Shown: positions 1 through 64,000 of the stretch, piece after piece
Layout: every line of letters begins with the position of its first letter
How positions within the stretch are numbered: the stretch's first letter is position 1
Program-made: the position numbers and the translations under genes
The notes under the pieces: generated by a model
The model's input: only the letters and a program-made list of their open reading frames with translations
Database searches by the model: none
What the model was told of the DNA's origin: nothing
DNA from: Luteibacter yeojuensis
Lineage (GTDB): Bacteria; Pseudomonadota; Gammaproteobacteria; Xanthomonadales; Rhodanobacteraceae
Reading direction: 5' to 3'
DNA length: 64,000 nucleotides
Assembly (NCBI RefSeq): GCF_011742875.1
Contig: NZ_JAAQTL010000001.1
Coordinates: 496,001-560,000, forward strand

Positions 1-2408
1 CCGACGACGGCCAGCGCTCGTTCGTGGACCTGAACACCATTCCTTCCAACGCCATCGAGCGTATCGAGGTGCTGAAGGACGGCGCTTCGTCGCTCTATGG
101 TGCGGACGCCATCGCGGGCGTGGTGAACGTCATCCTGCGTCCGGACTACCAGGGCACGGAATTCACCGCCGACATCGGCACCTCGCAGCATGGCGGCGGC
201 ACGACCAAGCGCGCCACGGTGCTGTTCGGCGGCGGTGACCTGAAAAAGGACGGCTGGAACGCTTACCTGAGCGCGGAATGGCAGCGGGACGAGGAAATCC
301 TGACGCGCCAGCGCGGCTATCCGTACAACACGGCCGACATCCGTCGCAGCGGCGGAAACAACCTCATCGGCGGTCAACCGTCGCAGAATTCCGGGTCGAT
401 CTATGGCACGGTCACCCCGGGCACGTTGTCGCGTCCCGGCGATGTGACATCCGGCGTTGCCGATCCGGATGGCGTGGCGCAGCCGCTCGCACCCTGCGGT
501 CCGAGGTCGACACTGGTGACCGACGACCCGGCGAATCCGGGCAGCTACTGCGCGCAGAACTTCGCACGCTACACCGCCATCCAGCCCACCATGGACCGTC
601 GTGGCCTGTATGGGCGTTTCACCCTCAACGTGGGCGAGCGCTCGAAGGCCTACCTGGGTGCCAGCTACTACGAAGTGACCACGACCTTCCCGGGCGCGCC
701 GGCACAGATCCAGGCGGGGACGCCGCGCAACACGAATTCGATCGCCCTGCCGGCCACGCTGCCCGACGGCTCGCTCAATCCGAACAACCCGTTCGCGGCG
801 GAGGGCAAGGCCGCGCTGATCAACTTCGGTTTTCCCAGCGCGCTCGCCAGCGGCGGCAGCAAGAACCACAACCTGCGCATCATGGGCGGCTTTACCGGGT
901 ACTGGGGCGACTGGGGTTACGACACCGCGCTGGTGTTCAATCATTCGTCGCTGGATACGTGGCTGAACGGCTTCCTCGACTACAACAAGCTGATCGAGGT
1001 CGTCACCAACGGCACATACAACTTCCTCGACCCGGGGTCCAATTCCCGGGAGCTGCTCGACGCGCTGTCGCCGCAGCTGAAGAAGACATCCACGAGCGAC
1101 CTGCAGCAGTTCGACTTCCGCGTCACGCGGCCGCTGGCCGACCTGGGCGGCGGTGCGCTGGGGCTGGCGGCGGGCATCGACGTACGCCACGAAGAGCAGG
1201 ACGATCCGGACCTCAATCCGGGCCTGCGTGCGCAGGGTCTCGGCATCGCGCACGTGAAGGGCGACCGCACGGTATCCGGCGCCTATGTGGAACTGGATGC
1301 GCCCTTCCTCGAGTCGCTGGAAGTGGACGTCTCGGGCCGGTTCGACCATTACTCGGACTTCGGCAACAACTTCTCGCCGAAGATCGGCATCAAGTGGAAA
1401 CCCATCGAGGAGCTTGCCTTGCGCGGCACCTTCTCGAAGGGATTCCGCGCGCCAAGCTTCGCCGAGAATGGTTCGAGCGAGGCGCAGGGCTTCGCCACGT
1501 ACACTCCGCCGGAAGACTTCCAGGCCCTGCACAACAACAGCGGCTACGTGCAGCCTTATGGCCTCGCTTTCCTCACGCGGGCCAATCCGGACGTGAAGCC
1601 CGAGCGCTCCAAGAGCTGGACGTTCGGCGTGCTTTACCAGCCCACGCAGGACCTCAGCGCGTCGCTGGATTATTACCGGATCAAGAAGACGGGCGTGATC
1701 GCGCAGCAGAGCCCCAGCGCCGTGCTGGATGCGTACTATGCCGGCCAGCCGTTGCCGGAAGCCTCGGCCATCGTGCCCGACGTGCCCGACCCGGCGGCGC
1801 CCGATGCGTTGCCGAGGCCGTTGATCGTCTCCGCGCCCTACGTCAACCAGAATGCGCTGGAGACGAAGGGCCTGGACCTCAACCTCAAGGCAGGATTCGA
1901 CCTTGGCCCGAACGTGCGCTACACCAGCGAACTGAACCTCACGAAGATCATCACGTGGAAGCTGACCCTCGAGGACGGCACGCGGCTGGAATTCGTGGGC
2001 ACGCATGGACCCTATGGCGTTTCCTCGGGCGCGGGCACGCCGCGTTATCGCGGGTCGTGGGCCAACAGCATCCAGTTCGGGAAGGCGACGATCACCGGCA
2101 CGTTGTACTACACCAGCGCCATCAAGCTCACCGCGCCGGACATCGCCCCGGGATGCTTCTCCACCAACACGGACACGGGCGCGAACGTACCGGCGAGCTG
2201 CCGCATGGCCTCGTTCACCGACTTCGACCTGACCGGCCGTTACGACCTCACCGACAAGGTGGCGATCACCGGTTCCGTCATGAACGTGTTCGACAAGAAG
2301 GCGCCGTTCGACCCGCTGAACTATGCCGCGCTGAACTACAACCCGACCTACGCACAGAACGGCGTGGTCGGCCGGTTCTTCACCCTTGGCGTGCGGGTGA
2401 AGCTGTAG
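1..2408 (+). CDS. TonB-dependent outer-membrane receptor (5' end outside window)
   Basis: The reading frame is open from the first bases, so the signal peptide, TonB box and start of the plug lie upstream of the window. What remains (about 800 residues) opens with the end of the plug domain (VEVLKDG-like IERIEVLKDGASSLYGADAI, then GVVNVI), followed by a long beta-barrel. The FSKGFRAPSFAE segment and a C-terminal beta-strand ending in LGVRVKL are typical of the family. Such receptors take up siderophores, vitamin B12, plant glycans or other large substrates across the outer membrane, powered by TonB-ExbBD. The substrate cannot be read from the sequence, and no neighbouring gene in the window suggests one. 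The GTG at 24 is internal and is not the start. Confidence 0.93.
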   Translation, partial: DDGQRSFVDLNTIPSNAIERIEVLKDGASSLYGADAIAGVVNVILRPDYQGTEFTADIGTSQHGGGTTKRATVLFGGGDLKKDGWNAYLSAEWQRDEEILTRQRGYPYNTADIRRSGGNNLIGGQPSQNSGSIYGTVTPGTLSRPGDVTSGVADPDGVAQPLAPCGPRSTLVTDDPANPGSYCAQNFARYTAIQPTMDRRGLYGRFTLNVGERSKAYLGASYYEVTTTFPGAPAQIQAGTPRNTNSIALPATLPDGSLNPNNPFAAEGKAALINFGFPSALASGGSKNHNLRIMGGFTGYWGDWGYDTALVFNHSSLDTWLNGFLDYNKLIEVVTNGTYNFLDPGSNSRELLDALSPQLKKTSTSDLQQFDFRVTRPLADLGGGALGLAAGIDVRHEEQDDPDLNPGLRAQGLGIAHVKGDRTVSGAYVELDAPFLESLEVDVSGRFDHYSDFGNNFSPKIGIKWKPIEELALRGTFSKGFRAPSFAENGSSEAQGFATYTPPEDFQALHNNSGYVQPYGLAFLTRANPDVKPERSKSWTFGVLYQPTQDLSASLDYYRIKKTGVIAQQSPSAVLDAYYAGQPLPEASAIVPDVPDPAAPDALPRPLIVSAPYVNQNALETKGLDLNLKAGFDLGPNVRYTSELNLTKIITWKLTLEDGTRLEFVGTHGPYGVSSGAGTPRYRGSWANSIQFGKATITGTLYYTSAIKLTAPDIAPGCFSTNTDTGANVPASCRMASFTDFDLTGRYDLTDKVAITGSVMNVFDKKAPFDPLNYAALNYNPTYAQNGVVGRFFTLGVRVKL

Positions 2409-2440
2409 GAAGCATTGACGGGCCCGGCCTTTTGCTTTAA

Positions 2441-2474
2441 ACGGCTCCCTGGGGGAATACCAACAGGGGGCCGT
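2441..2474. terminator. Hairpin after the TonB receptor
   Basis: An 11-bp stem (2441-2451 with 2464-2474, one G-T pair) lies 33 bp after the receptor stop codon. There is no T-run, so it is at best a weak terminator or 3'-end stabiliser. It also ends just before the start of the next small gene and could mask its ribosome-binding site. Confidence 0.35.
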
Positions 2475-2481
2475 AAAGGCC

Positions 2482-2688
2482 ATGGCAAGTCGATTCACGC
2501 ATTTTCGCTCGATCGAAGTCCGTTCCAACCCGGATACCGCGGCAGCATGGCCGGACGGCTTCATGCCGGGCACGGTCGCGCCGTTCGTGATGCGCTACGG
2601 CACCGATTTCCTGGTGGCCATGCAGCGCGCCGCGACAGCGCACGATGCCGCCGAGGCGACCGCCGCCTCCGAGGCCGAGCCGGCTTAG
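2482..2688 (+). CDS. Small hypothetical protein, 68 aa
   Basis: Unrecognised small soluble protein with no signal peptide or membrane segment. The N-terminal two thirds look globular (a run with FVMRYGTDFLVAMQRA may form a helix), and the tail is Ala/Glu/Thr-rich and probably disordered. An AAAGG sequence lies just before the ATG, with a G-rich stretch further upstream, so the ribosome-binding site is only moderate. Third codon positions are GC-rich as in real genes here. It ends 7 bp before the convergent stop codon of the next small gene. It could be a lineage-specific conserved hypothetical or a chance frame. Confidence 0.45.
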   Translation: MASRFTHFRSIEVRSNPDTAAAWPDGFMPGTVAPFVMRYGTDFLVAMQRAATAHDAAEATAASEAEPA

Positions 2689-2695
2689 GGACGCG

Positions 2696-2845
2696 CTAAC
2701 GTTCCGCGGGCCGTGCCGCCGGTGCCCGCTCGCCGTCGTCGGGTACGTCGCCGGCCGGGCCGCCGCGATGGATGGCGCCGATCACGAAGATCGCCACGAG
2801 CGCGACGATCAGCGCGATAAGGGCGTAGTAACGCGAACGGTTCAT
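2696..2845 (-). CDS. Small one-helix membrane protein, 49 aa
   Basis: The protein starts MNRSRYYALIALIVALVAIF, giving a positively charged N-terminus followed by one hydrophobic helix (about residues 8-24). A short Gly/Pro/Asp/Ala-rich tail of about 25 residues follows. A GGAG ribosome-binding site sits about 7 bases before the ATG. The layout suggests an inner-membrane peptide anchored with its N-terminus inside and its tail in the periplasm. It is 64 bp downstream of the histidine kinase stop codon on the same strand and may be co-transcribed with it. I do not recognise a family. Confidence 0.6.
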   Translation of the reverse strand: MNRSRYYALIALIVALVAIFVIGAIHRGGPAGDVPDDGERAPAARPAER

Positions 2846-2909
2846 CGGGTGCTCCGGGGGGACGAGCCGAGTCTCACGGGCGGCCGGTCAAGGAAATGGA
2901 TGGCCGGTG

Positions 2910-4931
2910 TTAGGGGTTCGTGCCGTCAATCAGGTCCGCCACGGCATCGACCAGGGCGTGGAGCGAGAAAGGCTTGCCGAGGATGGATGCCCTGGGCGGC
3001 AGCCGCGGCGCGTCGGCGAACGCCTCCCACGCGTAGCCGGTGATGAACAGCACCGGGAGATCGGGCATGGCTTCGCGCGCGAACTGGGCCAGCTGGCGTC
3101 CGTCCATGCCTGGCAGGCCGATATCGGTGACCAGGATGTCGGGTCTCGAGGCGCCACGCAGGGCGCGCAGGGCCTCCGCGGCTTCGGCATGGTCTTCCAC
3201 CGAATAACCCGCTTCCTCGAGAACCTCGCGTGCGAGGGACCGCAGCATGTGTTCGTCTTCCACCAGGAGGACGCGCCGGCCCGCCCCGTGGCAGGTGCTG
3301 CGATCGATATGCGCGTGCGTGGCCTTGGTGTCGCCGGCATGGCGCGGTAGCCACAGGCTCACCGTGGTGCCCTTGCCGGGTTCCGATTCGATGATCGCCC
3401 GGCCGCCCGTCTGCCGCGCGAAGCCGTCGACCATCGAGAGGCCGAGGCCCGTGCCCTGACCGATCGATTTGGTGGTGAAGAACGGATCGAAGGCCTTCTC
3501 CGCCACCGCACGCGACATGCCGGTGCCGGTATCGGTCACCGCGATGACGACGTAGTCGGCCCGCCCCATGCCGATGTCCTGGGCCACGGCGTTGCGTGTC
3601 GCGATGCAGAGCATCCCGCCGCCGGGCATCGCGTCGCGTGCGTTGATCGCGAGGTTGAGGATCGCGCTTTCCAACTGGCTCGCGTCGGAAAGCGTGCGCC
3701 ACAGGTCGTGCTGCATGCGCAGCTCAAGGGCTACCTGTTCGCCCAGCAGCGGGCGGAGCAGCAGGTCCAGCCCGCGCACGATGCCGTTCGCATCCACGTC
3801 GGACAGCGACAGGGCCTGTTGCCGCGCATAGGCGAGCAGGCGATGGGTGAGGCCGGCCGCGCGGTTGACGGCACCGTGGGCGGCATCGAGCATGCGCCGG
3901 GTATTTCCCAGCCTGCCGTTCTCGATGCGTTCGCTCACGATCTCGATGGCGCCGCCGATGCCGCCGAGGATGTTGTTGAAGTCGTGCGCGATACCGCCCG
4001 TGAGCCGTCCCAGCGCCTCGAGCTTCTGCGCGTGGCGCAACTGGTCCTCCATGTCGCGCCGCTTCTGCACGTCGCGGCCCATGCCATAGACCACCTCGCC
4101 GTCGGGCACGCAGGTCCAGGCGAACCAGCGGTGGCTGCCGTCCTTCGCGCGCAGGCGCACCTCGAGGTCTTCCACCGTTTCGCCGTCCAGCAGTTGGGTC
4201 ATCGCGTCGCGGGCACGATCGAGGTCGTCGGGATGGACGAGGTCGCCGAAGCCCATGCTGGTGACCTCGCCGGCTTCGTACCCAAGCTCCTTCTGCCATG
4301 CCGGATTGACGTTGCGGTAACGGCCGTCGCGCGCCATGACGATGTAGAGGTCCGGCGACACGGCCCAGATCTGGTCGCGCTCGCGCGTGCGGACGTTGAT
4401 CTCGCGCTCCAGCGAGTCGTTCAACTCGCGGAGGGTCATTGCCGAGCGCACGCCGCGCGTGGTCTCGTTGGTCATTGCGTACATCCCGATGACCTTGCCG
4501 CATTCGTCGCGCAGGGGCGCGAACGAGAAGGTCCACCACGTGCTCTCGACGAAGCCGTGCCGGGTCATCGCCAGCGGCAGGTCGCGATGCATGCTGCCGT
4601 TGCCGGCCAGCGCCTGCGCCACGTGCCCGGCGATGTCGTCCCATACGTCGGCCCACAGTTCGTCGAAGCGCTTCCCGATGGCGCCGGAGAGACGCCTGCC
4701 GAGGATGGCCCGGTAGGGATCGTTGAAGAAAAAGACCTGTCCCGGTTCCGCCGACACGAACATGGGCTGCGGCGAGCCGAACATCGTGGCGAGCATCGCG
4801 CGAAGCCCCACCGGCCATGTCGCCACCGGGCCCAGCGGCGAACGGTCCCAGTCGAAGGCGCGTATCTCGGCGGCCGTCGGGGAGTCGGCGGGGAGGAAGG
4901 CGAAGGGATCGGGGTAACGGTGGTTCGACAT
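2910..4931 (-). CDS. Hybrid PAS-PAS sensor histidine kinase with C-terminal receiver
   Basis: A 673-residue protein without a clear membrane segment, so it probably senses a cytoplasmic signal. Domains in order: a PAS-like domain (about 25-155), a second PAS with PAC (about 185-290), HisKA with the H-box TGGIAHDFNN (His316), and HATPase_c with the N-box AINARDAM and G-boxes DTGTGM and GQGTGLGL. A receiver (about 553-670) follows, with its phospho-acceptor Asp603 in VTDIGLPGMDG. This is the FixL-like AHDFNN kinase type. There is no HPt domain and no response-regulator gene next to it, so the output partner is unknown. I chose the ATG at 4931 because the frame upstream to 5075 has no PAS-like content and would overlap the divergent small gene. 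The ribosome-binding site is weak. Confidence 0.88.
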   Translation of the reverse strand: MSNHRYPDPFAFLPADSPTAAEIRAFDWDRSPLGPVATWPVGLRAMLATMFGSPQPMFVSAEPGQVFFFNDPYRAILGRRLSGAIGKRFDELWADVWDDIAGHVAQALAGNGSMHRDLPLAMTRHGFVESTWWTFSFAPLRDECGKVIGMYAMTNETTRGVRSAMTLRELNDSLEREINVRTRERDQIWAVSPDLYIVMARDGRYRNVNPAWQKELGYEAGEVTSMGFGDLVHPDDLDRARDAMTQLLDGETVEDLEVRLRAKDGSHRWFAWTCVPDGEVVYGMGRDVQKRRDMEDQLRHAQKLEALGRLTGGIAHDFNNILGGIGGAIEIVSERIENGRLGNTRRMLDAAHGAVNRAAGLTHRLLAYARQQALSLSDVDANGIVRGLDLLLRPLLGEQVALELRMQHDLWRTLSDASQLESAILNLAINARDAMPGGGMLCIATRNAVAQDIGMGRADYVVIAVTDTGTGMSRAVAEKAFDPFFTTKSIGQGTGLGLSMVDGFARQTGGRAIIESEPGKGTTVSLWLPRHAGDTKATHAHIDRSTCHGAGRRVLLVEDEHMLRSLAREVLEEAGYSVEDHAEAAEALRALRGASRPDILVTDIGLPGMDGRQLAQFAREAMPDLPVLFITGYAWEAFADAPRLPPRASILGKPFSLHALVDAVADLIDGTNP

Positions 4932-5077
4932 GTCCGGCGCCGGTAGCTGGCTTCCGGAATAATGCAAGGGCCGCGAAGGCTGCGTCGTTGCGAATCTTGT
5001 CGTGGCGTGGCTGTCACGCGCGATCCACGGCCAGCGTCGGAACGTCGTCCACGACACCAACCCGAGGAGGGACACGC

Positions 5078-5203
5078 ATGAACGACGACAGCGCGCCGCA
5101 GCCAGGCAAGCAGAAGGGCGGCATCGGTTACATACTTCTCTGGATCCTGGGCGTGCCCATCCCGATCCTCATCCTCATCGCCCTGGTACGCGGCTGCACC
5201 TGA
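5078..5203 (+). CDS. Small one-helix membrane protein, 41 aa
   Basis: Very short gene with a strong GAGGAGG ribosome-binding site 7 bases before the ATG, which is the main reason to believe it. The first 15 residues are hydrophilic. A very hydrophobic stretch rich in Ile, Leu and Pro (about 17-36) then makes a single membrane helix, and the protein ends in ALVRGCT. The two Pro residues in the helix (VPIPI) are unusual for a simple anchor. It is divergent from the histidine kinase. No family is recognised; similar tiny membrane peptides are common and mostly uncharacterised in xanthomonads. Confidence 0.65.
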   Translation: MNDDSAPQPGKQKGGIGYILLWILGVPIPILILIALVRGCT

Positions 5204-5297
5204 GGTAAGGGCCGGTTCCCGATATGCTTCCCTGGTTCTCCAGGGAAGCCCCCATGTCCGAACCGACCCTCCCGCGCAGCCCGGGCTCAAGGAGAGG

Positions 5298-5322
5298 GCG
5301 CGGGGGCCCCCGGCCCCCGCGC
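5298..5322. terminator. Perfect 11-bp GC hairpin after csbD-like gene
   Basis: The arms at 5298-5308 and 5312-5322 are perfectly complementary (GCGCGGGGGCC with a CCC loop). The hairpin begins 8 bp past the stop codon of the csbD-like gene on the minus strand. It has no T-run, so it is either an unusual terminator or an mRNA-stabilising 3' hairpin. Confidence 0.5.
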
Positions 5323-5329
5323 AGGACTG

Positions 5330-5515
5330 TCAATGATGGCGATCGTTGTCGCGGGCGCGATCCGCTGCCTTGCCGACTTCACGCTGGGCCTTGCCGACAT
5401 TCTTTTCGATCTTGCCAGCCGCTTCCTTTGCGTGGTTGCCCGTCATCTTGCCGGCCGCTTCCTTCAGGCTGCCCTTGACTTCGTGTTTCATGCCTTCGGT
5501 ACGGTTCTTGTCCAC
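5330..5515 (-). CDS. CsbD family stress protein
   Basis: A 61-residue very hydrophilic protein with the CsbD-family pattern: MKHEVKGSLKEAAGKMTGN, then a second amphipathic repeat around AAGKIEKNVGKAQREVGKAA. CsbD-like proteins are small, helical, probably partly disordered and induced by general stress in many bacteria; their molecular role is not established. The start is a GTG with a strong GAGGAGG ribosome-binding site 6 bases upstream. The neighbouring DUF6496 gene is also a Lys-rich small stress-type protein, and the two are transcribed divergently. Confidence 0.9.
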   Translation of the reverse strand: MDKNRTEGMKHEVKGSLKEAAGKMTGNHAKEAAGKIEKNVGKAQREVGKAADRARDNDRHH

Positions 5516-5712
5516 GGTGACCTCCTCGCTGTGACTGCGCCTTTCGCAGTGCGATCTGTGTACTCCGGCTGTGGATTACCGATGCGTGAAGCCTGCGTAC
5601 GGCCTGCTTCACCGTTTTGGCCGCGCTGACGCGGACAGCACACGCGCATCACGTTTGCCCGAGCAGTCTCGTCAGCCGACGACACCGTCAACTCCCGGAG
5701 GAGCCTCGAGTC

Positions 5713-6300
5713 ATGCCTGAGAAGAAAACCACTGCCAGGGCACGAAAGGACAAGCGCGAAGGGAAGTCGGCCTCGACACAGGCCGGTGAATACGTACGCG
5801 AAGAGATCGAGCATGTTCGCGAAGGCAAGCATGGTGCACGTTCCGCCAAGCAGGCCATCGCCATAGGCCTGTCGAAGGCCCGCCGGGCGGGGGTCAAGGC
5901 CAAACCGTCGAAGACGGCGAGCAAGGCGACGAAGAAAAAGGCAGCGCAGGATTCCCGCGCAGCCACCCGCAAGCGTTCGTCGGGAACGACCGCGAAGAAA
6001 TCCGCCACGCGCAAGCGCGCGTCGACGAAGAAGTCCACGGCGAAGAAGTCCGCGACAACGAAATCGACGGCGAAGAAATCGACAGCCCGGTCGCGGGCCA
6101 CGACGGCGGCGTTGAAGCGCGATGGGCGTTCAGCCGCATCGAAGCGGGCCCTGTCGGCGCAGGGGCACAAGGCTGCCGCCAAGCGCAGCGCTTCCAGCCG
6201 TTCGGCCTCCGCGAAGAAGGCGGCGCGGACGAAGGGCGCGGCGGGACGTAAGACGGCCGCGAAGAAGGCGGCACGGACGAGGGCGCGGAAGGCGTCCTGA
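5713..6300 (+). CDS. Lys/Ala-rich histone H1-like protein (DUF6496-type)
   Basis: A 195-residue, extremely basic protein. Residues 1-65 form a conserved-looking module (EGKSASTQAGEYVREEIEHV, then GKHGARSAKQAIAIGLSKAR) that I recognise as the DUF6496 type. The rest is a low-complexity tail of KK, AAKK, STAKKS and RKRAS repeats like eukaryotic histone H1 tails or bacterial AlgP/Hc1 proteins. The tail would be disordered and bind DNA or RNA. The start ATG at 5713 has a GGAGGAG site 9 bases upstream; a longer upstream frame lacks such a site. A strong hairpin follows the gene. A role in nucleoid compaction or stress is inferred from composition only. Confidence 0.8.
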   Translation: MPEKKTTARARKDKREGKSASTQAGEYVREEIEHVREGKHGARSAKQAIAIGLSKARRAGVKAKPSKTASKATKKKAAQDSRAATRKRSSGTTAKKSATRKRASTKKSTAKKSATTKSTAKKSTARSRATTAALKRDGRSAASKRALSAQGHKAAAKRSASSRSASAKKAARTKGAAGRKTAAKKAARTRARKAS

Positions 6301-6305
6301 CAAAA

Positions 6306-6333
6306 GGAAGGCCCGCCGCGAGGCGGGCCTTCC
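6306..6333. terminator. 12-bp hairpin between convergent genes
   Basis: A perfect 12-bp stem (6306-6317 with 6322-6333, loop GCGA) lies between the DUF6496-type gene and the convergent small acidic gene. It probably ends transcription from one or both sides, although a clear T-run is absent. Confidence 0.65.
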
Positions 6334-6353
6334 GGTATGGGGGCAGAGCGTTG

Positions 6354-6506
6354 TTAGAGGGCGTCGCCGCTCAGGCGGCTGGCCACTTCGCCCAGCCAGT
6401 CGTAGCCGTCCATCTCGCCGCCGAACAGGTCGAAGCTGCCGCTGCCGTTGGCACCGGCGGCGAATTCGTAGGTGGCGATGCCGTATTCGTTGCGCAGTTC
6501 GTTCAT
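6354..6506 (-). CDS. Small acidic hypothetical protein, 50 aa
   Basis: The protein reads MNELRNEYGIATYEF, then a Gly/Ser-rich middle (AAGANGSGSF), then an acidic C-terminal part with GGEMDGYDWLGEVASRLSG. A GGGAG ribosome-binding site stands 8 bases before this ATG, so I chose it over the longer frame from 6650, whose N-terminal part is Arg/Pro-rich and looks like noise. There is no signal peptide or membrane helix. The Gly-Gly in the middle recalls double-glycine leader peptides, but no processing or export gene is nearby, so that reading is weak. Function unknown. Confidence 0.55.
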   Translation of the reverse strand: MNELRNEYGIATYEFAAGANGSGSFDLFGGEMDGYDWLGEVASRLSGDAL

Positions 6507-8153
<1,647 letters not shown>

Positions 8154-8164
8154 GGACGGATCGC

Positions 8165-8389
8165 ATGGCTTTCCACGAATTCCGCCTCGAGGGCGACTAC
8201 GTCGAACTCAACCTGCTGCTCAAGCTGGTGGGCATCGCTTCCAGCGGCGGCGAAGGCAAGCATATGGTCGCCGACGGCCTGGTTTCCGTCGACGGCGTGC
8301 GCGAGTTGCGCAAGACGTACAAAGTGCGTGCCGGGCAGGTGGTGACGATCGGCGACGAGGAAATAAGCGTCCTGCCCGAGTTCGACTGA
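8165..8389 (+). CDS. S4-domain RNA-binding protein, YbcJ-like
   Basis: A 74-residue single-domain protein. It matches the S4-fold YbcJ family: LNLLLKLVGIASSGGEGKHM is the helix-turn that contacts RNA, followed by VADGLVSVDGVRELRKTYKV and a short beta ending. It probably binds structured RNA in the cytoplasm; the exact target is unknown in the family. It lies 11 bp after the formaldehyde dehydrogenase gene and is probably on the same transcript. TGAGGA upstream of the ATG provides the ribosome-binding site and overlaps the preceding stop codon. Confidence 0.9.
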   Translation: MAFHEFRLEGDYVELNLLLKLVGIASSGGEGKHMVADGLVSVDGVRELRKTYKVRAGQVVTIGDEEISVLPEFD

Positions 8390-8398
8390 GCGGCGCCC

Positions 8399-8482
8399 AA
8401 GTCGCTGGGTGCCTGCTTTCGCAGGCACGACGTGCGGCAGCATCCCGTCGTCGCCCCTGCGAAGGCAGGGGCCCAGCGACTT
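8399..8482. repeat. Inverted REP pair, second family (AAGTCGCTGGG type)
   Basis: Two copies of a palindromic unit in opposite orientation: 8399-8432 (AAGTCGCTGGG, a small hairpin, then ACGACG) and 8446-8482 (CGTCGTC, hairpin, CCCAGCGACTT). This is a different family from the GTAG/GTGG REPs in the window. A single homologous copy is found inside lexA at 14734-14770. The pair lies between convergent genes and can fold into a large stem. Confidence 0.85.
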
Positions 8483-8496
8483 GCGTTCCCCTGGGG

Positions 8497-8832
8497 TTAC
8501 ATCCCGGACGTGGAAGACTTCGCCGGTGCCGACATCGAGTCGTCCTTCTTCATCTTGTGCGTCTTGTGGGTCGACTTCATCGCATCGTGGCTCATCGAAT
8601 CCTCGCCCTTCTTCATCGAATCGTGGCTCATCGAGTCGCCGCCCTTCTTCATCGAATCGTGGCTCATCGAGTCGTGGCCCATCGAATCGTGGCCCATCGA
8701 ATCGCCGCCCTTCTTCATCGCTGCGGTCGAGGACGAGGTGGGAGTGGCTTGCGAAGCGTCCTGGGCGAGGACGGCCCCGCTCATGGTCATACAGCCGGCG
8801 AGCATCGCGACGATCAGTTTCGTATTGCGCAT
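8497..8832 (-). CDS. Secreted Met/His/Lys repeat protein (pentapeptide MXKDX-like)
   Basis: A 111-residue protein with a clear signal peptide (MRNTKLIVAMLAGCMTMSGA, cleavage likely near VLA-QD). The mature part is almost entirely short repeats built from DSMGHDSMSHDSMKKGGDSM-like units. The family resembles the pentapeptide MXKDX repeat proteins of proteobacteria. Regularly spaced Met and His residues in a periplasmic, disordered chain suggest copper or silver binding, but that is inferred from composition. The repeat DNA is internally near-identical, so copy number may vary between strains. It is convergent with the S4 gene and separated from it by a REP pair. Confidence 0.85.
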   Translation of the reverse strand: MRNTKLIVAMLAGCMTMSGAVLAQDASQATPTSSSTAAMKKGGDSMGHDSMGHDSMSHDSMKKGGDSMSHDSMKKGEDSMSHDAMKSTHKTHKMKKDDSMSAPAKSSTSGM

Positions 8833-9019
8833 GATGGATCTCCTGGAACGGATGGCGCCTTGGGACTCTCGGCGATGTTCGGCGCGAAGGCATCGCTCAC
8901 CGGTAAGACCGGACTAGCAAAGGTTTGCTGACGCTATCCCTTTTTCAACGCGTTTTCTCTTTGCAAAGCAGCAAATTGTCGGCATTCGTTCAGGAGAGCA
9001 TGCGTCGCCATTAACGACC

Positions 9020-12000
9020 CTAATGGAAATCCCTGGAAACGGAGTCCATGGCCGGGAGCAGGTCGCTGAAATCGTGCAGGCGGGTCGCCACGAGGTGGCG
9101 CACGCCGTCGATGGCCTGCCACTGGCCGTCGACGGCGAGCAGGACCGCATCCAGAAGGGCATGGCGGCAGGCCTCGGCCACCTTGGGCCGGACGATCACG
9201 TTGACCTGTCCGGTCTCGTCTTCCAGTGTGACGAAGGTGATGCCGCCGGCGGTCTGCGGCCGCTGGCGCACGGTGACCAGACCGGCATGGCGCAGCCAGG
9301 CACCGTTGCGTTCACCGTCGAGGTCCCTGGCACGCCGCGCGCGTCGGGCCAGCAAGTTCTTGCGAATGAGCCGTAGCGGGTGCGCCGTGAGCGAAAGCCC
9401 GTGGGTGGCATAATCGGCGAAGACGTTCTCCGCCAGGGTGGGGGGGCGCAGGACCGGGCGCGCCTCCGCGACCGCATCGATGAGAGGCAGGCTGCGCTCG
9501 ATGCCGGAGCTTTCCCAGCGCGCGCGATGGCGATGCCCGCTGAGCACGCGCAGGGCGCCCGCGTCGGCGAGGCGTTCGCGTTCGAAACGGTTGAGGTCCG
9601 CGCGCCGGGATAGGTCGGCGAGGTCGCGGAAAGGCGCCGCTTCGCGCGCGGCGACAATCCGTTCGCCGAGGCCGGCAGACAGGCCGCTCACCATGCGCAG
9701 GCCAAGCCGCAGGGCATGTCTCCCGGGTTCAGGACCGACGGGTTCGAGCGTGCAGTCCCAATGACTGGCCGTGACATCCGGCGGCCGTACTTCCACCCGA
9801 TGCCTGCGCGCGTCGGCCACGAGTTGCGCGGGTGCATAGAAGCCCATGGGCTGGCTGTTGAGCAGGGCGCAGGTGAAGACTCCCGGGTGGTGGCACTTCA
9901 TGTACGACGACGCATAGGCGATGAGCGCGAAACCCGCCGCATGCGATTCGGGGAAGCCGTAGCTGCCGAAGCCCTTGATCTGGTCGATGATCTGCTGGAT
10001 GAATTCGGGCGAATAACCGTTCGCCGCCATGTTCCTGCGGATCCTCGGTTCGAATTTCTCCACGCCGCCGCGGCGCTTCCACGCGGCCATGGACCGACGC
10101 AGGTCGTCGGATTCGTCGGCGGTGAAATTCGCCACCACCTGCAGGAGCGCCATGACCTGTTCCTGGAAGATGGGCACACCCAGCGTGCGCTCCAGCACGG
10201 GCTTCACGCCTTTTTCGTAGACGACTTCTTCCCGGTTCTTCCGCCGTTGCAGGTAGGGATGGACCATGCCGCCCTGGATGGGGCCGGGACGCACGATCGC
10301 CACCTGGATCACCAGGTCGTAGTACTCCCGTGGTTGGAGGCGCGGCAGCATGGACATCTGTGCGCGCGACTCGATCTGGAATACGCCGATGGTGTCCGCT
10401 TCCCGGATCATCGCGTAAGTGCGCTCGTCGTCGGGAGGAATGTCGGCAAGCCGCCTGTAGTCGGGCCCTCCCTGCGCGCGCAGCAGGTCGACCGCCTTGC
10501 GCATGCACGTGAGCATGCCGAGGGCGAGGCAGTCGACCTTGAGCAGCTTCATGGTTTCCAGGTCGTCCTTGTCCCACTGGATCACCGTTCGATGGTCCAT
10601 CGCCGCGTTCTCCACCGGCACGAGGTGGTGGAGCGGCGTGTCGGAAATGACGAAGCCGCCCACGTGCTGGGAAAGGTGCCGCGGCATGCCGACCAGCTCG
10701 TCCACCAGCAGCATGAGTTGGCGGATGGTGCGGCTCGTCACGTCGAAGCCGCGTTCGGTCAGGCGCTCGACGATGGAGACGTCGCCGTGCGCATGCGAAT
10801 AGGCGCGGCTCAGCTGGTCGAGCTGGTCTTCGGACAGGCCCAGCGCGCGACCGACGTCGCGCGCGGCGCTCTTGGAACGGTAGCTGATCACCGTGGCGGC
10901 GAGGGCGGCGCGCTCGCGTCCGTACTTGTCGAACACGTACTGGAGGACTTCCTCGCGCCGCTCGTGCTCGAAGTCCACGTCGATGTCGGGCGGTTCGTCG
11001 CGCTCGATCGAGATGAAGCGTTCGAACAGGGTGGACACCTGGGATGGGTTCACCTCGGTGATGCCGAGGCAGAAGCAGACCACCGAGTTGGCCGCCGAAC
11101 CGCGGCCCTGGCAGAGGATCTGTTTCGAACGGGCGAAACGGACGATGTCCTCGACGGTGAGGAAGAAGGCTTCGTATTCCTTGTGCGCGATGAGCGCCAG
11201 TTCCTTTTCGATGCGCTCGACGATGGACGGCGGCACTTCGTCCGGCCAGCGCGTGGCGGCCCCCTCGTAGGTCCGGCGACGCAGGTAGGTGGCCTGGTCG
11301 AGGCCCTCGGGGACCAGTTCGCGCGGATAGACGTAATGGATCCGGCGGATGTCGAATCCGGTGCAACGTGCGGCGACGGCGAGCGTTTCCTCCATCATGT
11401 CGCGCGGATAGATGCGCGCGATCGTCTCGCGCCTGCGCAGGTGGCGTTCGCCGTTGGGGAAGAGCGCGTGTCCGGCTTCGGACAATGGCTTGTTGATGCG
11501 GATCGCGGTCATCACGTCCTGCAGGGCCCGGCGGCTCCGCAGGTGCATGTGGACATCGCCCGCGGCCACGCAAGGCAGGCCGTGACGTTCGCCGAGTTGG
11601 CGCATCGCGGCCAGCTCGGCCTCGTCGTGCTGGCCGCGATGCAGTTCCACGGCGAGCCGTGCGCGCCCCGCGAAATGCGCCGCCACCCAGGTGGCGCGCG
11701 CGTCGTGCGTCGCCGTGTCGGTGGCGCCGTAAGGACCCGGTGCCCAGAGCAGGCAGAGGCCCGCGCCCAGGGTTTCGAGGTCGGCGCGATGCAGTTCGTA
11801 ACGTCCCTTGGGCGCACGCCGCCGGGCGAGCGTGATCAGTCTGCACAGCTCCGTGTATCCGGCCTGGTTCTCGACGAGGAGGACCACGACGGTACCGTCG
11901 GAAAGGCGGAACTCGCTGCCCACGACGAGGGGCAGGCCGGTGTCGAGCGATGCTTCCAGTCCGCGCACGATGCCGGACAGCGAGCATTCGTCGGTGATGG

Positions 12001-12166
12001 CGAGCGCGGCATAGCCGATGGCCTTCGCCCGCTCGAACAGCTCCCGCGCACTGGATGCGCCACGTTGGAAACTGAAATCGCTGAGCGCATGCAGTTCGGC
12101 ATAGGCGGGGACATCGCTGTCCTCGTCGTTGGCCGGTGTCAGATTGGCTGTATCGAGCTGCATCAT
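9020..12166 (-). CDS. dnaE2: Error-prone DNA polymerase DnaE2 (ImuC)
   Basis: A 1048-residue C-family polymerase that carries out translesion synthesis with ImuA and ImuB after DNA damage. It begins with a PHP domain (YAELHALSDFSFQRGASSAR, then ITDECSLSGIVRGLEAS). The polymerase core contains the catalytic PDIDVDF segment. Near the C-terminus there is an OB-fold (GGITFVTLEDETGQVNVIV). Length is usual for DnaE2 and shorter than replicative DnaE. The start is one of two adjacent ATG codons (12166, 12163); a longer in-frame start at 12205 would read through a REP element and is rejected. It is the last gene of lexA-imuA-imuB-dnaE2. Unusually, 110 bp with a REP pair separate it from imuB, and no good ribosome-binding site is visible. 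Confidence 0.95.
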   Translation of the reverse strand: MMQLDTANLTPANDEDSDVPAYAELHALSDFSFQRGASSARELFERAKAIGYAALAITDECSLSGIVRGLEASLDTGLPLVVGSEFRLSDGTVVVLLVENQAGYTELCRLITLARRRAPKGRYELHRADLETLGAGLCLLWAPGPYGATDTATHDARATWVAAHFAGRARLAVELHRGQHDEAELAAMRQLGERHGLPCVAAGDVHMHLRSRRALQDVMTAIRINKPLSEAGHALFPNGERHLRRRETIARIYPRDMMEETLAVAARCTGFDIRRIHYVYPRELVPEGLDQATYLRRRTYEGAATRWPDEVPPSIVERIEKELALIAHKEYEAFFLTVEDIVRFARSKQILCQGRGSAANSVVCFCLGITEVNPSQVSTLFERFISIERDEPPDIDVDFEHERREEVLQYVFDKYGRERAALAATVISYRSKSAARDVGRALGLSEDQLDQLSRAYSHAHGDVSIVERLTERGFDVTSRTIRQLMLLVDELVGMPRHLSQHVGGFVISDTPLHHLVPVENAAMDHRTVIQWDKDDLETMKLLKVDCLALGMLTCMRKAVDLLRAQGGPDYRRLADIPPDDERTYAMIREADTIGVFQIESRAQMSMLPRLQPREYYDLVIQVAIVRPGPIQGGMVHPYLQRRKNREEVVYEKGVKPVLERTLGVPIFQEQVMALLQVVANFTADESDDLRRSMAAWKRRGGVEKFEPRIRRNMAANGYSPEFIQQIIDQIKGFGSYGFPESHAAGFALIAYASSYMKCHHPGVFTCALLNSQPMGFYAPAQLVADARRHRVEVRPPDVTASHWDCTLEPVGPEPGRHALRLGLRMVSGLSAGLGERIVAAREAAPFRDLADLSRRADLNRFERERLADAGALRVLSGHRHRARWESSGIERSLPLIDAVAEARPVLRPPTLAENVFADYATHGLSLTAHPLRLIRKNLLARRARRARDLDGERNGAWLRHAGLVTVRQRPQTAGGITFVTLEDETGQVNVIVRPKVAEACRHALLDAVLLAVDGQWQAIDGVRHLVATRLHDFSDLLPAMDSVSRDFH

Positions 12167-12175
12167 GATGAAAAT

Positions 12176-12256
12176 GTAGGAGCCGCTACAGCGGCGAGAA
12201 GCCAACGGAGCGATGAAGCGGCGAGGCGGGTTCCCTCGCCGCTATAGCGGCTCCTG
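12176..12256. repeat. REP pair (GTAG type) between imuB and dnaE2
   Basis: GTAGGAGCCGCTACAGCGGC at the left end and its inverted partner GCCGCTATAGCGGCTCCTGC at the right end flank about 40 bp. Together they can form a long hairpin in the operon mRNA, 9 bp before the dnaE2 start codon. Confidence 0.92.
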
Positions 12257-12276
12257 CCGTCGGGCGAAATCCATGG

Positions 12277-13710
12277 TCAGGCGAACCAGCCGTGCAGCAT
12301 CCAGCCGTCGAGGGTGCCGGGCGGCAGGTAGGCCCAGGCCTGCTGTCCCTGTGCCGTGCGCACGATGTAGTAATCGCGACGCGTATCGCCGCCATCCCAC
12401 CAGCCGCTTTCGATGCGCTCGGGGCCGGCGAGCACGGCCGCCGGTTCCGGGCGCATCGGTTGCGGCCGCGGCAGGAGCCAGAGGGGCCGGCGACGTCGCG
12501 GCGGAGATACCGTGTCGCCGGGCCTGCCGTAGCGGGAGGCGTATTCGGGACGGTGATCGGCGACCAGCGCGATCTGGCGCAGCGCCGCGTCGCCGAGGCG
12601 TGCGCGCAGGCGCTCGTCGAGCGTGGGCCAGTCCAGGCCGTCGCCGCGCACGGGTTCGAAAAGGTCGCGCACGGGCGGTCGGAATACCGGCAGTTCGGCG
12701 GCGTCGAGTTCGATCGCCCGCGCGGGAGCGGGCAGGGAGGCACGTTCCAGCCGCGTGCGCGCCAGTTCGAACAGGCGCTCGGCATCGCGCTGCGGTGCGG
12801 CCATGGCGACCGCGATACGCGTGGCCTCGCCGCGCGCATGCTCGAGGGTGAGCGTGAAGCGCTGCACGCCGCCGTCGCGTGCGGCAAGCTGGTTGGCAAG
12901 CGCGCGGGTGAGCCGGCGCAGCGGGAAGAGCAGCGGTTGGCTGCCGTCCAGTTCGCCGTCGAACTCGATTTTCTGCCGGAAGCTTGCCGGCGGCTGCCAT
13001 GCGGGCAGCACGTCGGACGCATGGCCCCGCACGCGGTCGAGCCAGTTCACTCCCTCGCGTCCGATGCGCCGCGTGAGTTCGGGACGCGGCAGACGGAACA
13101 CCTCGTCGAGGCGGCGGAAGCCCATCGCCTGCAGCGAGGTCACCGTGGCGGCGGGCAGCCCGCTCTGCTTCAGCGGCAACGCAGCGAGCATGCGCCGCAC
13201 GCCCTCATGCTCCGGCAGCACGATCCCATCGGCGCTGGCGGCGAACACCCAGGACGCCGCGGCGAACGGTGTGGCCGCCAGCGTATGCGCATGACCCTGT
13301 CCGGCCAGCCCCGCGCGCAGGCGTCCGGCCAGCAGGGGCCAGCCGTCGAAAAGGCGCAGGCTGGCGCCGACCTCCATCAGGATCGCGTTGGGTGGCACGA
13401 GGCTCACATGGCCGCTGAACTGGTAGCACCAGGCGGCCAGTTCGGCGAGCAGGCGTTCTTCCGCGCCGGGATCGCGCGGACGTACTTCGAGAGCGGGACA
13501 CAAGGCGCGCGCAGCGGCCAGGCTCTGTCCTCGACGCACACCGAAGGATGAGGCTTCGGTGTTCGCCGCGGCGATCAGACGCTGGCGCGCCTTGTGGTCC
13601 AGCAGGGCGGAGGGGCCTGCCTCCGGCACCACGGCGAAGGCGGCGGAGAACGCCAGGCCGGGAAAGCGGAGACAGGCCCAAAGCATGGCTGCGCGAGCAT
13701 CGTCAGGCAC
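12277..13710 (-). CDS. imuB: ImuB, Y-family polymerase-like mutasome protein
   Basis: A 477-residue Y-family polymerase homologue that acts as the hub of the ImuABC mutasome, contacting the beta clamp, ImuA and DnaE2. The palm and finger regions are recognisable (LWACLRFPGLAFSAA, then LRRGQSLAAARALCP-like VRRGQSLAAARALCPALEV). The acidic catalytic residues of DinB-type polymerases are not at the expected places, consistent with known ImuB proteins being inactive. The little-finger region follows at about residues 230-340. The C-terminus is Arg/Pro-rich and ends with WAYLPPGTLDGWMLHGWFA. It starts with GTG and overlaps the imuA stop codon by 8 bp, so the two are translationally coupled. Confidence 0.93.
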   Translation of the reverse strand: MPDDARAAMLWACLRFPGLAFSAAFAVVPEAGPSALLDHKARQRLIAAANTEASSFGVRRGQSLAAARALCPALEVRPRDPGAEERLLAELAAWCYQFSGHVSLVPPNAILMEVGASLRLFDGWPLLAGRLRAGLAGQGHAHTLAATPFAAASWVFAASADGIVLPEHEGVRRMLAALPLKQSGLPAATVTSLQAMGFRRLDEVFRLPRPELTRRIGREGVNWLDRVRGHASDVLPAWQPPASFRQKIEFDGELDGSQPLLFPLRRLTRALANQLAARDGGVQRFTLTLEHARGEATRIAVAMAAPQRDAERLFELARTRLERASLPAPARAIELDAAELPVFRPPVRDLFEPVRGDGLDWPTLDERLRARLGDAALRQIALVADHRPEYASRYGRPGDTVSPPRRRRPLWLLPRPQPMRPEPAAVLAGPERIESGWWDGGDTRRDYYIVRTAQGQQAWAYLPPGTLDGWMLHGWFA

Positions 13711-14332
13711 GCATGCGCAGCAGCGGAGCAGTGGTGGTCAGCAGACCGCGCGACTTGAGCACGTCCACGTAGGTGGCTTCGTCGCTGTTGCTGACCTTGA
13801 GGCGGAGCGCGGCCGGGCTGTTCTGCGCGGCGTGCGCGGCGGGACGGAAGAGCATGGCGCACGCATCGCCGCTTTCCGCGGCCAGCTGCAGGCGGCGCAG
13901 GCTGCGGTAATCGATCTCGGGCAGCCAGCCGACCACCGCGCCGCAGCAGCCCGAACGCAGGCACTGTTCCATGCTCCACGCGGCCTCGGTGCTGCCGGCG
14001 TGGATTTCGTGCAGGAAGCGCAGGTCCACTCCGGCCGCCGCGAGCGCGGGGGCGTAAGGCAGGTAGGGCGGAGCGACGAAGATCACCCGGCGGTGTTCCT
14101 GGGTGAGCGCGGCCAGTGCGGGCATCACCAGGTCCAGCTCGCCGAGGCCGTCGTGCTCGAACAGGATCTCGCTCAGTGCGCCCTGCGGCCAGCCGCCGCC
14201 GGGAAGCTTCGCGTCCAGCGAGGTCCAGCCCGTGGACAGCGCGCGCACGCGCGGCTGGCGATCGGCTGACCGGCGCCAGATACCGGGATGGTCGAGCACC
14301 TGGGCAAGGGTCGGGGTGGCGATGGCGTTCAT
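13703..14332 (-). CDS. imuA: ImuA, RecA-like mutasome protein
   Basis: A 209-residue RecA-fold protein of the ImuA/SulA-like group. The pattern is LSTGWTSLDAKLPGGGWPQG (the RecA-type GG.P.G turn), then ALSEILFEHDGLGELDLVMP, with later strands RRVIFVAPP and GAVVGWL. A true Walker A lysine is absent, as is usual for ImuA. Known ImuA proteins bind ImuB and modulate RecA during SOS mutagenesis. The ATG at 14332 lies 2 bp after the lexA stop codon, within the SOS operon. A much longer upstream frame reads through lexA and is rejected. Confidence 0.92.
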   Translation of the reverse strand: MNAIATPTLAQVLDHPGIWRRSADRQPRVRALSTGWTSLDAKLPGGGWPQGALSEILFEHDGLGELDLVMPALAALTQEHRRVIFVAPPYLPYAPALAAAGVDLRFLHEIHAGSTEAAWSMEQCLRSGCCGAVVGWLPEIDYRSLRRLQLAAESGDACAMLFRPAAHAAQNSPAALRLKVSNSDEATYVDVLKSRGLLTTTAPLLRMRA

Positions 14333-14334
14333 GG

Positions 14335-15000
14335 TCAGGTCCTGCGGATGATGCCGACGTAACGCCCTTCGATGGCGAACGCATGGCGGCGTGGATCGAC
14401 TTCGATGGGGGCGAAGTCGGGGTTTTCGGGGAGCAACAGGAGACGGTCGCGCTCGTGCTTCAGGCGCTTCACGGTGACTTCGTCGTCGAGGCGCGCGACG
14501 ACGATCTGGCCGTCGTTCGCCGTGGCGGTCTTGTGCACGGCGAGCAGGTCGCCGTCGAGGATGCCCGCGTCGCGCATGCTCATACCCACCACGCGAAGGA
14601 GGTAGTCGGCGCGCGGGCGGAACAGGGAGGGATCGACTTCGAGCTGCGCCTCGATGTTCTCTTCCGCGAGGATGGGCGAACCCGCGGCGACGCGGCCGAT
14701 CAACGGCAGGTCGTTCGCGGCGGCGATGCCGCGGAAGTCGCTGGGCTCCCGCCTTCGCGGGAACGACGACAGGTAACCCGCGTCGCCGGCCGGCAGGCGC
14801 AGGCCACGATGCTGCGGCGAGCGCTCCAGCACGCCCTTCTTCACCAGCGACTCCACGCAGGCCTGGGCGGAACTGTGGCTGGAGAAGCCCAATGCCTCGG
14901 CGATCTCGCGCAGCGTGGGAGGAAGCCCCTGGCTCTGCAGGTATTCCCGCAGGAAGGCGAGGGTCTTTTGCTGACGCTCTGTAAGGGAAGGTGTCGACAT
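14335..15000 (-). CDS. lexA: LexA-family SOS repressor with an in-frame repeat insertion
   Basis: A 221-residue repressor. The N-terminal winged helix covers about residues 3-70 (LTERQQKTLAFLREYLQSQG, then LREIAEALGFSSHSSAQACV). The C-terminal S24 peptidase domain begins near residue 98. The self-cleavage site is Ala106-Gly107 (RVAAGSP), and the catalytic pair is Ser141 (GMSM) and Lys178 (VTVKRL). The linker is about 20 residues longer than in E. coli LexA, because residues 78-89 (SSFPRRREPSDF) are encoded by a REP-type palindrome. The gene leads the imuA-imuB-dnaE2 operon and is probably its repressor. The start codon is 1 bp from the operator, so the transcript is probably leaderless. A second, global lexA elsewhere in the genome is likely in this lineage but is not seen here. 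Confidence 0.95.
   Translation of the reverse strand: MSTPSLTERQQKTLAFLREYLQSQGLPPTLREIAEALGFSSHSSAQACVESLVKKGVLERSPQHRGLRLPAGDAGYLSSFPRRREPSDFRGIAAANDLPLIGRVAAGSPILAEENIEAQLEVDPSLFRPRADYLLRVVGMSMRDAGILDGDLLAVHKTATANDGQIVVARLDDEVTVKRLKHERDRLLLLPENPDFAPIEVDPRRHAFAIEGRYVGIIRRT
14734..14770. repeat. Single REP-type palindrome inside lexA
   Basis: GAAGTCGCTGGG followed by a hairpin (CTCCCGCCTTCGCGGGAA) and CGACGAC, homologous to the two units at 8399-8482. Read on the minus strand it is in frame with lexA and codes for SSFPRRREPSDF in the linker between the DNA-binding and protease domains. Confidence 0.85.
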
Positions 15001-15001
15001 G

Positions 15002-15036
15002 TGTACATTTGTACATATGTACGAGGAGCGGCGCAA
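15002..15036 (-). promoter_or_regulatory. LexA operator and promoter of lexA-imuA-imuB-dnaE2
   Basis: A perfect palindrome TGTACAAATGTACA (15002-15015) partly overlaps a second one, GTACATATGTAC (15011-15022). GTAC-N4-GTAC/GTGC is the type of site bound by LexA2 proteins that control imuB-dnaE2 cassettes in pseudomonads and xanthomonads. On the minus strand a possible -35 TTGCGC (15036-15031) and -10 TACAAA (15013-15008), spaced by 17 bp, would start transcription at or next to the lexA ATG. LexA bound here would cover the -10 box. Confidence 0.8.
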
Positions 15037-15109
15037 GAGGCGACGAGGGATTGCACGTTGTTGCACGATTGCATACAGTGCTGCGCATTCACTCCTGAAA
15101 GGAAGCCGC

Positions 15110-16228
15110 ATGCATCCCGCACGAGCGACGCGCCTGATCTTCCTTCTCTCGGGGATCGGCATGGCCAGTTGGGCGCCGATGGTCCCGTACGCAAAAGCCA
15201 GGCTCGGCCTCGACGAAGCCGCGCTCGGACTCGTGTTGTTGTGCATGGGGTGCGGTGCCGCGGCGGCCATGCCGCTGGCAGGTTTCCTGACCCATCGCTA
15301 CGGCAACCGCGACGTGATCGGTGTCAGTGCCCTGATGGTCTGCCTGGCCTTGCCCTTGCTGACGATCGCGCCGGACGCGTATTGGCTGGGTGCCGCGCTG
15401 CTGTTCTTCGGAGCGTCGCTGGGCGTGGTCGATGTGTCCATGAATGCGCATGCGGTGGACGTGGAAAAGCACGCCGGCAAGCCGATGATGTCTGGATTCC
15501 ACGGCCTTTTCAGCGTGGGCGGCCTGGTCGGCTCCGCGGGCATGGCGGCGCTGTTGAAGGCGGGCGCACCGCTCACCGGCAGCGCGTTGGCCGTGGGCGG
15601 CGGCCTGCTCGCCATCGTGGCCACGCAATGGCGGCACTTCATGGTTCGCCTGCACGACGCGGACGAAACGCATTCGATCTTCCGCCTGCCTTCCGCCGCC
15701 GTGCTCCTGCTCGGTTTCCTCTGCCTCGTGGTGTTCCTGGCCGAAGGCGCGATGCTGGACTGGAGCGCGGTGTTCCTGCGTTATTCGCGCGGCTTCGATC
15801 CTTCGCTCGCCGGCCTGGGCTATGCGGCGTTCTCCATCGCGATGGCCTGCGGCCGTCTCCTCGGCGACCGCATCACGGCCTCGGTGGGGCGGGTGACGAT
15901 CGTCCGCGCCGGTGCCTTCGTCGCCGCGCTGGGTTTCTTCCTCGCCACCATGCTGCCGTGGACGTCCGCGGCGCTGCTGGGCTTCGTGCTCGTCGGCGTG
16001 GGCGCATCGAACATCGTCCCCGTGCTGTTCAGCGCCGCCGGCCGCCAGCCGCGTACCTCGCCGGGCATCGCCATCGCCACGGTGACGTCGCTGGGCTACG
16101 CGGGCATGCTCGCGGGACCGGCGGCGATCGGTTTCGTCGCCCACCGCAGCAGCCTGTCCATCGCCCTCGGCGGCGTGGCCGTGCTGCTCGTCGTCGTCTC
16201 GGCCTGCGCGTCCATCGTGCGGCGTTAA
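15110..16228 (+). CDS. MFS transporter, YbjJ-like
   Basis: A 372-residue major facilitator with about 12 predicted helices and no signal peptide. Features include GIGMASWAPMVPYAKARLGL at the first helix, the loop sequence THRYGNRDVIG after helix 2, GVVDVSMNAHAVDVE between helices 4 and 5, and SGFHGLFSVGGLVG. These resemble the YbjJ/fucose-permease side of the superfamily. The substrate is unknown. Its downstream neighbours are a HAD phosphatase and a DeoR repressor; that trio suggests uptake and dephosphorylation of a sugar or sugar phosphate. The ATG at 15110 has a GAAAGGAAG site; the frame upstream would run into the lexA operator. It is divergent from lexA. Confidence 0.88.
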   Translation: MHPARATRLIFLLSGIGMASWAPMVPYAKARLGLDEAALGLVLLCMGCGAAAAMPLAGFLTHRYGNRDVIGVSALMVCLALPLLTIAPDAYWLGAALLFFGASLGVVDVSMNAHAVDVEKHAGKPMMSGFHGLFSVGGLVGSAGMAALLKAGAPLTGSALAVGGGLLAIVATQWRHFMVRLHDADETHSIFRLPSAAVLLLGFLCLVVFLAEGAMLDWSAVFLRYSRGFDPSLAGLGYAAFSIAMACGRLLGDRITASVGRVTIVRAGAFVAALGFFLATMLPWTSAALLGFVLVGVGASNIVPVLFSAAGRQPRTSPGIAIATVTSLGYAGMLAGPAAIGFVAHRSSLSIALGGVAVLLVVVSACASIVRR

Positions 16229-16246
16229 GCAAACCAGGGAGTCATC

Positions 16247-16867
16247 ATGCATAGCAAACGCGATGTCGTGATCTTCGATTTCGGCGGCGTCCTGATCGAC
16301 TGGAACCCGCGTTACCTTTATCGCAAGCTGTTCGGCGACGACGAGGCGGCGATGGAAACCTTCCTTGCGGAAGTCACCACGCCGGAATGGAACCTGCAAC
16401 AGGACGCGGGACGCTCGTGGGACGAGGCGGTGCGCCTGCTCACGGCGGAGCATCCGACGAAAGCGGAACTCATCGCGGCCTACCAGCACCGCTGGGAGGA
16501 AACGCTCGGCGGTCCCATCGACGACAGCTTGCATATCCTGCGCGAACTGAAGGAAGCGGGGCATCCGCTTTACGGTCTCACCAACTGGTCGCAGCAAACC
16601 TTCCCCGTGGCGCTCGAACGCTTCGACTTCCTCGCGCTGTTCGACGGCATCGTCGTATCGGGCAGGGAGGGCATGGTGAAGCCCGACCCGAAACTCTACG
16701 AAACCCTGCTCGAGCGCTACGACATCGATCCGTCGCGCGCCGTCTTCATCGACGACAACAGGACGAACGTGGATGCCGCGGAAGCCTTCGGCATCCACGG
16801 CATCCATTTCCATACGCCGGCGCAGTTGCGCGCCGAACTGGTGGAACTCGGCTTCCTGCCGCGATGA
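16247..16867 (+). CDS. HAD-IA family phosphatase, YihX-like
   Basis: A 206-residue haloacid dehalogenase-type hydrolase. Motif I is IFDFGGVLIDWNPR (nucleophile Asp and acid Asp two-letter pattern changed to DFGG, with the WNPR tail of the YihX/epoxide hydrolase N-domain group). Motif II is the TNWS region, motif III is the Lys in GMVKPDPKLYE, and motif IV is FIDDNRTNV. YihX of E. coli removes phosphate from alpha-glucose-1-phosphate, so a sugar phosphate is a fair guess here. AGGGAG before the ATG is the ribosome-binding site. It lies 18 bp after the MFS gene and overlaps the DeoR gene by 4 bp. Confidence 0.9.
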   Translation: MHSKRDVVIFDFGGVLIDWNPRYLYRKLFGDDEAAMETFLAEVTTPEWNLQQDAGRSWDEAVRLLTAEHPTKAELIAAYQHRWEETLGGPIDDSLHILRELKEAGHPLYGLTNWSQQTFPVALERFDFLALFDGIVVSGREGMVKPDPKLYETLLERYDIDPSRAVFIDDNRTNVDAAEAFGIHGIHFHTPAQLRAELVELGFLPR

Positions 16868-17634
16868 ACGCGCCGTTCGACACCACGCTGCCGCGCGAGC
16901 GGCAGCAACTGATCCTCGAGCGGCTGGGCCGCGACGGGAAGGTGGTCGCCGCCGATCTCGCCCTGGAATTCCGCGTCTCGGAGGATTCCATCCGCCGCGA
17001 CCTGCGCGACCTGGCGGCACAGGGCCTGTGCCGGCGCGTGTACGGCGGCGCCTTGCTCATGCAGCACGTGGCGCCGCTGGGCGAGCGTCATGCGGAACGC
17101 GCGGAACTGAAGCGCTCGCTCGCGCGCGTGGCCGCGGGGCTGGTCGGGGAAGGGCAGATCCTCTTCGTCGACGCCGGTTCGACCAATACCGCGCTGGCCA
17201 AGGCGTTGCCCGACCATCGCGACCTCACGGTGGTGACCAATGCGCCGGACGTGGCGATGGCGGTGCTCGGCCGCCCCGGTTTCGAGGTGATCCTGCTCGG
17301 CGGCCGGGTGGATCCGCGGATCGGCGGCGCGATCGGATCGCGCACGGTGCGCCAGGCGCAGGACATCCGCGCCGACCTGTGTTTCCCGGGGGTATGCGCG
17401 ATCGATCCGGAACGGGGGCTGTGGACCTTCGACGAAGAAGAGACCGTGTTCAAGCAGGCCATCATCGAGGCCAGTGGGGAAACCGTCGCCATCGCCACGC
17501 CGGACAAGCTGGTGGCCTCGGCGACCCATCATACGGTGCCGGTGACGGGGATCGCGCATCTGGTGGTGGCGGGCGACACCGATCCGGCGCTGGTGTCGCG
17601 CTATCGCGCGGCAGGCGTGGCGGTACATATATAA
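16864..17634 (+). CDS. DeoR/GlpR family transcriptional regulator
   Basis: A 256-residue repressor of the sugar-phosphate-sensing DeoR family. The N-terminal winged helix is PRERQQLILERLGRDGKVVA followed by FRVSEDSIRRDLRDLAAQGL and the wing CRRVYGGAL. The C-terminal DeoR sensor domain contains LFVDAGSTNTALAKALP and GG-VD (ILLGGRVDPRIGGAIG). The ATG overlaps the stop codon of the HAD gene (ATGA), so the three genes form one operon. It probably represses its own operon, with the transporter's substrate or its phosphate as inducer; that is inferred from the arrangement. Confidence 0.93.
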   Translation: MNAPFDTTLPRERQQLILERLGRDGKVVAADLALEFRVSEDSIRRDLRDLAAQGLCRRVYGGALLMQHVAPLGERHAERAELKRSLARVAAGLVGEGQILFVDAGSTNTALAKALPDHRDLTVVTNAPDVAMAVLGRPGFEVILLGGRVDPRIGGAIGSRTVRQAQDIRADLCFPGVCAIDPERGLWTFDEEETVFKQAIIEASGETVAIATPDKLVASATHHTVPVTGIAHLVVAGDTDPALVSRYRAAGVAVHI

Positions 17635-17639
17635 CGAAT

Positions 17640-17750
17640 GTGGGAGCCGCTATAGCGGCGAGAAGCCAACGCAGCGGTGTAGCAGTGAGGGTTGTTGCCC
17701 AGCGGTGTAGCGGCGAGGGTTGTTGCCCTCGCCGCTATAGCGGCTCCTAC
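17640..17750. repeat. REP pair (GTGG/GTAG type) with internal tandem duplication
   Basis: Left unit GTGGGAGCCGCTATAGCGGC at 17640 and inverted right unit ending GGCTCCTAC at 17750. Between them a 28-bp unit AGCGGTGTAGC...TTGTTGCCC is repeated directly (17673-17700 and 17701-17728, two mismatches). It lies between convergent deoR-like and ppsA genes. Confidence 0.9.
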
Positions 17751-17763
17751 AACGTAAGCTGCG

Positions 17764-20136
17764 TCAGCCGGCTTTCTTCTTCGCCAGGCGCAGCCACGTA
17801 TCCACCACGGTATCCGGATTCAGCGACATCGACTCGATGCCCTGTTCCATCAGCCATTCGGCAAGGTCCGGATGGTCCGAGGGGCCCTGGCCGCAGATGC
17901 CCACGTACTTGCCCTTCTCGCGCGCCGTGCGGATCGCCATCGCGAGCAGCTTCTTGACCGCCGCGTCGCGCTCGTCGAACAGGTGGGCGACGATGCTCGA
18001 GTCGCGGTCGAGGCCGAGGGTGAGCTGGGTGAGATCGTTCGAGCCGATCGAGAAGCCGTCGAAGATGTCGAGGAACTCGTCGGCCAGCAAGGCGTTCGAC
18101 GGCACTTCGCACATCATGATGACCTTGAGGTCGTGCTCGCCCTGGACCAGGCCGTTCCGGCGCAGGACGTCCACCACCTTGCGGCCTTCGTCCAGCGTGC
18201 GCACGAACGGGATCATCACCCACACGTTGGTGAGGCCCATCGTCTCGCGTACGTACTTCACCGCCTTGCACTCGAGCGCGAAGGACTCCGCGAAGCCCGA
18301 ATCGACGTAGCGGCTGGCACCACGGTAGCCGATCATCGGGTTTTCTTCGTGCGGCTCGTAACGCGAGCCGCCAAGCAGCCCGGCGTATTCGTTCGACTTG
18401 AAGTCGGACAGGCGCACGATCACCGGCTTCGGGTACACCGAGGCGGCGATGGTCGCGATGCCTTCGCCCAGGCGGTCGACGTAGAAAGAGACGGGATCCT
18501 TGTAGCCGGCGATGCGCGCGTCGATGCGCGCCTTCGTCTCGGCGTCCTGCTTCGCGTATTCGAGCAGCGCCTTGGGATGCACGCCGATATGGCTGGCGAT
18601 GATCATCTCGAGGCGGGCGAGGCCGATGCCGGCGTTGGGCAGCATGCCGAAGTCGAACGCGCGCTCCGGATTGGCCACGTTCATCATGATCTTGAGCGGC
18701 GCCTCGGGCATCGCGCCCAGGTCGGCGGTGATGCGCTCGAACTTCAGCGTGCCTTCGTAGATCGTGCCGGTATCGCCTTCGGCGCAGGAGACGGTGACGT
18801 CGGTGCCGTCGGGAATGGTATCCAGGGCGTTGCCGCAGCCGACGACGGCCGGGACGCCGAGCTCGCGAGCGATGATCGCGGCGTGGCAGGTGCGGCCGCC
18901 ACGGTTCGTGACGATCGCCGCGGCACGCTTCATCACCGGCTCCCAGTCGGGGTCGGTCATGTCGGCCACGAGCACGTCGCCGGGCTGCACCTTGTTCATG
19001 TCGGCGAGCGAGCGGATGACGCGCGCCTTGCCGGCACCGATCTTCTGCCCGATGGCGCGGCCTTCGGTGAGTACCTTGCCCTTTTCGCCGAGCTGGAAAC
19101 GCTCCAGCGTGGTGGCGTGGGAACGCGACTTCACCGTTTCCGGGCGGGCCTGCACGATGTACAGCTTGCCGGTGTGGCCGTCCTTCGCCCACTCGATGTC
19201 CATGGGGCGGCCGTAATGCTGCTCGATGACCAGGGCCTGGCGCGACAGCTCTTCCACGTCGGCATCGTCGATGCAGAAGCGATGGCGGTCCTGCACCGGC
19301 GTTTCCTCGATGCGCACGCGCTCGCCAGGCTGGTCCGAATAGACCATGCGCTGCTGCTTCGCGCCGAGGCTGCGGCGGAGCACCGCCGGCTTGCCGTCAC
19401 GCAGCGTGGGCTTGAACACGTAGAACTCGTCCGGATTCACGGCGCCCTGCACGACCATCTCGCCGAGGCCGTAGGAACCGGTGACGAACACCACGTCGCG
19501 GAAGCCGGATTCGGTGTCGAGGGTGAACAGCACGCCCGAGGCGCCGACGTCGGAGCGCACCATGAGCTGCACGCCGGCGGAGAGGAAAACGTCCTCGTGC
19601 TTGAAGCCCTGGTGCACGCGGTAGGCGATGGCGCGGTCGTTGTACAGCGAGGCGAAGACTTCCTTCACCTTGTGCAGCACGTCGTCGATGCCGACCACGT
19701 TGAGGAAGGTTTCCTGCTGGCCGGCGAACGAGGCGTCGGGCAGGTCTTCCGCGGTGGCCGAGGAGCGCACGGCCACCGCGATGTCGGCGGCCCCGGCGTC
19801 CTTGCAGAGCCTGGCGTAGGCCTCGCGGATGGCTTGCTCGAGGTCGGCGGGCAGGGCGGTATCGACGATCCAGCCACGGATCTCCTTGCCGCCGCGGGTC
19901 AGTTCGTCCACGTCGTCCACGTCGAGGGTGGCAAGGCGCTCGGCGATGCGCTTCGCGAGGCCGCTCTTCTCGAGGTAGGTCTGAAAGGCGTCGGCCGTGG
20001 TGGCGAAGCCGCCCGGCACGGAGACACCCAGTTTCGCCAGGTTGCCGATCATCTCGCCAAGGGAGGCGTTCTTGCCGCCCACCTTGCCCAGGTCGGTCAT
20101 GCGTAGCGCGTCGAGCCAGAGTACCAGGTCGCTCAA
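17764..20136 (-). CDS. ppsA: Phosphoenolpyruvate synthase (pyruvate, water dikinase)
   Basis: A 790-residue enzyme that turns pyruvate, ATP and water into PEP, AMP and phosphate, the entry to gluconeogenesis from three-carbon acids. It begins [20 protein letters not shown] with the N-terminal ATP/pyruvate domain. It has the phospho-histidine loop [20 protein letters not shown] in the middle, and the C-terminal PEP-binding barrel ends with [11 protein letters not shown] and SMSLNPDTV. Length is nearly that of E. coli PpsA. I chose a TTG start at 20136 because it aligns with the family N-terminus and has TGAGGA upstream. The regulator ppsR is transcribed divergently, 162 bp away. Confidence 0.97.
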
Positions 20137-20298
20137 AGGGAAATCCTCACATCGGTTCGTCGGGTCGGCGGCGGGCCGCGCTGGAAAATCCACTTATTGT
20201 CGTGGGGCCGTCCGCGCGGAAACAAGGCGCGACGCACAAACGTTCAGGGATCATGCGGGGTAGATCGTCAGGACGGCGTCTTGAGATAAGGTTGGCCC

Positions 20299-21141
20299 AT
20301 GGACCACCCGCAGGGAAAAAGCCCGATGCGCCGCACCGTGTTCTTCATCTCCGACTCCACCGGCATCACCGCCGAGACCATCGGCAACAGCATGCTGGCC
20401 CAGTTCGAGGGGGTCCAGTTCGATACGCACCGGCTGCCGTTTATCGACAATCCCTCCAAGGCGGAGGCGGCGGCGCTGCGGATCAAGACGAAGTACGCCC
20501 AGGACGGCCAACGTCCCATCGTGGTCAATACGATGACTTCCCGGAACCTCTGCGACATCGTCGCCGGCAGCGGGGCGCTGATGCTGGACGTGTTCGCCCC
20601 CTTCATCGAGCCGCTGGAGGCGGAGCTGGGGGCGAAGCAGTCGGGCGCGGTGAACCGGTCCCATGGCCTGGTGGACTTCGAGCGCTACGAGGCCCGTATC
20701 GAGGCGACGAACTACGCCCTGGCGCACGACGACGGCCTGGATGTCGACTACAACCAGGCCGATGTGGTGCTAGTGGGCGTGTCCCGCTCGGGCAAGACCC
20801 CCACCTGCCTCTATATGGCCTTGCATTACGGGGTCTGCGCCGCCAATTACCCCCTCACGGACGACGACCTCGACAAGCTCGAACTGCCGATGCGCCTCCG
20901 CCCTTATCGAAGCCGGCTGTTCGGGCTCACCATCGACCCCGTCCGCCTGGCGCAGATCCGCGAGCAGCGCCGTCCCGGCAGCCGCTACGCCACCTTGAAG
21001 CAATGCCGTTGGGAACTGGAGCAGGCCGACCGGCTGATGCGACGCGAGAACATACCGGTCCTCAACACCACGCACACGTCGATCGAGGAAATTTCGAGCA
21101 AGATCTTCGAGTACCTCGGCATCGAGCGCCACATGTATTAG
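20299..21141 (+). CDS. ppsR: PEP synthase regulatory protein (ADP-dependent kinase / Pi-dependent pyrophosphorylase)
   Basis: A 280-residue DUF299-family protein that switches PpsA off by ADP-dependent phosphorylation of a Thr near its catalytic His, and on again by phosphate-dependent removal. The family opening VFFISDSTGITAETIGNSML and the P-loop-like GVSRSGKTPTCLYMAL are present, as is the conserved end region YLGIERHMY. The neighbour ppsA is its known target. A start at the internal ATG (20326) is also possible; I kept 20299 because the total length then matches the E. coli protein. Confidence 0.95.
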   Translation: MDHPQGKSPMRRTVFFISDSTGITAETIGNSMLAQFEGVQFDTHRLPFIDNPSKAEAAALRIKTKYAQDGQRPIVVNTMTSRNLCDIVAGSGALMLDVFAPFIEPLEAELGAKQSGAVNRSHGLVDFERYEARIEATNYALAHDDGLDVDYNQADVVLVGVSRSGKTPTCLYMALHYGVCAANYPLTDDDLDKLELPMRLRPYRSRLFGLTIDPVRLAQIREQRRPGSRYATLKQCRWELEQADRLMRRENIPVLNTTHTSIEEISSKIFEYLGIERHMY

Positions 21142-21171
21142 ACAGGAACCTTACGGAGCAACGCCGCCCCC

Positions 21172-21666
21172 ATGACCGCCGTCATCGAACGCCCCACCGC
21201 CCTCATTCCCGGACGCTTCGAGTTCCTGATGGGCCTGTACGCGGAGAACTACCACCGCCTGGCGCGGCTGTTCGCGCCGCAACGGCTGGCACCGGGGCGC
21301 TACGTTTCCGACGTGGACGACGGGCTGAAGGTGCTGCTCGACGTGCAGGAAAAGCACCCGTACACGCTCGAACTCGAGCTGACCTACGACTTCCTCGACG
21401 AGACCACGGGCCAGCCGTCGCCGTCCGCGCAGCTGCGCATGTACACCGATGCGCACGTGGCCGAGGCCATGCATTGCCATCCCGGGCGCAAGCTGTGGCA
21501 GGTGCTGGGGCCGTTCCCGGCCGCGCACACCGTGCTCCAGCACCGCCTGCGCATGAACGGCTTCCTCAGCCGCTGGCTGGAATACCTGGCGGAGCAGGGG
21601 CATTCGATCGGCACGCTGTCGCGGGTGGAAGAGTCGCCGCGTCCGCAGGAACCGTCCAGAATGTAG
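21172..21666 (+). CDS. DUF1249 family protein (YqiB-like)
   Basis: A 164-residue soluble protein of the DUF1249/YqiB family: ENYHRLARLFAPQRL near the start, YTLELELTYDF in the middle, LRMYTDAHVAEAMHC and a tail with LNKFLSRWLEYL-like MNGFLSRWLEYLAEQGHS. The family's molecular role is not known. It lies 30 bp after ppsR and may share its transcript. Its TAG stop codon is the TAG of the GTAGGAGCCGC repeat that follows, so the last residues may have changed when the repeat arrived. Confidence 0.88.
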   Translation: MTAVIERPTALIPGRFEFLMGLYAENYHRLARLFAPQRLAPGRYVSDVDDGLKVLLDVQEKHPYTLELELTYDFLDETTGQPSPSAQLRMYTDAHVAEAMHCHPGRKLWQVLGPFPAAHTVLQHRLRMNGFLSRWLEYLAEQGHSIGTLSRVEESPRPQEPSRM

Positions 21667-21801
21667 GAGCCGCTATAGCGGCGAGGAAACCTTGCGACGG
21701 CGCCGCGGTGCGTTCTCGCCGCTATAGCGGCTCCTACAGCAAGGGACCTGCCTTTCCTCTTCATCGCTCCGTGGGCTTCTCGCCGCTATAGCGGCTCCCA
21801 C
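21663..21801. repeat. Cluster of three GTAG/GTGG REP units
   Basis: An inverted pair at 21663-21737 (GTAGGAGCCGCTATAGCGGC and its reverse) is followed by a third unit in the reverse orientation ending GGCTCCCAC at 21801. The left TAG is the stop codon of the DUF1249 gene. Confidence 0.92.
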
Positions 21802-21814
21802 AGTTCTTGGAGAC

Positions 21815-21840
21815 AAAAAAAATCCGCCGGAAGGCGGATT
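21815..21840 (-). terminator. Rho-independent terminator of the tRNA operon
   Basis: On the minus strand AATCCGCC, loop TTCC, GGCGGATT, then a run of T. The 8-bp stem (21821-21828 with 21833-21840) starts 16 bp after tRNA-Asp. Confidence 0.92.
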
Positions 21841-21855
21841 CTTCTTTGGAAGTAA

Positions 21856-21932
21856 TGGCGGAGCGGACGGGACTCGAACCCGCGACCTCCGGCGTGACAG
21901 GCCAGCATTCTAACCGACTGAACTACCGCTCC
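21856..21932 (-). tRNA. tRNA-Asp (GTC)
   Basis: 77 bases including an encoded CCA end. The acceptor stem is GGAGCGG/CCGCTCC, the anticodon loop CCTGTCACG carries GTC, and the T-loop is GGTTCGAGTC. It is the last gene of the tRNA-Ala, tRNA-Glu, tRNA-Asp transcript. Confidence 0.96.
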
Positions 21933-22002
21933 ACACTTACGTTCCAACTTCCAACAACAACCAACTTCCTTCGTCCTTTACACTCTCCGGCGGACCGGAA
22001 AG

Positions 22003-22078
22003 TGGCGTCCCCACGGGGATTCGAACCCCGGTCGCCACCGTGAAAGGGTGATGTCCTAGGCCTCTAGACGATGGGGAC
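22003..22078 (-). tRNA. tRNA-Glu (TTC)
   Basis: 76 bases including CCA. The acceptor stem is GTCCCCA/TGGGGAC, the anticodon TTC sits in CCTTTCACG, and the T-loop is GGTTCGAATC. It is the middle gene of the tRNA operon. Confidence 0.96.
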
Positions 22079-22089
22079 GTACTAGAAGT

Positions 22090-22165
22090 TGGTGGAGCCA
22101 GCCGGGATCGAACCGGCGACCTCCTGCATGCCATGCAGGCGCTCTCCCAGCTGAGCTATGGCCCC
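22090..22165 (-). tRNA. tRNA-Ala (GGC)
   Basis: 76 bases including CCA. The acceptor stem is GGGGCCA/TGGCTCC, containing the G3-U70 type pair that marks tRNA-Ala. The anticodon GGC lies in GCATGGCATGC. It is the first gene of the operon, directly after the promoter. Confidence 0.96.
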
Positions 22166-22181
22166 CTGCTGGAAGCCGCAA

Positions 22182-22210
22182 AGATTACGTCCGGGACGGG
22201 ATTCCGTCAA
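22182..22210 (-). promoter_or_regulatory. Sigma-70 promoter of the tRNA operon
   Basis: On the minus strand TTGACG (22210-22205), 17 bp spacer, TAATCT (22187-22182), followed by a GC-rich discriminator and tRNA-Ala about 16 bp further on. The upstream side (about 22212-22245) is rich in A and T, like an UP element. Confidence 0.82.
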
Positions 22211-22370
22211 GCATTCATTACACTTTTTTTGAATTTATTTTCGACGCTTCGAGAATGACGAGGCCTGGCGCGCACTTGCGCCGGTGCCGCGATTTCCGTT
22301 CTTTCGTCGCTGCACGCCATCCATGACGGGACACGGGTTAACCTGTTCCCGGACATCCACAGGGAACGGC

Positions 22371-24131
22371 ATGCACGGCATCGTTTTCATCCAGGACCTG
22401 GCCACGGTGATGCTCGTGGCCGGACTCACCACGGTGCTCTTCCAGCGCCTCAGGCAACCCGTCGTGCTCGGTTACATCATCGCCGGCGTGCTGGTCGGGC
22501 CGCACACGCACCCGGTGGTCTTCATCCACGACGAGGAAACGATCCGCACGCTCTCGGAGCTGGGCATGATCCTGCTCCTGTTCGCCCTGGGCCTGGAATT
22601 CAGCCTGAAGAAACTGCGCGCGGTCGGCGGCGCGGCCCTTGTGGCCGCCTTCGCCGAGATCGTGCTGATGATATGGATCGGCTACGAGATCGGCCGCTTC
22701 TTCGGCTGGTCGGCGATGGATTCGCTGTTCCTCGGCGCCATGCTTTCGATCTCGTCGACCACCATCATCATGAAGGCGCTCGAGGACCTCGGCCTCAAGC
22801 GCGAACGCTTCGCGCAGCTGATGTTCGGCATCCTCATCGTGGAGGACCTCCTGGCGATCGTGCTGATGGCGTTGCTGACCGGTATCGCGGGCACCGGCGG
22901 CGTGGAGGCGGGACAAGCGCTCGCGGCGGTCGGCAGGCTGGGCCTGTTCATGGCGGTGTCGCTGGTGGTCGGGCTGCTGCTCGTGCCGCGCGTGGTCGAC
23001 TACATCGCCCGGGTCAGCCGCAACGACGTCCTCCTGGTGGCCGTGCTCGGCATCTGCTTCGGCTTCTGCCTCCTGGTGACCGAAATGGGTTACAGCGTGG
23101 CCCTCGGTGCTTTCATGATCGGCGCGATCGTGGCCGAGTCGGAAAGCGTGGCGCGGATCGAGCGCATCGTGACGCCCGTGCGCGACATGTTCAGCGCGAT
23201 ATTCTTTGTCGCCATCGGCATGCTCATCGATCCAAAGCTGCTGCTCGAGTACGCGTGGCCGATCACGGTAGTCACCGTCGCGGTGGTGCTCGGCAAGGTG
23301 GTCACCTGCAGTTTCGGCAGCTTCGTCGCCGGCAACGACGGGCGCACGTCGCTGCGCGTGGGCATGGGTCTCGCACAGATCGGCGAATTCTCGTTCGTCA
23401 TCGCCTCGCTCGGCCTCACGCTCAAGGTCACCAGCGGGTTCCTCTATCCCGTGGCCGTGGCGGTCTCTGCGATCACCACCTTCCTCACGCCGTACCTGAT
23501 CCGTTCCTCCGATCCGCTGGCCCGGTTCCTTGGCCGGGCGCTACCGAACCGCGTCACAGGCGTCTTTGGCGCCTATACGGAGTGGATGGGGAGCCTGGGC
23601 CTGCAAGGGCAGGGCGCCGTCGTGATGAAGATGATCCGCCGGCTGGTCTGGCACGTGATCATCAACACGGCCCTGGTGGTGGCGGTCTTCATCATCGCGG
23701 CCTTCGCCTATCGCCGCGGCTTCCTCCACCTCGACCTGCTGAGCGACGATCCCACGGTGCGCCGCAGCCTGGCCTGGTCCCTGGCCGCGCTGTTCTCCCT
23801 GCCCATGATCGTCGCCGCGTACCGCAAGGCCGGGGCCCTGGGGATGCTCCTCGCGGAACTGTCGATCCCGGACCGGTTCGGGGCGCGTACGTACCGTATC
23901 CGCGCCGTCCTCGGCCGGATCATTCCCCTGGTGGCCATGGCGGTCATGGGCCTGCTCGTGGCGGCGCTGGCTTCCACGATCCTCCCGCCCCGGGAGGTGG
24001 CCCTGGTGCTGGTCCTGGTCGGCGTGGGGCTCACCTGGCTGCTCTGGCGGGTGCTGGTTCAGGTACATGCCCGGCTGCAGGCGGCCATCCGCGATACCCT
24101 CGAAAAGCCGGGCCAGGACCACCCGGAGTGA
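22371..24131 (+). CDS. CPA2 family cation:proton antiporter, KefB/YbaL-like, without RCK domain
   Basis: A 586-residue membrane protein. The first about 390 residues are the CPA2 exchanger core: QPVVLGYIIAGVLVGPH, SELGMILLLFALGLEFSLKK, SISSTTIIMKALEDLGLK, MFGILIVEDLLAIVLMAL and GYSVALGAFMIGAIVAES. Kef and YbaL proteins carry a TrkA-N/RCK domain after the core, but this one instead has about four further membrane helices (about residues 425-570) and ends in the cytoplasm. It probably exchanges potassium or sodium for protons across the inner membrane. The ATG at 22371 follows AGGGAA. It is separated from the tRNA operon by their divergent promoters. Confidence 0.9.
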   Translation: MHGIVFIQDLATVMLVAGLTTVLFQRLRQPVVLGYIIAGVLVGPHTHPVVFIHDEETIRTLSELGMILLLFALGLEFSLKKLRAVGGAALVAAFAEIVLMIWIGYEIGRFFGWSAMDSLFLGAMLSISSTTIIMKALEDLGLKRERFAQLMFGILIVEDLLAIVLMALLTGIAGTGGVEAGQALAAVGRLGLFMAVSLVVGLLLVPRVVDYIARVSRNDVLLVAVLGICFGFCLLVTEMGYSVALGAFMIGAIVAESESVARIERIVTPVRDMFSAIFFVAIGMLIDPKLLLEYAWPITVVTVAVVLGKVVTCSFGSFVAGNDGRTSLRVGMGLAQIGEFSFVIASLGLTLKVTSGFLYPVAVAVSAITTFLTPYLIRSSDPLARFLGRALPNRVTGVFGAYTEWMGSLGLQGQGAVVMKMIRRLVWHVIINTALVVAVFIIAAFAYRRGFLHLDLLSDDPTVRRSLAWSLAALFSLPMIVAAYRKAGALGMLLAELSIPDRFGARTYRIRAVLGRIIPLVAMAVMGLLVAALASTILPPREVALVLVLVGVGLTWLLWRVLVQVHARLQAAIRDTLEKPGQDHPE

Positions 24132-24159
24132 CGGGGGCCGCATGCCATGAAATATTCCT

Positions 24160-24186
24160 GAACTTTTCGCGTGAAAGCCTGTCTCT
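24160..24186 (+). promoter_or_regulatory. Probable RpoE (sigma-E) promoter of the FKBP gene
   Basis: GAACTT (24160-24165), 16 bp, TCTCT (24182-24186). The same spacing and nearly the same elements are found before rpoE in this window (GAACTT-N16-TCTCA), and they match the AlgU/sigma-E pattern. Periplasmic FKBP genes such as fkpA are classic sigma-E targets. The transcript would have about 100 bases of leader. Confidence 0.68.
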
Positions 24187-24295
24187 CGCCCCGTCATTGC
24201 AAGCTGGGCGCGAACCACCGCACAATGGCGTTTCTGCCTCCACAAGGAGGTGTACCGGCGGCCTCGCCGAATCTTTCCAAGAGAGGGAGTATCGA

Positions 24296-25057
24296 ATGAA
24301 GCACTTTTTGCGTCCCACGATGACGGCCGTCGCCCTGGCGGTTGCGCTGGGTACGGCCGCGGGCGCATCCGCCCAGGCCGCCAAGCCGGCGGCACCCGTC
24401 GACAAGCAGAAGGCCAGCTATGTCGTCGGTTGGGATCTGGCCAGCTCGCTTCCGCCGCTCGTCGCGAAGGAAGTGGATGCCGCCACGGTCGCCAAGGCTC
24501 TTCAGGCCGCCCTCTCGGGCCAGAAGCCGACCATGTCGGAAGCCGAGGCCAAGTCGGTCCGCGAGGCCTTCGTCGCCCAGCTGAAGGTCAAGGCCGAAGC
24601 CGAGTACAACAAGGTCGCGACCGAGAACAAGAAGGAGGGCGATGCCTTCCTCGCCAAGAACAAGAGCGCCCCGGGCGTGAAGGTCACCTCGTCGGGCCTG
24701 CAGTACCAGGTCGTCCAGGCCGGTACCGGCCAGCGTCCGGGCCCGAACGACACGGTCACGATCAACTACACCGGCACCTTCGTGAACGGCGAGAAGTTCG
24801 ACTCCTCGGCCGACCACCAGCCGGCCGGCCCGGCGAAGATTCCTCTCGCCGCCGTGATCCCGGGCTTCCGCGAAGGCCTGCAGCTGATGCAGACGGGCGG
24901 CAAGTACAAGCTGTTCATCCCCTCCAGCATCGCTTACGGCGCCAAGCCGGAGAATGGCTTCCCGCCGAACGCGACGATCATCTTCGACGTCGAACTGCTC
25001 AAGACCGAAGCGACCCCGGCCGGCAAGGCCCCGGCGGCTCCGGCCGGCGGCAAGTAA
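24296..25057 (+). CDS. Periplasmic FKBP-type peptidyl-prolyl isomerase (FkpA/Mip-like)
   Basis: A 253-residue exported protein with a signal peptide cleaved near ASA-QAA (about residue 26). An alpha-helical dimerisation domain (about 35-125) begins [16 protein letters not shown]. The FKBP domain (about 130-240) contains [38 protein letters not shown] and [11 protein letters not shown] Pro/Ala-rich tail closes the protein. It helps fold outer-membrane and periplasmic proteins. It has GAGAGGGAG before the ATG, a probable sigma-E promoter upstream, and a good terminator behind it. Confidence 0.96.
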
Positions 25058-25084
25058 GCCCTCGCGCCATCTGCGACACCGAAG

Positions 25085-25110
25085 GGCGCGGAGCGATCCG
25101 CGCCTTTTTT
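25085..25110 (+). terminator. Rho-independent terminator of the FKBP gene
   Basis: GGCGCGGA (25085-25092), loop GCGA, TCCGCGCC (25097-25104), followed by six T. Confidence 0.95.
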
Positions 25111-25136
25111 GTTCCGGCCCTGTAGCAACTGTCTTT

Positions 25137-25217
25137 GTGGGAGCCGCTTCAGCGGCGATGGGTGCTCGCGGCACGCTGCCCCGCTGCCGCGGGATCGCCG
25201 GCGTAACCGGCTCCCAC
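25137..25217. repeat. REP pair (GTGG type)
   Basis: GTGGGAGCCGCTTCAGCGGC at the left and an inverted, partly degenerate unit ending CCGGCTCCCAC at the right. The right unit carries CCGGCGTAACCGG in place of the usual core. Confidence 0.88.
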
Positions 25218-25241
25218 AAGGTTCCCTTAGGGCCCGCTTCT

Positions 25242-25325
25242 GTAGGAGCCGCTATAGCGGCGAGGGGGAGGGCACCTTGCCGCTTCATCGCTTCGTGGGT
25301 TTCTCGCCGCTATAGCGGCTCCTAC
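25242..25325. repeat. REP pair (GTAG type)
   Basis: GTAGGAGCCGCTATAGCGGC and its exact inverse ending GGCTCCTAC flank about 42 bp containing CTTCATCGCTTCGTGGG. It ends 57 bp before ugd. Confidence 0.92.
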
Positions 25326-25382
25326 GGGGGCGGACTACAATTGTTCGTTACGACGATTGAAGTCGAAAGCTCCGGGAGCGGC

Positions 25383-26732
25383 ATGAAAGTCACGATCTTC
25401 GGCACCGGCTACGTGGGCCTCGTCACGGGTGCCTGCCTCGCCGAGATGGGCAATCACATCGTCTGCGTCGACGTGGACGCGCGGAAGGTCGAGCGGCTCG
25501 AGGCCGGCGACATCCCCATCTTCGAGCCCGGCCTGGAACCGATGGTGGTGCGCAACCATGCGGAAGGCCGACTGGCCTTCACCACCGATGCCGGACCGGC
25601 CATCGACCATGGCGATATCGTCTTCATCGCCGTGGGCACGCCGCCCGACGAGGACGGCAGCGCCGACCTGCAATACGTGCTGGCCGTGGCGAAGACCATC
25701 GGCGACCACATCGACCGTTACACCGTGGTGGTGAACAAGTCGACCGTCCCGGTCGGCACGGCCGACCGCGTCCGCGCCGCCGTGGCCGCGCGGCTGGAAG
25801 CGCGAGGCGTGGACGTGCCGTTCGACGTCGTGTCGAACCCCGAATTCCTGAAGGAAGGCGACGCGGTGGAAGACTGCCTGCGTCCGGACCGCATCATCGT
25901 CGGCGCGTCGAGCCAGAAGGCCATCGGCGTCCTGCGCAAGCTCTATGCGCCGTTCAACCGTAACCACGACCGCATGGTGGTGATGGACGAGCGTTCCGCC
26001 GAGCTGACCAAGTACGCCGCGAACGCGATGCTCGCGACGAAGATCAGCTTCATGAATGAGATCGCGAACATCGCCGAGCATGTCGGCGCCGACGTGGAAC
26101 TCGTGCGCCAGGGCATCGGTGCCGATCCGCGCATCGGTTACCACTTCATCTATCCGGGTGCCGGCTACGGTGGCTCCTGTTTCCCGAAGGACGTACAGGC
26201 GCTGGCGCGCACGGCCCATACGGTCGGCTACGATGCGCGTCTGCTCGATGCGGTGGAAGCGGTGAACGACGCGCAGAAGTCGCGACTGTTCGCACTGCTC
26301 TCGAAGCACTTCGGCGGCAAGCTCGAGGGGCGGACCATCGCGGTATGGGGTCTCGCGTTCAAGCCGAACACCGATGACATGCGCGAAGCCTCGAGTCGGC
26401 GTCTCATGGAACAGTTGTGGGACGCCGGTGCCAAGGTGCGCGCCTTCGATCCCGAAGCGGCGGACGAAACGCGGCGCATTTACGGCGAGCGCGACGACCT
26501 CGCACTGGTCGATCGTCCCTACGACGCCCTGGATGGCGCGGACGCGCTGGTCATCGTCACCGAATGGAAGGCCTTCCGCAGCCCGGACTTCGCGCGGGTG
26601 AAGTCGCTGCTGGGCACGCCGGTCATCTTCGACGGGCGCAATCTCTACGATCCGGTCGCGGTCGAAGAGGCGGGTATCGCCTATTACGGCATCGGTCGTG
26701 GCCGCAGTGTCAGCGGAAACGGGCATGGCTGA
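25383..26732 (+). CDS. ugd: UDP-glucose 6-dehydrogenase
   Basis: A 449-residue NAD-dependent enzyme making UDP-glucuronate for exopolysaccharide or lipid modification. The N-terminal Rossmann motif is [28 protein letters not shown] and [20 protein letters not shown] follow. The catalytic Cys lies in [16 protein letters not shown], and the C-terminal domain carries [15 protein letters not shown]. Full length for the family. No capsule or lipid A genes are adjacent. A GGGAG site precedes the ATG. It overlaps slyX by 8 bp. Confidence 0.97.
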
Positions 26733-26937
26733 GATCGACGAACGCCTGACGGAACTCGAGGTACGCCTCGCCTTCGTCGACGATACGGTCAACGGTCTCT
26801 CGTCGGCGGATGCGGAAATCGCGCGCCGGCTGGACCTGCTGGAACGGGCCGTGCGCGACCTGCGCGCGGATCTGGTGAACATGCGTGCGGGCCTCGGCAG
26901 CGATCCTGCGACCGAGCCCCCGCCGCCGCACTACTGA
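26725..26937 (+). CDS. slyX: SlyX family protein
   Basis: A 70-residue coiled-coil protein: [20 protein letters not shown], then [15 protein letters not shown], ending in the Pro-rich PPPPHY typical of SlyX. Function unknown in the family. Its ATG lies in the last codons of ugd, so translation is probably coupled. Confidence 0.93.
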
Positions 26938-26960
26938 GCATCGAACGAGCCTTACCGAAC

Positions 26961-27617
26961 ATGGCAGAGTCCCTGCGCGACCAATTGTTGAAGAGTGGCC
27001 TCGTGAAGGAAATTCGCGAGGAGAAAAGGACGTCCGCGCCGCAGCGGCAAGGCGGCGGTTCCGCCAGCGGCCAGCCTTATGCGGGCAACCGGAAGCAGGG
27101 CGGCAGGCCGAACCCGGGCGGGAAACCGCAAGGTGGCGGTAAGCCCAACCAGGGCGGTCGGCCGTCGCAGGGCGGCCGGCCCGGCACCGGGCGCCCGTCG
27201 CCGAAGGGTGGCGAGATCGATCTCGCGAAGGCCTATGCCATCCGTGCCCAGAAGGAAGCCACGGAGCGGAAGCAGGCCGAAGCGGAGGCTGCCGAGCAGG
27301 CACGCCTGCGCAAGGAAAAAAAGCGCAAGGTGGAAGAACTGCTGAAGGGCAAGGCGCTGAACATCGCCGACGCCGACCAGGTGCGGCACTTCCCGTATGG
27401 CGAGAAGATCCGCCGCGTCTACGTGGATGCGAAGCAGCTCGCCGCATTGAACGCGGGCGAACTGGGCATCGTGCAGCAGGGTGGCCGTTATCTCGTCGTC
27501 GAGAAGGCGGTGATCGTGGAGCTGCGCGGCATCGCCCCGGAATTCATCGCGCTACTGGTCGATCCGGAGGCGAAAAGCGAAGCGGACGACGGCGTGCCCG
27601 ACGACCTGATGTGGTGA
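26961..27617 (+). CDS. DUF2058 family protein (YaiL-like)
   Basis: A 218-residue protein matching the DUF2058 family at its ends: MAESLRDQLLKSGLVKE and, near the C-terminus, YGEKIRRVYVDAKQLAALNAGEL and ELRGIAPEFIALL. Between residues 30 and 80 it has a Gly/Pro/Lys/Arg-rich repetitive stretch (KQGGRPNPGGKPQGGGKPNQ) that is longer than in YaiL and probably binds nucleic acid or is simply flexible. A charged helix (about 90-125) follows. Family members are thought to associate with nucleoproteins, but no function is proven. It is 23 bp after slyX. Confidence 0.9.
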   Translation: MAESLRDQLLKSGLVKEIREEKRTSAPQRQGGGSASGQPYAGNRKQGGRPNPGGKPQGGGKPNQGGRPSQGGRPGTGRPSPKGGEIDLAKAYAIRAQKEATERKQAEAEAAEQARLRKEKKRKVEELLKGKALNIADADQVRHFPYGEKIRRVYVDAKQLAALNAGELGIVQQGGRYLVVEKAVIVELRGIAPEFIALLVDPEAKSEADDGVPDDLMW

Positions 27618-27626
27618 GTTTTCATG

Positions 27627-27652
27627 GTGGGAGCCGCTGAAGCGGCTCCCAC
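27627..27652. repeat. Single REP unit (GTGG type)
   Basis: GTGGGAGCCGCTGAAGCGGCTCCCAC, a perfect palindrome around a two-base centre, between the convergent DUF2058 and FadB-like genes. It may act as a bidirectional transcription end. Confidence 0.85.
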
Positions 27653-27669
27653 ACAAAGCCCGCAAAAGA

Positions 27670-29757
27670 TCAGGCCGCCGGCGCCGAAAGCTCGGGATTC
27701 TCCCAGCCTTCCTTCCGTGCGAAACGGACCCCGTGCTTCTGTTCCAGCTTCGCCAGACGCTCGCGCACCACGGCGAGGCCTTCGCTGCGCACGTACTGGA
27801 TCGGGCCGCCGCGGAACGGGGCGAAGCCCGTGCCGAAGATGACGCCGGCATCGAGCAGGTCGGCATCGTCCACCACGTTCTCGGCGAGGCAGGCGATGGC
27901 CTCGTTGATCATGGGCAGGATCATCCGGTCCTGGATATCCGTCGGCGGCACGTAATCGGGATCCACTTCCGGCTTCTCCGGCTTGCTGTCCTTCCAGACG
28001 TACATGCCTTCGCCATCTTTCTTGCCGCGCTTGTTCGCCGCGATCTTCTCCTCCAGGCCCAGCGGTACCTCGAGGCCGAGAAACGGCGCGAGTTCGCGGC
28101 CTACCGAGGCGCAGACGTCGAGCCCGACCGTGTCGGCCAGCTCGATCGGCCCCATCGGCATCCCGAACTTCTTCGCCTCGCGATCGAGTACCGGGCCGGG
28201 CACGCCTTCGTTGTACAGGCGCATCGCTTCCATGAGGTAAGGCATGAGGATGCGGTTGACGAGGAAACCGGGCGTGCCCTTGACCGGCACCGGCAACTTG
28301 CCGATGGCCTTGCAGAAGGCGAAGGCGCGCTTCTCGATCGCCGGATCCAGTGCGTCGTGACGCACCACTTCCACCAGCGGCATCTGCGCGACGGGATTGA
28401 AGAAGTGCAGGCCGAGGAAGCGCTGCGGCGCCCTCAGGCCCTGGCGCAGTTCGTCCAGAGGAATGGACGACGTGTTGCTCGCCAGGATCTCGTCGGCCTG
28501 GAACGTCGGTTCGATCGCGGCGTAGAGCGCGTGCTTCGCCTCGGGGTTCTCGAAGATCGCCTCGATGGCGAGGTCGGCATCGGCGACGCCGCTGCCTTCG
28601 ACGTCCGCGCGGAGGCGACCCATGGCCGCCTCGACCCTCGCGGGGGATTTCAGTTTCTTCTCAAAAAGAGCGCGTGCGCGGGCGATCGCCGGTTCGACGA
28701 AGCGCGCCTCGCGGTCCTGCAGCGTGACCTGGAACCCCTTCAGCGCGGACCATGCGGCGATGTCGCCGCCCATGGTGCCCGCGCCGACGACGTGCACATG
28801 CGAAATGCCATGGTCGACGCCGCCGCCAAGTCCCTTGAGACGCTCCTGCAGGAAGAAGACGCGGATGAGGTTGCGCGCCGTCGGGGTGGTGGCGAGCTTC
28901 GCCACCGATTTCGCTTCCAGCTTCAGGCGCTGCTGGATGCTGCCGCCACCGCGTGCCCAGGTATCGATGAGCGCGAAAGGTGCCGGGTAGTGCTCCTTGC
29001 GCACCTTCGCCGCCGTCTGTTTGCGCACCATGGGCGCAAGGACGGCGCGCGCGAGAAGGGTGTTGGTGGCCCAGCCTTTCGCCCGTTGCGCGAACGGGCG
29101 TGTCGCCGGACGGCGCGCGAGTTCGCGCGCCTCCGCAAGCAGCTCGTCGGGGCGGGCGAGGCGGTCGACCAGGCCCACCGCCTTTGCCCGGCGGGCGTTG
29201 AACGGCTTGCCGGTGAGCATCGCGGGAAGCGCGTCGGGCGCACCGATGAGGCGCGGCAGCCGGGCGCTGCCGCCCCAGCCGGGATGGATGCCGAGCATCA
29301 CCTCGGGCAGGCCTATCTTCGTCGCCTCGTCGTCCGCGGCGATGCGCAGGCGGCAGGCCAGGGCGAGTTCGGTGCCGCCGCCCATGCAGGGGCCATGGAT
29401 GGCGGCCACGGTCGGGCAGGGCAGGCGGGCGAGGTTCTCGAACACCCGCTGCCCGTTCTCGATGTTCTCGAGCACCGTGCCGGTCTGCGCGTATTCCACG
29501 AACTCGCGGATATCGGCGCCCACCGCGAAACCCATGGGCTTGGCCGAATGGATGACGACCCCGCGCGGCGCCTCGATGGCGAGCCGTTCGACGAGGGTGT
29601 CCAGTTCGTCGAGCACCTCGCGCGACAGCGCGTTGGCGCTGGCGCCCTCACGGTCCAGGGTAAGGACGACGATGCCGTCGTCGCCCTCGCTGGTCTTCCA
29701 GTGCTTGAATCGAAGTCCTTCGAACATGGCGGATCGTGCGTTGGCGAATGAGCGCAT
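27670..29757 (-). CDS. FadB-like enoyl-CoA hydratase / 3-hydroxyacyl-CoA dehydrogenase
   Basis: A 695-residue bifunctional beta-oxidation enzyme. The N-terminal crotonase half has an oxyanion-hole region AVGADIREF and IHGPCMGGGTELALACRLRI, with the two usual Glu residues in GGGTELAL and GLPEVMLG. A linker leads to the dehydrogenase half, with the NAD motif VVGAGTMGGDIAAW, LASNTSSI, GLHFFNPV and KGTPGFLVNRI. A C-terminal 3HCDH domain ends with TGFAPFRGGP. It degrades fatty acids in the cytoplasm. The thiolase partner gene (fadA) is not next to it. I chose the ATG at 29757 because GGAAGG lies 7 bases upstream; 29727 is a possible alternative. Confidence 0.93.
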   Translation of the reverse strand: MRSFANARSAMFEGLRFKHWKTSEGDDGIVVLTLDREGASANALSREVLDELDTLVERLAIEAPRGVVIHSAKPMGFAVGADIREFVEYAQTGTVLENIENGQRVFENLARLPCPTVAAIHGPCMGGGTELALACRLRIAADDEATKIGLPEVMLGIHPGWGGSARLPRLIGAPDALPAMLTGKPFNARRAKAVGLVDRLARPDELLAEARELARRPATRPFAQRAKGWATNTLLARAVLAPMVRKQTAAKVRKEHYPAPFALIDTWARGGGSIQQRLKLEAKSVAKLATTPTARNLIRVFFLQERLKGLGGGVDHGISHVHVVGAGTMGGDIAAWSALKGFQVTLQDREARFVEPAIARARALFEKKLKSPARVEAAMGRLRADVEGSGVADADLAIEAIFENPEAKHALYAAIEPTFQADEILASNTSSIPLDELRQGLRAPQRFLGLHFFNPVAQMPLVEVVRHDALDPAIEKRAFAFCKAIGKLPVPVKGTPGFLVNRILMPYLMEAMRLYNEGVPGPVLDREAKKFGMPMGPIELADTVGLDVCASVGRELAPFLGLEVPLGLEEKIAANKRGKKDGEGMYVWKDSKPEKPEVDPDYVPPTDIQDRMILPMINEAIACLAENVVDDADLLDAGVIFGTGFAPFRGGPIQYVRSEGLAVVRERLAKLEQKHGVRFARKEGWENPELSAPAA

Positions 29758-29889
29758 CACCATACCTTCCCCCCGGTCCGAATGCGAGATACCCATCCGT
29801 ACGGTCGGTCCGGCCGGCTCGACGCACGGCTGGCGCGGGGACCGCCATTGGTTGGATACTCCCCGTTCGCCAGGCCGTCCGACCCCCAC

Positions 29890-30366
29890 ATGGATTCCAA
29901 CGTAGGAAACGACATCTTCGACCGCATCCTGTCGGCCGCCGGCCCACTGGTGGCGTTGAAGGCGACCGACACGGCCCTGCTGGTGGAACAGTTCCGCCTG
30001 GTGGCCCGGCGAACCGGACAGGCCGTTTATCTGTGGCGCCACGCCGAGGGCCTGATAAGCCTGCGCGATGCGCAGATGCGCGTACCGGGCTGCCTGCGCC
30101 TTGGCGACGCCCTTCGTTACGTCCTGCAGAGCCTGCACTTCGGCGTCTACCTCCTGGACATGCCGGCCGGCCCGCCCAGCGCGACCGACGGTGCACTTTT
30201 ACGGCAACTTTCGCGCGCACAGACCGGCCATGTCCGCCGGGTGGTGCTCCTCGGCGCGAGCCCGAGCCTGCTGGCGACCTTCGAGAACGACGTGGTGCAG
30301 GTGGATGCGGACTGGCAGGCGCGCTCGGCCGCGCCGCGGCTTCGCGACGGCCGCTGGATCGTCTGA
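29890..30366 (+). CDS. Hypothetical protein resembling the N-domain of Ycf46-type AAA proteins
   Basis: A 158-residue soluble protein. The order of elements recalls the N-terminal domain of Ycf46/SpoVK-like AAA ATPases: ILSAAGPLVALKATDTALLV, AVYLWRHAEGL, LRLGDALRYVLQSLHFGVYLL, RRVVLLGASPSLLATFENDV, VQVDAD. The ATPase domain itself is absent. This likeness is from memory of the family pattern and is tentative. The gene ends 3 bp before the GGDEF-EAL gene, so the two are almost surely co-transcribed and may act together. The ATG at 29890 gives the likely start; the longer upstream frame is Arg/Pro-rich and reads as non-coding. Confidence 0.6.
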   Translation: MDSNVGNDIFDRILSAAGPLVALKATDTALLVEQFRLVARRTGQAVYLWRHAEGLISLRDAQMRVPGCLRLGDALRYVLQSLHFGVYLLDMPAGPPSATDGALLRQLSRAQTGHVRRVVLLGASPSLLATFENDVVQVDADWQARSAAPRLRDGRWIV

Positions 30367-30369
30367 CCG

Positions 30370-32901
30370 ATGGCCGCCACGATCGAACCGAACGGTGTAC
30401 TCATCTTCACGTCCCGGCGCGAGGTGCGCCGGGCCGTCTTCGATGCCCTGGACCTGGACGGCGATTTCGTCCTCCTCAGCGCGCGCGACGCCGGGCAGCT
30501 TGAGGCCCTTCTCGCCGACGCCCCACCGCTGCACGTCGTGGTGGTCTGCGCGGACGGCAGTGCCGACACCGCGCAGGGCCTGCGTATCCTGCGAGCGTCG
30601 CCGGCCTATGCCGCGCTCCCCATCGTCTACGTCGTGGACGACACGCCGGGCGTGGCGCCGGAAGGCGCCCTCGACTGGCTGCGCACCGGGGCGATCGCCG
30701 CGGAACTCGCGCAGCGCGTGCGCGCCGCGCTGCAGGTGCCCGCGGCGCCGGCCGGGCCGGCCGCGACACGCAGCGACTGGCGATTCGCCTTCGACGCCGG
30801 CGCGGCCTGGGTGGTCGCCTCCACCCCGGACGGATGCATCCTGGACAGCGGGGCCGCCATGGAACGCCTGTGGGCCGGCAGCGGGCCGGTGCAGGGTCGC
30901 CTGCTCTCCGAAGTCTTCGTGCTCGCGAACGGTTCGGGCTGGCCCGTGCCCGACGGCGATGCCATGCCCTGCCTCCTCCGGCGCCCCGACGGCGGCCAGA
31001 TCGGCGGCGAAGTGGACGTGCGCCACATCGTCGATCATGGTGCGCACCGCATCGCGGTGGCTTTCCGCGATCTGCGCACGGTGGACGTCGCCGAGCGCGC
31101 CCTGTCCCTGCTCGCCGTGCTCGACGCCTGTCCCAGCGACGACGATGGCATGAGCGAGGCCGCGGCCCTGTTGGCCGACGCGCTCGAACTCGACGTGGTG
31201 GCCGTGTGGTCGGCCTTGCCGGAAAGCGAAGCGGGCCCCGAGGTGCTGGCCCGGATATGGAACGGGCCGACCCCGGTCGAATGGCCCGAGGCCGGCGACC
31301 TGCCGCTGCTGAAGGTATGCCTGGGCGGCGAACCGCTGGTGCGGCTGGGCGACGACGGTGACGCGCCGCTTGCCGATCCGCTCGTCGAGGCGCTCGGCCT
31401 GCGTACCTATGTGCTGCTTCCGCTGCTGGACGAGCGGCGTAGCGTCATCGGTGCCGTGCTGGCCGGCCGATGCCGCCCGTCGAACGACGCACGCGTGCTG
31501 GCGCCGGCCCTGCGCGCGGCCACGGCGCGGTTCGCTTCGGCGCTCGAACTGCGCCGTGCCCGCGAACAGGGCCGCGCCCGCGGCCTCGTCGACACGCTCA
31601 CGGGATTGCCCAACCGTCTGCTCTTCAACGACCGCCTCGACACCACGATCCGCGAAGCGGAGCGCACGGGCGAATGCTTCGCCACGCTGTTGGTCGACCT
31701 CGACCGCTTCAAGGGCATCAACGAGACGCTCGGGCACGCGGTCGGCGACCAGGTGCTGACCTCGGTGGCGAAGCGTCTGCGCGCCAGCGTGCGTGCGTCC
31801 GATACCGTCGCGCGTTACGCGGGCGACGAGTTCACGTTGATCCTGCGCCACATCATCAAGCGCGACGACGTCCTGCGTATCGCCGAGAAGGTGGTGCAGG
31901 CCATGGAGCTTCCCCTGTCGCTGGACGACGGTTCGGAATTGCAGGCCACCATTTCCGTCGGCATCTCGTTCTTCCCCGACGACGCCGTCGACGGCGAACT
32001 GCTGCTGCGCCATGCCGACGAAGCCATGTATGGCGCGAAAAGCCTGGGCCGCAACAACTACCAGATCTACGCGGCCAACGTGGACGCCGCGCAACAGCAG
32101 CAGGCGGAACTGAAGGTGCGCCTCCGCCATGCGGTGCGCAACGAGGAACTTCGCGTGTTCTACCAGCCCCAGGTGGAGGCGGAGAGCGAGGACATCGTCG
32201 GCATGGAGGCGCTGGTGCGCTGGGAGCATCCCGAACTGGGGATGATCAGCCCGGGGTTCTTCATTCCGCTTGCCGAGGCGAGCGGCCTCATCGTACCCAT
32301 CGGCGAATGGGTGTTGCGCACCGCCTGCGCCCAGGCCAGGGCCTGGGAGGATCGCTACGGCCTGGGCCTGCGGCTCGGCGTGAACCTCTCCGCCGTACAG
32401 CTGATGCAGCCCAACCTGGCGGCCGTCGTCGCCAACGCGCTGCGCGACACCCGACTGGAGCCCGGTCAGCTCGAACTCGAGGTCACCGAAAGCATCAGCG
32501 TGAAGACCGTGCCGCACCTGGTGGAGACGCTGGACGCGCTGCACGCGATGGGCTGCCGCATCGCCATCGACGACTTCGGCACGGGCGCGGCGTCGCTGGA
32601 CTACCTGCGCCGGCTGCCGGCCGACCGCATCAAGATCGACCAGAGCTTCGTGCGCAACATCGGCGTGGACCCGGACGACGAAGCCATCGTGCGCGCCACC
32701 ATCGACATGGCCCACCGCCTCAAGCGCGGCGTGGTGGCCGAGGGCGTGGAGATCGAGCAGCACCTTCATTTCCTCCGCGCGAACGGCTGCGACGAACTGC
32801 AGGGCTACCTGTTCTGCCGTCCGCTGCCCACCGCCACGTTCGAGAAGTTGCTGGGCGAACGCGAACGCCTGGTGAGCGAAGGGCAGGCCATTCCCGCCTG
32901 A
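30370..32901 (+). CDS. GGDEF-EAL cyclic-di-GMP protein with degenerate receiver and GAF-like sensor
   Basis: An 843-residue cytoplasmic protein. Residues 8-122 look like a receiver fold, but the strand holding the phospho-acceptor reads HVVVVCADGS, so phosphorylation is unlikely. A PAS-like region (about 135-235) and a GAF-like region (about 245-395) follow. The GGDEF domain (about 400-565) has AGDEF at 484-488 and an RxxD inhibitory site (RASD) five residues before it. The EAL domain (about 580-830) has EALVRW (613), LEVTES, DDFGTG, IKIDQSF and AEGVE, so the phosphodiesterase looks intact. Whether the AGDEF half makes c-di-GMP or only binds GTP is open. It is translated right after the Ycf46-N-like gene. 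Confidence 0.93.
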   Translation: MAATIEPNGVLIFTSRREVRRAVFDALDLDGDFVLLSARDAGQLEALLADAPPLHVVVVCADGSADTAQGLRILRASPAYAALPIVYVVDDTPGVAPEGALDWLRTGAIAAELAQRVRAALQVPAAPAGPAATRSDWRFAFDAGAAWVVASTPDGCILDSGAAMERLWAGSGPVQGRLLSEVFVLANGSGWPVPDGDAMPCLLRRPDGGQIGGEVDVRHIVDHGAHRIAVAFRDLRTVDVAERALSLLAVLDACPSDDDGMSEAAALLADALELDVVAVWSALPESEAGPEVLARIWNGPTPVEWPEAGDLPLLKVCLGGEPLVRLGDDGDAPLADPLVEALGLRTYVLLPLLDERRSVIGAVLAGRCRPSNDARVLAPALRAATARFASALELRRAREQGRARGLVDTLTGLPNRLLFNDRLDTTIREAERTGECFATLLVDLDRFKGINETLGHAVGDQVLTSVAKRLRASVRASDTVARYAGDEFTLILRHIIKRDDVLRIAEKVVQAMELPLSLDDGSELQATISVGISFFPDDAVDGELLLRHADEAMYGAKSLGRNNYQIYAANVDAAQQQQAELKVRLRHAVRNEELRVFYQPQVEAESEDIVGMEALVRWEHPELGMISPGFFIPLAEASGLIVPIGEWVLRTACAQARAWEDRYGLGLRLGVNLSAVQLMQPNLAAVVANALRDTRLEPGQLELEVTESISVKTVPHLVETLDALHAMGCRIAIDDFGTGAASLDYLRRLPADRIKIDQSFVRNIGVDPDDEAIVRATIDMAHRLKRGVVAEGVEIEQHLHFLRANGCDELQGYLFCRPLPTATFEKLLGERERLVSEGQAIPA

Positions 32902-32910
32902 TCGCCCGTT

Positions 32911-32978
32911 GTAGGAGCCGCCATAGCGGCGAGGAAGCCTCGCGACAAACCGGCTCTCGCCGCCATGGCGGCTCCTAC
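32911..32978. repeat. REP pair (GTAG type)
   Basis: GTAGGAGCCGCCATAGCGGC and inverse GCCGCCATGGCGGCTCCTAC around a short centre, 9 bp after the GGDEF-EAL gene. The cores differ from the common CTATAG core by CCATAG/CCATGG. Confidence 0.9.
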
Positions 32979-33047
32979 AGGACGGGCGCTTGAGGTTCAG
33001 AGGCCTAGCCGCATATTTTCATGGGACAGATTCGGTAAGGCACGAGT

Positions 33048-33074
33048 GAACTTGCGCCGCGCCGGCTTGTCTCA
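33048..33074 (+). promoter_or_regulatory. Probable RpoE-dependent promoter of rpoE-rseA-mucD
   Basis: GAACTT (33048-33053), 16 bp, TCTCA (33070-33074), 45 bp before rpoE. This matches the AlgU/sigma-E pattern GAACTT-N16/17-TCTGA and implies that RpoE activates its own operon, as in related bacteria. Confidence 0.72.
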
Positions 33075-33119
33075 GCTGCGCCCGCGACTGGCCCCGATAG
33101 AGTTGAGGAGACAGCCCGG

Positions 33120-33716
33120 ATGGGCGAAAACGAATTGGATCAAGCACTTGTCGAGCGCGTGCAGCAAGGGGATCGCCGCGCGTTCGACCTGCTTGTCCGC
33201 AAGTACCAGCACAAGGTGGTGGCGCTGATCTCGCGCTATGTGCACGACTGGACCGAATGCGAGGACATCGCCCAGGAAGCCTTCGTGCGCGCCTGGCGTG
33301 CCCTGGGCTCGTTCCGCGGCGAAAGCGCCTTCTACACCTGGCTGTACAAGATCGCCGTCAACACGGCCAAGAACCACCTGGTGGCCATGGGCCGTCGTCC
33401 CCCCACCGGCGATATCGACATCGAGGACGCCGTTTACGTGCCGGGCGCCACCCGGATGCACGAGAGCGCCACCCCCGAGCGCGAAATGATGCGGGAACAG
33501 GTGGAACAAACGGTGTTTTCCACTGTCCAAGCCCTGCCCGAGGAGCTTCGGGTCGCGATTACCCTGCGCGAGGTGGAAGGCAAGAGCTACGAGGAGATTG
33601 CCGCCATCATGGACTGTCCCATCGGTACCGTCCGTTCGCGTATTTTCAGGGCTCGCGAAGCCATCGACCTGAAACTGCGGCCGCTGTTGTCCGACCGCGA
33701 GGACCACACCCCATGA
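33120..33716 (+). CDS. rpoE: Extracytoplasmic-function sigma factor RpoE (AlgU-like)
   Basis: A 198-residue ECF sigma factor directing the envelope-stress response. Region 2 (about 20-95) has VRKYQHKVVALISRY, then CEDIAQEAFVRAWRAL and FYTWLYKIAVNTAKNHL. Region 4 (about 130-185) has SYEEIAAIMDCPIGTVRSRI. The start ATG follows GAGGAG. The next gene, its anti-sigma factor, overlaps by 4 bp, and mucD follows. A site of its own type lies upstream, so it is probably autoregulated. Confidence 0.97.
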   Translation: MGENELDQALVERVQQGDRRAFDLLVRKYQHKVVALISRYVHDWTECEDIAQEAFVRAWRALGSFRGESAFYTWLYKIAVNTAKNHLVAMGRRPPTGDIDIEDAVYVPGATRMHESATPEREMMREQVEQTVFSTVQALPEELRVAITLREVEGKSYEEIAAIMDCPIGTVRSRIFRAREAIDLKLRPLLSDREDHTP

Positions 33717-34357
33717 GCGAAGCCAATCGGGAAATTCTCTCCGCCGGCATGGACGGCGAGCTGTCGCGGGAAGAGATCCGCTTCTTGCTGCGCCGTCTCG
33801 AAGCCGATCCGGTCCTCGCCGATACGTGGGCGCGTTTCCACGTGGCGCGCGATGGCCTGCGCCGCGAAGGCGCACCGTCGGTCTCCATCGATTTCGCCAG
33901 CCGGGTCATGGCCGCCATCGAAGCCGAGCCCGCCTCGGCCGGGTCGTCGCGTCGTCGCTGGCTGCACTGGTCGGCCGGTGGTGCCATCGCCGCGAGCGTC
34001 GCGGTCGCTGCCCTGATGCTCTCGCAGCCCGCCGGCAACCGTTCCCCGGCTCCCGACATCGCCCAGCACGCCGAAGTGGCGAGCGACGCGCAGGTCGCCA
34101 GCGCCCCGGCCATGCAGGCTGCCGCGCCGGTCGCCCCGCAGTGGCTCAGCGGCAACATGGCATCCCGCTTCACCCAGAAGGCCGCGTTCGACAGTTCGAG
34201 CGATGCCGGTGCCGCGGCGTACCTGCCGCGTTCCACGCCATACCAGATTCACCGCGCCCGGGCCGCGTCGGCGCCGGAAGGCAACGGCTACCTGCTGCTG
34301 ATCCGCTCCGACGGCAGCCGCTATGTGCAGCCGGTCGCCGCGCCGCAGGCTCGCTGA
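33713..34357 (+). CDS. rseA: Sigma-E anti-sigma factor RseA
   Basis: A 214-residue single-pass inner-membrane protein. The N-terminal cytoplasmic RseA domain (about 1-70) has ILSAGMDGELSREEIRFLLR and LADTWARFHVARDGLR. The membrane helix lies near residues 84-103. The periplasmic part (about 110 residues) is Ala/Ser-rich. The cytoplasmic part holds RpoE until stress-triggered proteolysis. There is no rseB gene after it, as in the xanthomonad rpoE-rseA-mucD arrangement. The ATG overlaps the rpoE stop codon (ATGA). Confidence 0.94.
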   Translation: MSEANREILSAGMDGELSREEIRFLLRRLEADPVLADTWARFHVARDGLRREGAPSVSIDFASRVMAAIEAEPASAGSSRRRWLHWSAGGAIAASVAVAALMLSQPAGNRSPAPDIAQHAEVASDAQVASAPAMQAAAPVAPQWLSGNMASRFTQKAAFDSSSDAGAAAYLPRSTPYQIHRARAASAPEGNGYLLLIRSDGSRYVQPVAAPQAR

Positions 34358-34373
34358 GCCGCGGTCCGTGTCC

Positions 34374-34396
34374 GCGCGCCGCTCATCCCGGCGCGC
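34374..34396 (+). terminator. GC hairpin between rseA and mucD
   Basis: An 8-bp stem GCGCGCCG/CGGCGCGC (34374-34381 with 34389-34396) is followed by CTTTCCC. It may end part of the rpoE-rseA transcripts or stabilise their 3' end before mucD. Confidence 0.5.
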
Positions 34397-34471
34397 CTTT
34401 CCCTGGTTTCGCAACAGTACCTGCGGCCTCACCCGCACGGGCGGCCGTGGTTAGATAAAAGGAGGAAATCG

Positions 34472-35890
34472 ATGGCTCTCTGGCAAGCTCGCGCGCTCCT
34501 CGGCGGTGCGCTCTTACTGGCAGGCACGGGCGCGCACGCGCAGACCCTGCCGGACTTCACCGGTGTCGTGGAGAAGAACGCTCCCGCCGTGGTCCACGTC
34601 GAGGCGAAGAGTGGCGGCATCGCGCAAAAGGCGCGCGGTCGGCAGAACGCCATGCCGGACGACCAGGAAGAATTGCTGCGCCGCTTCTTCGGCATGCCGG
34701 GCATGCCCATGCCGCCGCGCGAGCAGACTTCGCTCGGTTCGGGCTTCATCATTTCGGCCGACGGCTACGTTCTCACGAACGACCATGTCGTCGACGACGC
34801 CGACGAGGTCAAGGTCCGCCTGCAGGACCGCCGCACCTTCACCGCGAAGGTGGTCGGCAAGGACCCGCAGTACGACATCGCCCTGCTCAAGATCGACGGC
34901 AAGTCGCTTCCGACCGTCACCATCGGCGACTCGCGCACCGTGAAGCGCGGCCAGTGGGCGCTCGCCATCGGCTCGCCCTTCGGCCTCGATGCCACGGTCA
35001 CCCACGGCATCATCAGCGCCGTGGGCCGCAATCTGGGCAGCGGCGACCAGCCGTACACCTCCTTCATCCAGACCGACGTGCCGATCAATCGCGGCAATTC
35101 CGGCGGCCCGCTGTTCAACCTGCAAGGTCAGGTGATCGGCATCAATTCGCAGATCTACTCCACCTCGGGCGGTTACCAGGGTCTGTCGTTCTCGATCCCC
35201 ATCGATGTGGCGATGAACGTCGTGCAGCAGATCAAGGACAAGGGCTACGTCTCCCGCGGCATGCTCGGCGTCACCGTGCAGCCGGTGGACCAGTTCGTGA
35301 AGAACCTCGACCTGCCCGACGCCAACGGCGCACTGGTGGCACAGGTCACGCCGGGAAGCGGCGCGGACAAGGCCGGCCTGAAGCAGGGCGACGTCATCCT
35401 CTCCTTCAACGGCACGCCGATCACGTCGTCGCCGGACCTGCCGCCGCTGGTCGGGCTGACCAAGCCCGGTTCGACCGCCAAGGTGGAGATCCTTCGCGAC
35501 CACAAGAAGCAGACGGTGGACGTCAAGGTGGGCGAGATGCCGCGCGACAAGGATGCCCTGGCATCGTCGGGCGACGACGAAGACAGCACCGGCGGTTCCG
35601 CCGCCGCCCTCGGCATGGCCGTGCAGGACATCGACGCTTCCGCCCGGTCGGAGCTTGGGCTGAAGGCCGGGGAAGGCGTGGTCGTCAGCCGGATCACGGG
35701 CCCGGCGGCCGCCAGTGCCGGCCTGCGCTCGGGCGACGTGGTCCTGATGGTCAACCAGAAGCGCATCGGCAGCGCCGCGGCCTTCCGCGCCGCGGCCAAG
35801 GGCATCAAGGCGGGCGATACGGCGATGCTCCTGGTCCGTCGCGACGATTCCACGCGTTTCGTCGGGATCACGGTGCCGGCCGACCGCTGA
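34472..35890 (+). CDS. mucD: Do-like periplasmic serine protease (MucD/DegP)
   Basis: A 472-residue exported protease-chaperone with a signal peptide cleaved near AHA-QTL (residue 23). The trypsin-like domain has His105 (LTNDHVV), Asp135 (QYDIALL) and Ser210 (INRGNSGGPL). Two PDZ domains follow (about 265-365 with RGMLGVTVQPV, and about 385-470 with GEGVVVSRI). It degrades misfolded envelope proteins and damps RpoE activation. The GGAGG before the ATG is a good ribosome-binding site. Its position after rpoE-rseA fits its role. Confidence 0.95.
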   Translation: MALWQARALLGGALLLAGTGAHAQTLPDFTGVVEKNAPAVVHVEAKSGGIAQKARGRQNAMPDDQEELLRRFFGMPGMPMPPREQTSLGSGFIISADGYVLTNDHVVDDADEVKVRLQDRRTFTAKVVGKDPQYDIALLKIDGKSLPTVTIGDSRTVKRGQWALAIGSPFGLDATVTHGIISAVGRNLGSGDQPYTSFIQTDVPINRGNSGGPLFNLQGQVIGINSQIYSTSGGYQGLSFSIPIDVAMNVVQQIKDKGYVSRGMLGVTVQPVDQFVKNLDLPDANGALVAQVTPGSGADKAGLKQGDVILSFNGTPITSSPDLPPLVGLTKPGSTAKVEILRDHKKQTVDVKVGEMPRDKDALASSGDDEDSTGGSAAALGMAVQDIDASARSELGLKAGEGVVVSRITGPAAASAGLRSGDVVLMVNQKRIGSAAAFRAAAKGIKAGDTAMLLVRRDDSTRFVGITVPADR

Positions 35891-35948
35891 GGCAAGGGGC
35901 CCTCCGCCGCTCGGCGGCGGTCGGCCTTCCATGCGATAATGCGGGATT

Positions 35949-35973
35949 CGCGCCGGCCGACAGGGCCGGCGCG
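35949..35973. other. Hairpin in the lepA leader
   Basis: A 10-bp stem CGCGCCGGCC/GGCCGGCGCG (35949-35958 with 35964-35973) lies between mucD and lepA, 45 bp before the lepA start. A GATAAT-like -10 (about 35934-35940) sits just upstream. It may be a terminator of mucD or a structured leader of lepA. Confidence 0.45.
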
Positions 35974-36018
35974 CGTCGTTCGCGCCGCGAGCGATGGTGA
36001 ACGTGACCACGGCGCTCC

Positions 36019-37809
36019 ATGGAACTCATCCGCAACTTCTCCATCATTGCCCACATCGACCACGGCAAGTCGACCCTGGCCGACCGCATCATCCAGCTGT
36101 GCGGAGGATTGTCCGAGCGCGAAATGGAAGCGCAGGTGCTGGACAACAACCCGATCGAGCGCGAGCGCGGCATCACCATCAAGGCGCAGTCCGTATCGCT
36201 GCCGTACAAGGCGCGCGACGGCAAGACCTACCAGCTCAATTTCATCGATACCCCGGGCCACGTCGACTTCTCCTACGAGGTCAGCCGTTCGCTGTCCGCC
36301 TGCGAAGGCGCACTGCTGGTCGTGGATGCCGCGCAGGGTGTCGAGGCGCAGTCCGTCGCCAACTGCTACACGGCGATCGAGCAGGGCCTGGAGGTCATCC
36401 CCGTCCTCAACAAGATCGACCTGCCCACGGCCGACATCGAAAAAGCCAAGGCCGAAATCGAGGCCGTGATCGGCCTGGACGCCAGCGACGCGATTCCGGT
36501 CAGCGCCAAGACCGGCCAGAACGTGATCGAGGTGCTGGAGGCGATCATCCATCGCATCCCGCCGCCGAAGCCGCGCGACACGGACAAGCTGCAGGCGCTG
36601 ATCATCGACTCGTGGTTCGACAACTACCTCGGCGTGGTGTCGCTCGTGCGCGTCATGCAGGGCGAGATCCGTCCCGGCGACAAGATCCTCGTGATGTCCA
36701 CGGGGCGCACGCACCTGGTCGACGACGTCGGCGTGTTCACCCCGAAGCGGAAGAAGCTCGAGCGCCTCGCCGCGGGCGAGGTAGGCTGGATCAACGCATC
36801 CATCAAGGACGTGCATGGCGCGCCGGTGGGCGACACGCTCACCCACGCAGGCAAGCCGGCGGAAGAACCTCTGCCGGGCTTCCAGACGATGCAGCCGCGC
36901 GTGTTCGCGGGCTTGTTCCCGGTGTCCGCCGACGATTATCCGGCGCTGCGCGAGGCGCTGGATAAGCTGCGCCTCAACGACGCCGCCATGTTCTTCGAGC
37001 CGGAAAGCTCCGAAGCCATGGGCTTCGGTTTCCGTTGCGGCTTCCTCGGCATGCTGCACATGGAAATCGTGCAGGAGCGCCTGGAGCGCGAGTACGACCT
37101 CGACCTCATCACCACGGCGCCGACGGTGGTCTACGAGGTGGCGAAGACCGACGGCACCGTGCTCGACATGGACAACCCGGCCAAGCTGCCCCCGCCGCAG
37201 CAGATCGCCGAGATCCGCGAGCCGATCATCGTCGCCAACATCCTCACGCCCGGCGAATATGTCGGCAACGTCATCAAGCTGTGCGAGGAGAAGCGCGGCG
37301 TGCAGCGTTCCATCCAGTACCTGGCCACCCAGGTGCAGGTGACCTACGAGCTGCCGCTGGCGGAAGTGGTGCTCGACTTCTTCGACCGCCTGAAATCGGT
37401 CTCGCGCGGCTATGCCTCGATGGACTACCACCTCGATCGCTTCGAGGCCGGTCCCTTCGTGCGCGTCGACGTGCTGATCAACGGCGACCGCGTGGATGCC
37501 CTGAGCCTGATCGTGCATCGTTCGCATGCCGAGCGCCGCGGGCGGGAACTCGTCGAGCGCATGAAGGACCTGATCCCGCGCCAGCAGTTCGACGTGGCCA
37601 TCCAGGCGGCGATCGGCGCCGCCATCATCGCGCGCTCCACGGTGAAGGCCCTGCGCAAGAACGTGCTGGCGAAATGCTACGGCGGCGACGTCTCGCGCAA
37701 GAAGAAGCTGCTGGAGAAGCAGAAGGAAGGCAAGAAGCGCATGAAGCAGGTGGGCAGCGTCGAGATTCCCCAGGAGGCCTTCCTGGCCGTCCTGAAAGTG
37801 GACAAGTGA
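36019..37809 (+). CDS. lepA: Elongation factor 4 (LepA), ribosome back-translocating GTPase
   Basis: A 596-residue translational GTPase. G1 is [15 protein letters not shown]2 is [13 protein letters not shown]3 is [12 protein letters not shown], and G4 is NKIDLPTAD. Domain II and the EF-G-like domains follow, with the LepA-specific C-terminus ([37 protein letters not shown]). It moves stalled ribosomes back one codon and helps 30S assembly. Full length. It lies upstream of lepB in the standard order. Confidence 0.98.
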
Positions 37810-37887
37810 CGTTTTGCCTATGGAACCCCGGCGCCGGATGCGCCGGAATGGGCTTTGCGGCCCCTCGATACGACTAACGGAGTTGGC

Positions 37888-38790
37888 ATGGCGGCATTCG
37901 ATTTTTCGGCGATCCTCCTCGGCCTCACGGTCCTGTTCGGACTGGTGTGGTTGTTCGATCGCCTGTTCCTGGCGAAGGCGCGGCGTGCCCGTGCGGAAGC
38001 GTCCGGCACGGAGCAGCCCGAACCCTGGCCGGTCGACTGGGCGCGATCCCTGTTTCCGGTGATCCTGGTCGTGCTGATCCTGCGTTCTTTCGTGGCCGAA
38101 CCCTTCCGGATCCCCTCCGGCTCGATGATGCCGACCCTGGACGTCGGCGACTTCATCCTGGTCAACAAGTTCGCCTATGGCCTGCGCATGCCGGCCTTCA
38201 ACAACAAGCTGGTCGAGAACGGCGAGCCGCGGCGTGGCGACGTGGTCGTCTTCCGCTTCCCCGGCGCCCTTTGCAAGGACGAGAAGGGCGAGATCGTGCG
38301 CAGCGGCGACCTGACGTGCCAGAACCCGCATGCGCCCGTCACCGGCGAGAACTGGATCAAGCGCGTGATCGGCCTGCCGGGCGACCGCATCGAAACCCGC
38401 GGCAGCGAGCTGTACATCAACGGCGAGCGGGTCGGCGCGGACGAGATCGGTCCCTTCAAGGGCAGCATGAACCGCCCCGAAGACCGTCTGCTGATGACCT
38501 TCGGCTCGAAGCTCTACACCGAGCACCTTGGCAGCATCAACCACACCATCGCGCTCACCCCGGCCTTCAACATGCCGCAGGACATCCCCAACGCGGTGGT
38601 GCCCTCGGAAGTCCCCAAGGGCTGCTACATCGTCATGGGCGACAACCGCATGAACAGCACGGACAGCCGCTGGTGGGGCTGCATGCCGGAGCAGAACCTC
38701 GTCGGCAAGGCCTTCTTCGTCTGGCTGGCCTGGCGCGGCCCCGGCAACGGCTGGCTCGATTTCTCGAAGATGGGCAAGGTCATTCATTAA
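37888..38790 (+). CDS. lepB: Signal peptidase I
   Basis: A 300-residue inner-membrane serine protease that removes signal peptides. It has two N-terminal helices (about 5-25 and 52-68) and then box B FRIPSGSMMPTL with the catalytic Ser. Box C/D contains the catalytic Lys in WIKRVIGLPGDR, and box E is MGDNRMNSTDSRWWG. The ATG at 37888 has ACGGAG upstream; a TTG at 37855 is a less likely start. It lies between lepA and the DUF4845 gene. Confidence 0.97.
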   Translation: MAAFDFSAILLGLTVLFGLVWLFDRLFLAKARRARAEASGTEQPEPWPVDWARSLFPVILVVLILRSFVAEPFRIPSGSMMPTLDVGDFILVNKFAYGLRMPAFNNKLVENGEPRRGDVVVFRFPGALCKDEKGEIVRSGDLTCQNPHAPVTGENWIKRVIGLPGDRIETRGSELYINGERVGADEIGPFKGSMNRPEDRLLMTFGSKLYTEHLGSINHTIALTPAFNMPQDIPNAVVPSEVPKGCYIVMGDNRMNSTDSRWWGCMPEQNLVGKAFFVWLAWRGPGNGWLDFSKMGKVIH

Positions 38791-38822
38791 GGACACCCTT
38801 CCGAACGGTGGCCTCCGTCACG

Positions 38823-38888
38823 CCGCAAGGCGTTGCGGATGCCTCCGGACAAGGTAATCTCCGCTGCGGGGCGCGCATTCGCGCCCCG
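38823..38888 (+). terminator. Two consecutive hairpins between lepB and DUF4845 gene
   Basis: CCGCAA/TTGCGG (38823-38828 with 38833-38838) and CGGGGCGCG/CGCGCCCCG (38867-38875 with 38880-38888). Neither is followed by a T-run. They may pause transcription or protect processed ends within the lepA-to-recO chain. Confidence 0.4.
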
Positions 38889-38940
38889 TACGCATTCAAC
38901 GTCTTGAACAGGGGAGCCGCCGGCGCGGCGGAATACGACC

Positions 38941-39318
38941 ATGAAATCCAGGCAATCGGGCATTACCCTTATCGGCTTCGTCATCGTGCTGCTGGTGCTC
39001 GGCTTCTTTGCCTTCATGGGCATGAAGCTCGTGCCGTCCTACATCGAGTACTTCGGTGTGAAGAAGGCGATGACCCAGGTCGCCACCAACGGGGCCAATA
39101 CCCAGGACCTCGACGGCATCCGTCGCGACCTCCTGTTCAAGATGGGCTTCCAGTACGTCGACGACGCGACCATCCAGCCCAAGGACATCACGCTGGATCG
39201 CGCGAACAACGGCGCCGTCCTGCATGTCGAATACGACAAGCAGGTCCACTTCATCTACAACATCGACTTCCTCCTGCACTTCGAAAATTCCGTGCAGCTG
39301 AGGGGCTCGACCACGTAA
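38941..39318 (+). CDS. DUF4845 membrane protein
   Basis: A 125-residue protein of the DUF4845 family found between lepB and rnc in many gamma- and betaproteobacteria. It has one N-terminal membrane helix (about 8-28) with a pilin-like start (MKSRQSGITLIGFVIVLLVL), then a periplasmic domain with PSYIEYFGVKKAMTQV and DITLDRANNGAVLHVEYDKQ. Function not known; its position suggests a link to protein export or membrane biogenesis. The G-ITLIG start resembles a prepilin cleavage motif, but no pilin function is reported that I know of. Confidence 0.9.
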   Translation: MKSRQSGITLIGFVIVLLVLGFFAFMGMKLVPSYIEYFGVKKAMTQVATNGANTQDLDGIRRDLLFKMGFQYVDDATIQPKDITLDRANNGAVLHVEYDKQVHFIYNIDFLLHFENSVQLRGSTT

Positions 39319-39327
39319 CGAGCGATC

Positions 39328-39984
39328 GTGCAGTTCCCCCATTCCTTCCGTAATCCCGACCTCGCGACCCTGGCGCTGACCCATCGCAGCGCCGGGAAGC
39401 CGAACAACGAGCGCCTGGAGTTCCTCGGCGACGCCCTGTTGGGCGCCACGGTGGCGGAACTGCTGTTCGAGGCCCATCCCAACGCCAGCGAGGGCGAGCT
39501 CTCGCGGCTGCGGGCCCAGCTGGTCAACGGCCAGGCCCTGGCCGTGATCGCGCGCGAACTGGAACTGGGCGACGTGCTGAAGCTGGGCCCCGGCGAGCTG
39601 AAGAGTGGCGGCTTCCGCCGCGATTCCATCCTCGCCGACGCCTTCGAGGCGCTCGTGGCCGCCGTCTACCTGGACGACGGGTACGACGCGTGCCGCCAGG
39701 TCGTGCGCAGGTTGTTCACGCCGCGCGTGGCAGAAATCAAACGCTCCAGCAAGGATGCGAAAACCCGCCTCCAGGAATGGTTGCAGGGCAGGGGCATGGC
39801 GCTGCCCGTGTACGAACTCACAGGCAGCTACGGCGAGGACCACGCGAAGGTTTTCGACGTCAGCTGCTCCATCGACGAGCCCGAGCCAATCCGCGTCGAG
39901 GGACGCGGCGGCAGCCGGCGGGCCGCCGAGCAGGACGCCGCCGAAGCGATCCTTCGCCGCCTGCTGGACGAAAAGAAGACATGA
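39328..39984 (+). CDS. rnc: Ribonuclease III
   Basis: A 218-residue double-strand-specific endonuclease for rRNA and mRNA processing. The signature [20 protein letters not shown] carries the metal-binding Glu and Asp residues; a second catalytic Glu lies in [16 protein letters not shown]. The C-terminal dsRNA-binding domain (about 150-218) has [12 protein letters not shown] and [18 protein letters not shown]. The start is GTG at 39328. The stop codon overlaps the era ATG. Confidence 0.97.
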
Positions 39985-40916
39985 ACGACATCGATACCCC
40001 TGAACACGAAGACGTCCTCGTCGACGACGATTTCCGCTGCGGCTACGTGGCGCTGGTCGGTCGTCCCAACGTGGGCAAGTCCACCCTGCTGAACGCCCTC
40101 ATCGGCGTGCGCCTCAGCATCGTCAGCCACCGCCCGCAGACCACGCGCCACCGCATCCTGGGCATTTCCAGCAAGCCGCAAGGCCAGATCCTCTACGTCG
40201 ACACGCCGGGACTCCACCGTGGCGGCAAGCGGGCGATGAACCGCAGCCTCAACCGTGCCGCCCGCGCGGCGATCACCGAGGTCGACCTCGCCGTGCAGGT
40301 CATCGAGGCCGGGCGCTGGACCGACGAGGACATGACGATGTACGCCGCGCTGGCGGAGCAGAAGGACATGCCGAAGCTGCTGGCGATCAACAAGGTCGAC
40401 CTGCAGAAGGACAAGACGGCCATGCTTCCTTTCGTCGCCGACCTGATGCAAAAGCATCCCTTCGACGACGTGTACTACGTGAGCGCGCTGAAGTCGAAAG
40501 GCCTCTCCGGCCTCGAAAAGGGCATCCTGAAACGCCTGCCGGAACAGCCGGCGATCTACGGCGAGGACGAGATCACCGACCGCAGCGAGCGTTTCCTCGC
40601 GGCGGAGATGGTCCGCGAGCAGCTGATGCTGCGTCTCGACCAGGAACTGCCGTACGCCACCACGGTGGAGATCGAGCGCTTCGAGGACCGCCCCGACGGC
40701 GTGGCCGAGATCCACGCCGTGATCTGGGTGGAGCGCGACGGCCAGAAGGCCATCGTCATCGGCAACGCCGGTGCGCAACTCAAGGCCATCGGCACGTCGG
40801 CACGCCGGCAGATGGAGAACCTGTTCGAACGCAAGGTTTTCCTGAAGCTATGGGTGAAGGTCCGCGAAGGTTGGGCCGACGACGAGAACCTGCTCAAGCG
40901 TTTCGGCTACGAATAA
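39981..40916 (+). CDS. era: GTPase Era
   Basis: A 311-residue ribosome-assembly GTPase that binds the 3' end of 16S rRNA. G1 is [16 protein letters not shown]2 lies in [11 protein letters not shown]3 is DTPGLH, and G4 is NKVDLQKD. The C-terminal KH domain contains [20 protein letters not shown]. The rnc-era-recO order is conserved and the ATG overlaps the rnc stop codon (ATGA). Confidence 0.98.
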
Positions 40917-40931
40917 GCCCATCGGGCGTCC

Positions 40932-41624
40932 ATGCGCATCGAGCAGCAGCCCGCCTTTGTCCTCCACGCCCGCCCGTACCGGGAAACCTCGTTGCTGGTC
41001 GAGTGCCTGACGCGCGACCACGGCCGCATCGGCGTGGTCGCGCGCGGGGTGCGCAAGGAGCGGGCGCGACTGCAGCGCGCGCAGCTGGAACCGTTCCAGC
41101 GCGTGGACCTGGACCTGCTGATGCGCGGCGAACTGGCGACGCTGCGCACGGCCGAACCCGCTGGCGCGGTGTTGCGCCTGACCGGCGACGCCGGACTTGC
41201 CGGGCTCTACCTCAATGAACTGGTGGTCCGCCTCACCGGACGTCAGGACCCGAACCCGGGGCTGTTCGCGTGCTACGAGCGCACGCTGCGGCGCATGTCG
41301 GGCGGCGAGCCGCTGGCCTGGACCCTGCGGCGTTTCGAGCGCGACATGCTCGATGCATTGGGATACGCGTTGCAACTGGACGTGGGCGCGCTCGACGGCG
41401 AGCCCCTGGATCCCGGCGCCACTTATTTCTACGACCCGGAATCCGGCGTCGTGCCTGGCCGCCCAGGCGACCCTCGTGCGATCCGCGGGGGCGATCTGCT
41501 GGCCCTGGCGGAAGACCGCCCGCCCGACACCGCCGGGCTTGCCTCGCTGCGCCGCATGATGCGCCAGGTCATCGCGTTTCATCTCGGCGGTGGGGAGTTG
41601 CGCGCGTGGCGGGTGCTGCGCTGA
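40932..41624 (+). CDS. recO: DNA repair protein RecO
   Basis: A 230-residue recombination mediator helping RecR load RecA on gaps. The N-terminal OB-fold has FVLHARPYRETSLLVECLTR and GRIGVVARGVRKERARL. The helical C-terminal part follows (GLYLNELVVRL, FERDMLDALGYALQL). The Cys residues of the zinc finger of some RecO proteins are missing, as in gammaproteobacteria. It is the last gene of the rnc-era-recO group and is followed by a REP pair. Confidence 0.95.
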   Translation: MRIEQQPAFVLHARPYRETSLLVECLTRDHGRIGVVARGVRKERARLQRAQLEPFQRVDLDLLMRGELATLRTAEPAGAVLRLTGDAGLAGLYLNELVVRLTGRQDPNPGLFACYERTLRRMSGGEPLAWTLRRFERDMLDALGYALQLDVGALDGEPLDPGATYFYDPESGVVPGRPGDPRAIRGGDLLALAEDRPPDTAGLASLRRMMRQVIAFHLGGGELRAWRVLR

Positions 41625-41647
41625 TCTGCCTCGACGCGCCGGCCCTT

Positions 41648-41723
41648 GTAGGAGCCGCTATAGCGGCGAGAGCAAGCTGGCGACGCGGTCGCGAGGTTTC
41701 CTCGCCGCTATAGCGGCTCCTAC
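41648..41723. repeat. REP pair (GTAG type)
   Basis: GTAGGAGCCGCTATAGCGGC and its exact inverse GCCGCTATAGCGGCTCCTAC, between convergent recO and the REC-HPt gene. The right unit's TAG, read on the minus strand, is the stop codon of the REC-HPt gene. Confidence 0.93.
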
Positions 41724-42421
41724 AACGCGGCTAAGGTCGCTTCCAGCTCGGCGCGGAAGCGCGCCAGGGCTTCCGGCACGACCGTGCGCGTTTCGCGCAC
41801 GTGGCCTTGCAGCACCTTGGCTTGCGCCTCCAGGCGTAGCGCGCCGCAAAAGCCGCAGGCCGAACGCAGCCGGTGCAGGCGCTCCACGAGTTCCGCCGGA
41901 TCGTTCGCCAGGGCGGCGAGGACGCCCGCGAGTTCGACGAGTTCCACCCGGAGGAGCTGGCGCAGCGCCTGCATCGTGTTCGGATCGCCGGCGGCCATGA
42001 GTCCGGCATCGTCGTCGAGGATCCGCAGCCCGGAGTCGATGCCCAGCGTGGCCGCCAGCGCGTCCATCAGCGAGGCGACGCGGCAGGGTTTTTCGACCAC
42101 CCCGGCGAAGCCGGCTTTCAGTAATTCCGTACGCAGGCTCGCCGGAACCTCGGCGCTGGTCGCCAGGGCCGTCGCCGCATGCGAGGCGGCTCCCGTATCC
42201 CCGCGCAACGCCGAGAGCACCTCGATCGCGCCCGCGCGAGGCATCCGGCAATCCAGCAGCAGGGCGTCGAAGCGCGTGGTCCGCGCCGCTTCCAGCGCCT
42301 CCACGCCGTCCTGGGCCAGCGTGACGGCGTAGCCGTGCCCGGCCAGCGCACCGGCGAGGAATTGCCGCGTGGAGGGGTCGTCGTCGGCGACGAGCAGCCG
42401 CCGTTTGATGTCCTGCGACAT
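41720..42421 (-). CDS. Receiver-HPt phosphorelay protein
   Basis: A 233-residue cytoplasmic protein with a receiver (about 7-125; acidic pocket VADDDPS, phospho-acceptor Asp57 in LLLDCRMPRAG, Lys111) and an HPt domain (about 145-230) with His183 in RLHRLRSACGFCGA. This REC-HPt layout equals the tail of hybrid sensor kinases such as RpfC or BarA, here as a separate gene with no kinase adjacent. It could shuttle phosphate between a hybrid kinase and a response regulator elsewhere. Its TAG stop codon is supplied by the neighbouring REP unit. Confidence 0.88.
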   Translation of the reverse strand: MSQDIKRRLLVADDDPSTRQFLAGALAGHGYAVTLAQDGVEALEAARTTRFDALLLDCRMPRAGAIEVLSALRGDTGAASHAATALATSAEVPASLRTELLKAGFAGVVEKPCRVASLMDALAATLGIDSGLRILDDDAGLMAAGDPNTMQALRQLLRVELVELAGVLAALANDPAELVERLHRLRSACGFCGALRLEAQAKVLQGHVRETRTVVPEALARFRAELEATLAAL

Positions 42422-42467
42422 AGTAACGTTCCGTGTCGTTCATCTGGATTTGGCAGAATGGCCGAGC

Positions 42468-44495
42468 ATGCTTCCCGTATCAACCCGCACGCTCGCCCTG
42501 ATCCTCACCGCCCTGACGGCCATCGCCTGGGCGGGAGCCGCGTGCGCCGGGCTATCGGTGGAAGCCGACACGCTCGCGATCCCCGGGATGGAGATGAGCG
42601 GCATGCAGGCGGACATCGATCCGGCCGGCGATGGAAAGGGCCTGGATGTGAAGCTCTCCGCCGACCGCGCGGACATGCCGGCGCTGGGCTGGCGCAAGCT
42701 CGGCCTTCGCCTGGAAGGTACGCTCGACCGTGACGAACTCGGGCGTTGGGTCTTCGACGGCACGATACGGCTGCGCGGCGCGCCCGGCGGCGCGCTCGGC
42801 AATGCCACCATCCATATGGTCGCCGACGCCGCGGCGAACACGGTCGAGGTGTCGCTGAGCCAGGAGAAGGCGCTTGCCCGGGTGGCCTTGCCGATGGACC
42901 AGCCCAGCCATGCGCAGATCACCCTCACGGGGCTGCCTTCCGGCTGGTTGCAGGGGCTGCTGTCGACCGTCTGGTCGGGCCGTGCCACCACCGGCCGCGT
43001 CGATGCCGACCTGGCCCTGGACGTGCTCCACAGCGGCGTGCAAGCGGCCGGCCAGTTCTCGTTGAACGGCGTGGGCTTCGACAGCCCTGGCGGAAAGCTG
43101 GCGGGGCAGGGTGTCTCGGGTACCGGCCGTCTGGGCATCGACAGCCAGGCCGACGGCGCGTCCATCGACCTGGATGCCACCTTGCGTGGCGGCGACCTGC
43201 TGCTCGGCACGCTTTACGCCGACCTTCCCGATCACGCCGTGCAGCTCTCGCTGGGCGCGCGCACCAAGAAGGGCGAGCTGGCCATCCGGCGTCTCCGCAT
43301 GACCGACCCCGACGCCCTGCAACTCGAAGGAGAGCTGGGCATATCGGCGAACGGCGATCTTTCCCAGCTGAGGCTCGACCGCTTCAACGCGCGCTTTCCC
43401 GCCGCCTACGCCCGCTATGGGAAGGGCCTGCTGCGCGACCTCGGCGTCGACGCGCTGGACGCCCGTGGCGACGTGGCGGGTCATATCGCGCTGGAGGCCG
43501 GCAAGCTCAAGGCGTTCTCCCTGCAGACCGGTGGCCTCGATCTCGCCCTGCCTGGCGGACGACTGGGGGTCGACGGCCTCCATGGCGCCATCGACTGGAG
43601 CGCCACCGACAACCGGCCGGCGACGCGGCTGGGCTGGCGCGCCCTGCGGGTCTATCGCATTCCCAACGGCGCGGCCGAGGGTTCGTGGCGCAGCACGGGC
43701 GGTGTGCTGAAACTGGAGAAGCCATTCGCCATCCCGGTGCTCGACGGCCAGCTTCGCGTGCTGGGCCTGAGCCTGCACCCCGCGGCCGCGAGCGGAGAGC
43801 GCCTGCAGACGTCGCTGGCGCTGACCGAGGTCGATATGGGCGCCTTCTGTCGCGCGCTCGGCTGGCCCGAGTTCCAGGGCAAGCTGGGTGGCGCCGTACC
43901 GTCGTTGCGTTACGTCGACGACCGGGTGGAGCTTGCCGGCGGCCTTTCGCTCAATGTCTTCGACGGCTTCGTCGACATCACCGGGATGACCCTGGCCCAG
44001 CCTTTCGGAGCGGCCCCCGTCCTCACCGGCGACATCGCCTTGCGCCAGCTCGATCTCGCGCTCCTCACCTCGGTGTTCGACTTCGGCAATATCACCGGCC
44101 GCCTCCATGGCAGCATCGACGGCCTGCGCCTGGTGGCCTGGACGCCGACGGCGTTCAAGGCCAGCCTCATCGCCGACCAGGGCGGCCGGATCAGCCAGAA
44201 GGCGGTCAACAACCTCACCTCGGTGGGCGGAGGCGGGATCGCCGGCGGCCTGCAGGGCACCGTGCTGAAGCTGTTCAAGACCTTCGGCTACAAGCGGATC
44301 GGACTGTCCTGCACGCTCAAGGGCGATATCTGCAGCATGGGCGGACTCGGTCCGGCGAAGGACGGCTACGCTATCGTGGAGGGCAGCGGCCTGCCGCACC
44401 TCAACGTGATCGGACACCAGCGCGAGGTCGACTGGCCGACGCTGGTACGTCGCCTGAAGGCCGCTACGGAAGGCGACGGTCCGGTCGTTCGCTGA
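42468..44495 (+). CDS. YdbH/AsmA-like intermembrane lipid-transport protein
   Basis: A 675-residue protein with a signal-like N-terminus (ALILTALTAIAWAGAACAG) and then a long chain of beta-strand repeats without cysteine-rich or enzymatic motifs. The C-terminal segment (VDITGMTLAQPFG, then GRLHGSIDGLRLVAWTPTAF and GGRISQKAVNNLTSVGG) matches the YdbH family, relatives of TamB and YhdP that form hydrophobic bridges moving phospholipids to the outer membrane. Its neighbour is a YdbL family protein, the same pairing as ydbH-ynbE-ydbL in E. coli. The ATG at 42468 has only a weak GAG upstream. Confidence 0.8.
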   Translation: MLPVSTRTLALILTALTAIAWAGAACAGLSVEADTLAIPGMEMSGMQADIDPAGDGKGLDVKLSADRADMPALGWRKLGLRLEGTLDRDELGRWVFDGTIRLRGAPGGALGNATIHMVADAAANTVEVSLSQEKALARVALPMDQPSHAQITLTGLPSGWLQGLLSTVWSGRATTGRVDADLALDVLHSGVQAAGQFSLNGVGFDSPGGKLAGQGVSGTGRLGIDSQADGASIDLDATLRGGDLLLGTLYADLPDHAVQLSLGARTKKGELAIRRLRMTDPDALQLEGELGISANGDLSQLRLDRFNARFPAAYARYGKGLLRDLGVDALDARGDVAGHIALEAGKLKAFSLQTGGLDLALPGGRLGVDGLHGAIDWSATDNRPATRLGWRALRVYRIPNGAAEGSWRSTGGVLKLEKPFAIPVLDGQLRVLGLSLHPAAASGERLQTSLALTEVDMGAFCRALGWPEFQGKLGGAVPSLRYVDDRVELAGGLSLNVFDGFVDITGMTLAQPFGAAPVLTGDIALRQLDLALLTSVFDFGNITGRLHGSIDGLRLVAWTPTAFKASLIADQGGRISQKAVNNLTSVGGGGIAGGLQGTVLKLFKTFGYKRIGLSCTLKGDICSMGGLGPAKDGYAIVEGSGLPHLNVIGHQREVDWPTLVRRLKAATEGDGPVVR

Positions 44496-44581
44496 GGCCC
44501 CGGGAGGGACGTCCAAGGCGGCGCGCTGGCGCGCGAAGGCCAACGGAGCGATGATGCCCATGGCTCGAATCGGAGGAAGAT

Positions 44582-45187
44582 ATGATGCGTAAACTGTTGA
44601 CATGCACGTTGTTTCTTGTTGCCGCCCTGGCGGGCTGCGTCACGATCAACGTCTACTTCCCCGAAGCGGCGGCGCAAAAAGCCGCCGACCAGTTCATCGG
44701 CAACGTGCTCGAGGACAGCGGTGCCGTCCGGCCCGCCGCGGACAAGGACAGCAAGCCGGCCGCGCCCGTTGGCAGGCAGCCTTCGGCGTCGCTGCTCGAT
44801 CTCGTGATTCCGGCCGCGCATGCCGCCGAGTCTCCGGATATTCGCATCAGCACGCCCGAGACGGACGCCATCCGCGCGCGGATGAAGGCGCGTTTCGGCG
44901 GACAGCTGAAGGCGCTCTTCGATAGCGGCGCGGTCGGATTCACCAACGACGGCCTCGTCGCGGTGCGCGACGCCTCGTCCCTGCCGTTGGACCAGCGGTC
45001 CCAGGCCGACGCGCTGGTACGGCAGGAAAACGGCGATCGCGACGCGCTCTATCGTGCGGTCGCCAAGGCCAACGGCCATCCGGAGTGGGAATCCCAGATT
45101 CGCAAGACCTTCGCCGAGGGTTGGATCCAGCGCGCGCCGTCGGGCTGGTATTATCGCGATGCGTCCGGTGCCTGGAAGCGCAAGTAA
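44582..45187 (+). CDS. YdbL/DUF1318 family lipoprotein
   Basis: A 201-residue exported lipoprotein: signal peptide then lipobox LAGC (Cys about 19), followed by VTINVYFPEAAAQKAADQFI. The C-terminal DUF1318 (YdbL) domain begins near residue 85 (RISTPETDAIRARMKARFGG) and ends GWIQRAPSGWYYRDASG. E. coli has a separate small lipoprotein YnbE and a periplasmic YdbL; here the lipid anchor and the YdbL domain are in one protein, which may replace both. A GGAGGA site lies before two adjacent ATGs. It is 86 bp after the YdbH-like gene. Confidence 0.87.
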   Translation: MMRKLLTCTLFLVAALAGCVTINVYFPEAAAQKAADQFIGNVLEDSGAVRPAADKDSKPAAPVGRQPSASLLDLVIPAAHAAESPDIRISTPETDAIRARMKARFGGQLKALFDSGAVGFTNDGLVAVRDASSLPLDQRSQADALVRQENGDRDALYRAVAKANGHPEWESQIRKTFAEGWIQRAPSGWYYRDASGAWKRK

Positions 45188-45211
45188 GGCACCTCTCCCC
45201 ACTCGCCAGCC

Positions 45212-45246
45212 AGCCCGGAGCCTCGGCGTCCGGGCTTTACGTTTTT
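45212..45246 (+). terminator. Rho-independent-like terminator before rlmD
   Basis: AGCCCGGA (45212-45219) and TCCGGGCT (45229-45236), then TTACGTTTTT. It ends the ydbH-ydbL transcript 7 bp before the rlmD start. Confidence 0.7.
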
Positions 45247-45252
45247 GAGCGC

Positions 45253-46554
45253 ATGACTGAATTCGAAGCCACCATCACCGACCTCAGCCACGACGGCCGG
45301 GGCGTCGCCCGCATCGATAACAAGGCCACCTTCGTCTCCGGCGCGTTGCCGGGCGAGCGCGTGCTGCTGAAGTACCGCAAGCGCCATCGCAACTACGACG
45401 ATGCCGAGGTGGTCCGGGTGCTCGAACCCTCGGCCGATCGCGTGGAGCCGCTGTGCCGTCATTTCGGCCAGTGCAGCGGCTGCTCGCTCCAGCACCTCGC
45501 GCCGGCCGCGCAGATCGCGGCCAAGCAGCGTGTGCTGGCGGAGAACTTCGAGCGCATCGGCAAGGTGACGCCGGAAACCTGGCTGCCGCCCCTGGTCGAC
45601 CAGCCCTGGGGCTATCGTCGCAAGGGACGCTTTTCGGTCCGTTACGTCGCCAAGAAGGAGCGCGTGCTGGTCGGCTTTCGCGAGGAATCCAACCCGCGCT
45701 TCGTGGCCGACATCGATGTGTGCGAGGTCATCCATCCGGCGCTCGGTCCGAAGGTGGGACTTCTCGCCACCCTGATCGGCGGTCTGGACGCCGCGCGCGA
45801 CATCCCGCAGGTGGAGTTCGCCGCCGGCGACGACACCGTAGCCCTCGTCTTCCGCCATCTGGCCCCGTTGTCCGGGAGCGACCGCGAGGCACTGACGGCC
45901 TTCGGCAAGGAGCACGGTCTGGCCATCTACCTGCAGCCCGGCAACCACAGCAGCGTGCATCCGCTCTGGCCGGAAGCGCCGCGCCTGTCCTTCGCGATAC
46001 CCGCGGAAAACGTGGAACTCGACTTCCTGCCGCTCGACTTCGTGCAGGTGAACGCGGGCATGAACCAGCGGATGCTGGCACGGACGCTGGAGCTGCTGGA
46101 CCTCAAGCCCACCGATCGCGTGCTCGACCTCTTCTGCGGCCTCGGCAATTTCACCCTTCCCATCGCCCGCCACGCGGCGGACGTGGTCGGCGTGGAGGGC
46201 GAGCACGGACTGGTGGAGCGCGCGGCGGCCAACGCCGCCCGGAACGGCGTGGCCCATGCCTCGTTCCGCGTGGCCAACCTTTTCGACGACCAGCGCGACG
46301 AACCCTGGGCGAAGCAGTCGTGGGACAAGATCCTGCTCGACCCGCCGCGCGCCGGCGCGGACAAGGTGTTGGAATACCTGCCGCGCAAGGGTACCGACCG
46401 GATCGTCTACGTGTCGTGCCATCCGGGATCGCTGGCGCGCGACGCGGGTATCCTGGTCGAGAAGCACGGTTTCCGGCTGGTGTCGGCCGGCGTGATGGAC
46501 ATGTTTCCGCACACCGCGCACGTCGAATCGATCGCGCTGTTCGAACGCGGCTGA
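45253..46554 (+). CDS. rlmD: 23S rRNA (uracil-1939-C5)-methyltransferase RlmD
   Basis: A 433-residue SAM-dependent methyltransferase. The N-terminal TRAM domain has EATITDLSHDGRGVARID. Three Cys of the 4Fe-4S cluster are in CRHFGQCSGC, and a fourth is in DVCEVI. The SAM pocket is VLDLFCGLGNFTLPIAR. The catalytic Cys lies in YVSCHPGSLARD. It methylates U1939 in 23S rRNA. It overlaps nothing and is followed 10 bp later by the CYTH gene. No clear ribosome-binding site; the start lies just after a terminator-like hairpin. Confidence 0.95.
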   Translation: MTEFEATITDLSHDGRGVARIDNKATFVSGALPGERVLLKYRKRHRNYDDAEVVRVLEPSADRVEPLCRHFGQCSGCSLQHLAPAAQIAAKQRVLAENFERIGKVTPETWLPPLVDQPWGYRRKGRFSVRYVAKKERVLVGFREESNPRFVADIDVCEVIHPALGPKVGLLATLIGGLDAARDIPQVEFAAGDDTVALVFRHLAPLSGSDREALTAFGKEHGLAIYLQPGNHSSVHPLWPEAPRLSFAIPAENVELDFLPLDFVQVNAGMNQRMLARTLELLDLKPTDRVLDLFCGLGNFTLPIARHAADVVGVEGEHGLVERAAANAARNGVAHASFRVANLFDDQRDEPWAKQSWDKILLDPPRAGADKVLEYLPRKGTDRIVYVSCHPGSLARDAGILVEKHGFRLVSAGVMDMFPHTAHVESIALFERG

Positions 46555-46564
46555 CGGAGACCGC

Positions 46565-47089
46565 ATGGGCGTCGAAATCGAACGCAAGTTCCTCCTCGCC
46601 GATGACGGCTGGCGCGGTCTCGCGGAACGCAGCGAGCGGATCGCGCAGGGCTACCTCGTGGCGGGTGCCGCGATCGAGGCGGGTCATGCGAAGTGTTCCG
46701 TCCGGGTCCGGCTTTCCGCCGGCAGGGGCTGGCTCAACATCAAGTCGGCGACCCTCGGCGTGCAGCGCCACGAGTTCGAATACCCCATTCCGCTCGACGA
46801 CGCGGAGCATCTGCTCCGCGAGCTGTCGGACGGCGTCCTGGAGAAGATTCGTCACCATGTCATGCTCGACGGCGCCCACTTCGAGATCGACGAATTCCTC
46901 GGCGACAACGCCGGGCTGGTCGTGGCCGAGGTCGAACTGCCGTCGGTGGACGCGCCTTATCCGCGTCCGGCCTGGCTGGGTATCGAGGTGACGGAACTGT
47001 CGCGCTACTACAATGTGAACCTCGTCGACCGCCCTTATGCGCGCTGGTCGGCCCGGGAAAAGGAAGGGAAGGGAGACGCGTCATGCTGA
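46565..47089 (+). CDS. CYTH-domain phosphohydrolase (inorganic triphosphatase-like)
   Basis: A 174-residue single CYTH domain. The signature ExExK is present as VEIERKF at residues 3-9. The tunnel strands follow: CSVRVRLSAGRGWLNIKS, RHEFEYPIP, ARHEIDEF-like AHFEIDEF, VVAEVELPS. The family hydrolyses inorganic triphosphate or other triphosphates with magnesium. No CHAD domain is present. It overlaps nagZ by 7 bp. The Arg/Lys/Glu tail (SAREKEGKGD) is variable. Confidence 0.93.
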   Translation: MGVEIERKFLLADDGWRGLAERSERIAQGYLVAGAAIEAGHAKCSVRVRLSAGRGWLNIKSATLGVQRHEFEYPIPLDDAEHLLRELSDGVLEKIRHHVMLDGAHFEIDEFLGDNAGLVVAEVELPSVDAPYPRPAWLGIEVTELSRYYNVNLVDRPYARWSAREKEGKGDASC

Positions 47090-48084
47090 TCGTCGGACTG
47101 GGAGGCACGGAGCTGGCCGCGCACGAGCGCGAATGGCTCACCGCGCCGGGCGTCTCCGGCACCATCCTCTTTTCGCGCAATATCGCGTCGCGTGAGCAGG
47201 CCACGGCGCTCATCGCATCGGTGCGCGACGTGGCCGGCGAGGATTTCCTCGTCTGCGTCGACCAGGAAGGCGGCCGCGTGCAGCGCTTCCGCGAGGGATT
47301 CACCCGGTTGCCGCCGGTGGCCGCCATCGGCAGGCTGTACGACACCGATCCCGTGGAAGCGGTGAACCGCGCCGAGGAACACGCGTGGATCATGGCGAGC
47401 GAAATGCGCGCCATCGGCGTGGATTTCAGCTTCGCGCCCGTCGCGGACATCGACCGCGGCAGCCGCGCCATCGGCAACCGCGCCTTCCACGCCGATCCGG
47501 TCGTGGCGGCCGAGCTGGTCCAGGCTTACGTGCGCGGCATGCACCTCGGCGGCATGGCCGCCGTGCTGAAGCACTTCCCCGGACATGGCTCGGTCCTCGA
47601 GGACACGCACGAATCTGTCGCGATCGACCGGCGCGGCAGGGACGAGATCTTCCGCGACGACCTGCTGCCCTTCGTGGCCGGCATGGAGGCGCATGCCGAA
47701 GCCGTCATGGCGGCGCACGTGACCTATCCTGCCGTGGACGACCGGCCCGCCGGCTACTCGCGCGTCTGGATCGAGGAGATCCTGCGCGGGGAACTCGGCT
47801 TCCGCGGTTGCGTTTTCGGCGACGACATCAGCATGGCCGCGGCCGGCAGCGTCGGCGGCATCGCGGCGCGCGCCGCCGCCCACCTCGAGGCGGGCTGCGA
47901 CCTCGTGCTCGCCTGTTTTCCCGAAGTCGTTCCCGAAGCGATCGCAGCGGTCGAGGGCCGCCGTCCGTCGCCGGCCGAGCGCATCGCCCCTCTCAAGGGC
48001 GCGATCGGCTCGACCTGGGAAGGCCTCGTCGACAACCCCCAGCGCGAGCGTTTCATTGCACGCGTGACCGCCCTGGAGCCTTGA
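47083..48084 (+). CDS. nagZ: Beta-N-acetylhexosaminidase NagZ
   Basis: A 333-residue family 3 glycosidase that removes N-acetylglucosamine from anhydromuropeptides in cell-wall recycling, producing the ligand that induces AmpC in some species. Features: VDQEGGRVQRFREGFTRLP, AIGVDFSFAPVADIDRGSRA, the catalytic loop KHFPGHGSVLEDTHES (His and Asp), and FGDDISMAAA with the nucleophile Asp. Cytoplasmic, full length. It lies 7 bp before the phosphoribosyltransferase gene. Confidence 0.96.
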   Translation: MLIVGLGGTELAAHEREWLTAPGVSGTILFSRNIASREQATALIASVRDVAGEDFLVCVDQEGGRVQRFREGFTRLPPVAAIGRLYDTDPVEAVNRAEEHAWIMASEMRAIGVDFSFAPVADIDRGSRAIGNRAFHADPVVAAELVQAYVRGMHLGGMAAVLKHFPGHGSVLEDTHESVAIDRRGRDEIFRDDLLPFVAGMEAHAEAVMAAHVTYPAVDDRPAGYSRVWIEEILRGELGFRGCVFGDDISMAAAGSVGGIAARAAAHLEAGCDLVLACFPEVVPEAIAAVEGRRPSPAERIAPLKGAIGSTWEGLVDNPQRERFIARVTALEP

Positions 48085-48091
48085 GCCACTT

Positions 48092-48634
48092 ATGACAGCC
48101 TCGCTCGAAGAAGCACTGAACAACGCGGATCTCCTGTTCAGCCGCGAACAGCTCGACATCGAAATCTCCCGCATGGGTCGCGAAATCGATCGCACCCTCG
48201 CCGGCGAGCGCCCCGTCTTCCTCACCGTGATGCATGGCGCGCTGGTCTTCGCCGGCCAGCTCGCGTTGTCGATCCGCACCGACCTCGAGTTCGACTACGT
48301 CCACGCCACGCGCTATCGCGGCCGGACCACCGGCAGCGACCTGCACTGGCTGCGCCGTCCGGAAGTGCCGCTGCAGGGCCGCACCGTGCTGCTGGTGGAC
48401 GACATCCTCGACGAAGGCCACACCCTCAAGGCCGTGCGCGACGCCTGCTTCGGGATGGGCGCGAAGCGCGTGCTGCTGGCGGTGCTCTGCACCAAGCTGC
48501 ATGGCCGCCGCGCGCACGGCATCGAGGCCGACTTCAATGGTGTCGACCTGCCGGACCGCTACGTGTTCGGCTTCGGCATGGACTACAACGAACAGGCCCG
48601 CAACCTGCCCGGCATCTACGCGCTGAAGGACTGA
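48092..48634 (+). CDS. hpt: Hypoxanthine-guanine phosphoribosyltransferase
   Basis: A 180-residue purine salvage enzyme converting hypoxanthine or guanine plus PRPP into IMP or GMP. It has the PRPP-binding motif VLLVDDILDEGHTL and the lid-region VMHGALVFAGQLAL. It belongs to the group often annotated as hypoxanthine-guanine phosphoribosyltransferase in xanthomonads. It is followed 5 bp later by the MTI phosphorylase, so the hypoxanthine released by that enzyme is recycled by this one. Confidence 0.93.
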   Translation: MTASLEEALNNADLLFSREQLDIEISRMGREIDRTLAGERPVFLTVMHGALVFAGQLALSIRTDLEFDYVHATRYRGRTTGSDLHWLRRPEVPLQGRTVLLVDDILDEGHTLKAVRDACFGMGAKRVLLAVLCTKLHGRRAHGIEADFNGVDLPDRYVFGFGMDYNEQARNLPGIYALKD

Positions 48635-48639
48635 ACCGG

Positions 48640-49386
48640 ATGAGCATCGACCTCGCCGTCATCGGCGGCAGCGGCCTGTATGCCTTCGAAGGGCTGGAGG
48701 ACAGCGAGCGGCATACCATCGGGACGCCGTTCGGCGCCGCCTCGGGCGACATCGTCACCGGCCGTTTCCGCGGCCGGCGGCTGGCCTTCCTGGCTCGCCA
48801 TGGCGAGAGTCACACGGTGCCTCCGCATCGGGTGAACTACCGGGCCAACCTCTGGGCCTTGCACTCCCTCGGCGCGCGCCGGGTCGTGGCGGTCAATGCC
48901 GTCGGCGGGATCCGGGACGACATGGGGCCGCGCACCCTCGTTGTGCCGGACCAGATCGTCGACTACACGCACGGGCGTTACACGAGTTTCAACGACGTGG
49001 AGGGTGCGGAGGTCCGCCACATCGACTTCAGCGAGCCGTACACGGAGAGCCTGCGCCAGGCGATCCTTGCGGCGGCCCGGGCGGAAGGCCTGGCCATCGT
49101 CGACGGCGGTGTCCACGGGGTGACCCAGGGTCCCCGTCTGGAGACCCGTGCCGAAATTGCGCGTATGAAACGGGACGGCTGCGACCTGGTCGGCATGACG
49201 GGCATGCCCGAGGCGGTGCTCGCCCGCGAGCTGGATCTGGAGTTCGCCTGCCTTGCCCTGGTGGCGAATTTCGCGGCGGGAGCGGGGAATGAAGCCGAAA
49301 TCAGCATCGAGGAAATCTTCGCCCACCTGGCCGCGGCCACCGCGAACGTGCCGCCGATCCTTGGCCGGATGCTGGCCGCGGGGTGA
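48640..49386 (+). CDS. S-methyl-5'-thioinosine phosphorylase (MTAP/PNP family)
   Basis: A 248-residue phosphorylase of the MtnP fold: AVIGGSGLYAFEGLED, LARHGESHTVPPHRVNYRAN, AVNAVGGIRDDMGP, GPRLETRAEI, GMTGMPEAVLARELDL. In Pseudomonas and relatives, enzymes of this length and with this pattern cleave S-methyl-5'-thioinosine to hypoxanthine and methylthioribose-1-phosphate rather than acting on methylthioadenosine. The neighbouring hypoxanthine phosphoribosyltransferase supports that. MTA phosphorylase activity is the alternative. Confidence 0.9.
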   Translation: MSIDLAVIGGSGLYAFEGLEDSERHTIGTPFGAASGDIVTGRFRGRRLAFLARHGESHTVPPHRVNYRANLWALHSLGARRVVAVNAVGGIRDDMGPRTLVVPDQIVDYTHGRYTSFNDVEGAEVRHIDFSEPYTESLRQAILAAARAEGLAIVDGGVHGVTQGPRLETRAEIARMKRDGCDLVGMTGMPEAVLARELDLEFACLALVANFAAGAGNEAEISIEEIFAHLAAATANVPPILGRMLAAG

Positions 49387-49523
49387 CATCGGAAAGAGTC
49401 GCAGTTGCGCTTTGCCCGGAAACATGATGATACTTCCGCTGCGCCGCGGGGGCAGGCCAAGGGGATCCATGGGGAACGCCTCGCCATCCGGGTGCTTCCA
49501 GTCCATGTCCAGAGGTTTCCGCA

Positions 49524-49730
49524 ATGCGTTTCGGTACGGTCAAGTGGTTCAACGACGCCAAGGGTTTCGGTTTCATCGCGCCCGAGGACGGTGGGGAGGA
49601 CGTGTTCGTCCACTTTTCTGCGATCAATTCCAAGGGGTTCCGTAGTCTCCAGGAAGGCCAGCGTGTGAAGTTCGAAGTGACCCAGGGCCCGAAGGGCGCC
49701 CAGGCGTCGGGCGTCGAAGTCGCCGCCTGA
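49524..49730 (+). CDS. Cold-shock protein, CspA family
   Basis: A 68-residue single-stranded nucleic-acid-binding protein with RNP1 KGFGFIAP and RNP2 VFVHFSAI. It acts as an RNA chaperone. It has a 137-base leader after the MTI phosphorylase gene, typical of csp mRNAs, and a strong terminator behind it, so it is probably a unit of its own. Confidence 0.96.
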
Positions 49731-49752
49731 CCGCTTCCGCTTCGCTGGTTCG

Positions 49753-49786
49753 AAAAACCCCGCGCATTGGCGCGGGGTTTTTTTTT
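49753..49786 (+). terminator. Rho-independent terminator of the cold-shock gene
   Basis: ACCCCGCGC (49757-49765), loop ATTG, GCGCGGGGT (49770-49778), followed by nine T; the A-run before the stem makes it usable from both directions. Confidence 0.96.
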
Positions 49787-49881
49787 GCGGGCGCCGACCA
49801 CCATACCTTCTGTCGCGGACGTACGGCGCTCAACGATGCGTTCCTATGGCATCGATCCGCTGCGCGCACGACGCTGCATCC

Positions 49882-50298
49882 ATGCGACACGACGCCGGTT
49901 CCTCCCTCATCGAATCCCTGGCTGCCCTGGCGGTCTTCGCCATCGGTTCCGCATGCCATGGCGCGTGGACCCTGCAATCGATGGCCACCCATGCGCGGGC
50001 ATCGCGCCTCATCGCCGCCACCACGATCGCGGTAAGCCTGGAAGCCCGCATGCGCGCCAATCCCGCGGGCGTTCTCGCCGGCGACTATGGGGAAGGTAAC
50101 GCGAGCCGTGGTCGCTGCGCGGAAGGATGCGATGCACGCCGTCAGGCCTCCCATGACCTCGCCTCGTTTCGCGCGCTCCTGACTCGGCGCATCGGGCCGG
50201 CGGCATCGGGACACGTGGCATGCGCGGAGAACGGGGAATGCGCCATCGCCATCGCCTGGATGGAGCATGAAATCCTGCGCTGGGTGTTTCGGCCATGA
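49882..50298 (+). CDS. PilV-like type IV minor pilin
   Basis: A 138-residue protein with a class-III prepilin start: short basic leader MRHDAG, then SSLIESLAALAVFAIGSACH, with Gly before the cleavage point and Glu5 (SLIES). The rest is a short Cys-containing globular domain. The pattern resembles PilV of the PilV-PilW-PilX minor pilins that prime type IV pilus assembly. The ATG at 49882 fits the leader length; an ATG at 49846 would give a 12-residue longer leader. No strong ribosome-binding site. It overlaps the next gene by 4 bp. Confidence 0.75.
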   Translation: MRHDAGSSLIESLAALAVFAIGSACHGAWTLQSMATHARASRLIAATTIAVSLEARMRANPAGVLAGDYGEGNASRGRCAEGCDARRQASHDLASFRALLTRRIGPAASGHVACAENGECAIAIAWMEHEILRWVFRP

Positions 50299-50822
50299 GC
50301 GCGAAAGGCGCCACGCTTATCGAGCTGGTCGTGGGGCTCGCCGTGGCATCGATGATCGCGACGATCGCGCTTGCCTTCCTTTCCCTGGCCGGTATCGCCG
50401 CGTCGAGACAGCTGGTTGCGGCACGCGAGGAAGACGCGGCATGGCTCGCGCTGGCCGCCATCGCGCGCGACCTTCGTCTATCGGCAACGTGGTCGGGATG
50501 CATCGGGAAACCCACATGCACGGTAAAGAGCGCGCATGGTGCCGCGTCGGTACTGTGGCTCGGCCACGCGATATGGTTCGCGGAAGATGGCCTGAAGCGT
50601 TGCCCGAGGGCGAATAAGACGATCGGCCAGTGCGAGGGTTACCTCCGCGGAATCGCCCAGGTGGAGTTCTTCGGCTACGTGCCGACGCCCGGCGGCGGTG
50701 TCCGGCGAGAGTCGCTCACGGAGAGGAACGGCATGGCCGCAAGGGCGATCGACGTCGTCCTTTGGACGAGCGATGGCCGCCGGTATGCAAGGACCACGGC
50801 GAGGTCCGCGCATGCACCGTGA
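50295..50822 (+). CDS. PilW-like type IV minor pilin
   Basis: A 175-residue prepilin-like protein: leader MSAKG, then ATLIELVVGLAVASMIATIA, the classic N-methylation and membrane segment with Glu5. The globular part carries Cys residues (SGCIGKPTC, RCPRANKTIGQC) likely to pair. It is shorter than typical PilW (about 300 residues or more). It is translationally coupled to the PilV-like gene (ATGA) and overlaps the next gene by 11 bp. Confidence 0.75.
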   Translation: MSAKGATLIELVVGLAVASMIATIALAFLSLAGIAASRQLVAAREEDAAWLALAAIARDLRLSATWSGCIGKPTCTVKSAHGAASVLWLGHAIWFAEDGLKRCPRANKTIGQCEGYLRGIAQVEFFGYVPTPGGGVRRESLTERNGMAARAIDVVLWTSDGRRYARTTARSAHAP

Positions 50823-51138
50823 ACGTGGTGCCATTCTCGTCCTGGTGCTGGCCGTGCTTGCGATGCTCGCGGTCCTCGGCGCCTCGCTGTCCCGTTCGGC
50901 CATGTCGCGCCTGTTGGCCGCCCGCGATTTCCTGCGGGCCGAGTCGGAGGCTTGCGCGAAGCGTGACCGCGAAGGTGGCAGGCACGGCGGCGAGCGTGCG
51001 ACCATCGGGGACGGCGCGGCAGGCGCGTCGTCGAATGAGGGGACTCATGGACCGCAGACGTTTTCTCCAGGGGGCGACCGTCGCTTCGGGTGTGGCATTG
51101 ACGGCCAAGGGCATCGCCACGGCGGCACCCCGCGCTAG
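50812..51138 (+). CDS. PilX-like minor pilin, apparently truncated
   Basis: The first about 45 residues look like a PilX N-terminus (MHRERGAILVLVLAVLAMLA, then VLGASLSRSAMSRLLAARDF). From about residue 50 the sequence becomes hydrophilic and low in structure (KRDREGGRHGGERATIGDG). From 51047 the frame runs inside the start of the next gene. Full-length PilX proteins have about 150 residues or more with a Cys-bearing C-terminal domain. Either this is a natural short form or the 3' part was lost when the asparaginase-like gene came to lie here. Coding beyond about 51040 is doubtful. Confidence 0.5.
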   Translation: MHRERGAILVLVLAVLAMLAVLGASLSRSAMSRLLAARDFLRAESEACAKRDREGGRHGGERATIGDGAAGASSNEGTHGPQTFSPGGDRRFGCGIDGQGHRHGGTPR

Positions 51139-52069
51139 CGCCCCGGGCGGCGTGATCCCGCGCGTGTGTTCCACCTGGGACTTCGGCGTGGCGGCGAACC
51201 AGGCGGCGTGGAAGGTGCTTTCCTCCGGCGGCCGCGCGCTCGACGCCGTGGAGCAGGGCGCCCGTGTCCCCGAAGCCGATCTGCGCAACCATAGCGTCGG
51301 CCGTGCGGGTTATCCCGACCGGGACGGCAAGGTCACGCTGGACGCCAGCATCATGGATGAGCACGGCAACTGCGGCGCCGTCGCGGCGATCGAGCACATC
51401 GCGCATCCGATCTCCGTCGCGCGGCGGGTCATGGAGCGGACCCCGCATGTACTCCTGGTCGGCGACGGCGCCTTGCAGTTCGCGATGGAGCAGGGATTCC
51501 CGCGCGAGGAACTGCTGACCCCCGAGTCGGAGAAGGCCTGGCACGAGTGGTTGAAGACGGCGAAGTACAAGCCGGTGGCCAACAGCGAGGTCAAGAGCTA
51601 CAACGCCGGTCCGGGCGGCACGCCGGGCGATGCCAGCAACCACGACACCATCGGCATGCTGGCGATCGACGCAAAGGGCAACCTGTCCGGCGCATGCACC
51701 ACCAGCGGCATGGCGTGGAAGCTGCACGGCCGTGTGGGCGACAGCCCGCTGATCGGCGCCGGCCTCTACGTCGACAACGATGTCGGTGGCGCGACGTCGA
51801 CGGGCGTGGGCGAGGAGGTGATCCGCAACGTGGGCAGCTTCCTGGTCGTGGAGCTCATGCGCCAGGGCCGCTCGCCGGAAGATGCCTGCCGCGAGGCGGT
51901 GGAGCGCATCCTGCGCCGCAAACCGAACGCAAAGGATCTCCAGGTAGGCTTCCTCGCGATGGACAAGAAGGGCAACGTCGGTGCCTGGGCGATCCAGAAG
52001 GGTTTCTCGTACGCGATCTGCGACGCACACAAGCAGGACACGCTGATCCCTGGCAAGAGCACCTACTGA
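51047..52069 (+). CDS. Tat-exported N4-(beta-N-acetylglucosaminyl)-L-asparaginase / isoaspartyl peptidase family protein
   Basis: A 340-residue Ntn-hydrolase precursor with a twin-arginine signal (MDRRRFLQGATVASGVAL, cleavage near ATA-AP), so it is exported folded. The chain is expected to cut itself before Thr201 (GDASNHDTIGMLAID), which becomes the nucleophile. GACTTSGMAWKLHGRVGDSP and GLYVDNDVGGATSTGVGEE form the substrate pocket of glycosylasparaginase-type enzymes. It probably cleaves N-linked GlcNAc-asparagine or related amides in the periplasm. GAGGGG before the ATG is the ribosome-binding site. It is followed 1 bp later by cutC. Confidence 0.92.
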   Translation: MDRRRFLQGATVASGVALTAKGIATAAPRASAPGGVIPRVCSTWDFGVAANQAAWKVLSSGGRALDAVEQGARVPEADLRNHSVGRAGYPDRDGKVTLDASIMDEHGNCGAVAAIEHIAHPISVARRVMERTPHVLLVGDGALQFAMEQGFPREELLTPESEKAWHEWLKTAKYKPVANSEVKSYNAGPGGTPGDASNHDTIGMLAIDAKGNLSGACTTSGMAWKLHGRVGDSPLIGAGLYVDNDVGGATSTGVGEEVIRNVGSFLVVELMRQGRSPEDACREAVERILRRKPNAKDLQVGFLAMDKKGNVGAWAIQKGFSYAICDAHKQDTLIPGKSTY

Positions 52070-52070
52070 C

Positions 52071-52790
52071 ATGGCCTTGCTGGAAGTCGCGGCCAACTCG
52101 GCGGTATCGGCGTTCGCGGCGCAAGAGGGTGGTGCGGGGCGCGTCGAACTCTGTGCGAGCCTGGAGGAGGGCGGCATCACGCCCTCCCACGGCACCATCG
52201 CGCTGGCGCGGGAAGGCCTTTCGATTCCCCTCTACGTGCTCATTCGTCCCCGGGCAGGCGACTTCCTCTACGAGAACGCCGAGATCGAGGCGATGCTCGA
52301 CGATATCGCGCACTGCCGCGAGCTGGGTTGCGACGGCGTCGTTGTCGGCGCGCTGACCGCCGAAGGCGAGGTGGACCGGGAGGCCTGCGCGATGTTCCTG
52401 CGCGCGGCGGAAGGCATGGGCGCGACCTTCCATCGCGCGTTCGATCTCGTGCCGGATCGGCACGAGGCGCTCGAGACCCTGATCGAACTCGGCTTCGAGC
52501 GGGTGCTCACTTCCGGCGGCATGCCCAGCGCGGTGGCCGGCGCGGCGTCCATTGCGCGGCTGGTATCCCAGGCCGGCGGCCGCATCGTCGTGATGCCCGG
52601 CGCCGGCATCGAGCCCGGCAACATCGTGGCCTTGCGCGAGGCGACCCGGGCGCGCGAATTTCACGCGTCCGCGAAACGCCGCCTGCCATCGGCCATGCGG
52701 CGCTTGCCCGGCGATGCCCTCGGTATGGGCGCGGGCGAGACACGTACGGACCTGGAAACGGTCCGGGCGCTGGCCTCGGCCCTGGCCTGA
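52071..52790 (+). CDS. cutC: CutC family protein
   Basis: A 239-residue TIM-barrel protein: LLEVAANSAVSAFAAQEGGA, RVELCASLEEGGITPSHG, LIRPRAGDFLYENAEIEAM, GCDGVVVGALTAEGEVD and ATFHRAFDLVPD. CutC was first linked to copper tolerance, but its enzymatic role is still uncertain. It starts 1 bp after the asparaginase-family gene and is co-transcribed with it. A REP pair follows 7 bp after the stop codon. Confidence 0.95.
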   Translation: MALLEVAANSAVSAFAAQEGGAGRVELCASLEEGGITPSHGTIALAREGLSIPLYVLIRPRAGDFLYENAEIEAMLDDIAHCRELGCDGVVVGALTAEGEVDREACAMFLRAAEGMGATFHRAFDLVPDRHEALETLIELGFERVLTSGGMPSAVAGAASIARLVSQAGGRIVVMPGAGIEPGNIVALREATRAREFHASAKRRLPSAMRRLPGDALGMGAGETRTDLETVRALASALA

Positions 52791-52797
52791 GGGAACC

Positions 52798-52877
52798 GTG
52801 GGAGCCGCTTCGGCGGCGATCCTACGGCAGCGGGCACGCTTACTGCGAGCACCCATCGCCGCTGAAGCGGCTCCCAC
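52798..52877. repeat. REP pair (GTGG type)
   Basis: GTGGGAGCCGCTTCGGCGGC and inverse GCCGCTGAAGCGGCTCCCAC between convergent cutC and pdeM. Confidence 0.9.
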
Positions 52878-52893
52878 AAGAACCACGCACGAA

Positions 52894-53538
52894 TCAGCAT
52901 AGCGGCAGCAGTCCCGCCGGGGTAACGGCCACGATGCGTCGCCCCGCTCTCGGCATCACGTCATGCAACCCCGTGAGCGTGCCGAAGGCCGGGAGCATGC
53001 CCACGTCGCGGTCGAAGACGAAGGCGGGCAGGCGATGCCGGCGCCAGCCGTCGCGCAGCGAGACGCCGGGATGCACGTGTCCTGCGAGCGTGTATCCCTC
53101 CGCATGCGCCTCCGGATGGTGCGAGAACACGAACGGTGGGACGGATACGTGACCGGGGTGGACGTCCATACCCAGTGAGGCGACGTCGAAGTGGCGGTCA
53201 TGGTTGCCGGCGATCAGCGCCATCGCGATGGCGGCATGTCCCTGGCGCCAGGTGCGCACGCGTTCCACCCAGCCGCTGCGTTCCGTGGCGGCGCCATGCA
53301 CGAGGTCGCCGAGGACGACCACGCGCTCCGGCGCGAATTCGGCCACGAGCATGTCGAGGCGTGCCAGGTCGTCTTCGGTGTCGCCGCTGGGAACCGCGAT
53401 ACCGGCGCGGCGGAAGACGGCGCCCTTGCCGAAGTGGACGTCGGAAACGAGCAGCGTCCGGCGTGCCGCCCAATGGATGGCGCGCTGCGCGTGAAGGGTC
53501 AGCCGTTCGCCGGCCACCTCGATGTGGTGGATCATCAT
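52894..53538 (-). CDS. pdeM: Ligase-associated DNA-damage-response endonuclease PdeM-like
   Basis: A 214-residue metallophosphoesterase. Metal-binding motifs are in order: LLVSDVHFGKGAVFRRAG (D-x-H), VVVLGDLVHG (GD), AGNHDRH (GNHD), SHHPEAH and GHVHPG. It belongs to the PdeM group that always travels with the LhrC-like helicase, ATP-dependent ligase and beta-lactamase-fold exonuclease. It is the last gene of the four-gene module; its ATG overlaps the helicase stop codon (ATGA). Confidence 0.93.
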   Translation of the reverse strand: MMIHHIEVAGERLTLHAQRAIHWAARRTLLVSDVHFGKGAVFRRAGIAVPSGDTEDDLARLDMLVAEFAPERVVVLGDLVHGAATERSGWVERVRTWRQGHAAIAMALIAGNHDRHFDVASLGMDVHPGHVSVPPFVFSHHPEAHAEGYTLAGHVHPGVSLRDGWRRHRLPAFVFDRDVGMLPAFGTLTGLHDVMPRAGRRIVAVTPAGLLPLC

Positions 53539-55976
53539 GCGTCGGCTCCCGCTTCGAGCGTCGCGAGCATGCGCTCGACGCGGGTTTTCCAGTCGTCCCC
53601 GGCGATGCCTCCGCGCAGCCGTTCGACCCACAACGGAAACGCGAGGGGGCTGAGCCGCCGGGTCTCGCGCCAGAGCAGGCGCGAACGCGACACGCGCAGC
53701 AGGCAGGCGCGGAGGCGCGAATAGTCGAGCTGCCGGTCGAGCACTTCGCGCTCCGCCTGCCAGAGCAGCGGATGGGAAGGATCGTGCCGGCGCAGCACGT
53801 CGAAAAGGAGACCGCTGGACGCCTGCAGCTGACGAAGCGTCTTTCCGTGCGCCGGATAACCGTTGAAGACGAGACCGGCCACGCGCGCGATCTCCCGGAA
53901 CTGCCGTCGCGCGAGTTCCGAAAGGTTGACGCTGGCGCGGATGTCGGCGCGCAGCCCCCATGGGTGCAGCAGCCGGCGCATCGTCGCCGCGTCGAGCGGC
54001 GGCATGCGCGCGGCCGTGAGGGTCAAGCCGTAATCGTTCACGGCATAGCCGTAATCGCCGGGCCGGAGGCGTGCCAACCGATAGGCGAGCACGGCAGCCA
54101 GTCCTTCGTGAGCCAGCCGTCCCGCGAACGGAAAGACGAACAGGTAATCGCCTTCGCGGGTGCGCGTGCGTTCGCAGAGCGTTTCGTCGATGCCCGGAAT
54201 GGACGACTGCCTTCGTTGCACGTCGAGCAGGGGCGCCAGGGCACGCATTTCGGCCGAGTCCTTGCCCCGTCCCGCGAGCGTGTCGCGCAGCTCGTCGGAA
54301 AGCTCGCCCGAGAGGGGAAGCCGTCCTCCCATCCAGCGCGGCACGCCGCCGCGCCGGTTCGGTGCGGCCCGGACGTAGGCGGTCATGTCGCGCACGCGGA
54401 CCAGTTCCAGGTGCCGCCCGGCGAAGAGGAAACGGTCGCCGGGGCGCAACCGGGACAGGAACTGTTCCTCGACGGAGCCGAGCTTCGGCCCCTTCATGTA
54501 GCGCACCTGCAGGCTTCCGTCGGACGTGATGGTGCCGATGGAGAGACGGTGCATGCGCGCGATGCGTCCGCTGTCGACCTGGTAGCGCCCATCGGCTTCG
54601 ACGAGCTTGCGGTACTCGGGATAGTTGGCAAGCGCGGAGCCGCCGGTCCGCAGATAGGCGAGCACCGCGTCGAAGCGCTCGCGCGGCAGGTTCGCATAGG
54701 CGAGCGACGACGTGACCTCGGCATACGCCTCGTCGGCGGTGAAACCGCCACCCAGCGCCATGGTCAACAGGTGTTGCGCGAGGACGTCCAGGCAGCCCCG
54801 CATGGGCCTGCGCGGTTCGAGGTGGCCTTCGGCCAACGCCTGCCGCGCCGCGGCGATCTCCGCCAATTCCAGCAGGTGGGTAGGCACACACAGGATGCGC
54901 GACGCCACGCCCGGCCGGTGCCCGCTGCGCCCGGCACGTTGCAGCAGGCGCGCCACGCTCTTGGGGCTGCCGATCTGGATCACGCGTTCCACGCTGGCGA
55001 AATCCACGCCGAGGTCCAGGCTGGAGGTGGCGACCACGCAGCGCAGCGCTCCCACGCGAAGGCCTTCCTCCGCGGCGAAGCGCAGCTTCGGATCGATGGA
55101 GCCATGGTGCAGCGCGAGGGTCTCCGGCGATTCGGGCCAGACCGACGACAAGGCCTCGTGCCAGAGTTCCGCCTGCGAACGGGTATTGGCGAAGACGAGG
55201 CTGCTGCGTGCGCCGAGCACCGCCTCGAGTACGCGGGGCAACTGGGAAAGGCCGAGGTGGCCTGCCCAGGGAAAGCGTTCGCCGTTCCCGGGGACGGCGG
55301 TTTCGATCACGGTCTTCTTTCTTGTCCGCGCCCCGATCAGCACGCCGTCGTTCGCCAGCGCGCGCAGGGCTTCGTCGAGGTTGCCCAGCGTGGCGGACAG
55401 TCCCCATGTGCGCAGGTCTGGCAGCCAGTGGCGCAGGCGGGCGAGCCCTAGCTGCAGCAGGGTGCCTCGCTTGTTGCCGACGAGTTCGTGCCACTCGTCG
55501 ACGACGATGCCGCGCAGTGCCGCGAAGCGCTCCCTTGCGTCCGGATAGCTGAGCAGCAAGGCGAGGCTCTCCGGCGTGGTCACGAGCAGTTCGCATGCAC
55601 CGCGACGCAACCGGGCGCGCTCGGCGCTGCCGCTGTCGCCGGTACGGCGCAACACGCGCCAGGGCAGGTCCATCGCTTCCACGGCGGTGGCGAGGTGTTG
55701 GGCCGTGTCCGTCGCCAGCGAACGCAGCGGGGTGATCCATAGCAGCTGCAGGCCGGTGCGGGGACGCAGCACGGCATCGATGAGCGGGCCGCCCGCGGCG
55801 GCCAGTGTCTTGCCCGTGCCGGTCGGCGCATGGATGAGACCGTTGCGACCCTCGTGCCATGCGCGCCATGCCGCGCGCTGGAACGGCGCGGCATGGCGCT
55901 CCTGCGCGGCGAACCACGCCAGCAGGCGGGCTTCAGCCCGACGCCAGGCGGCGGAGGTCGTCGAGCTTGTCGGCAT
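53535..55976 (-). CDS. Ligase-associated DNA-damage-response DEXH-box helicase (Lhr-like)
   Basis: An 813-residue superfamily 2 helicase. Walker A is APTGTGKT (about 50-57) and motif II is VVDEWHE. The helicase C lobe has SSLVFANTRSQAELWHEAL, LALHHGSID, LDLGVDF and QRAGRSGHRPG. A winged-helix and Lhr-type core follow. Bacterial Lhr-like helicases move 3'-5' on single-stranded DNA. The ATG at 55976 lies 44 bp inside the 3' end of the ligase gene, so the coding regions overlap. No good ribosome-binding site is seen; coupled translation is likely. Confidence 0.93.
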   Translation of the reverse strand: MPTSSTTSAAWRRAEARLLAWFAAQERHAAPFQRAAWRAWHEGRNGLIHAPTGTGKTLAAAGGPLIDAVLRPRTGLQLLWITPLRSLATDTAQHLATAVEAMDLPWRVLRRTGDSGSAERARLRRGACELLVTTPESLALLLSYPDARERFAALRGIVVDEWHELVGNKRGTLLQLGLARLRHWLPDLRTWGLSATLGNLDEALRALANDGVLIGARTRKKTVIETAVPGNGERFPWAGHLGLSQLPRVLEAVLGARSSLVFANTRSQAELWHEALSSVWPESPETLALHHGSIDPKLRFAAEEGLRVGALRCVVATSSLDLGVDFASVERVIQIGSPKSVARLLQRAGRSGHRPGVASRILCVPTHLLELAEIAAARQALAEGHLEPRRPMRGCLDVLAQHLLTMALGGGFTADEAYAEVTSSLAYANLPRERFDAVLAYLRTGGSALANYPEYRKLVEADGRYQVDSGRIARMHRLSIGTITSDGSLQVRYMKGPKLGSVEEQFLSRLRPGDRFLFAGRHLELVRVRDMTAYVRAAPNRRGGVPRWMGGRLPLSGELSDELRDTLAGRGKDSAEMRALAPLLDVQRRQSSIPGIDETLCERTRTREGDYLFVFPFAGRLAHEGLAAVLAYRLARLRPGDYGYAVNDYGLTLTAARMPPLDAATMRRLLHPWGLRADIRASVNLSELARRQFREIARVAGLVFNGYPAHGKTLRQLQASSGLLFDVLRRHDPSHPLLWQAEREVLDRQLDYSRLRACLLRVSRSRLLWRETRRLSPLAFPLWVERLRGGIAGDDWKTRVERMLATLEAGADA

Positions 55977-57528
55977 CGCGTATGGCGAGGTCGGTGCGCC
56001 AGCGCAGGATGCGCGGGAAGCGCACCGCCACGCCGGCCTTGTGACGGCCGGAGGCCTGGATCGCCTCGAAGGCGAGTTCGAAGACGTGCGTGGGTTCGAC
56101 CGAACGGACGGGACCGAAGCGATCGACGGTGTGCGCGCGGATCCAGCGGTCGAGGCGATCGATCTCGCTGTCGTCGAGGCCGGAATACGCTTTCGCGACG
56201 GGCACCAGCGCGTCGCCTTCCCACACGCCGAAGGTGTAATCGGTGAACAGGCCGGAGCGACGGCCATGGCCCGGCTGCGCATAGAGCAGCACCGCGTCGA
56301 TGGTGTACGGATCGACTTTCCACTTCCACCAGTCGCCGCGTTTGCGGCCGACACGATAGGGGGAGTCGAGGCGCTTCAGCATGAGGCCTTCGGTACGCCG
56401 TTCGCGCGATTCGCCGCGCACGGAGGCCAGCGCGTGCCAGTCGGCCGCATCGACGGCAGGCGAGAGCATGAGCGTGGGACCGTGGCCCTCCACCAGGGCC
56501 GCGAGCATCGCGCGGCGCTCGGTCAACGGGCGTTCGCGCAAGTCCTGGCCGTCGAGTTCGAGCAGGTCGTAGCTCATCAGCCGCACGGGCGTGTCGGCCA
56601 GCAGTTTCGGAGCGGGCTTGAGCTTGCCGATACGCTTCTGCAACGCGGCGAACGGAAGCGGATGATCCTCGTCCAGCGTCCAGGCGAGGATTTCGCCATC
56701 GAGCACGCAGCCGTCCGGCAGGTCGCTCGCGGCCAGTTCGATCTCGGGGAAACGACCGTCCAGACGCTCCTCGCCACGCGACCAGAGCAGGGTGCCGTCT
56801 CCCCGGCGCATCAGCTGCGCGCGGATGCCGTCCCACTTCCATTCGGCCAGCCAGTCGCCGACGCCGCCCAGCGCGGCGACTTCCTGCTCCAGCGGCGACG
56901 CGAGGAAGAACGGATAGGGACGCTCGCCGGCATGCTCGTCCGCGCGCTCGGGGCCGGCCAGGGCCAGGAAGGCGTCGGCGGCGGGTTTCCAGGTTCCACT
57001 GAGCCGATGCGCGATGAGGTCGGTGGCAAGAGCCGACCATTGCGCGAGGGCCTGCACGACGAGCCGGTGCGATACGCCGACGCGCAGGGAGCCGGTGAGC
57101 AGCTTGTTGACGAGGAAGACCTGTTCGCGCGGCAATGGGCGCCACCATTCGCGCAGGAGTTCAATGCGTTCCGTGGGTTCCAGACGGCCGAGCGACGGCA
57201 GGCGCGCTTCCATCCAGACATGCAACGGAACGTCTTCGCCGCCCTCGTCGACGGCGGGCAGCATCAACGCGATGGTTTCGGCCAGGTCGCCCACGTGCTG
57301 GTAGCTGTCGTCGATCAGCCAGTCCGCGTAACCGGTTTCAGCGGCGAGCGCCTGGCGCAGTTCCGTCGACGTGGCGGTGCGCTTCAGCTTGCCGCCGCCG
57401 AGCACGTAGACGGCCCATGCGGCGTCCGCCGCGGGCGCGCTCGCGAAATACGCGGCCATCGCATCGCGCTTGGCGGAAGTGGACGAGGTGCGGTCCAGCG
57501 CCTCGAACAGGGCGGCGAAGCGGCGCAT
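55933..57528 (-). CDS. ATP-dependent DNA ligase (damage-response module)
   Basis: A 531-residue ATP-dependent ligase. The N-terminal DNA-binding domain (about 1-200) includes VFLVNKLLTGSLRVGVS. The adenylation motif I is EWKWDGIR with Lys231, followed by LDGEILAW, EGLMLKRLDSPY and WWKWKVDP. The OB-fold ends near VRFPRILRWR. Bacteria also have the NAD-dependent LigA for replication; this one is the accessory ligase named B or C type in damage-response operons. Its ATG overlaps the exonuclease stop codon (TGATG). Confidence 0.95.
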   Translation of the reverse strand: MRRFAALFEALDRTSSTSAKRDAMAAYFASAPAADAAWAVYVLGGGKLKRTATSTELRQALAAETGYADWLIDDSYQHVGDLAETIALMLPAVDEGGEDVPLHVWMEARLPSLGRLEPTERIELLREWWRPLPREQVFLVNKLLTGSLRVGVSHRLVVQALAQWSALATDLIAHRLSGTWKPAADAFLALAGPERADEHAGERPYPFFLASPLEQEVAALGGVGDWLAEWKWDGIRAQLMRRGDGTLLWSRGEERLDGRFPEIELAASDLPDGCVLDGEILAWTLDEDHPLPFAALQKRIGKLKPAPKLLADTPVRLMSYDLLELDGQDLRERPLTERRAMLAALVEGHGPTLMLSPAVDAADWHALASVRGESRERRTEGLMLKRLDSPYRVGRKRGDWWKWKVDPYTIDAVLLYAQPGHGRRSGLFTDYTFGVWEGDALVPVAKAYSGLDDSEIDRLDRWIRAHTVDRFGPVRSVEPTHVFELAFEAIQASGRHKAGVAVRFPRILRWRTDLAIRDADKLDDLRRLASG

Positions 57529-58550
57529 CAGTCGCCTTCCTCGCTGCTGCGCGACTCGGGCATGATGCCGCCGAGCGAGCGAAGCGGGAACGCCTCGTGC
57601 CCAGTCTCGCGGAGGTGCCTGATCAAGGCTTCGCCATCGCCATGCGTGACATACACGCGCTTTGCCCCGCAGTCGTCGACGCTGCGCAGCAGGCCCGGCC
57701 AGTCGGCATGGTCGGAGATCGCGAAGCCGCGATCGTAGCCACGCCGGCGCCGCGCGCCGCGCACCTGCATCCAGCCGGAAGCGAAGCCGGTGGATGCCTT
57801 GCCGAAGCGGCGCATCCAGGGCGAGCCGGCGGCGGAGGGCGGTGCCATGATCAATTCGCCGGCGAAATCCTTTCCGCGTGCCGCATCGCTCACGGCCACC
57901 GTCGGCAGCATGCGGACACCGGCGTCGCGATAGACCTCGACGAGGCGCAGCATGGCGCCATGCAGATGCACCGTGCGATCGGTACGCGCTGCCAGTTCGG
58001 CGAGCACGCGCTGCGCCTTGCCCAGGGCGTAGCAGAACAACACGGCGGGTACCTCCCGTTCGCGGCATTCCTCCAGCCAGGCCAGGATCTCGTCCACCAC
58101 CTTGCGCATGGGCGGCCAGCAATAGATGGGCAGGCCGAAGGTGGATTCGGTGACGAACACGTCGCAAGGCACGGGCTCGAACGGTGCGCAGGTGGGATCG
58201 GGATCGCGTTTGTAATCGCCGGATACCACGACCACCTTGCCGCGGCCCTCGATGCGAACCTGCGCCGCGCCGAGGATGTGCCCCGAAGGGTGGAAGGAAA
58301 CGGTGGTATCGCCGAGGGCGAAGCGCTCGCTCCAGCCGTGCTCGTGGATGACCGCCTCCGCACCAAGGCGTTCGCGCATGAGCGCGCCGCCGGCGGCGGC
58401 TACGTGGTAGAGCGTGCTGCCGGACCGCGCATGGTCGCCGTGCGCGTGCGTGACGACGGCGCGCGCCACCGGCTGCATGGGATCGATGAAGAAATCGCCC
58501 GCGGGGCAGTAGAGGCCCTCGGGGCGGGGTAGCAGCAGGTCGTTGTCCAC
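57528..58550 (-). CDS. Ligase-associated DNA exonuclease (metallo-beta-lactamase fold)
   Basis: A 340-residue MBL/beta-CASP-type nuclease related to mRNA 3'-end factor and SNM1 enzymes. Metal motif 2 is THAHGDHA; later motifs are HPSGHILGAAQ, VVSGDYKRDPDP, FVTESTFGLP and ISDHADWPGLL. First gene of the damage-response module on the minus strand. The start is a GTG at 58550; the ribosome-binding site is weak. A REP pair lies between it and the ABC exporter gene upstream on the same strand. Confidence 0.92.
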   Translation of the reverse strand: MDNDLLLPRPEGLYCPAGDFFIDPMQPVARAVVTHAHGDHARSGSTLYHVAAAGGALMRERLGAEAVIHEHGWSERFALGDTTVSFHPSGHILGAAQVRIEGRGKVVVVSGDYKRDPDPTCAPFEPVPCDVFVTESTFGLPIYCWPPMRKVVDEILAWLEECREREVPAVLFCYALGKAQRVLAELAARTDRTVHLHGAMLRLVEVYRDAGVRMLPTVAVSDAARGKDFAGELIMAPPSAAGSPWMRRFGKASTGFASGWMQVRGARRRRGYDRGFAISDHADWPGLLRSVDDCGAKRVYVTHGDGEALIRHLRETGHEAFPLRSLGGIMPESRSSEEGD

Positions 58551-58605
58551 CCCAGGAAGGTAGGTGGCATGTCGTCAAGACCATGAAAAGAGCCGGAGGG
58601 CTCTT

Positions 58606-58688
58606 GTGGGAGCCGCTATGGCGGCGAGGGGACGTTACCTTGCCGCTTCATCGCTTCGTTGGCTTCTCGCCGCTATAGCGGCTCCCAC
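58606..58688. repeat. REP pair (GTGG type)
   Basis: GTGGGAGCCGCTATGGCGGC and inverse GCCGCTATAGCGGCTCCCAC around a centre with CTTCATCGCTTCGTTGG, between two genes of the same strand. It ends 3 bp from the stop codon of the ABC exporter. Confidence 0.92.
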
Positions 58689-58690
58689 AG

Positions 58691-60454
58691 TCAGGCTACG
58701 AACTGGAGCCGCGCGAGTTCGGCGTAGAGGCCACCTTCGGCCAGCAGGCTGTCGTGGGTGCCCTGGGCCACGATGCGGCCGCCGTCCATCACCACGATGC
58801 GGTCGGCGCGCTGCACGGTGGCGAGGCGATGCGCGATCACCAGCGTGGTGCGGCCTTTCTCCAGGCGTTCCAGCGCGTGCTGGATGGCGGCCTCGGATTG
58901 CGCGTCCAGCGCCGACGTGGCCTCGTCCAGCAGGAGCAGCGGGGCGTCGCGCAGGATGGCGCGCGCGATCGCCACGCGTTGCTTCTGCCCGCCGGAAAGA
59001 CGCACGCCGCGTTCGCCCAGCGCGGCCTCGTAGCCGTCGGGCAGCGCCGAGATGAAACCGTCGGCTTCGGCGAGGCGGGCGGCCTCGCGCACTTCCTCGT
59101 CGCTGGCGTCGGCGCGGCCGAAGCGGATGTTGTCCGCTGCCGTGCCGCCGAAGATCACCGTTTCCTGCGGCACCAGTGCGATGGCGCCGCGCAACTCCGG
59201 CAGCGCGAGCGAACGCAGGTCCACGCCGTCGAAGCGGATGGTGCCCGCGCGTGGATCGTGGAAGCGGAGCAGCAGGCTGAATACCGTGCTCTTGCCCGCG
59301 CCCGACGGGCCGACGAGCGCGACGGTTTCGCCGGGGAAGACCTCGAGGTTGAAGTCGGAGAGCGCGGCGACGTCGGGGCGCGAGGGATAGTGGAATTCCA
59401 CGTGGTCGAAACGCAGCGCGCCGACGACCGGCCGCGGCAATGGTTCCGGCGCGTCCGGCGTGCGGATGACTGCGCGTTCGGCGAACAGTTCGCCAATGCG
59501 CTCCATGGCGCCCGCCGCGCGGAGCACGTCGCCCCATACTTCCGAGAGGCCCGCCACGGAACCCGCGGCGAAGATGGCATAGAGCACGAACTGGCTGAGC
59601 ACGCCGGGCGCAAGGTCGCCCGAGATCACGTCGCGCGCGCCCGCCCACAGGACGAGCGTGATCGCGCCGAAGATCAGCACGATCACGGCGGCGGTGAGCA
59701 TGGCGCGCATGCCGATGCGGCGCCGCGCGGTGGCCAGCGCGAGCGCGATGGCGCTGGCGTAGCGGCGGCTCTCGATGGGCTCGCGGGCATAGGCCTTCAC
59801 CGCCTGGGCCGCGTTGAGGGTTTCGTTCGCGACCGCGGCGGCGTCGGCGATGCGGTCCTGGCTGTTGCGCGACAGCTTCTGCACGCGGCGGCCGAAGACG
59901 AGGATCGGGAGCATCACGGCCGGAATCACCAGCGCGGTGAGGCCGGCGAGGCGCGGACTGGTCCACGCCATCGCCGCGGCGGCACCGATCAGCATCACCG
60001 CGCTGCGCAGCGCGACGGAAATGCCCGAGCCGACCAGTGTCTGCACCACTTCCGTATCGGTGCCCAGTCGCGAGGTGAGTTCGCCCACGCGGGTGCCTTC
60101 GTAAAAACCTACGTCGAGCTGGATCACGTGTTCGTAAAGCGTGCTGCGCAGGGAGGCGAGGGAGCGCTCGCCGAGCAGGGCGATGCAGTAGTAACGGGCG
60201 GCCGTGGCGATGGCCAGGACCAAGGCCACGCCGAACAGGGCGAGGAAGGTGCCGTTGATGGTGGCGAGGTTCGAGGCCAGGAAACCGTGGTCGATGATGT
60301 GGCGCACGGCCACGGGCAGCACCAGCGACGCGCTCGACGAAATGCCCAGGAAGACCAGCCAGCCCACGGCGAGGCCCTTGTGCGGCTTCAGGAACGGCCA
60401 GAGGTTGCGCAGCGCGCCGATCTTGCGTGACTTCTCCCTGCGTTCGTCGCTCAT
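58691..60454 (-). CDS. ABC transporter, permease/ATPase half-exporter
   Basis: A 587-residue homodimeric type IV exporter. A six-helix membrane domain (about 25-310) with YCIALLGERSLASLRSTLYE in an intracellular loop is followed by an ATPase domain (about 340-580): Walker A GPSGAGKST, Q-loop LVPQETVIFGG, signature RLSGGQKQRVAIARA, Walker B LLLLDEATSALD, H-loop AHRLATV. It resembles MsbA-like and multidrug exporters, but the substrate is unknown; it is not the canonical msbA-lpxK pair. The ATG at 60454 follows AAGTGAG. No linked periplasmic or outer-membrane partner is seen. Confidence 0.94.
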   Translation of the reverse strand: MSDERREKSRKIGALRNLWPFLKPHKGLAVGWLVFLGISSSASLVLPVAVRHIIDHGFLASNLATINGTFLALFGVALVLAIATAARYYCIALLGERSLASLRSTLYEHVIQLDVGFYEGTRVGELTSRLGTDTEVVQTLVGSGISVALRSAVMLIGAAAAMAWTSPRLAGLTALVIPAVMLPILVFGRRVQKLSRNSQDRIADAAAVANETLNAAQAVKAYAREPIESRRYASAIALALATARRRIGMRAMLTAAVIVLIFGAITLVLWAGARDVISGDLAPGVLSQFVLYAIFAAGSVAGLSEVWGDVLRAAGAMERIGELFAERAVIRTPDAPEPLPRPVVGALRFDHVEFHYPSRPDVAALSDFNLEVFPGETVALVGPSGAGKSTVFSLLLRFHDPRAGTIRFDGVDLRSLALPELRGAIALVPQETVIFGGTAADNIRFGRADASDEEVREAARLAEADGFISALPDGYEAALGERGVRLSGGQKQRVAIARAILRDAPLLLLDEATSALDAQSEAAIQHALERLEKGRTTLVIAHRLATVQRADRIVVMDGGRIVAQGTHDSLLAEGGLYAELARLQFVA

Positions 60455-60572
60455 GCTCACTTCGATGTTTCCCAGGCAATTCGCCAACGGATGGGGCCAC
60501 CCGGTGCGGTATTCAACACGGGGACTCCCCTGCGAAGCCCGGCGACCTCCTTCGGCTTCGCCCGGATGCTGC

Positions 60573-61169
60573 TCAGTCGAGGCGGCGCGGGGTCGTGCGT
60601 CCGCGGGTCAGGTCGACGAGCCGCGCCGCGATCGCGTCCAGCCTGTCCCGCGGTGCGGAGACGACCAGTTCCGCCCCTTCGGCCGTGAAGACCTCGCGCT
60701 CGACGACGGCCTCCATGTCGCGCAGGCGGGCCGTGAGGAGCGCCAGTTCACCGAACTCGCAGCGCAGGGCCAGCCGTCCGGTCGCGACGATGGGCGTCCT
60801 CGGGGCCAGGCGGAGGCATTCGGCGGCGCTGCCACCGTAGGCGCGGGCGAGACCGCCCACCCCGAGCTTGATACCGCCATACCAGCGCGTGACCAGCACC
60901 GCTACGCGGTCGCAGCCCTGGCCGTCGATCGCCGCGAGGATCGGCCGCCCCGCGGTACCGCCGGGCTCGCCATCGTCGTTGAAGCGATAGGCGTCGCCGA
61001 TGCGGTATGCCCAGCAGTTGTGCGTCGCCGCCGGATCGCCGGCGGTTTCGAGCCACGCGAGCGCGGCGGCCGGCGTGTCGACGGGCGAGGCCTGGGCGAC
61101 GAAGCGGCTCTTCTTGATCTCTTCCTCGTGCCGCCACGGTGCGGCCAGCGTGTCCAGCGGCGTGCTCAA
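60573..61169 (-). CDS. YigZ/IMPACT family protein
   Basis: A 198-residue member of the UPF0029 (IMPACT) family: KKSRFVAQASPVDTPAAALA, THNCWAYRIG, FNDDGEPGGTAGRPIL, VLVTRWYGGIKLGVGGLARAYGG, and a C-terminal YigZ-type ferredoxin-like domain. Suggested roles are protection of translation or nucleotide-binding; none is proven in bacteria. It starts with TTG overlapping the anti-sigma stop codon (TTGA), so it is translationally coupled to the sigma/anti-sigma operon. Confidence 0.93.
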   Translation of the reverse strand: MSTPLDTLAAPWRHEEEIKKSRFVAQASPVDTPAAALAWLETAGDPAATHNCWAYRIGDAYRFNDDGEPGGTAGRPILAAIDGQGCDRVAVLVTRWYGGIKLGVGGLARAYGGSAAECLRLAPRTPIVATGRLALRCEFGELALLTARLRDMEAVVEREVFTAEGAELVVSAPRDRLDAIAARLVDLTRGRTTPRRLD

Positions 61170-61864
61170 GGTTCCAGGTCGCGCAGGTCTTGGGGAATGT
61201 CGTAATGCGGATAGCGAAGGCGCAACTCGCGCAGGCGGCGCCGTGCTTCCTCGCGCTGGCCGTGGTCGAGCAGGCGGCGGATCTCCCCCACGCGGTCGTC
61301 GGGTGCGAGGTCATGGCGGTGCGGCGCCAGCGAGGGCATGGCTTCGGAAAAAACCTCCGTCGCGGGCGCGGGCGCTGGCACGGGAGGAGGCGGCGCCGCC
61401 GCCGCGGCCGGCGGCGCGGGAGGCGTGGCGACCATGGGTGCGGGCATCGGCGCGGGTGCGGAGCGCATCACTTGCGGAGCGATCCGGTCGCTGGTCACTT
61501 TCCTGACCGCCGCGCGGGCAGCCGGCTTCGCCGGCGGCAGGCCTTCCGCGCGTTGCATGTCGCCAGGGACGCCGGGCGCGAGCAGGGGTATGTCCTTCGC
61601 GGAGGGTGCGGATGCCGGCTCGCCGGGATGCGCATCCCGCAGCTGCCACGCCACGCCGACGGCCAGCACCAGCACCGCGGCGGAAGCCAGCGCGACAGGC
61701 CAGCGCGATCGGCGACGCGCCGGCACGGCCTGCGTCGCCCGGGCGAGCACCGCCGCATCCAGCGCCGGGCCGGGCTCGTCCTTGGGCAGGCGCGCATACA
61801 GCGCGGCGAGTTCGCGCTCGTCGGGCAGGTCGTCGTCGCTGGGCGGTGGCGTGTTCGGGTTCAT
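61166..61864 (-). CDS. Putative anti-sigma factor, one membrane helix
   Basis: A 232-residue protein placed after an ECF sigma gene, with only 1 bp between the two. The N-terminal cytoplasmic part (about 1-53) includes LPDERELAALYARLPKDEPG. A membrane helix follows at about 54-75, then a long Pro/Ala-rich linker (120-160) and a C-terminal helix pair (DRVGEIRRLLDHGQREEARR, then LRYPHYDIPQDLRDLEP). No zinc-binding anti-sigma motif is visible. The role is inferred from position and topology. The C-terminal segment would be periplasmic and may sense the signal. Confidence 0.7.
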   Translation of the reverse strand: MNPNTPPPSDDDLPDERELAALYARLPKDEPGPALDAAVLARATQAVPARRRSRWPVALASAAVLVLAVGVAWQLRDAHPGEPASAPSAKDIPLLAPGVPGDMQRAEGLPPAKPAARAAVRKVTSDRIAPQVMRSAPAPMPAPMVATPPAPPAAAAAPPPPVPAPAPATEVFSEAMPSLAPHRHDLAPDDRVGEIRRLLDHGQREEARRRLRELRLRYPHYDIPQDLRDLEP

Positions 61865-61865
61865 G

Positions 61866-62420
61866 TCAGTCGGCAACGAGTTCTCGGATCCGGACCATGG
61901 CGTAGCGGAGGCGCGATTTCGCCGTCTCCTTCCCGACGCCGGTCACGGTGGCGATGTCCTCCAGGGAAAGTTCGTTCTCCATGCGTAGCACGAACGCGGT
62001 GCGCTGTTCGTCGGAAAGCGATTCGATCGCCCGCTGCATGCGCCGGCGCAGTTCGAAATCCGACAGCGCATGCTCGGGCTGCTCCCGCTCGGGCGCCGCC
62101 TGCGCAGCGAACACGGCCTCGGTTTCCGCCGCGCCGGCCTGCGGCCGCTGCCGGCGGAAGGTGTCCACGGCGAGGTTGTGCGCAATCTGCAGCAGCCAGG
62201 TGCCGAACTTCGCGTCGGGCCGGTAGCGCTGCCGGGCGGCGATCACGCGGCTCCAGGTCTCCTGGAACAGTTCGTCCGCGATCGCCCGGTCCTTCACCGT
62301 CTTCAGCAGGAACCGGTAGAGAGGGCCCTTGTGCCGCGCATAAAGCTCGCCGAAGGCGGCCGCATCCCCGCCCGCCCAGGCGAGCATCAAACCGCCGTCG
62401 TCGGCCAGGGGTGCGTCCAT
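61866..62420 (-). CDS. ECF RNA polymerase sigma factor
   Basis: A 184-residue sigma-70 family factor. Region 2 has LYARHKGPLYRFLLKTVKDR, ADELFQETWSRVIAARQRY and FGTWLLQIAHNLAVDTFRR. Region 4 has LSLEDIATVTGVGKETAKSRLRY. It is distinct from rpoE at 33 kb and lies in an apparent VWA - sigma - anti-sigma - YigZ operon, 11 bp after the VWA gene and 1 bp before the anti-sigma gene. Its regulon cannot be read here. Confidence 0.94.
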   Translation of the reverse strand: MDAPLADDGGLMLAWAGGDAAAFGELYARHKGPLYRFLLKTVKDRAIADELFQETWSRVIAARQRYRPDAKFGTWLLQIAHNLAVDTFRRQRPQAGAAETEAVFAAQAAPEREQPEHALSDFELRRRMQRAIESLSDEQRTAFVLRMENELSLEDIATVTGVGKETAKSRLRYAMVRIRELVAD

Positions 62421-62431
62421 GGCGGGGGAGG

Positions 62432-64000
62432 TTACGGCATCGCGGCCTTTGGCGTCTGCATGGCATCGGCGATATCCGCCAGCCTGGCCATGCCCGCACG
62501 GTATCCGCCTTCGTCTGCGCCGAGCGCGCCGCGCGCGAGCGTCGCCACCTTGTCGTAACCGAACCCGTCCGCGTATTTGCCGCCGCGCAGGTTCTCGGCG
62601 AACGCGGCGACGGCGGCCGCGAAGCGGAGGCGCTCGCTGGCGCCTGGCGCCACGTCCGCGGGGATCGGCTGTTCGATCAGCTGGCTCTTGCCGTCGCCGG
62701 GTGCCTTGTAGCGAAGCCGCAGGAAGGCAAGCTCACCCGATCCGCGGCTTTCCGTCGCCGCGCCGTAGCGCAGGGGGGCGATGCGCGCGCCTTTCGCTCC
62801 TTTCAAGGTGATCTCGTACAGCGCGGTGACGTTCGCGCCCGCGCCGATGTCGCCCGCGTCCACGGCGTCGTTGTTGAAATCCTCGCGTGCGAGTACGCGC
62901 TTCTCGTAGCCGACGAGGCGGTACTCCGCGACCACGGCGGGATTGAATTCGACCTGGACCTTCACGTCCTTCGCGATCGTCAGGAGGGTCGCGGACATCT
63001 CGTCCACCAGCACGCGACGCCCCTCGGCGAGGCTGTCGATGTAATGGTGGCTGCCGTTGCCGGCATCGGCGAGTTCCACGGCCATGTCGTCGTTGTAGTT
63101 GCCCTCGCCGAAGCCGAGGGTCGTCAGCGCGATACCGCTCTTGCGCTTCTCGGCAATGCGGTCGGAAAGCGCCTTGACGCCCACGGTGCCGACGTTGAAG
63201 TCCCCGTCGGTGGCGAGGATCACGCGGTTCACCCCGCCCTTGATGAATCCCTTCGCGGCCTGCGCATAGGCGAGGTCGATGCCCGCCGCGCCGTTGGTGG
63301 AACCGCCGGCGCCGAGTGCGTCGATGGCGGCGACGATCCTGGCGTGCTGGTCGCCGGGGGTGGAGGGCAGCGCCACGCAGGTGGCTCCCGCGTAGGTCAC
63401 CAGCGAGATCCGGTCCCGCGCACGCAGTTTCGGGACGATCTGCCTCAGCGAGGCCTTCAGCAGCGGCAGCTTGTCCGGCGCGTCCATCGAACCGGAGACA
63501 TCCACGAGGAAGACGAGGTTCGCTGCCGGGATTTCCGCGGCGGGGACTTCGTAGCCCTGCACGCCCACGAGCAACAACCGGCGATCCGCGTTCCACGGTG
63601 CCGGCGCCAGTTCCGTGGTCACGCTGAAGGGCCGGGCCTTCGTCGTCGGCGGTGCATAGCCGTAGTCGAAGTAGTTGATGAATTCCTCGGTGCGCACGGC
63701 GTCCGCCGGCGGCAACCGGCCTTCGTCGAGCATGCGGCGCACGTTCGTGTACGAACCGGTGTCGACGTCCAGGCCGAAGGTGGAGACGGGATCGGTCGCG
63801 GCGAGGTGCACCGGATTCGCGTCGCGATGCGCGTAATTCTCGCGCTCGGGCATGTCCCGCGGCAACGGAGCAAAACGGCCCGCGGGAGCGGCGGCCAGCT
63901 TGGCCTCGGCCATGGCCTGGGGCGCGACCCCGGGCGACAGGAGCGGCGCCGGACTGGGGGACGCCACGGGCATCGGCGGCGGTGCCGGGACGGACGATGT
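62432..64000 (-). CDS. Von Willebrand factor type A domain protein, YfbK-like (5' end outside window)
   Basis: The frame stays open to the window edge, so the signal peptide region is missing. The part seen (about 520 residues) has a Pro/Ala-rich N-terminal stretch. A YfbK-type VWF_A N-terminal segment follows (ENYAHRDANPVHLAATDPVS, then RTEEFINYFDYGY). The VWA domain has the metal-ion site DVSGSMDAPDK, GGSTNGAAG and ATDGDFNVG. A C-terminal DUF3520-like domain runs to the end. Such proteins are periplasmic or membrane-bound and bind partners through a metal. It is the first gene seen of the sigma/anti-sigma operon. Confidence 0.88.
   Translation of the reverse strand, partial: TSSVPAPPPMPVASPSPAPLLSPGVAPQAMAEAKLAAAPAGRFAPLPRDMPERENYAHRDANPVHLAATDPVSTFGLDVDTGSYTNVRRMLDEGRLPPADAVRTEEFINYFDYGYAPPTTKARPFSVTTELAPAPWNADRRLLLVGVQGYEVPAAEIPAANLVFLVDVSGSMDAPDKLPLLKASLRQIVPKLRARDRISLVTYAGATCVALPSTPGDQHARIVAAIDALGAGGSTNGAAGIDLAYAQAAKGFIKGGVNRVILATDGDFNVGTVGVKALSDRIAEKRKSGIALTTLGFGEGNYNDDMAVELADAGNGSHHYIDSLAEGRRVLVDEMSATLLTIAKDVKVQVEFNPAVVAEYRLVGYEKRVLAREDFNNDAVDAGDIGAGANVTALYEITLKGAKGARIAPLRYGAATESRGSGELAFLRLRYKAPGDGKSQLIEQPIPADVAPGASERLRFAAAVAAFAENLRGGKYADGFGYDKVATLARGALGADEGGYRAGMARLADIADAMQTPKAAMP

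Follow-up and report, generated by a model that had tools for sequence, protein, structure and literature searches.

Palindromic repeats with a CGTC tag are built from the tag, an 8-bp stem, a 4-nt loop and a CCA tail. According to the main text of PMC3733652 (Di Nocera, De Gregorio and Rocco 2013) these repetitive extragenic palindromes (REPs) are mostly intergenic and their dimers mostly have the tags outside (HH). Some of them are located inside ORFs, many of which are replication or repair genes (uvrA, recBCD and dnaE2), and it was suggested in the same text that REPs in repair genes help to make mutators. No dedicated transposase was reported there for the CGTC REPs, and complementary A-T bases were described as almost invariable at the first and second stem positions of the CGTC-1 type (PMC3733652). 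The Rickettsia palindromic elements (RPE) are, according to the review PMC10969869, about 150 bp long and nearly half of them lie in ORFs; RPE-4 and RPE-6 have been classed among the CGTC repeats (PMC3733652).

A repeat of this kind was found within the coding sequence of the SOS repressor LexA of Luteibacter yeojuensis, in a stretch of 64,000 nucleotides that was analysed as a whole (the window). The Luteibacter REP resembles CGTC-1, as described in the main text of PMC3733652, in its tag, stem, loop and tail, in its dispersed copies, in its mostly tags-outside pairs and in having no associated transposase among those of the Y1 type. It differs in the first stem pairs, to which the A-T rule does not apply, and in the GCGACTT-like extension that the Luteibacter units share after CCA, unlike CGTC-1 of that text. 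Since G-C and mixed pairs are commoner at the first stem positions than stated in PMC3733652, we call the Luteibacter REP a variant of CGTC-1 and not a strict member.

Like the RPE, as far as these are described in the texts above, the Luteibacter repeat is palindromic and is read in frame within unrelated genes; however, it consists of one unit some 35 bp long and is intragenic in 4 of 84 cases, whereas the RPE measure about 150 bp and are found in ORFs in nearly half of the cases. The GTAG REPs and their RAYTs are likewise a system of short dispersed palindromes, but the Luteibacter tag is CGTC and the Y1 gene has no flanking REPs. A GTAG/RAYT origin was rejected because the sole Y1_Tnp place in the own genome has no REP within approximately 1.5 kb.

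The main text of PMC3733652 mentions neither Luteibacter nor lexA. No paper was found in a literature search that linked LexA to intragenic REPs, and the papers obtained for palindromic repeats of Luteibacter were not on the subject, judged by their titles and the first lines of their abstracts. The type of REP and its habit of landing in DNA-repair genes are already known; what LexA adds is a clean natural case that can be compared before and after the insertion. With a palindromic repeat inside the SOS repressor and relatives with an empty site to serve as natural controls, the published guess that mutation behaviour is altered by REPs in repair genes can be put to a direct test in a single, well-understood protein; a neutral insertion would show how far the LexA hinge stretches. 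We consider the case of moderate interest, because much is known about LexA and its natural controls come from close relatives.

The lexA locus and its insertion

The source genome comprises 4.22 Mb in 6 contigs, and the lexA locus is located within a contig of 3.29 Mb. The lexA gene (14335..15000, minus strand) encodes 221 aa followed by the stop codon, and its product matched NCBIfam TIGR00498 with 204 bits (cut-off 110.95) as well as the Pfam families LexA_DNA_bind and Peptidase_S24. As in other LexA repressors (TIGR00498; E. coli 1jhf and 1jhh), the DNA-binding domain, the S24 protease, the Ala-Gly site and the Ser/Lys dyad are all present; the difference lies in 13 repeat-derived residues in the linker of the window LexA. 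No second LexA was detected in the own genome at E<=0.001, the window lexA being the single match.

The gene order is lexA first, then imuA (13703..14332, minus strand; NCBIfam NF033429, 221.7 bits against a cut-off of 150), imuB (12277..13710, minus strand) and dnaE2, the error-prone polymerase gene (9020..12172, minus strand; NCBIfam NF004225, 1397.7 bits). The Y-family gene imuB is named from its position and domain only (Pfam IMS, 41.8 bits); in NCBIfam it gave weak matches to DNA polymerase IV alone, below the cut-off. Comparison of upstream regions identified a TGTACAAATGTAC palindrome (15003..15015, minus strand) 2 bases from the lexA start codon; of the 24 regions examined, 21 have it in the same orientation and 3 have it reversed. 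This palindrome is presumed to be the LexA operator, through which the gene would be autoregulated.

For the codon alignment 30 lexA genes were fetched, three of which (L033-L035), without the search motif, were dropped, so that 27 genes including our own were aligned. The window lexA alone contains 13 extra codons, an in-frame insertion of 39 bp (14734..14772, minus strand) which corresponds to residues 77-89, LSSFPRRREPSDF. The site is empty in 22 of 22 congeners, whose LexA proteins are 82-97% identical to the window LexA, and in the 4 aligned sequences from other genera. The nearest relatives by LexA among the genomes compared are the Luteibacter genomes G022 and G003, referred to here as sisters; the sister sequence is GGTTA|TCGGGG, and in the window lexA 39 bp separate GGTTA from the homologue of TCGGGG. 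The ends of the insertion are ambiguous by 1-2 bp, with CC on both sides, and any target-site duplication is at most 2 bp (CC) and inseparable from chance.

No REP-like sequence was found within the coding ranges when 109 further lexA loci were scanned, a set in which some genomes are represented twice; the best matrix score was 3.9 against 53.0 for the window gene. All six frames of the REP unit in the insertion are open, so that any insertion divisible by three reads as protein. The initial annotation had placed a unit of 37 bp at 14734..14770: the place is correct, but the whole insertion measures 39 bp by alignment with the sister genes, and the "three codons' worth" of length given there must be replaced by the thirteen added codons of the alignment.

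The repeat family and its copies inside genes

The REP unit of lexA (14735..14768, minus strand), as delimited by a position matrix and a covariance model, has the CGTC tag, an 8-bp stem, a GAAG loop, the CCA tail and GCGACTT. The matrix, built from 29 units with the lexA copy excluded, gave it a score of 53.0, and it ranks 7th of 84 units for closeness to this matrix; a covariance model also built without the lexA copy recognized it with E=3.3e-12. Only three units reached a score of 12 or more in the window. The intergenic inverted pair at 8399..8482 (no strand assigned), whose tags face each other, scored 46.2 and 44.6, which bears out the homology first proposed between this pair and the lexA unit. 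No match of score 12 or above was found in the window copy of dnaE2, nor in three base-shuffled windows.

A pattern search of the own genome, in which as many as 3 mismatches were tolerated, found 33 places, compared with 1 for the reversed control pattern, and 30 genomic copies share CGTC, the 8-bp stem, the 4-nt loop, CCA and GCGACTT. In these 30 units the tag bases C, G, T and C are conserved in 26, 27, 29 and 26 cases, respectively, CC of the tail in 30 and the next A in 23. For 26 units the stems are paired in 96.2% of 208 cells; 24 cells were changed on both sides compared with 8.5 in shuffles, and the covariation score was matched by none of 500 shuffles. Two of the five covariation measures are undistinguished from shuffles: the further pair types (7 against 7.6) show no excess, and the number of double-changed pairs, equalled in 24 of 500 shuffles, does not stand out. 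At the first stem pair 21 of the 26 units have GC and 4 have AU, and at the second 16 have UA and 8 have CG; in the lexA copy they are G-C and U-G.

The covariance model without the lexA copy identified 103 places in the own genome at E<=1 and 88 at E<=0.01. Among 84 distinct units, 28 occur in pairs with the tags outside, 12 in pairs with the tags inside (2 of these 40 overlap) and 44 are single. These comparisons strongly support that a dispersed palindromic repeat entered lexA and reads in frame. The statement of the initial annotation that the repeat had become part of the LexA reading frame agrees with the absence of the insertion from all the congeners, the dispersed family, the covarying stems and the retained catalytic residues; the alignment of orthologues and the search for repeats in the genome gave a private insertion and an existing family, not the shared residues with diverged codons expected of ordinary linker sequence.

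With the stricter filters used across genomes, by which weak matches are lost, the family occupies 88 places in the own genome and 96 and 72 in the two sisters. Counted in the same way, 11 of the other 20 congeners have no copy, 5 have 1-7 and 4 have at least 52 (15 of the 20 have 0-3), and at least 114 copies are present in each of the congeners G014, G016 and G017. On these counts the REP family is patchy within the genus. Among the REP-rich trio of the own genome and its two sisters, only the own genome has the lexA insertion. The intergenic pair at 8399-8482 is also found in sister G022 (L150:10274-10351). At the place where the window and G022 have the REP pair, G003 (L159:3322-3365) contains a single merged palindrome, as would result if a deletion had collapsed the pair.

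The loci around the 88 places yielded the 84 units (matrix cut-off 18) that were analyzed for intragenic location, for which an ORF coding signal was required on both sides. By these criteria, which could miss repeats at gene ends or heavily decayed copies, 4 of 84 units are intragenic (in lexA, recD, a DUF2339 gene and a glycoside hydrolase 95 gene) and one more is possible. Since 63% of the window is covered by strictly chosen ORFs, 4 of 84 represents a strong depletion (binomial approximately 2e-29; a count of 5 changes nothing), the pattern that purifying selection would leave. In sister G022, examined with the same codon model but a slightly less strict test, 0 of 93 units were intragenic, and the difference from 4 of 84 is borderline (Fisher p=0.049).

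The recD copy is decayed (L221:1498-1531, equivalent to G000:C1:46876-46909; model E=0.0026). It is located within a private 15-codon insertion, PSSFRGQEPSDP, which is missing in 22 of 22 congeners; the product of this gene (L221:471-2390) contains the domains RecD_N, AAA_19 and UvrD_C_2. The copy in the gene for the DUF2339 membrane protein (L063:1495-1528) lies where the protein is rich in proline and variable, as seen with 15 of its 23 orthologues aligned, and that in the glycoside hydrolase 95 gene (L049:1499-1532) at the end of a signal-peptide-like start (11 others aligned).

From a relaxed list of ORFs covering REPs, six candidates were looked at further. The ORF at L170, apparently a lipoprotein gene wrongly extended upstream, was discarded, and no Pfam domain was found in the ORFs at L194, L216 and L217 and on the plus strand of L219. 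A weak REP-like unit (L219:1502-1535) is present in a minus-strand ORF with a CAAX-protease-like domain downstream, where it reads SSSRRRKGPS, in the lexA frame; this unit is a possible fifth intragenic copy. A preference for one frame was not accepted: lexA, recD and the DUF2339 gene have the same frame, but three of four are too few (rough estimate approximately 0.1).

The LexA linker and the readings of the insertion

Linkers were parsed by one regular expression in 105 of 107 LexAs. The linker of the window LexA, with 28 residues, is the longest of the 105; that of the sister has 15, and the lengths in the remaining parsed proteins range over 4-23. In the PDB alignment the matched segments of E. 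coli LexA end at residue 68 and resume at 75, and those of the window LexA end at 69 and resume at 97, leaving gaps between wing and protease of about 6 and about 27 residues, respectively. The long linker originally described (about 30 residues against about 9 in E. coli) must be corrected to these values, and about half of it is ancestral, as seen from the 15 residues of the sister. The cleavage site Ala106-Gly107 and the residues Ser141 and Lys178 occupy invariant columns among 59 LexAs and are intact, as had been annotated.

In the AlphaFold2 models, pLDDT values below 50 were obtained for residues 72-94 with the insert and for residues 73-81 of the sister protein, which lacks it. From residue 121 (sister: 111) almost to the C-terminus the blocks had pLDDT values of 86-94, and the cleavage-site segment only 56-71 in either model. 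With pTM of 0.55 and 0.58 and mean pLDDT of 77.1 and 82.6, with the insert and for the sister respectively, the domain arrangement is not predicted by these models. The dN/dS ratio of lexA was 0.097 and 0.091 against the two sisters and 0.042 between the sisters, values that average the periods before and after the insertion over pairs at different distances. From sequence and models together, we read the window LexA as a probable working repressor with a stretched hinge.

The reading that we prefer, with a probability of roughly 0.78, is that a REP entered the lexA linker after the split from the nearest relatives and was tolerated, being near-neutral with an effect on the SOS response that is nil or small. 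As the sequence shows, a copy of the CGTC-tagged REP entered the linker region in this Luteibacter lineage, after the split from the nearest relatives compared; the net gain of 39 bp kept the frame, the REP being read as the residues given above. The REP-containing LexA is presumably made. The insertion would have survived because the hinge that joins the DNA-binding domain to the protease domain is disordered and tolerates changes in length, and the repressor with the insert would still bind, dimerise and self-cleave, so that the SOS response is most likely affected little or not at all. As to how the REP moved, our best guess, a speculative one, is that a Y1-type tyrosine transposase acting in trans transferred a hairpin copy in single-stranded form, or that the template was switched at a replication gap.

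The near-neutral reading is favoured by the dN/dS against the sisters, by the low-confidence stretch already present in the sister and by the range of natural linkers, and is opposed by a 28-residue linker that has no precedent among the 105 parsed, by the lower mean pLDDT with the insert, by the modest pLDDT around the cleavage site in both models, by the second private insert, in recD, and by the lower dN/dS between the sisters. The insertion is known from the one genome that represents the species in the comparison. An ordinary diverged linker that merely looks like the repeat, or an error of assembly, is hardly credible: LexA linkers do differ in length and sequence, but a model excluding the lexA copy recognized the unit, the 39-bp gap is clean in all 22 congeners, the frame is kept and the locus is inside a large contig. 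The ordinary-linker reading was rejected on the empty site in the congeners and the covariance match.

It is unlikely that the insertion is a selected modification in which 13 Arg-rich residues alter the hinge geometry or a contact with RecA* and shift the SOS set point. Such a role would suit the longest linker parsed, in the sole LexA found in the genome, heading the imuA-imuB-dnaE2 cassette, and would be in line with the decayed REP in recD of the same genome and with similar speculation in the main text of PMC3733652. On the other hand, the insert falls within a stretch of low predicted confidence, the cleavage site and the catalytic dyad are invariant, and no congener carries the insert, which gives no sign of long retention. 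The proposal made at the outset, that the insert may change the geometry of cleavage or the threshold of SOS mutagenesis, is unsupported, because the stretch is of low confidence with or without the insert and linkers of 4-23 residues occur elsewhere. In its wider form, that REPs would be recurrent modifiers of DNA-damage circuits, one having lengthened the LexA hinge and one having entered RecD, with the LexA insert altering how fast, or at what threshold, the imuA-imuB-dnaE2 cassette is induced in the SOS response, we regard the idea as quite improbable.

An effect on the RNA, by which the REP hairpin would slow translation or alter the stability of the message of lexA and the downstream cassette, changing the dose of LexA and not its shape, seems very improbable. 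Taken by itself as RNA, the insert region has a folding energy of -22.4 kcal/mol, and REPs are thought in PMC3733652 to work in RNA, but insert-free segments of five congeners already fold strongly (-45.0 to -62.8 kcal/mol per 120 nt, compared with -82.3 for the own 159 nt, all as raw energies), and the hairpin is located more than 200 nt from the start codon. Also unlikely is a bias of such REPs to enter, or to persist in, replication and repair genes, by which lexA and recD would not be random hits. With the private insert in recD, 2 of the 4 intragenic copies are in SOS or repair genes, which pure chance would not predict, and the many REP-carrying repair genes of other species led Di Nocera et al. 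(PMC3733652, main text) to doubt chance as well. However, lexA prompted the finding, so that only 1 of the remaining 3 copies counts, sister G022 has no intragenic copy by its slightly looser test, and no significance test speaks in favour.

Composite elements in a sister genome

In sister G022 thirteen composite elements of approximately 230-360 bp were observed, with inverted CGTC-REP ends whose tags point inward and with homologous spacers (L301:1502-1835; also in L298, L302-L308, L310, L316, L317 and L321). Four composite-element loci had no Rfam match at gathering scores, and the own-genome loci fetched contained matches to these elements only as pieces of up to 83 bp. The spacers are approximately 70-95% identical among the pairs listed, and the L301 element folds as a nearly full-length hairpin. 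The composite elements resemble copies of a miniature element with REP ends that was amplified recently.
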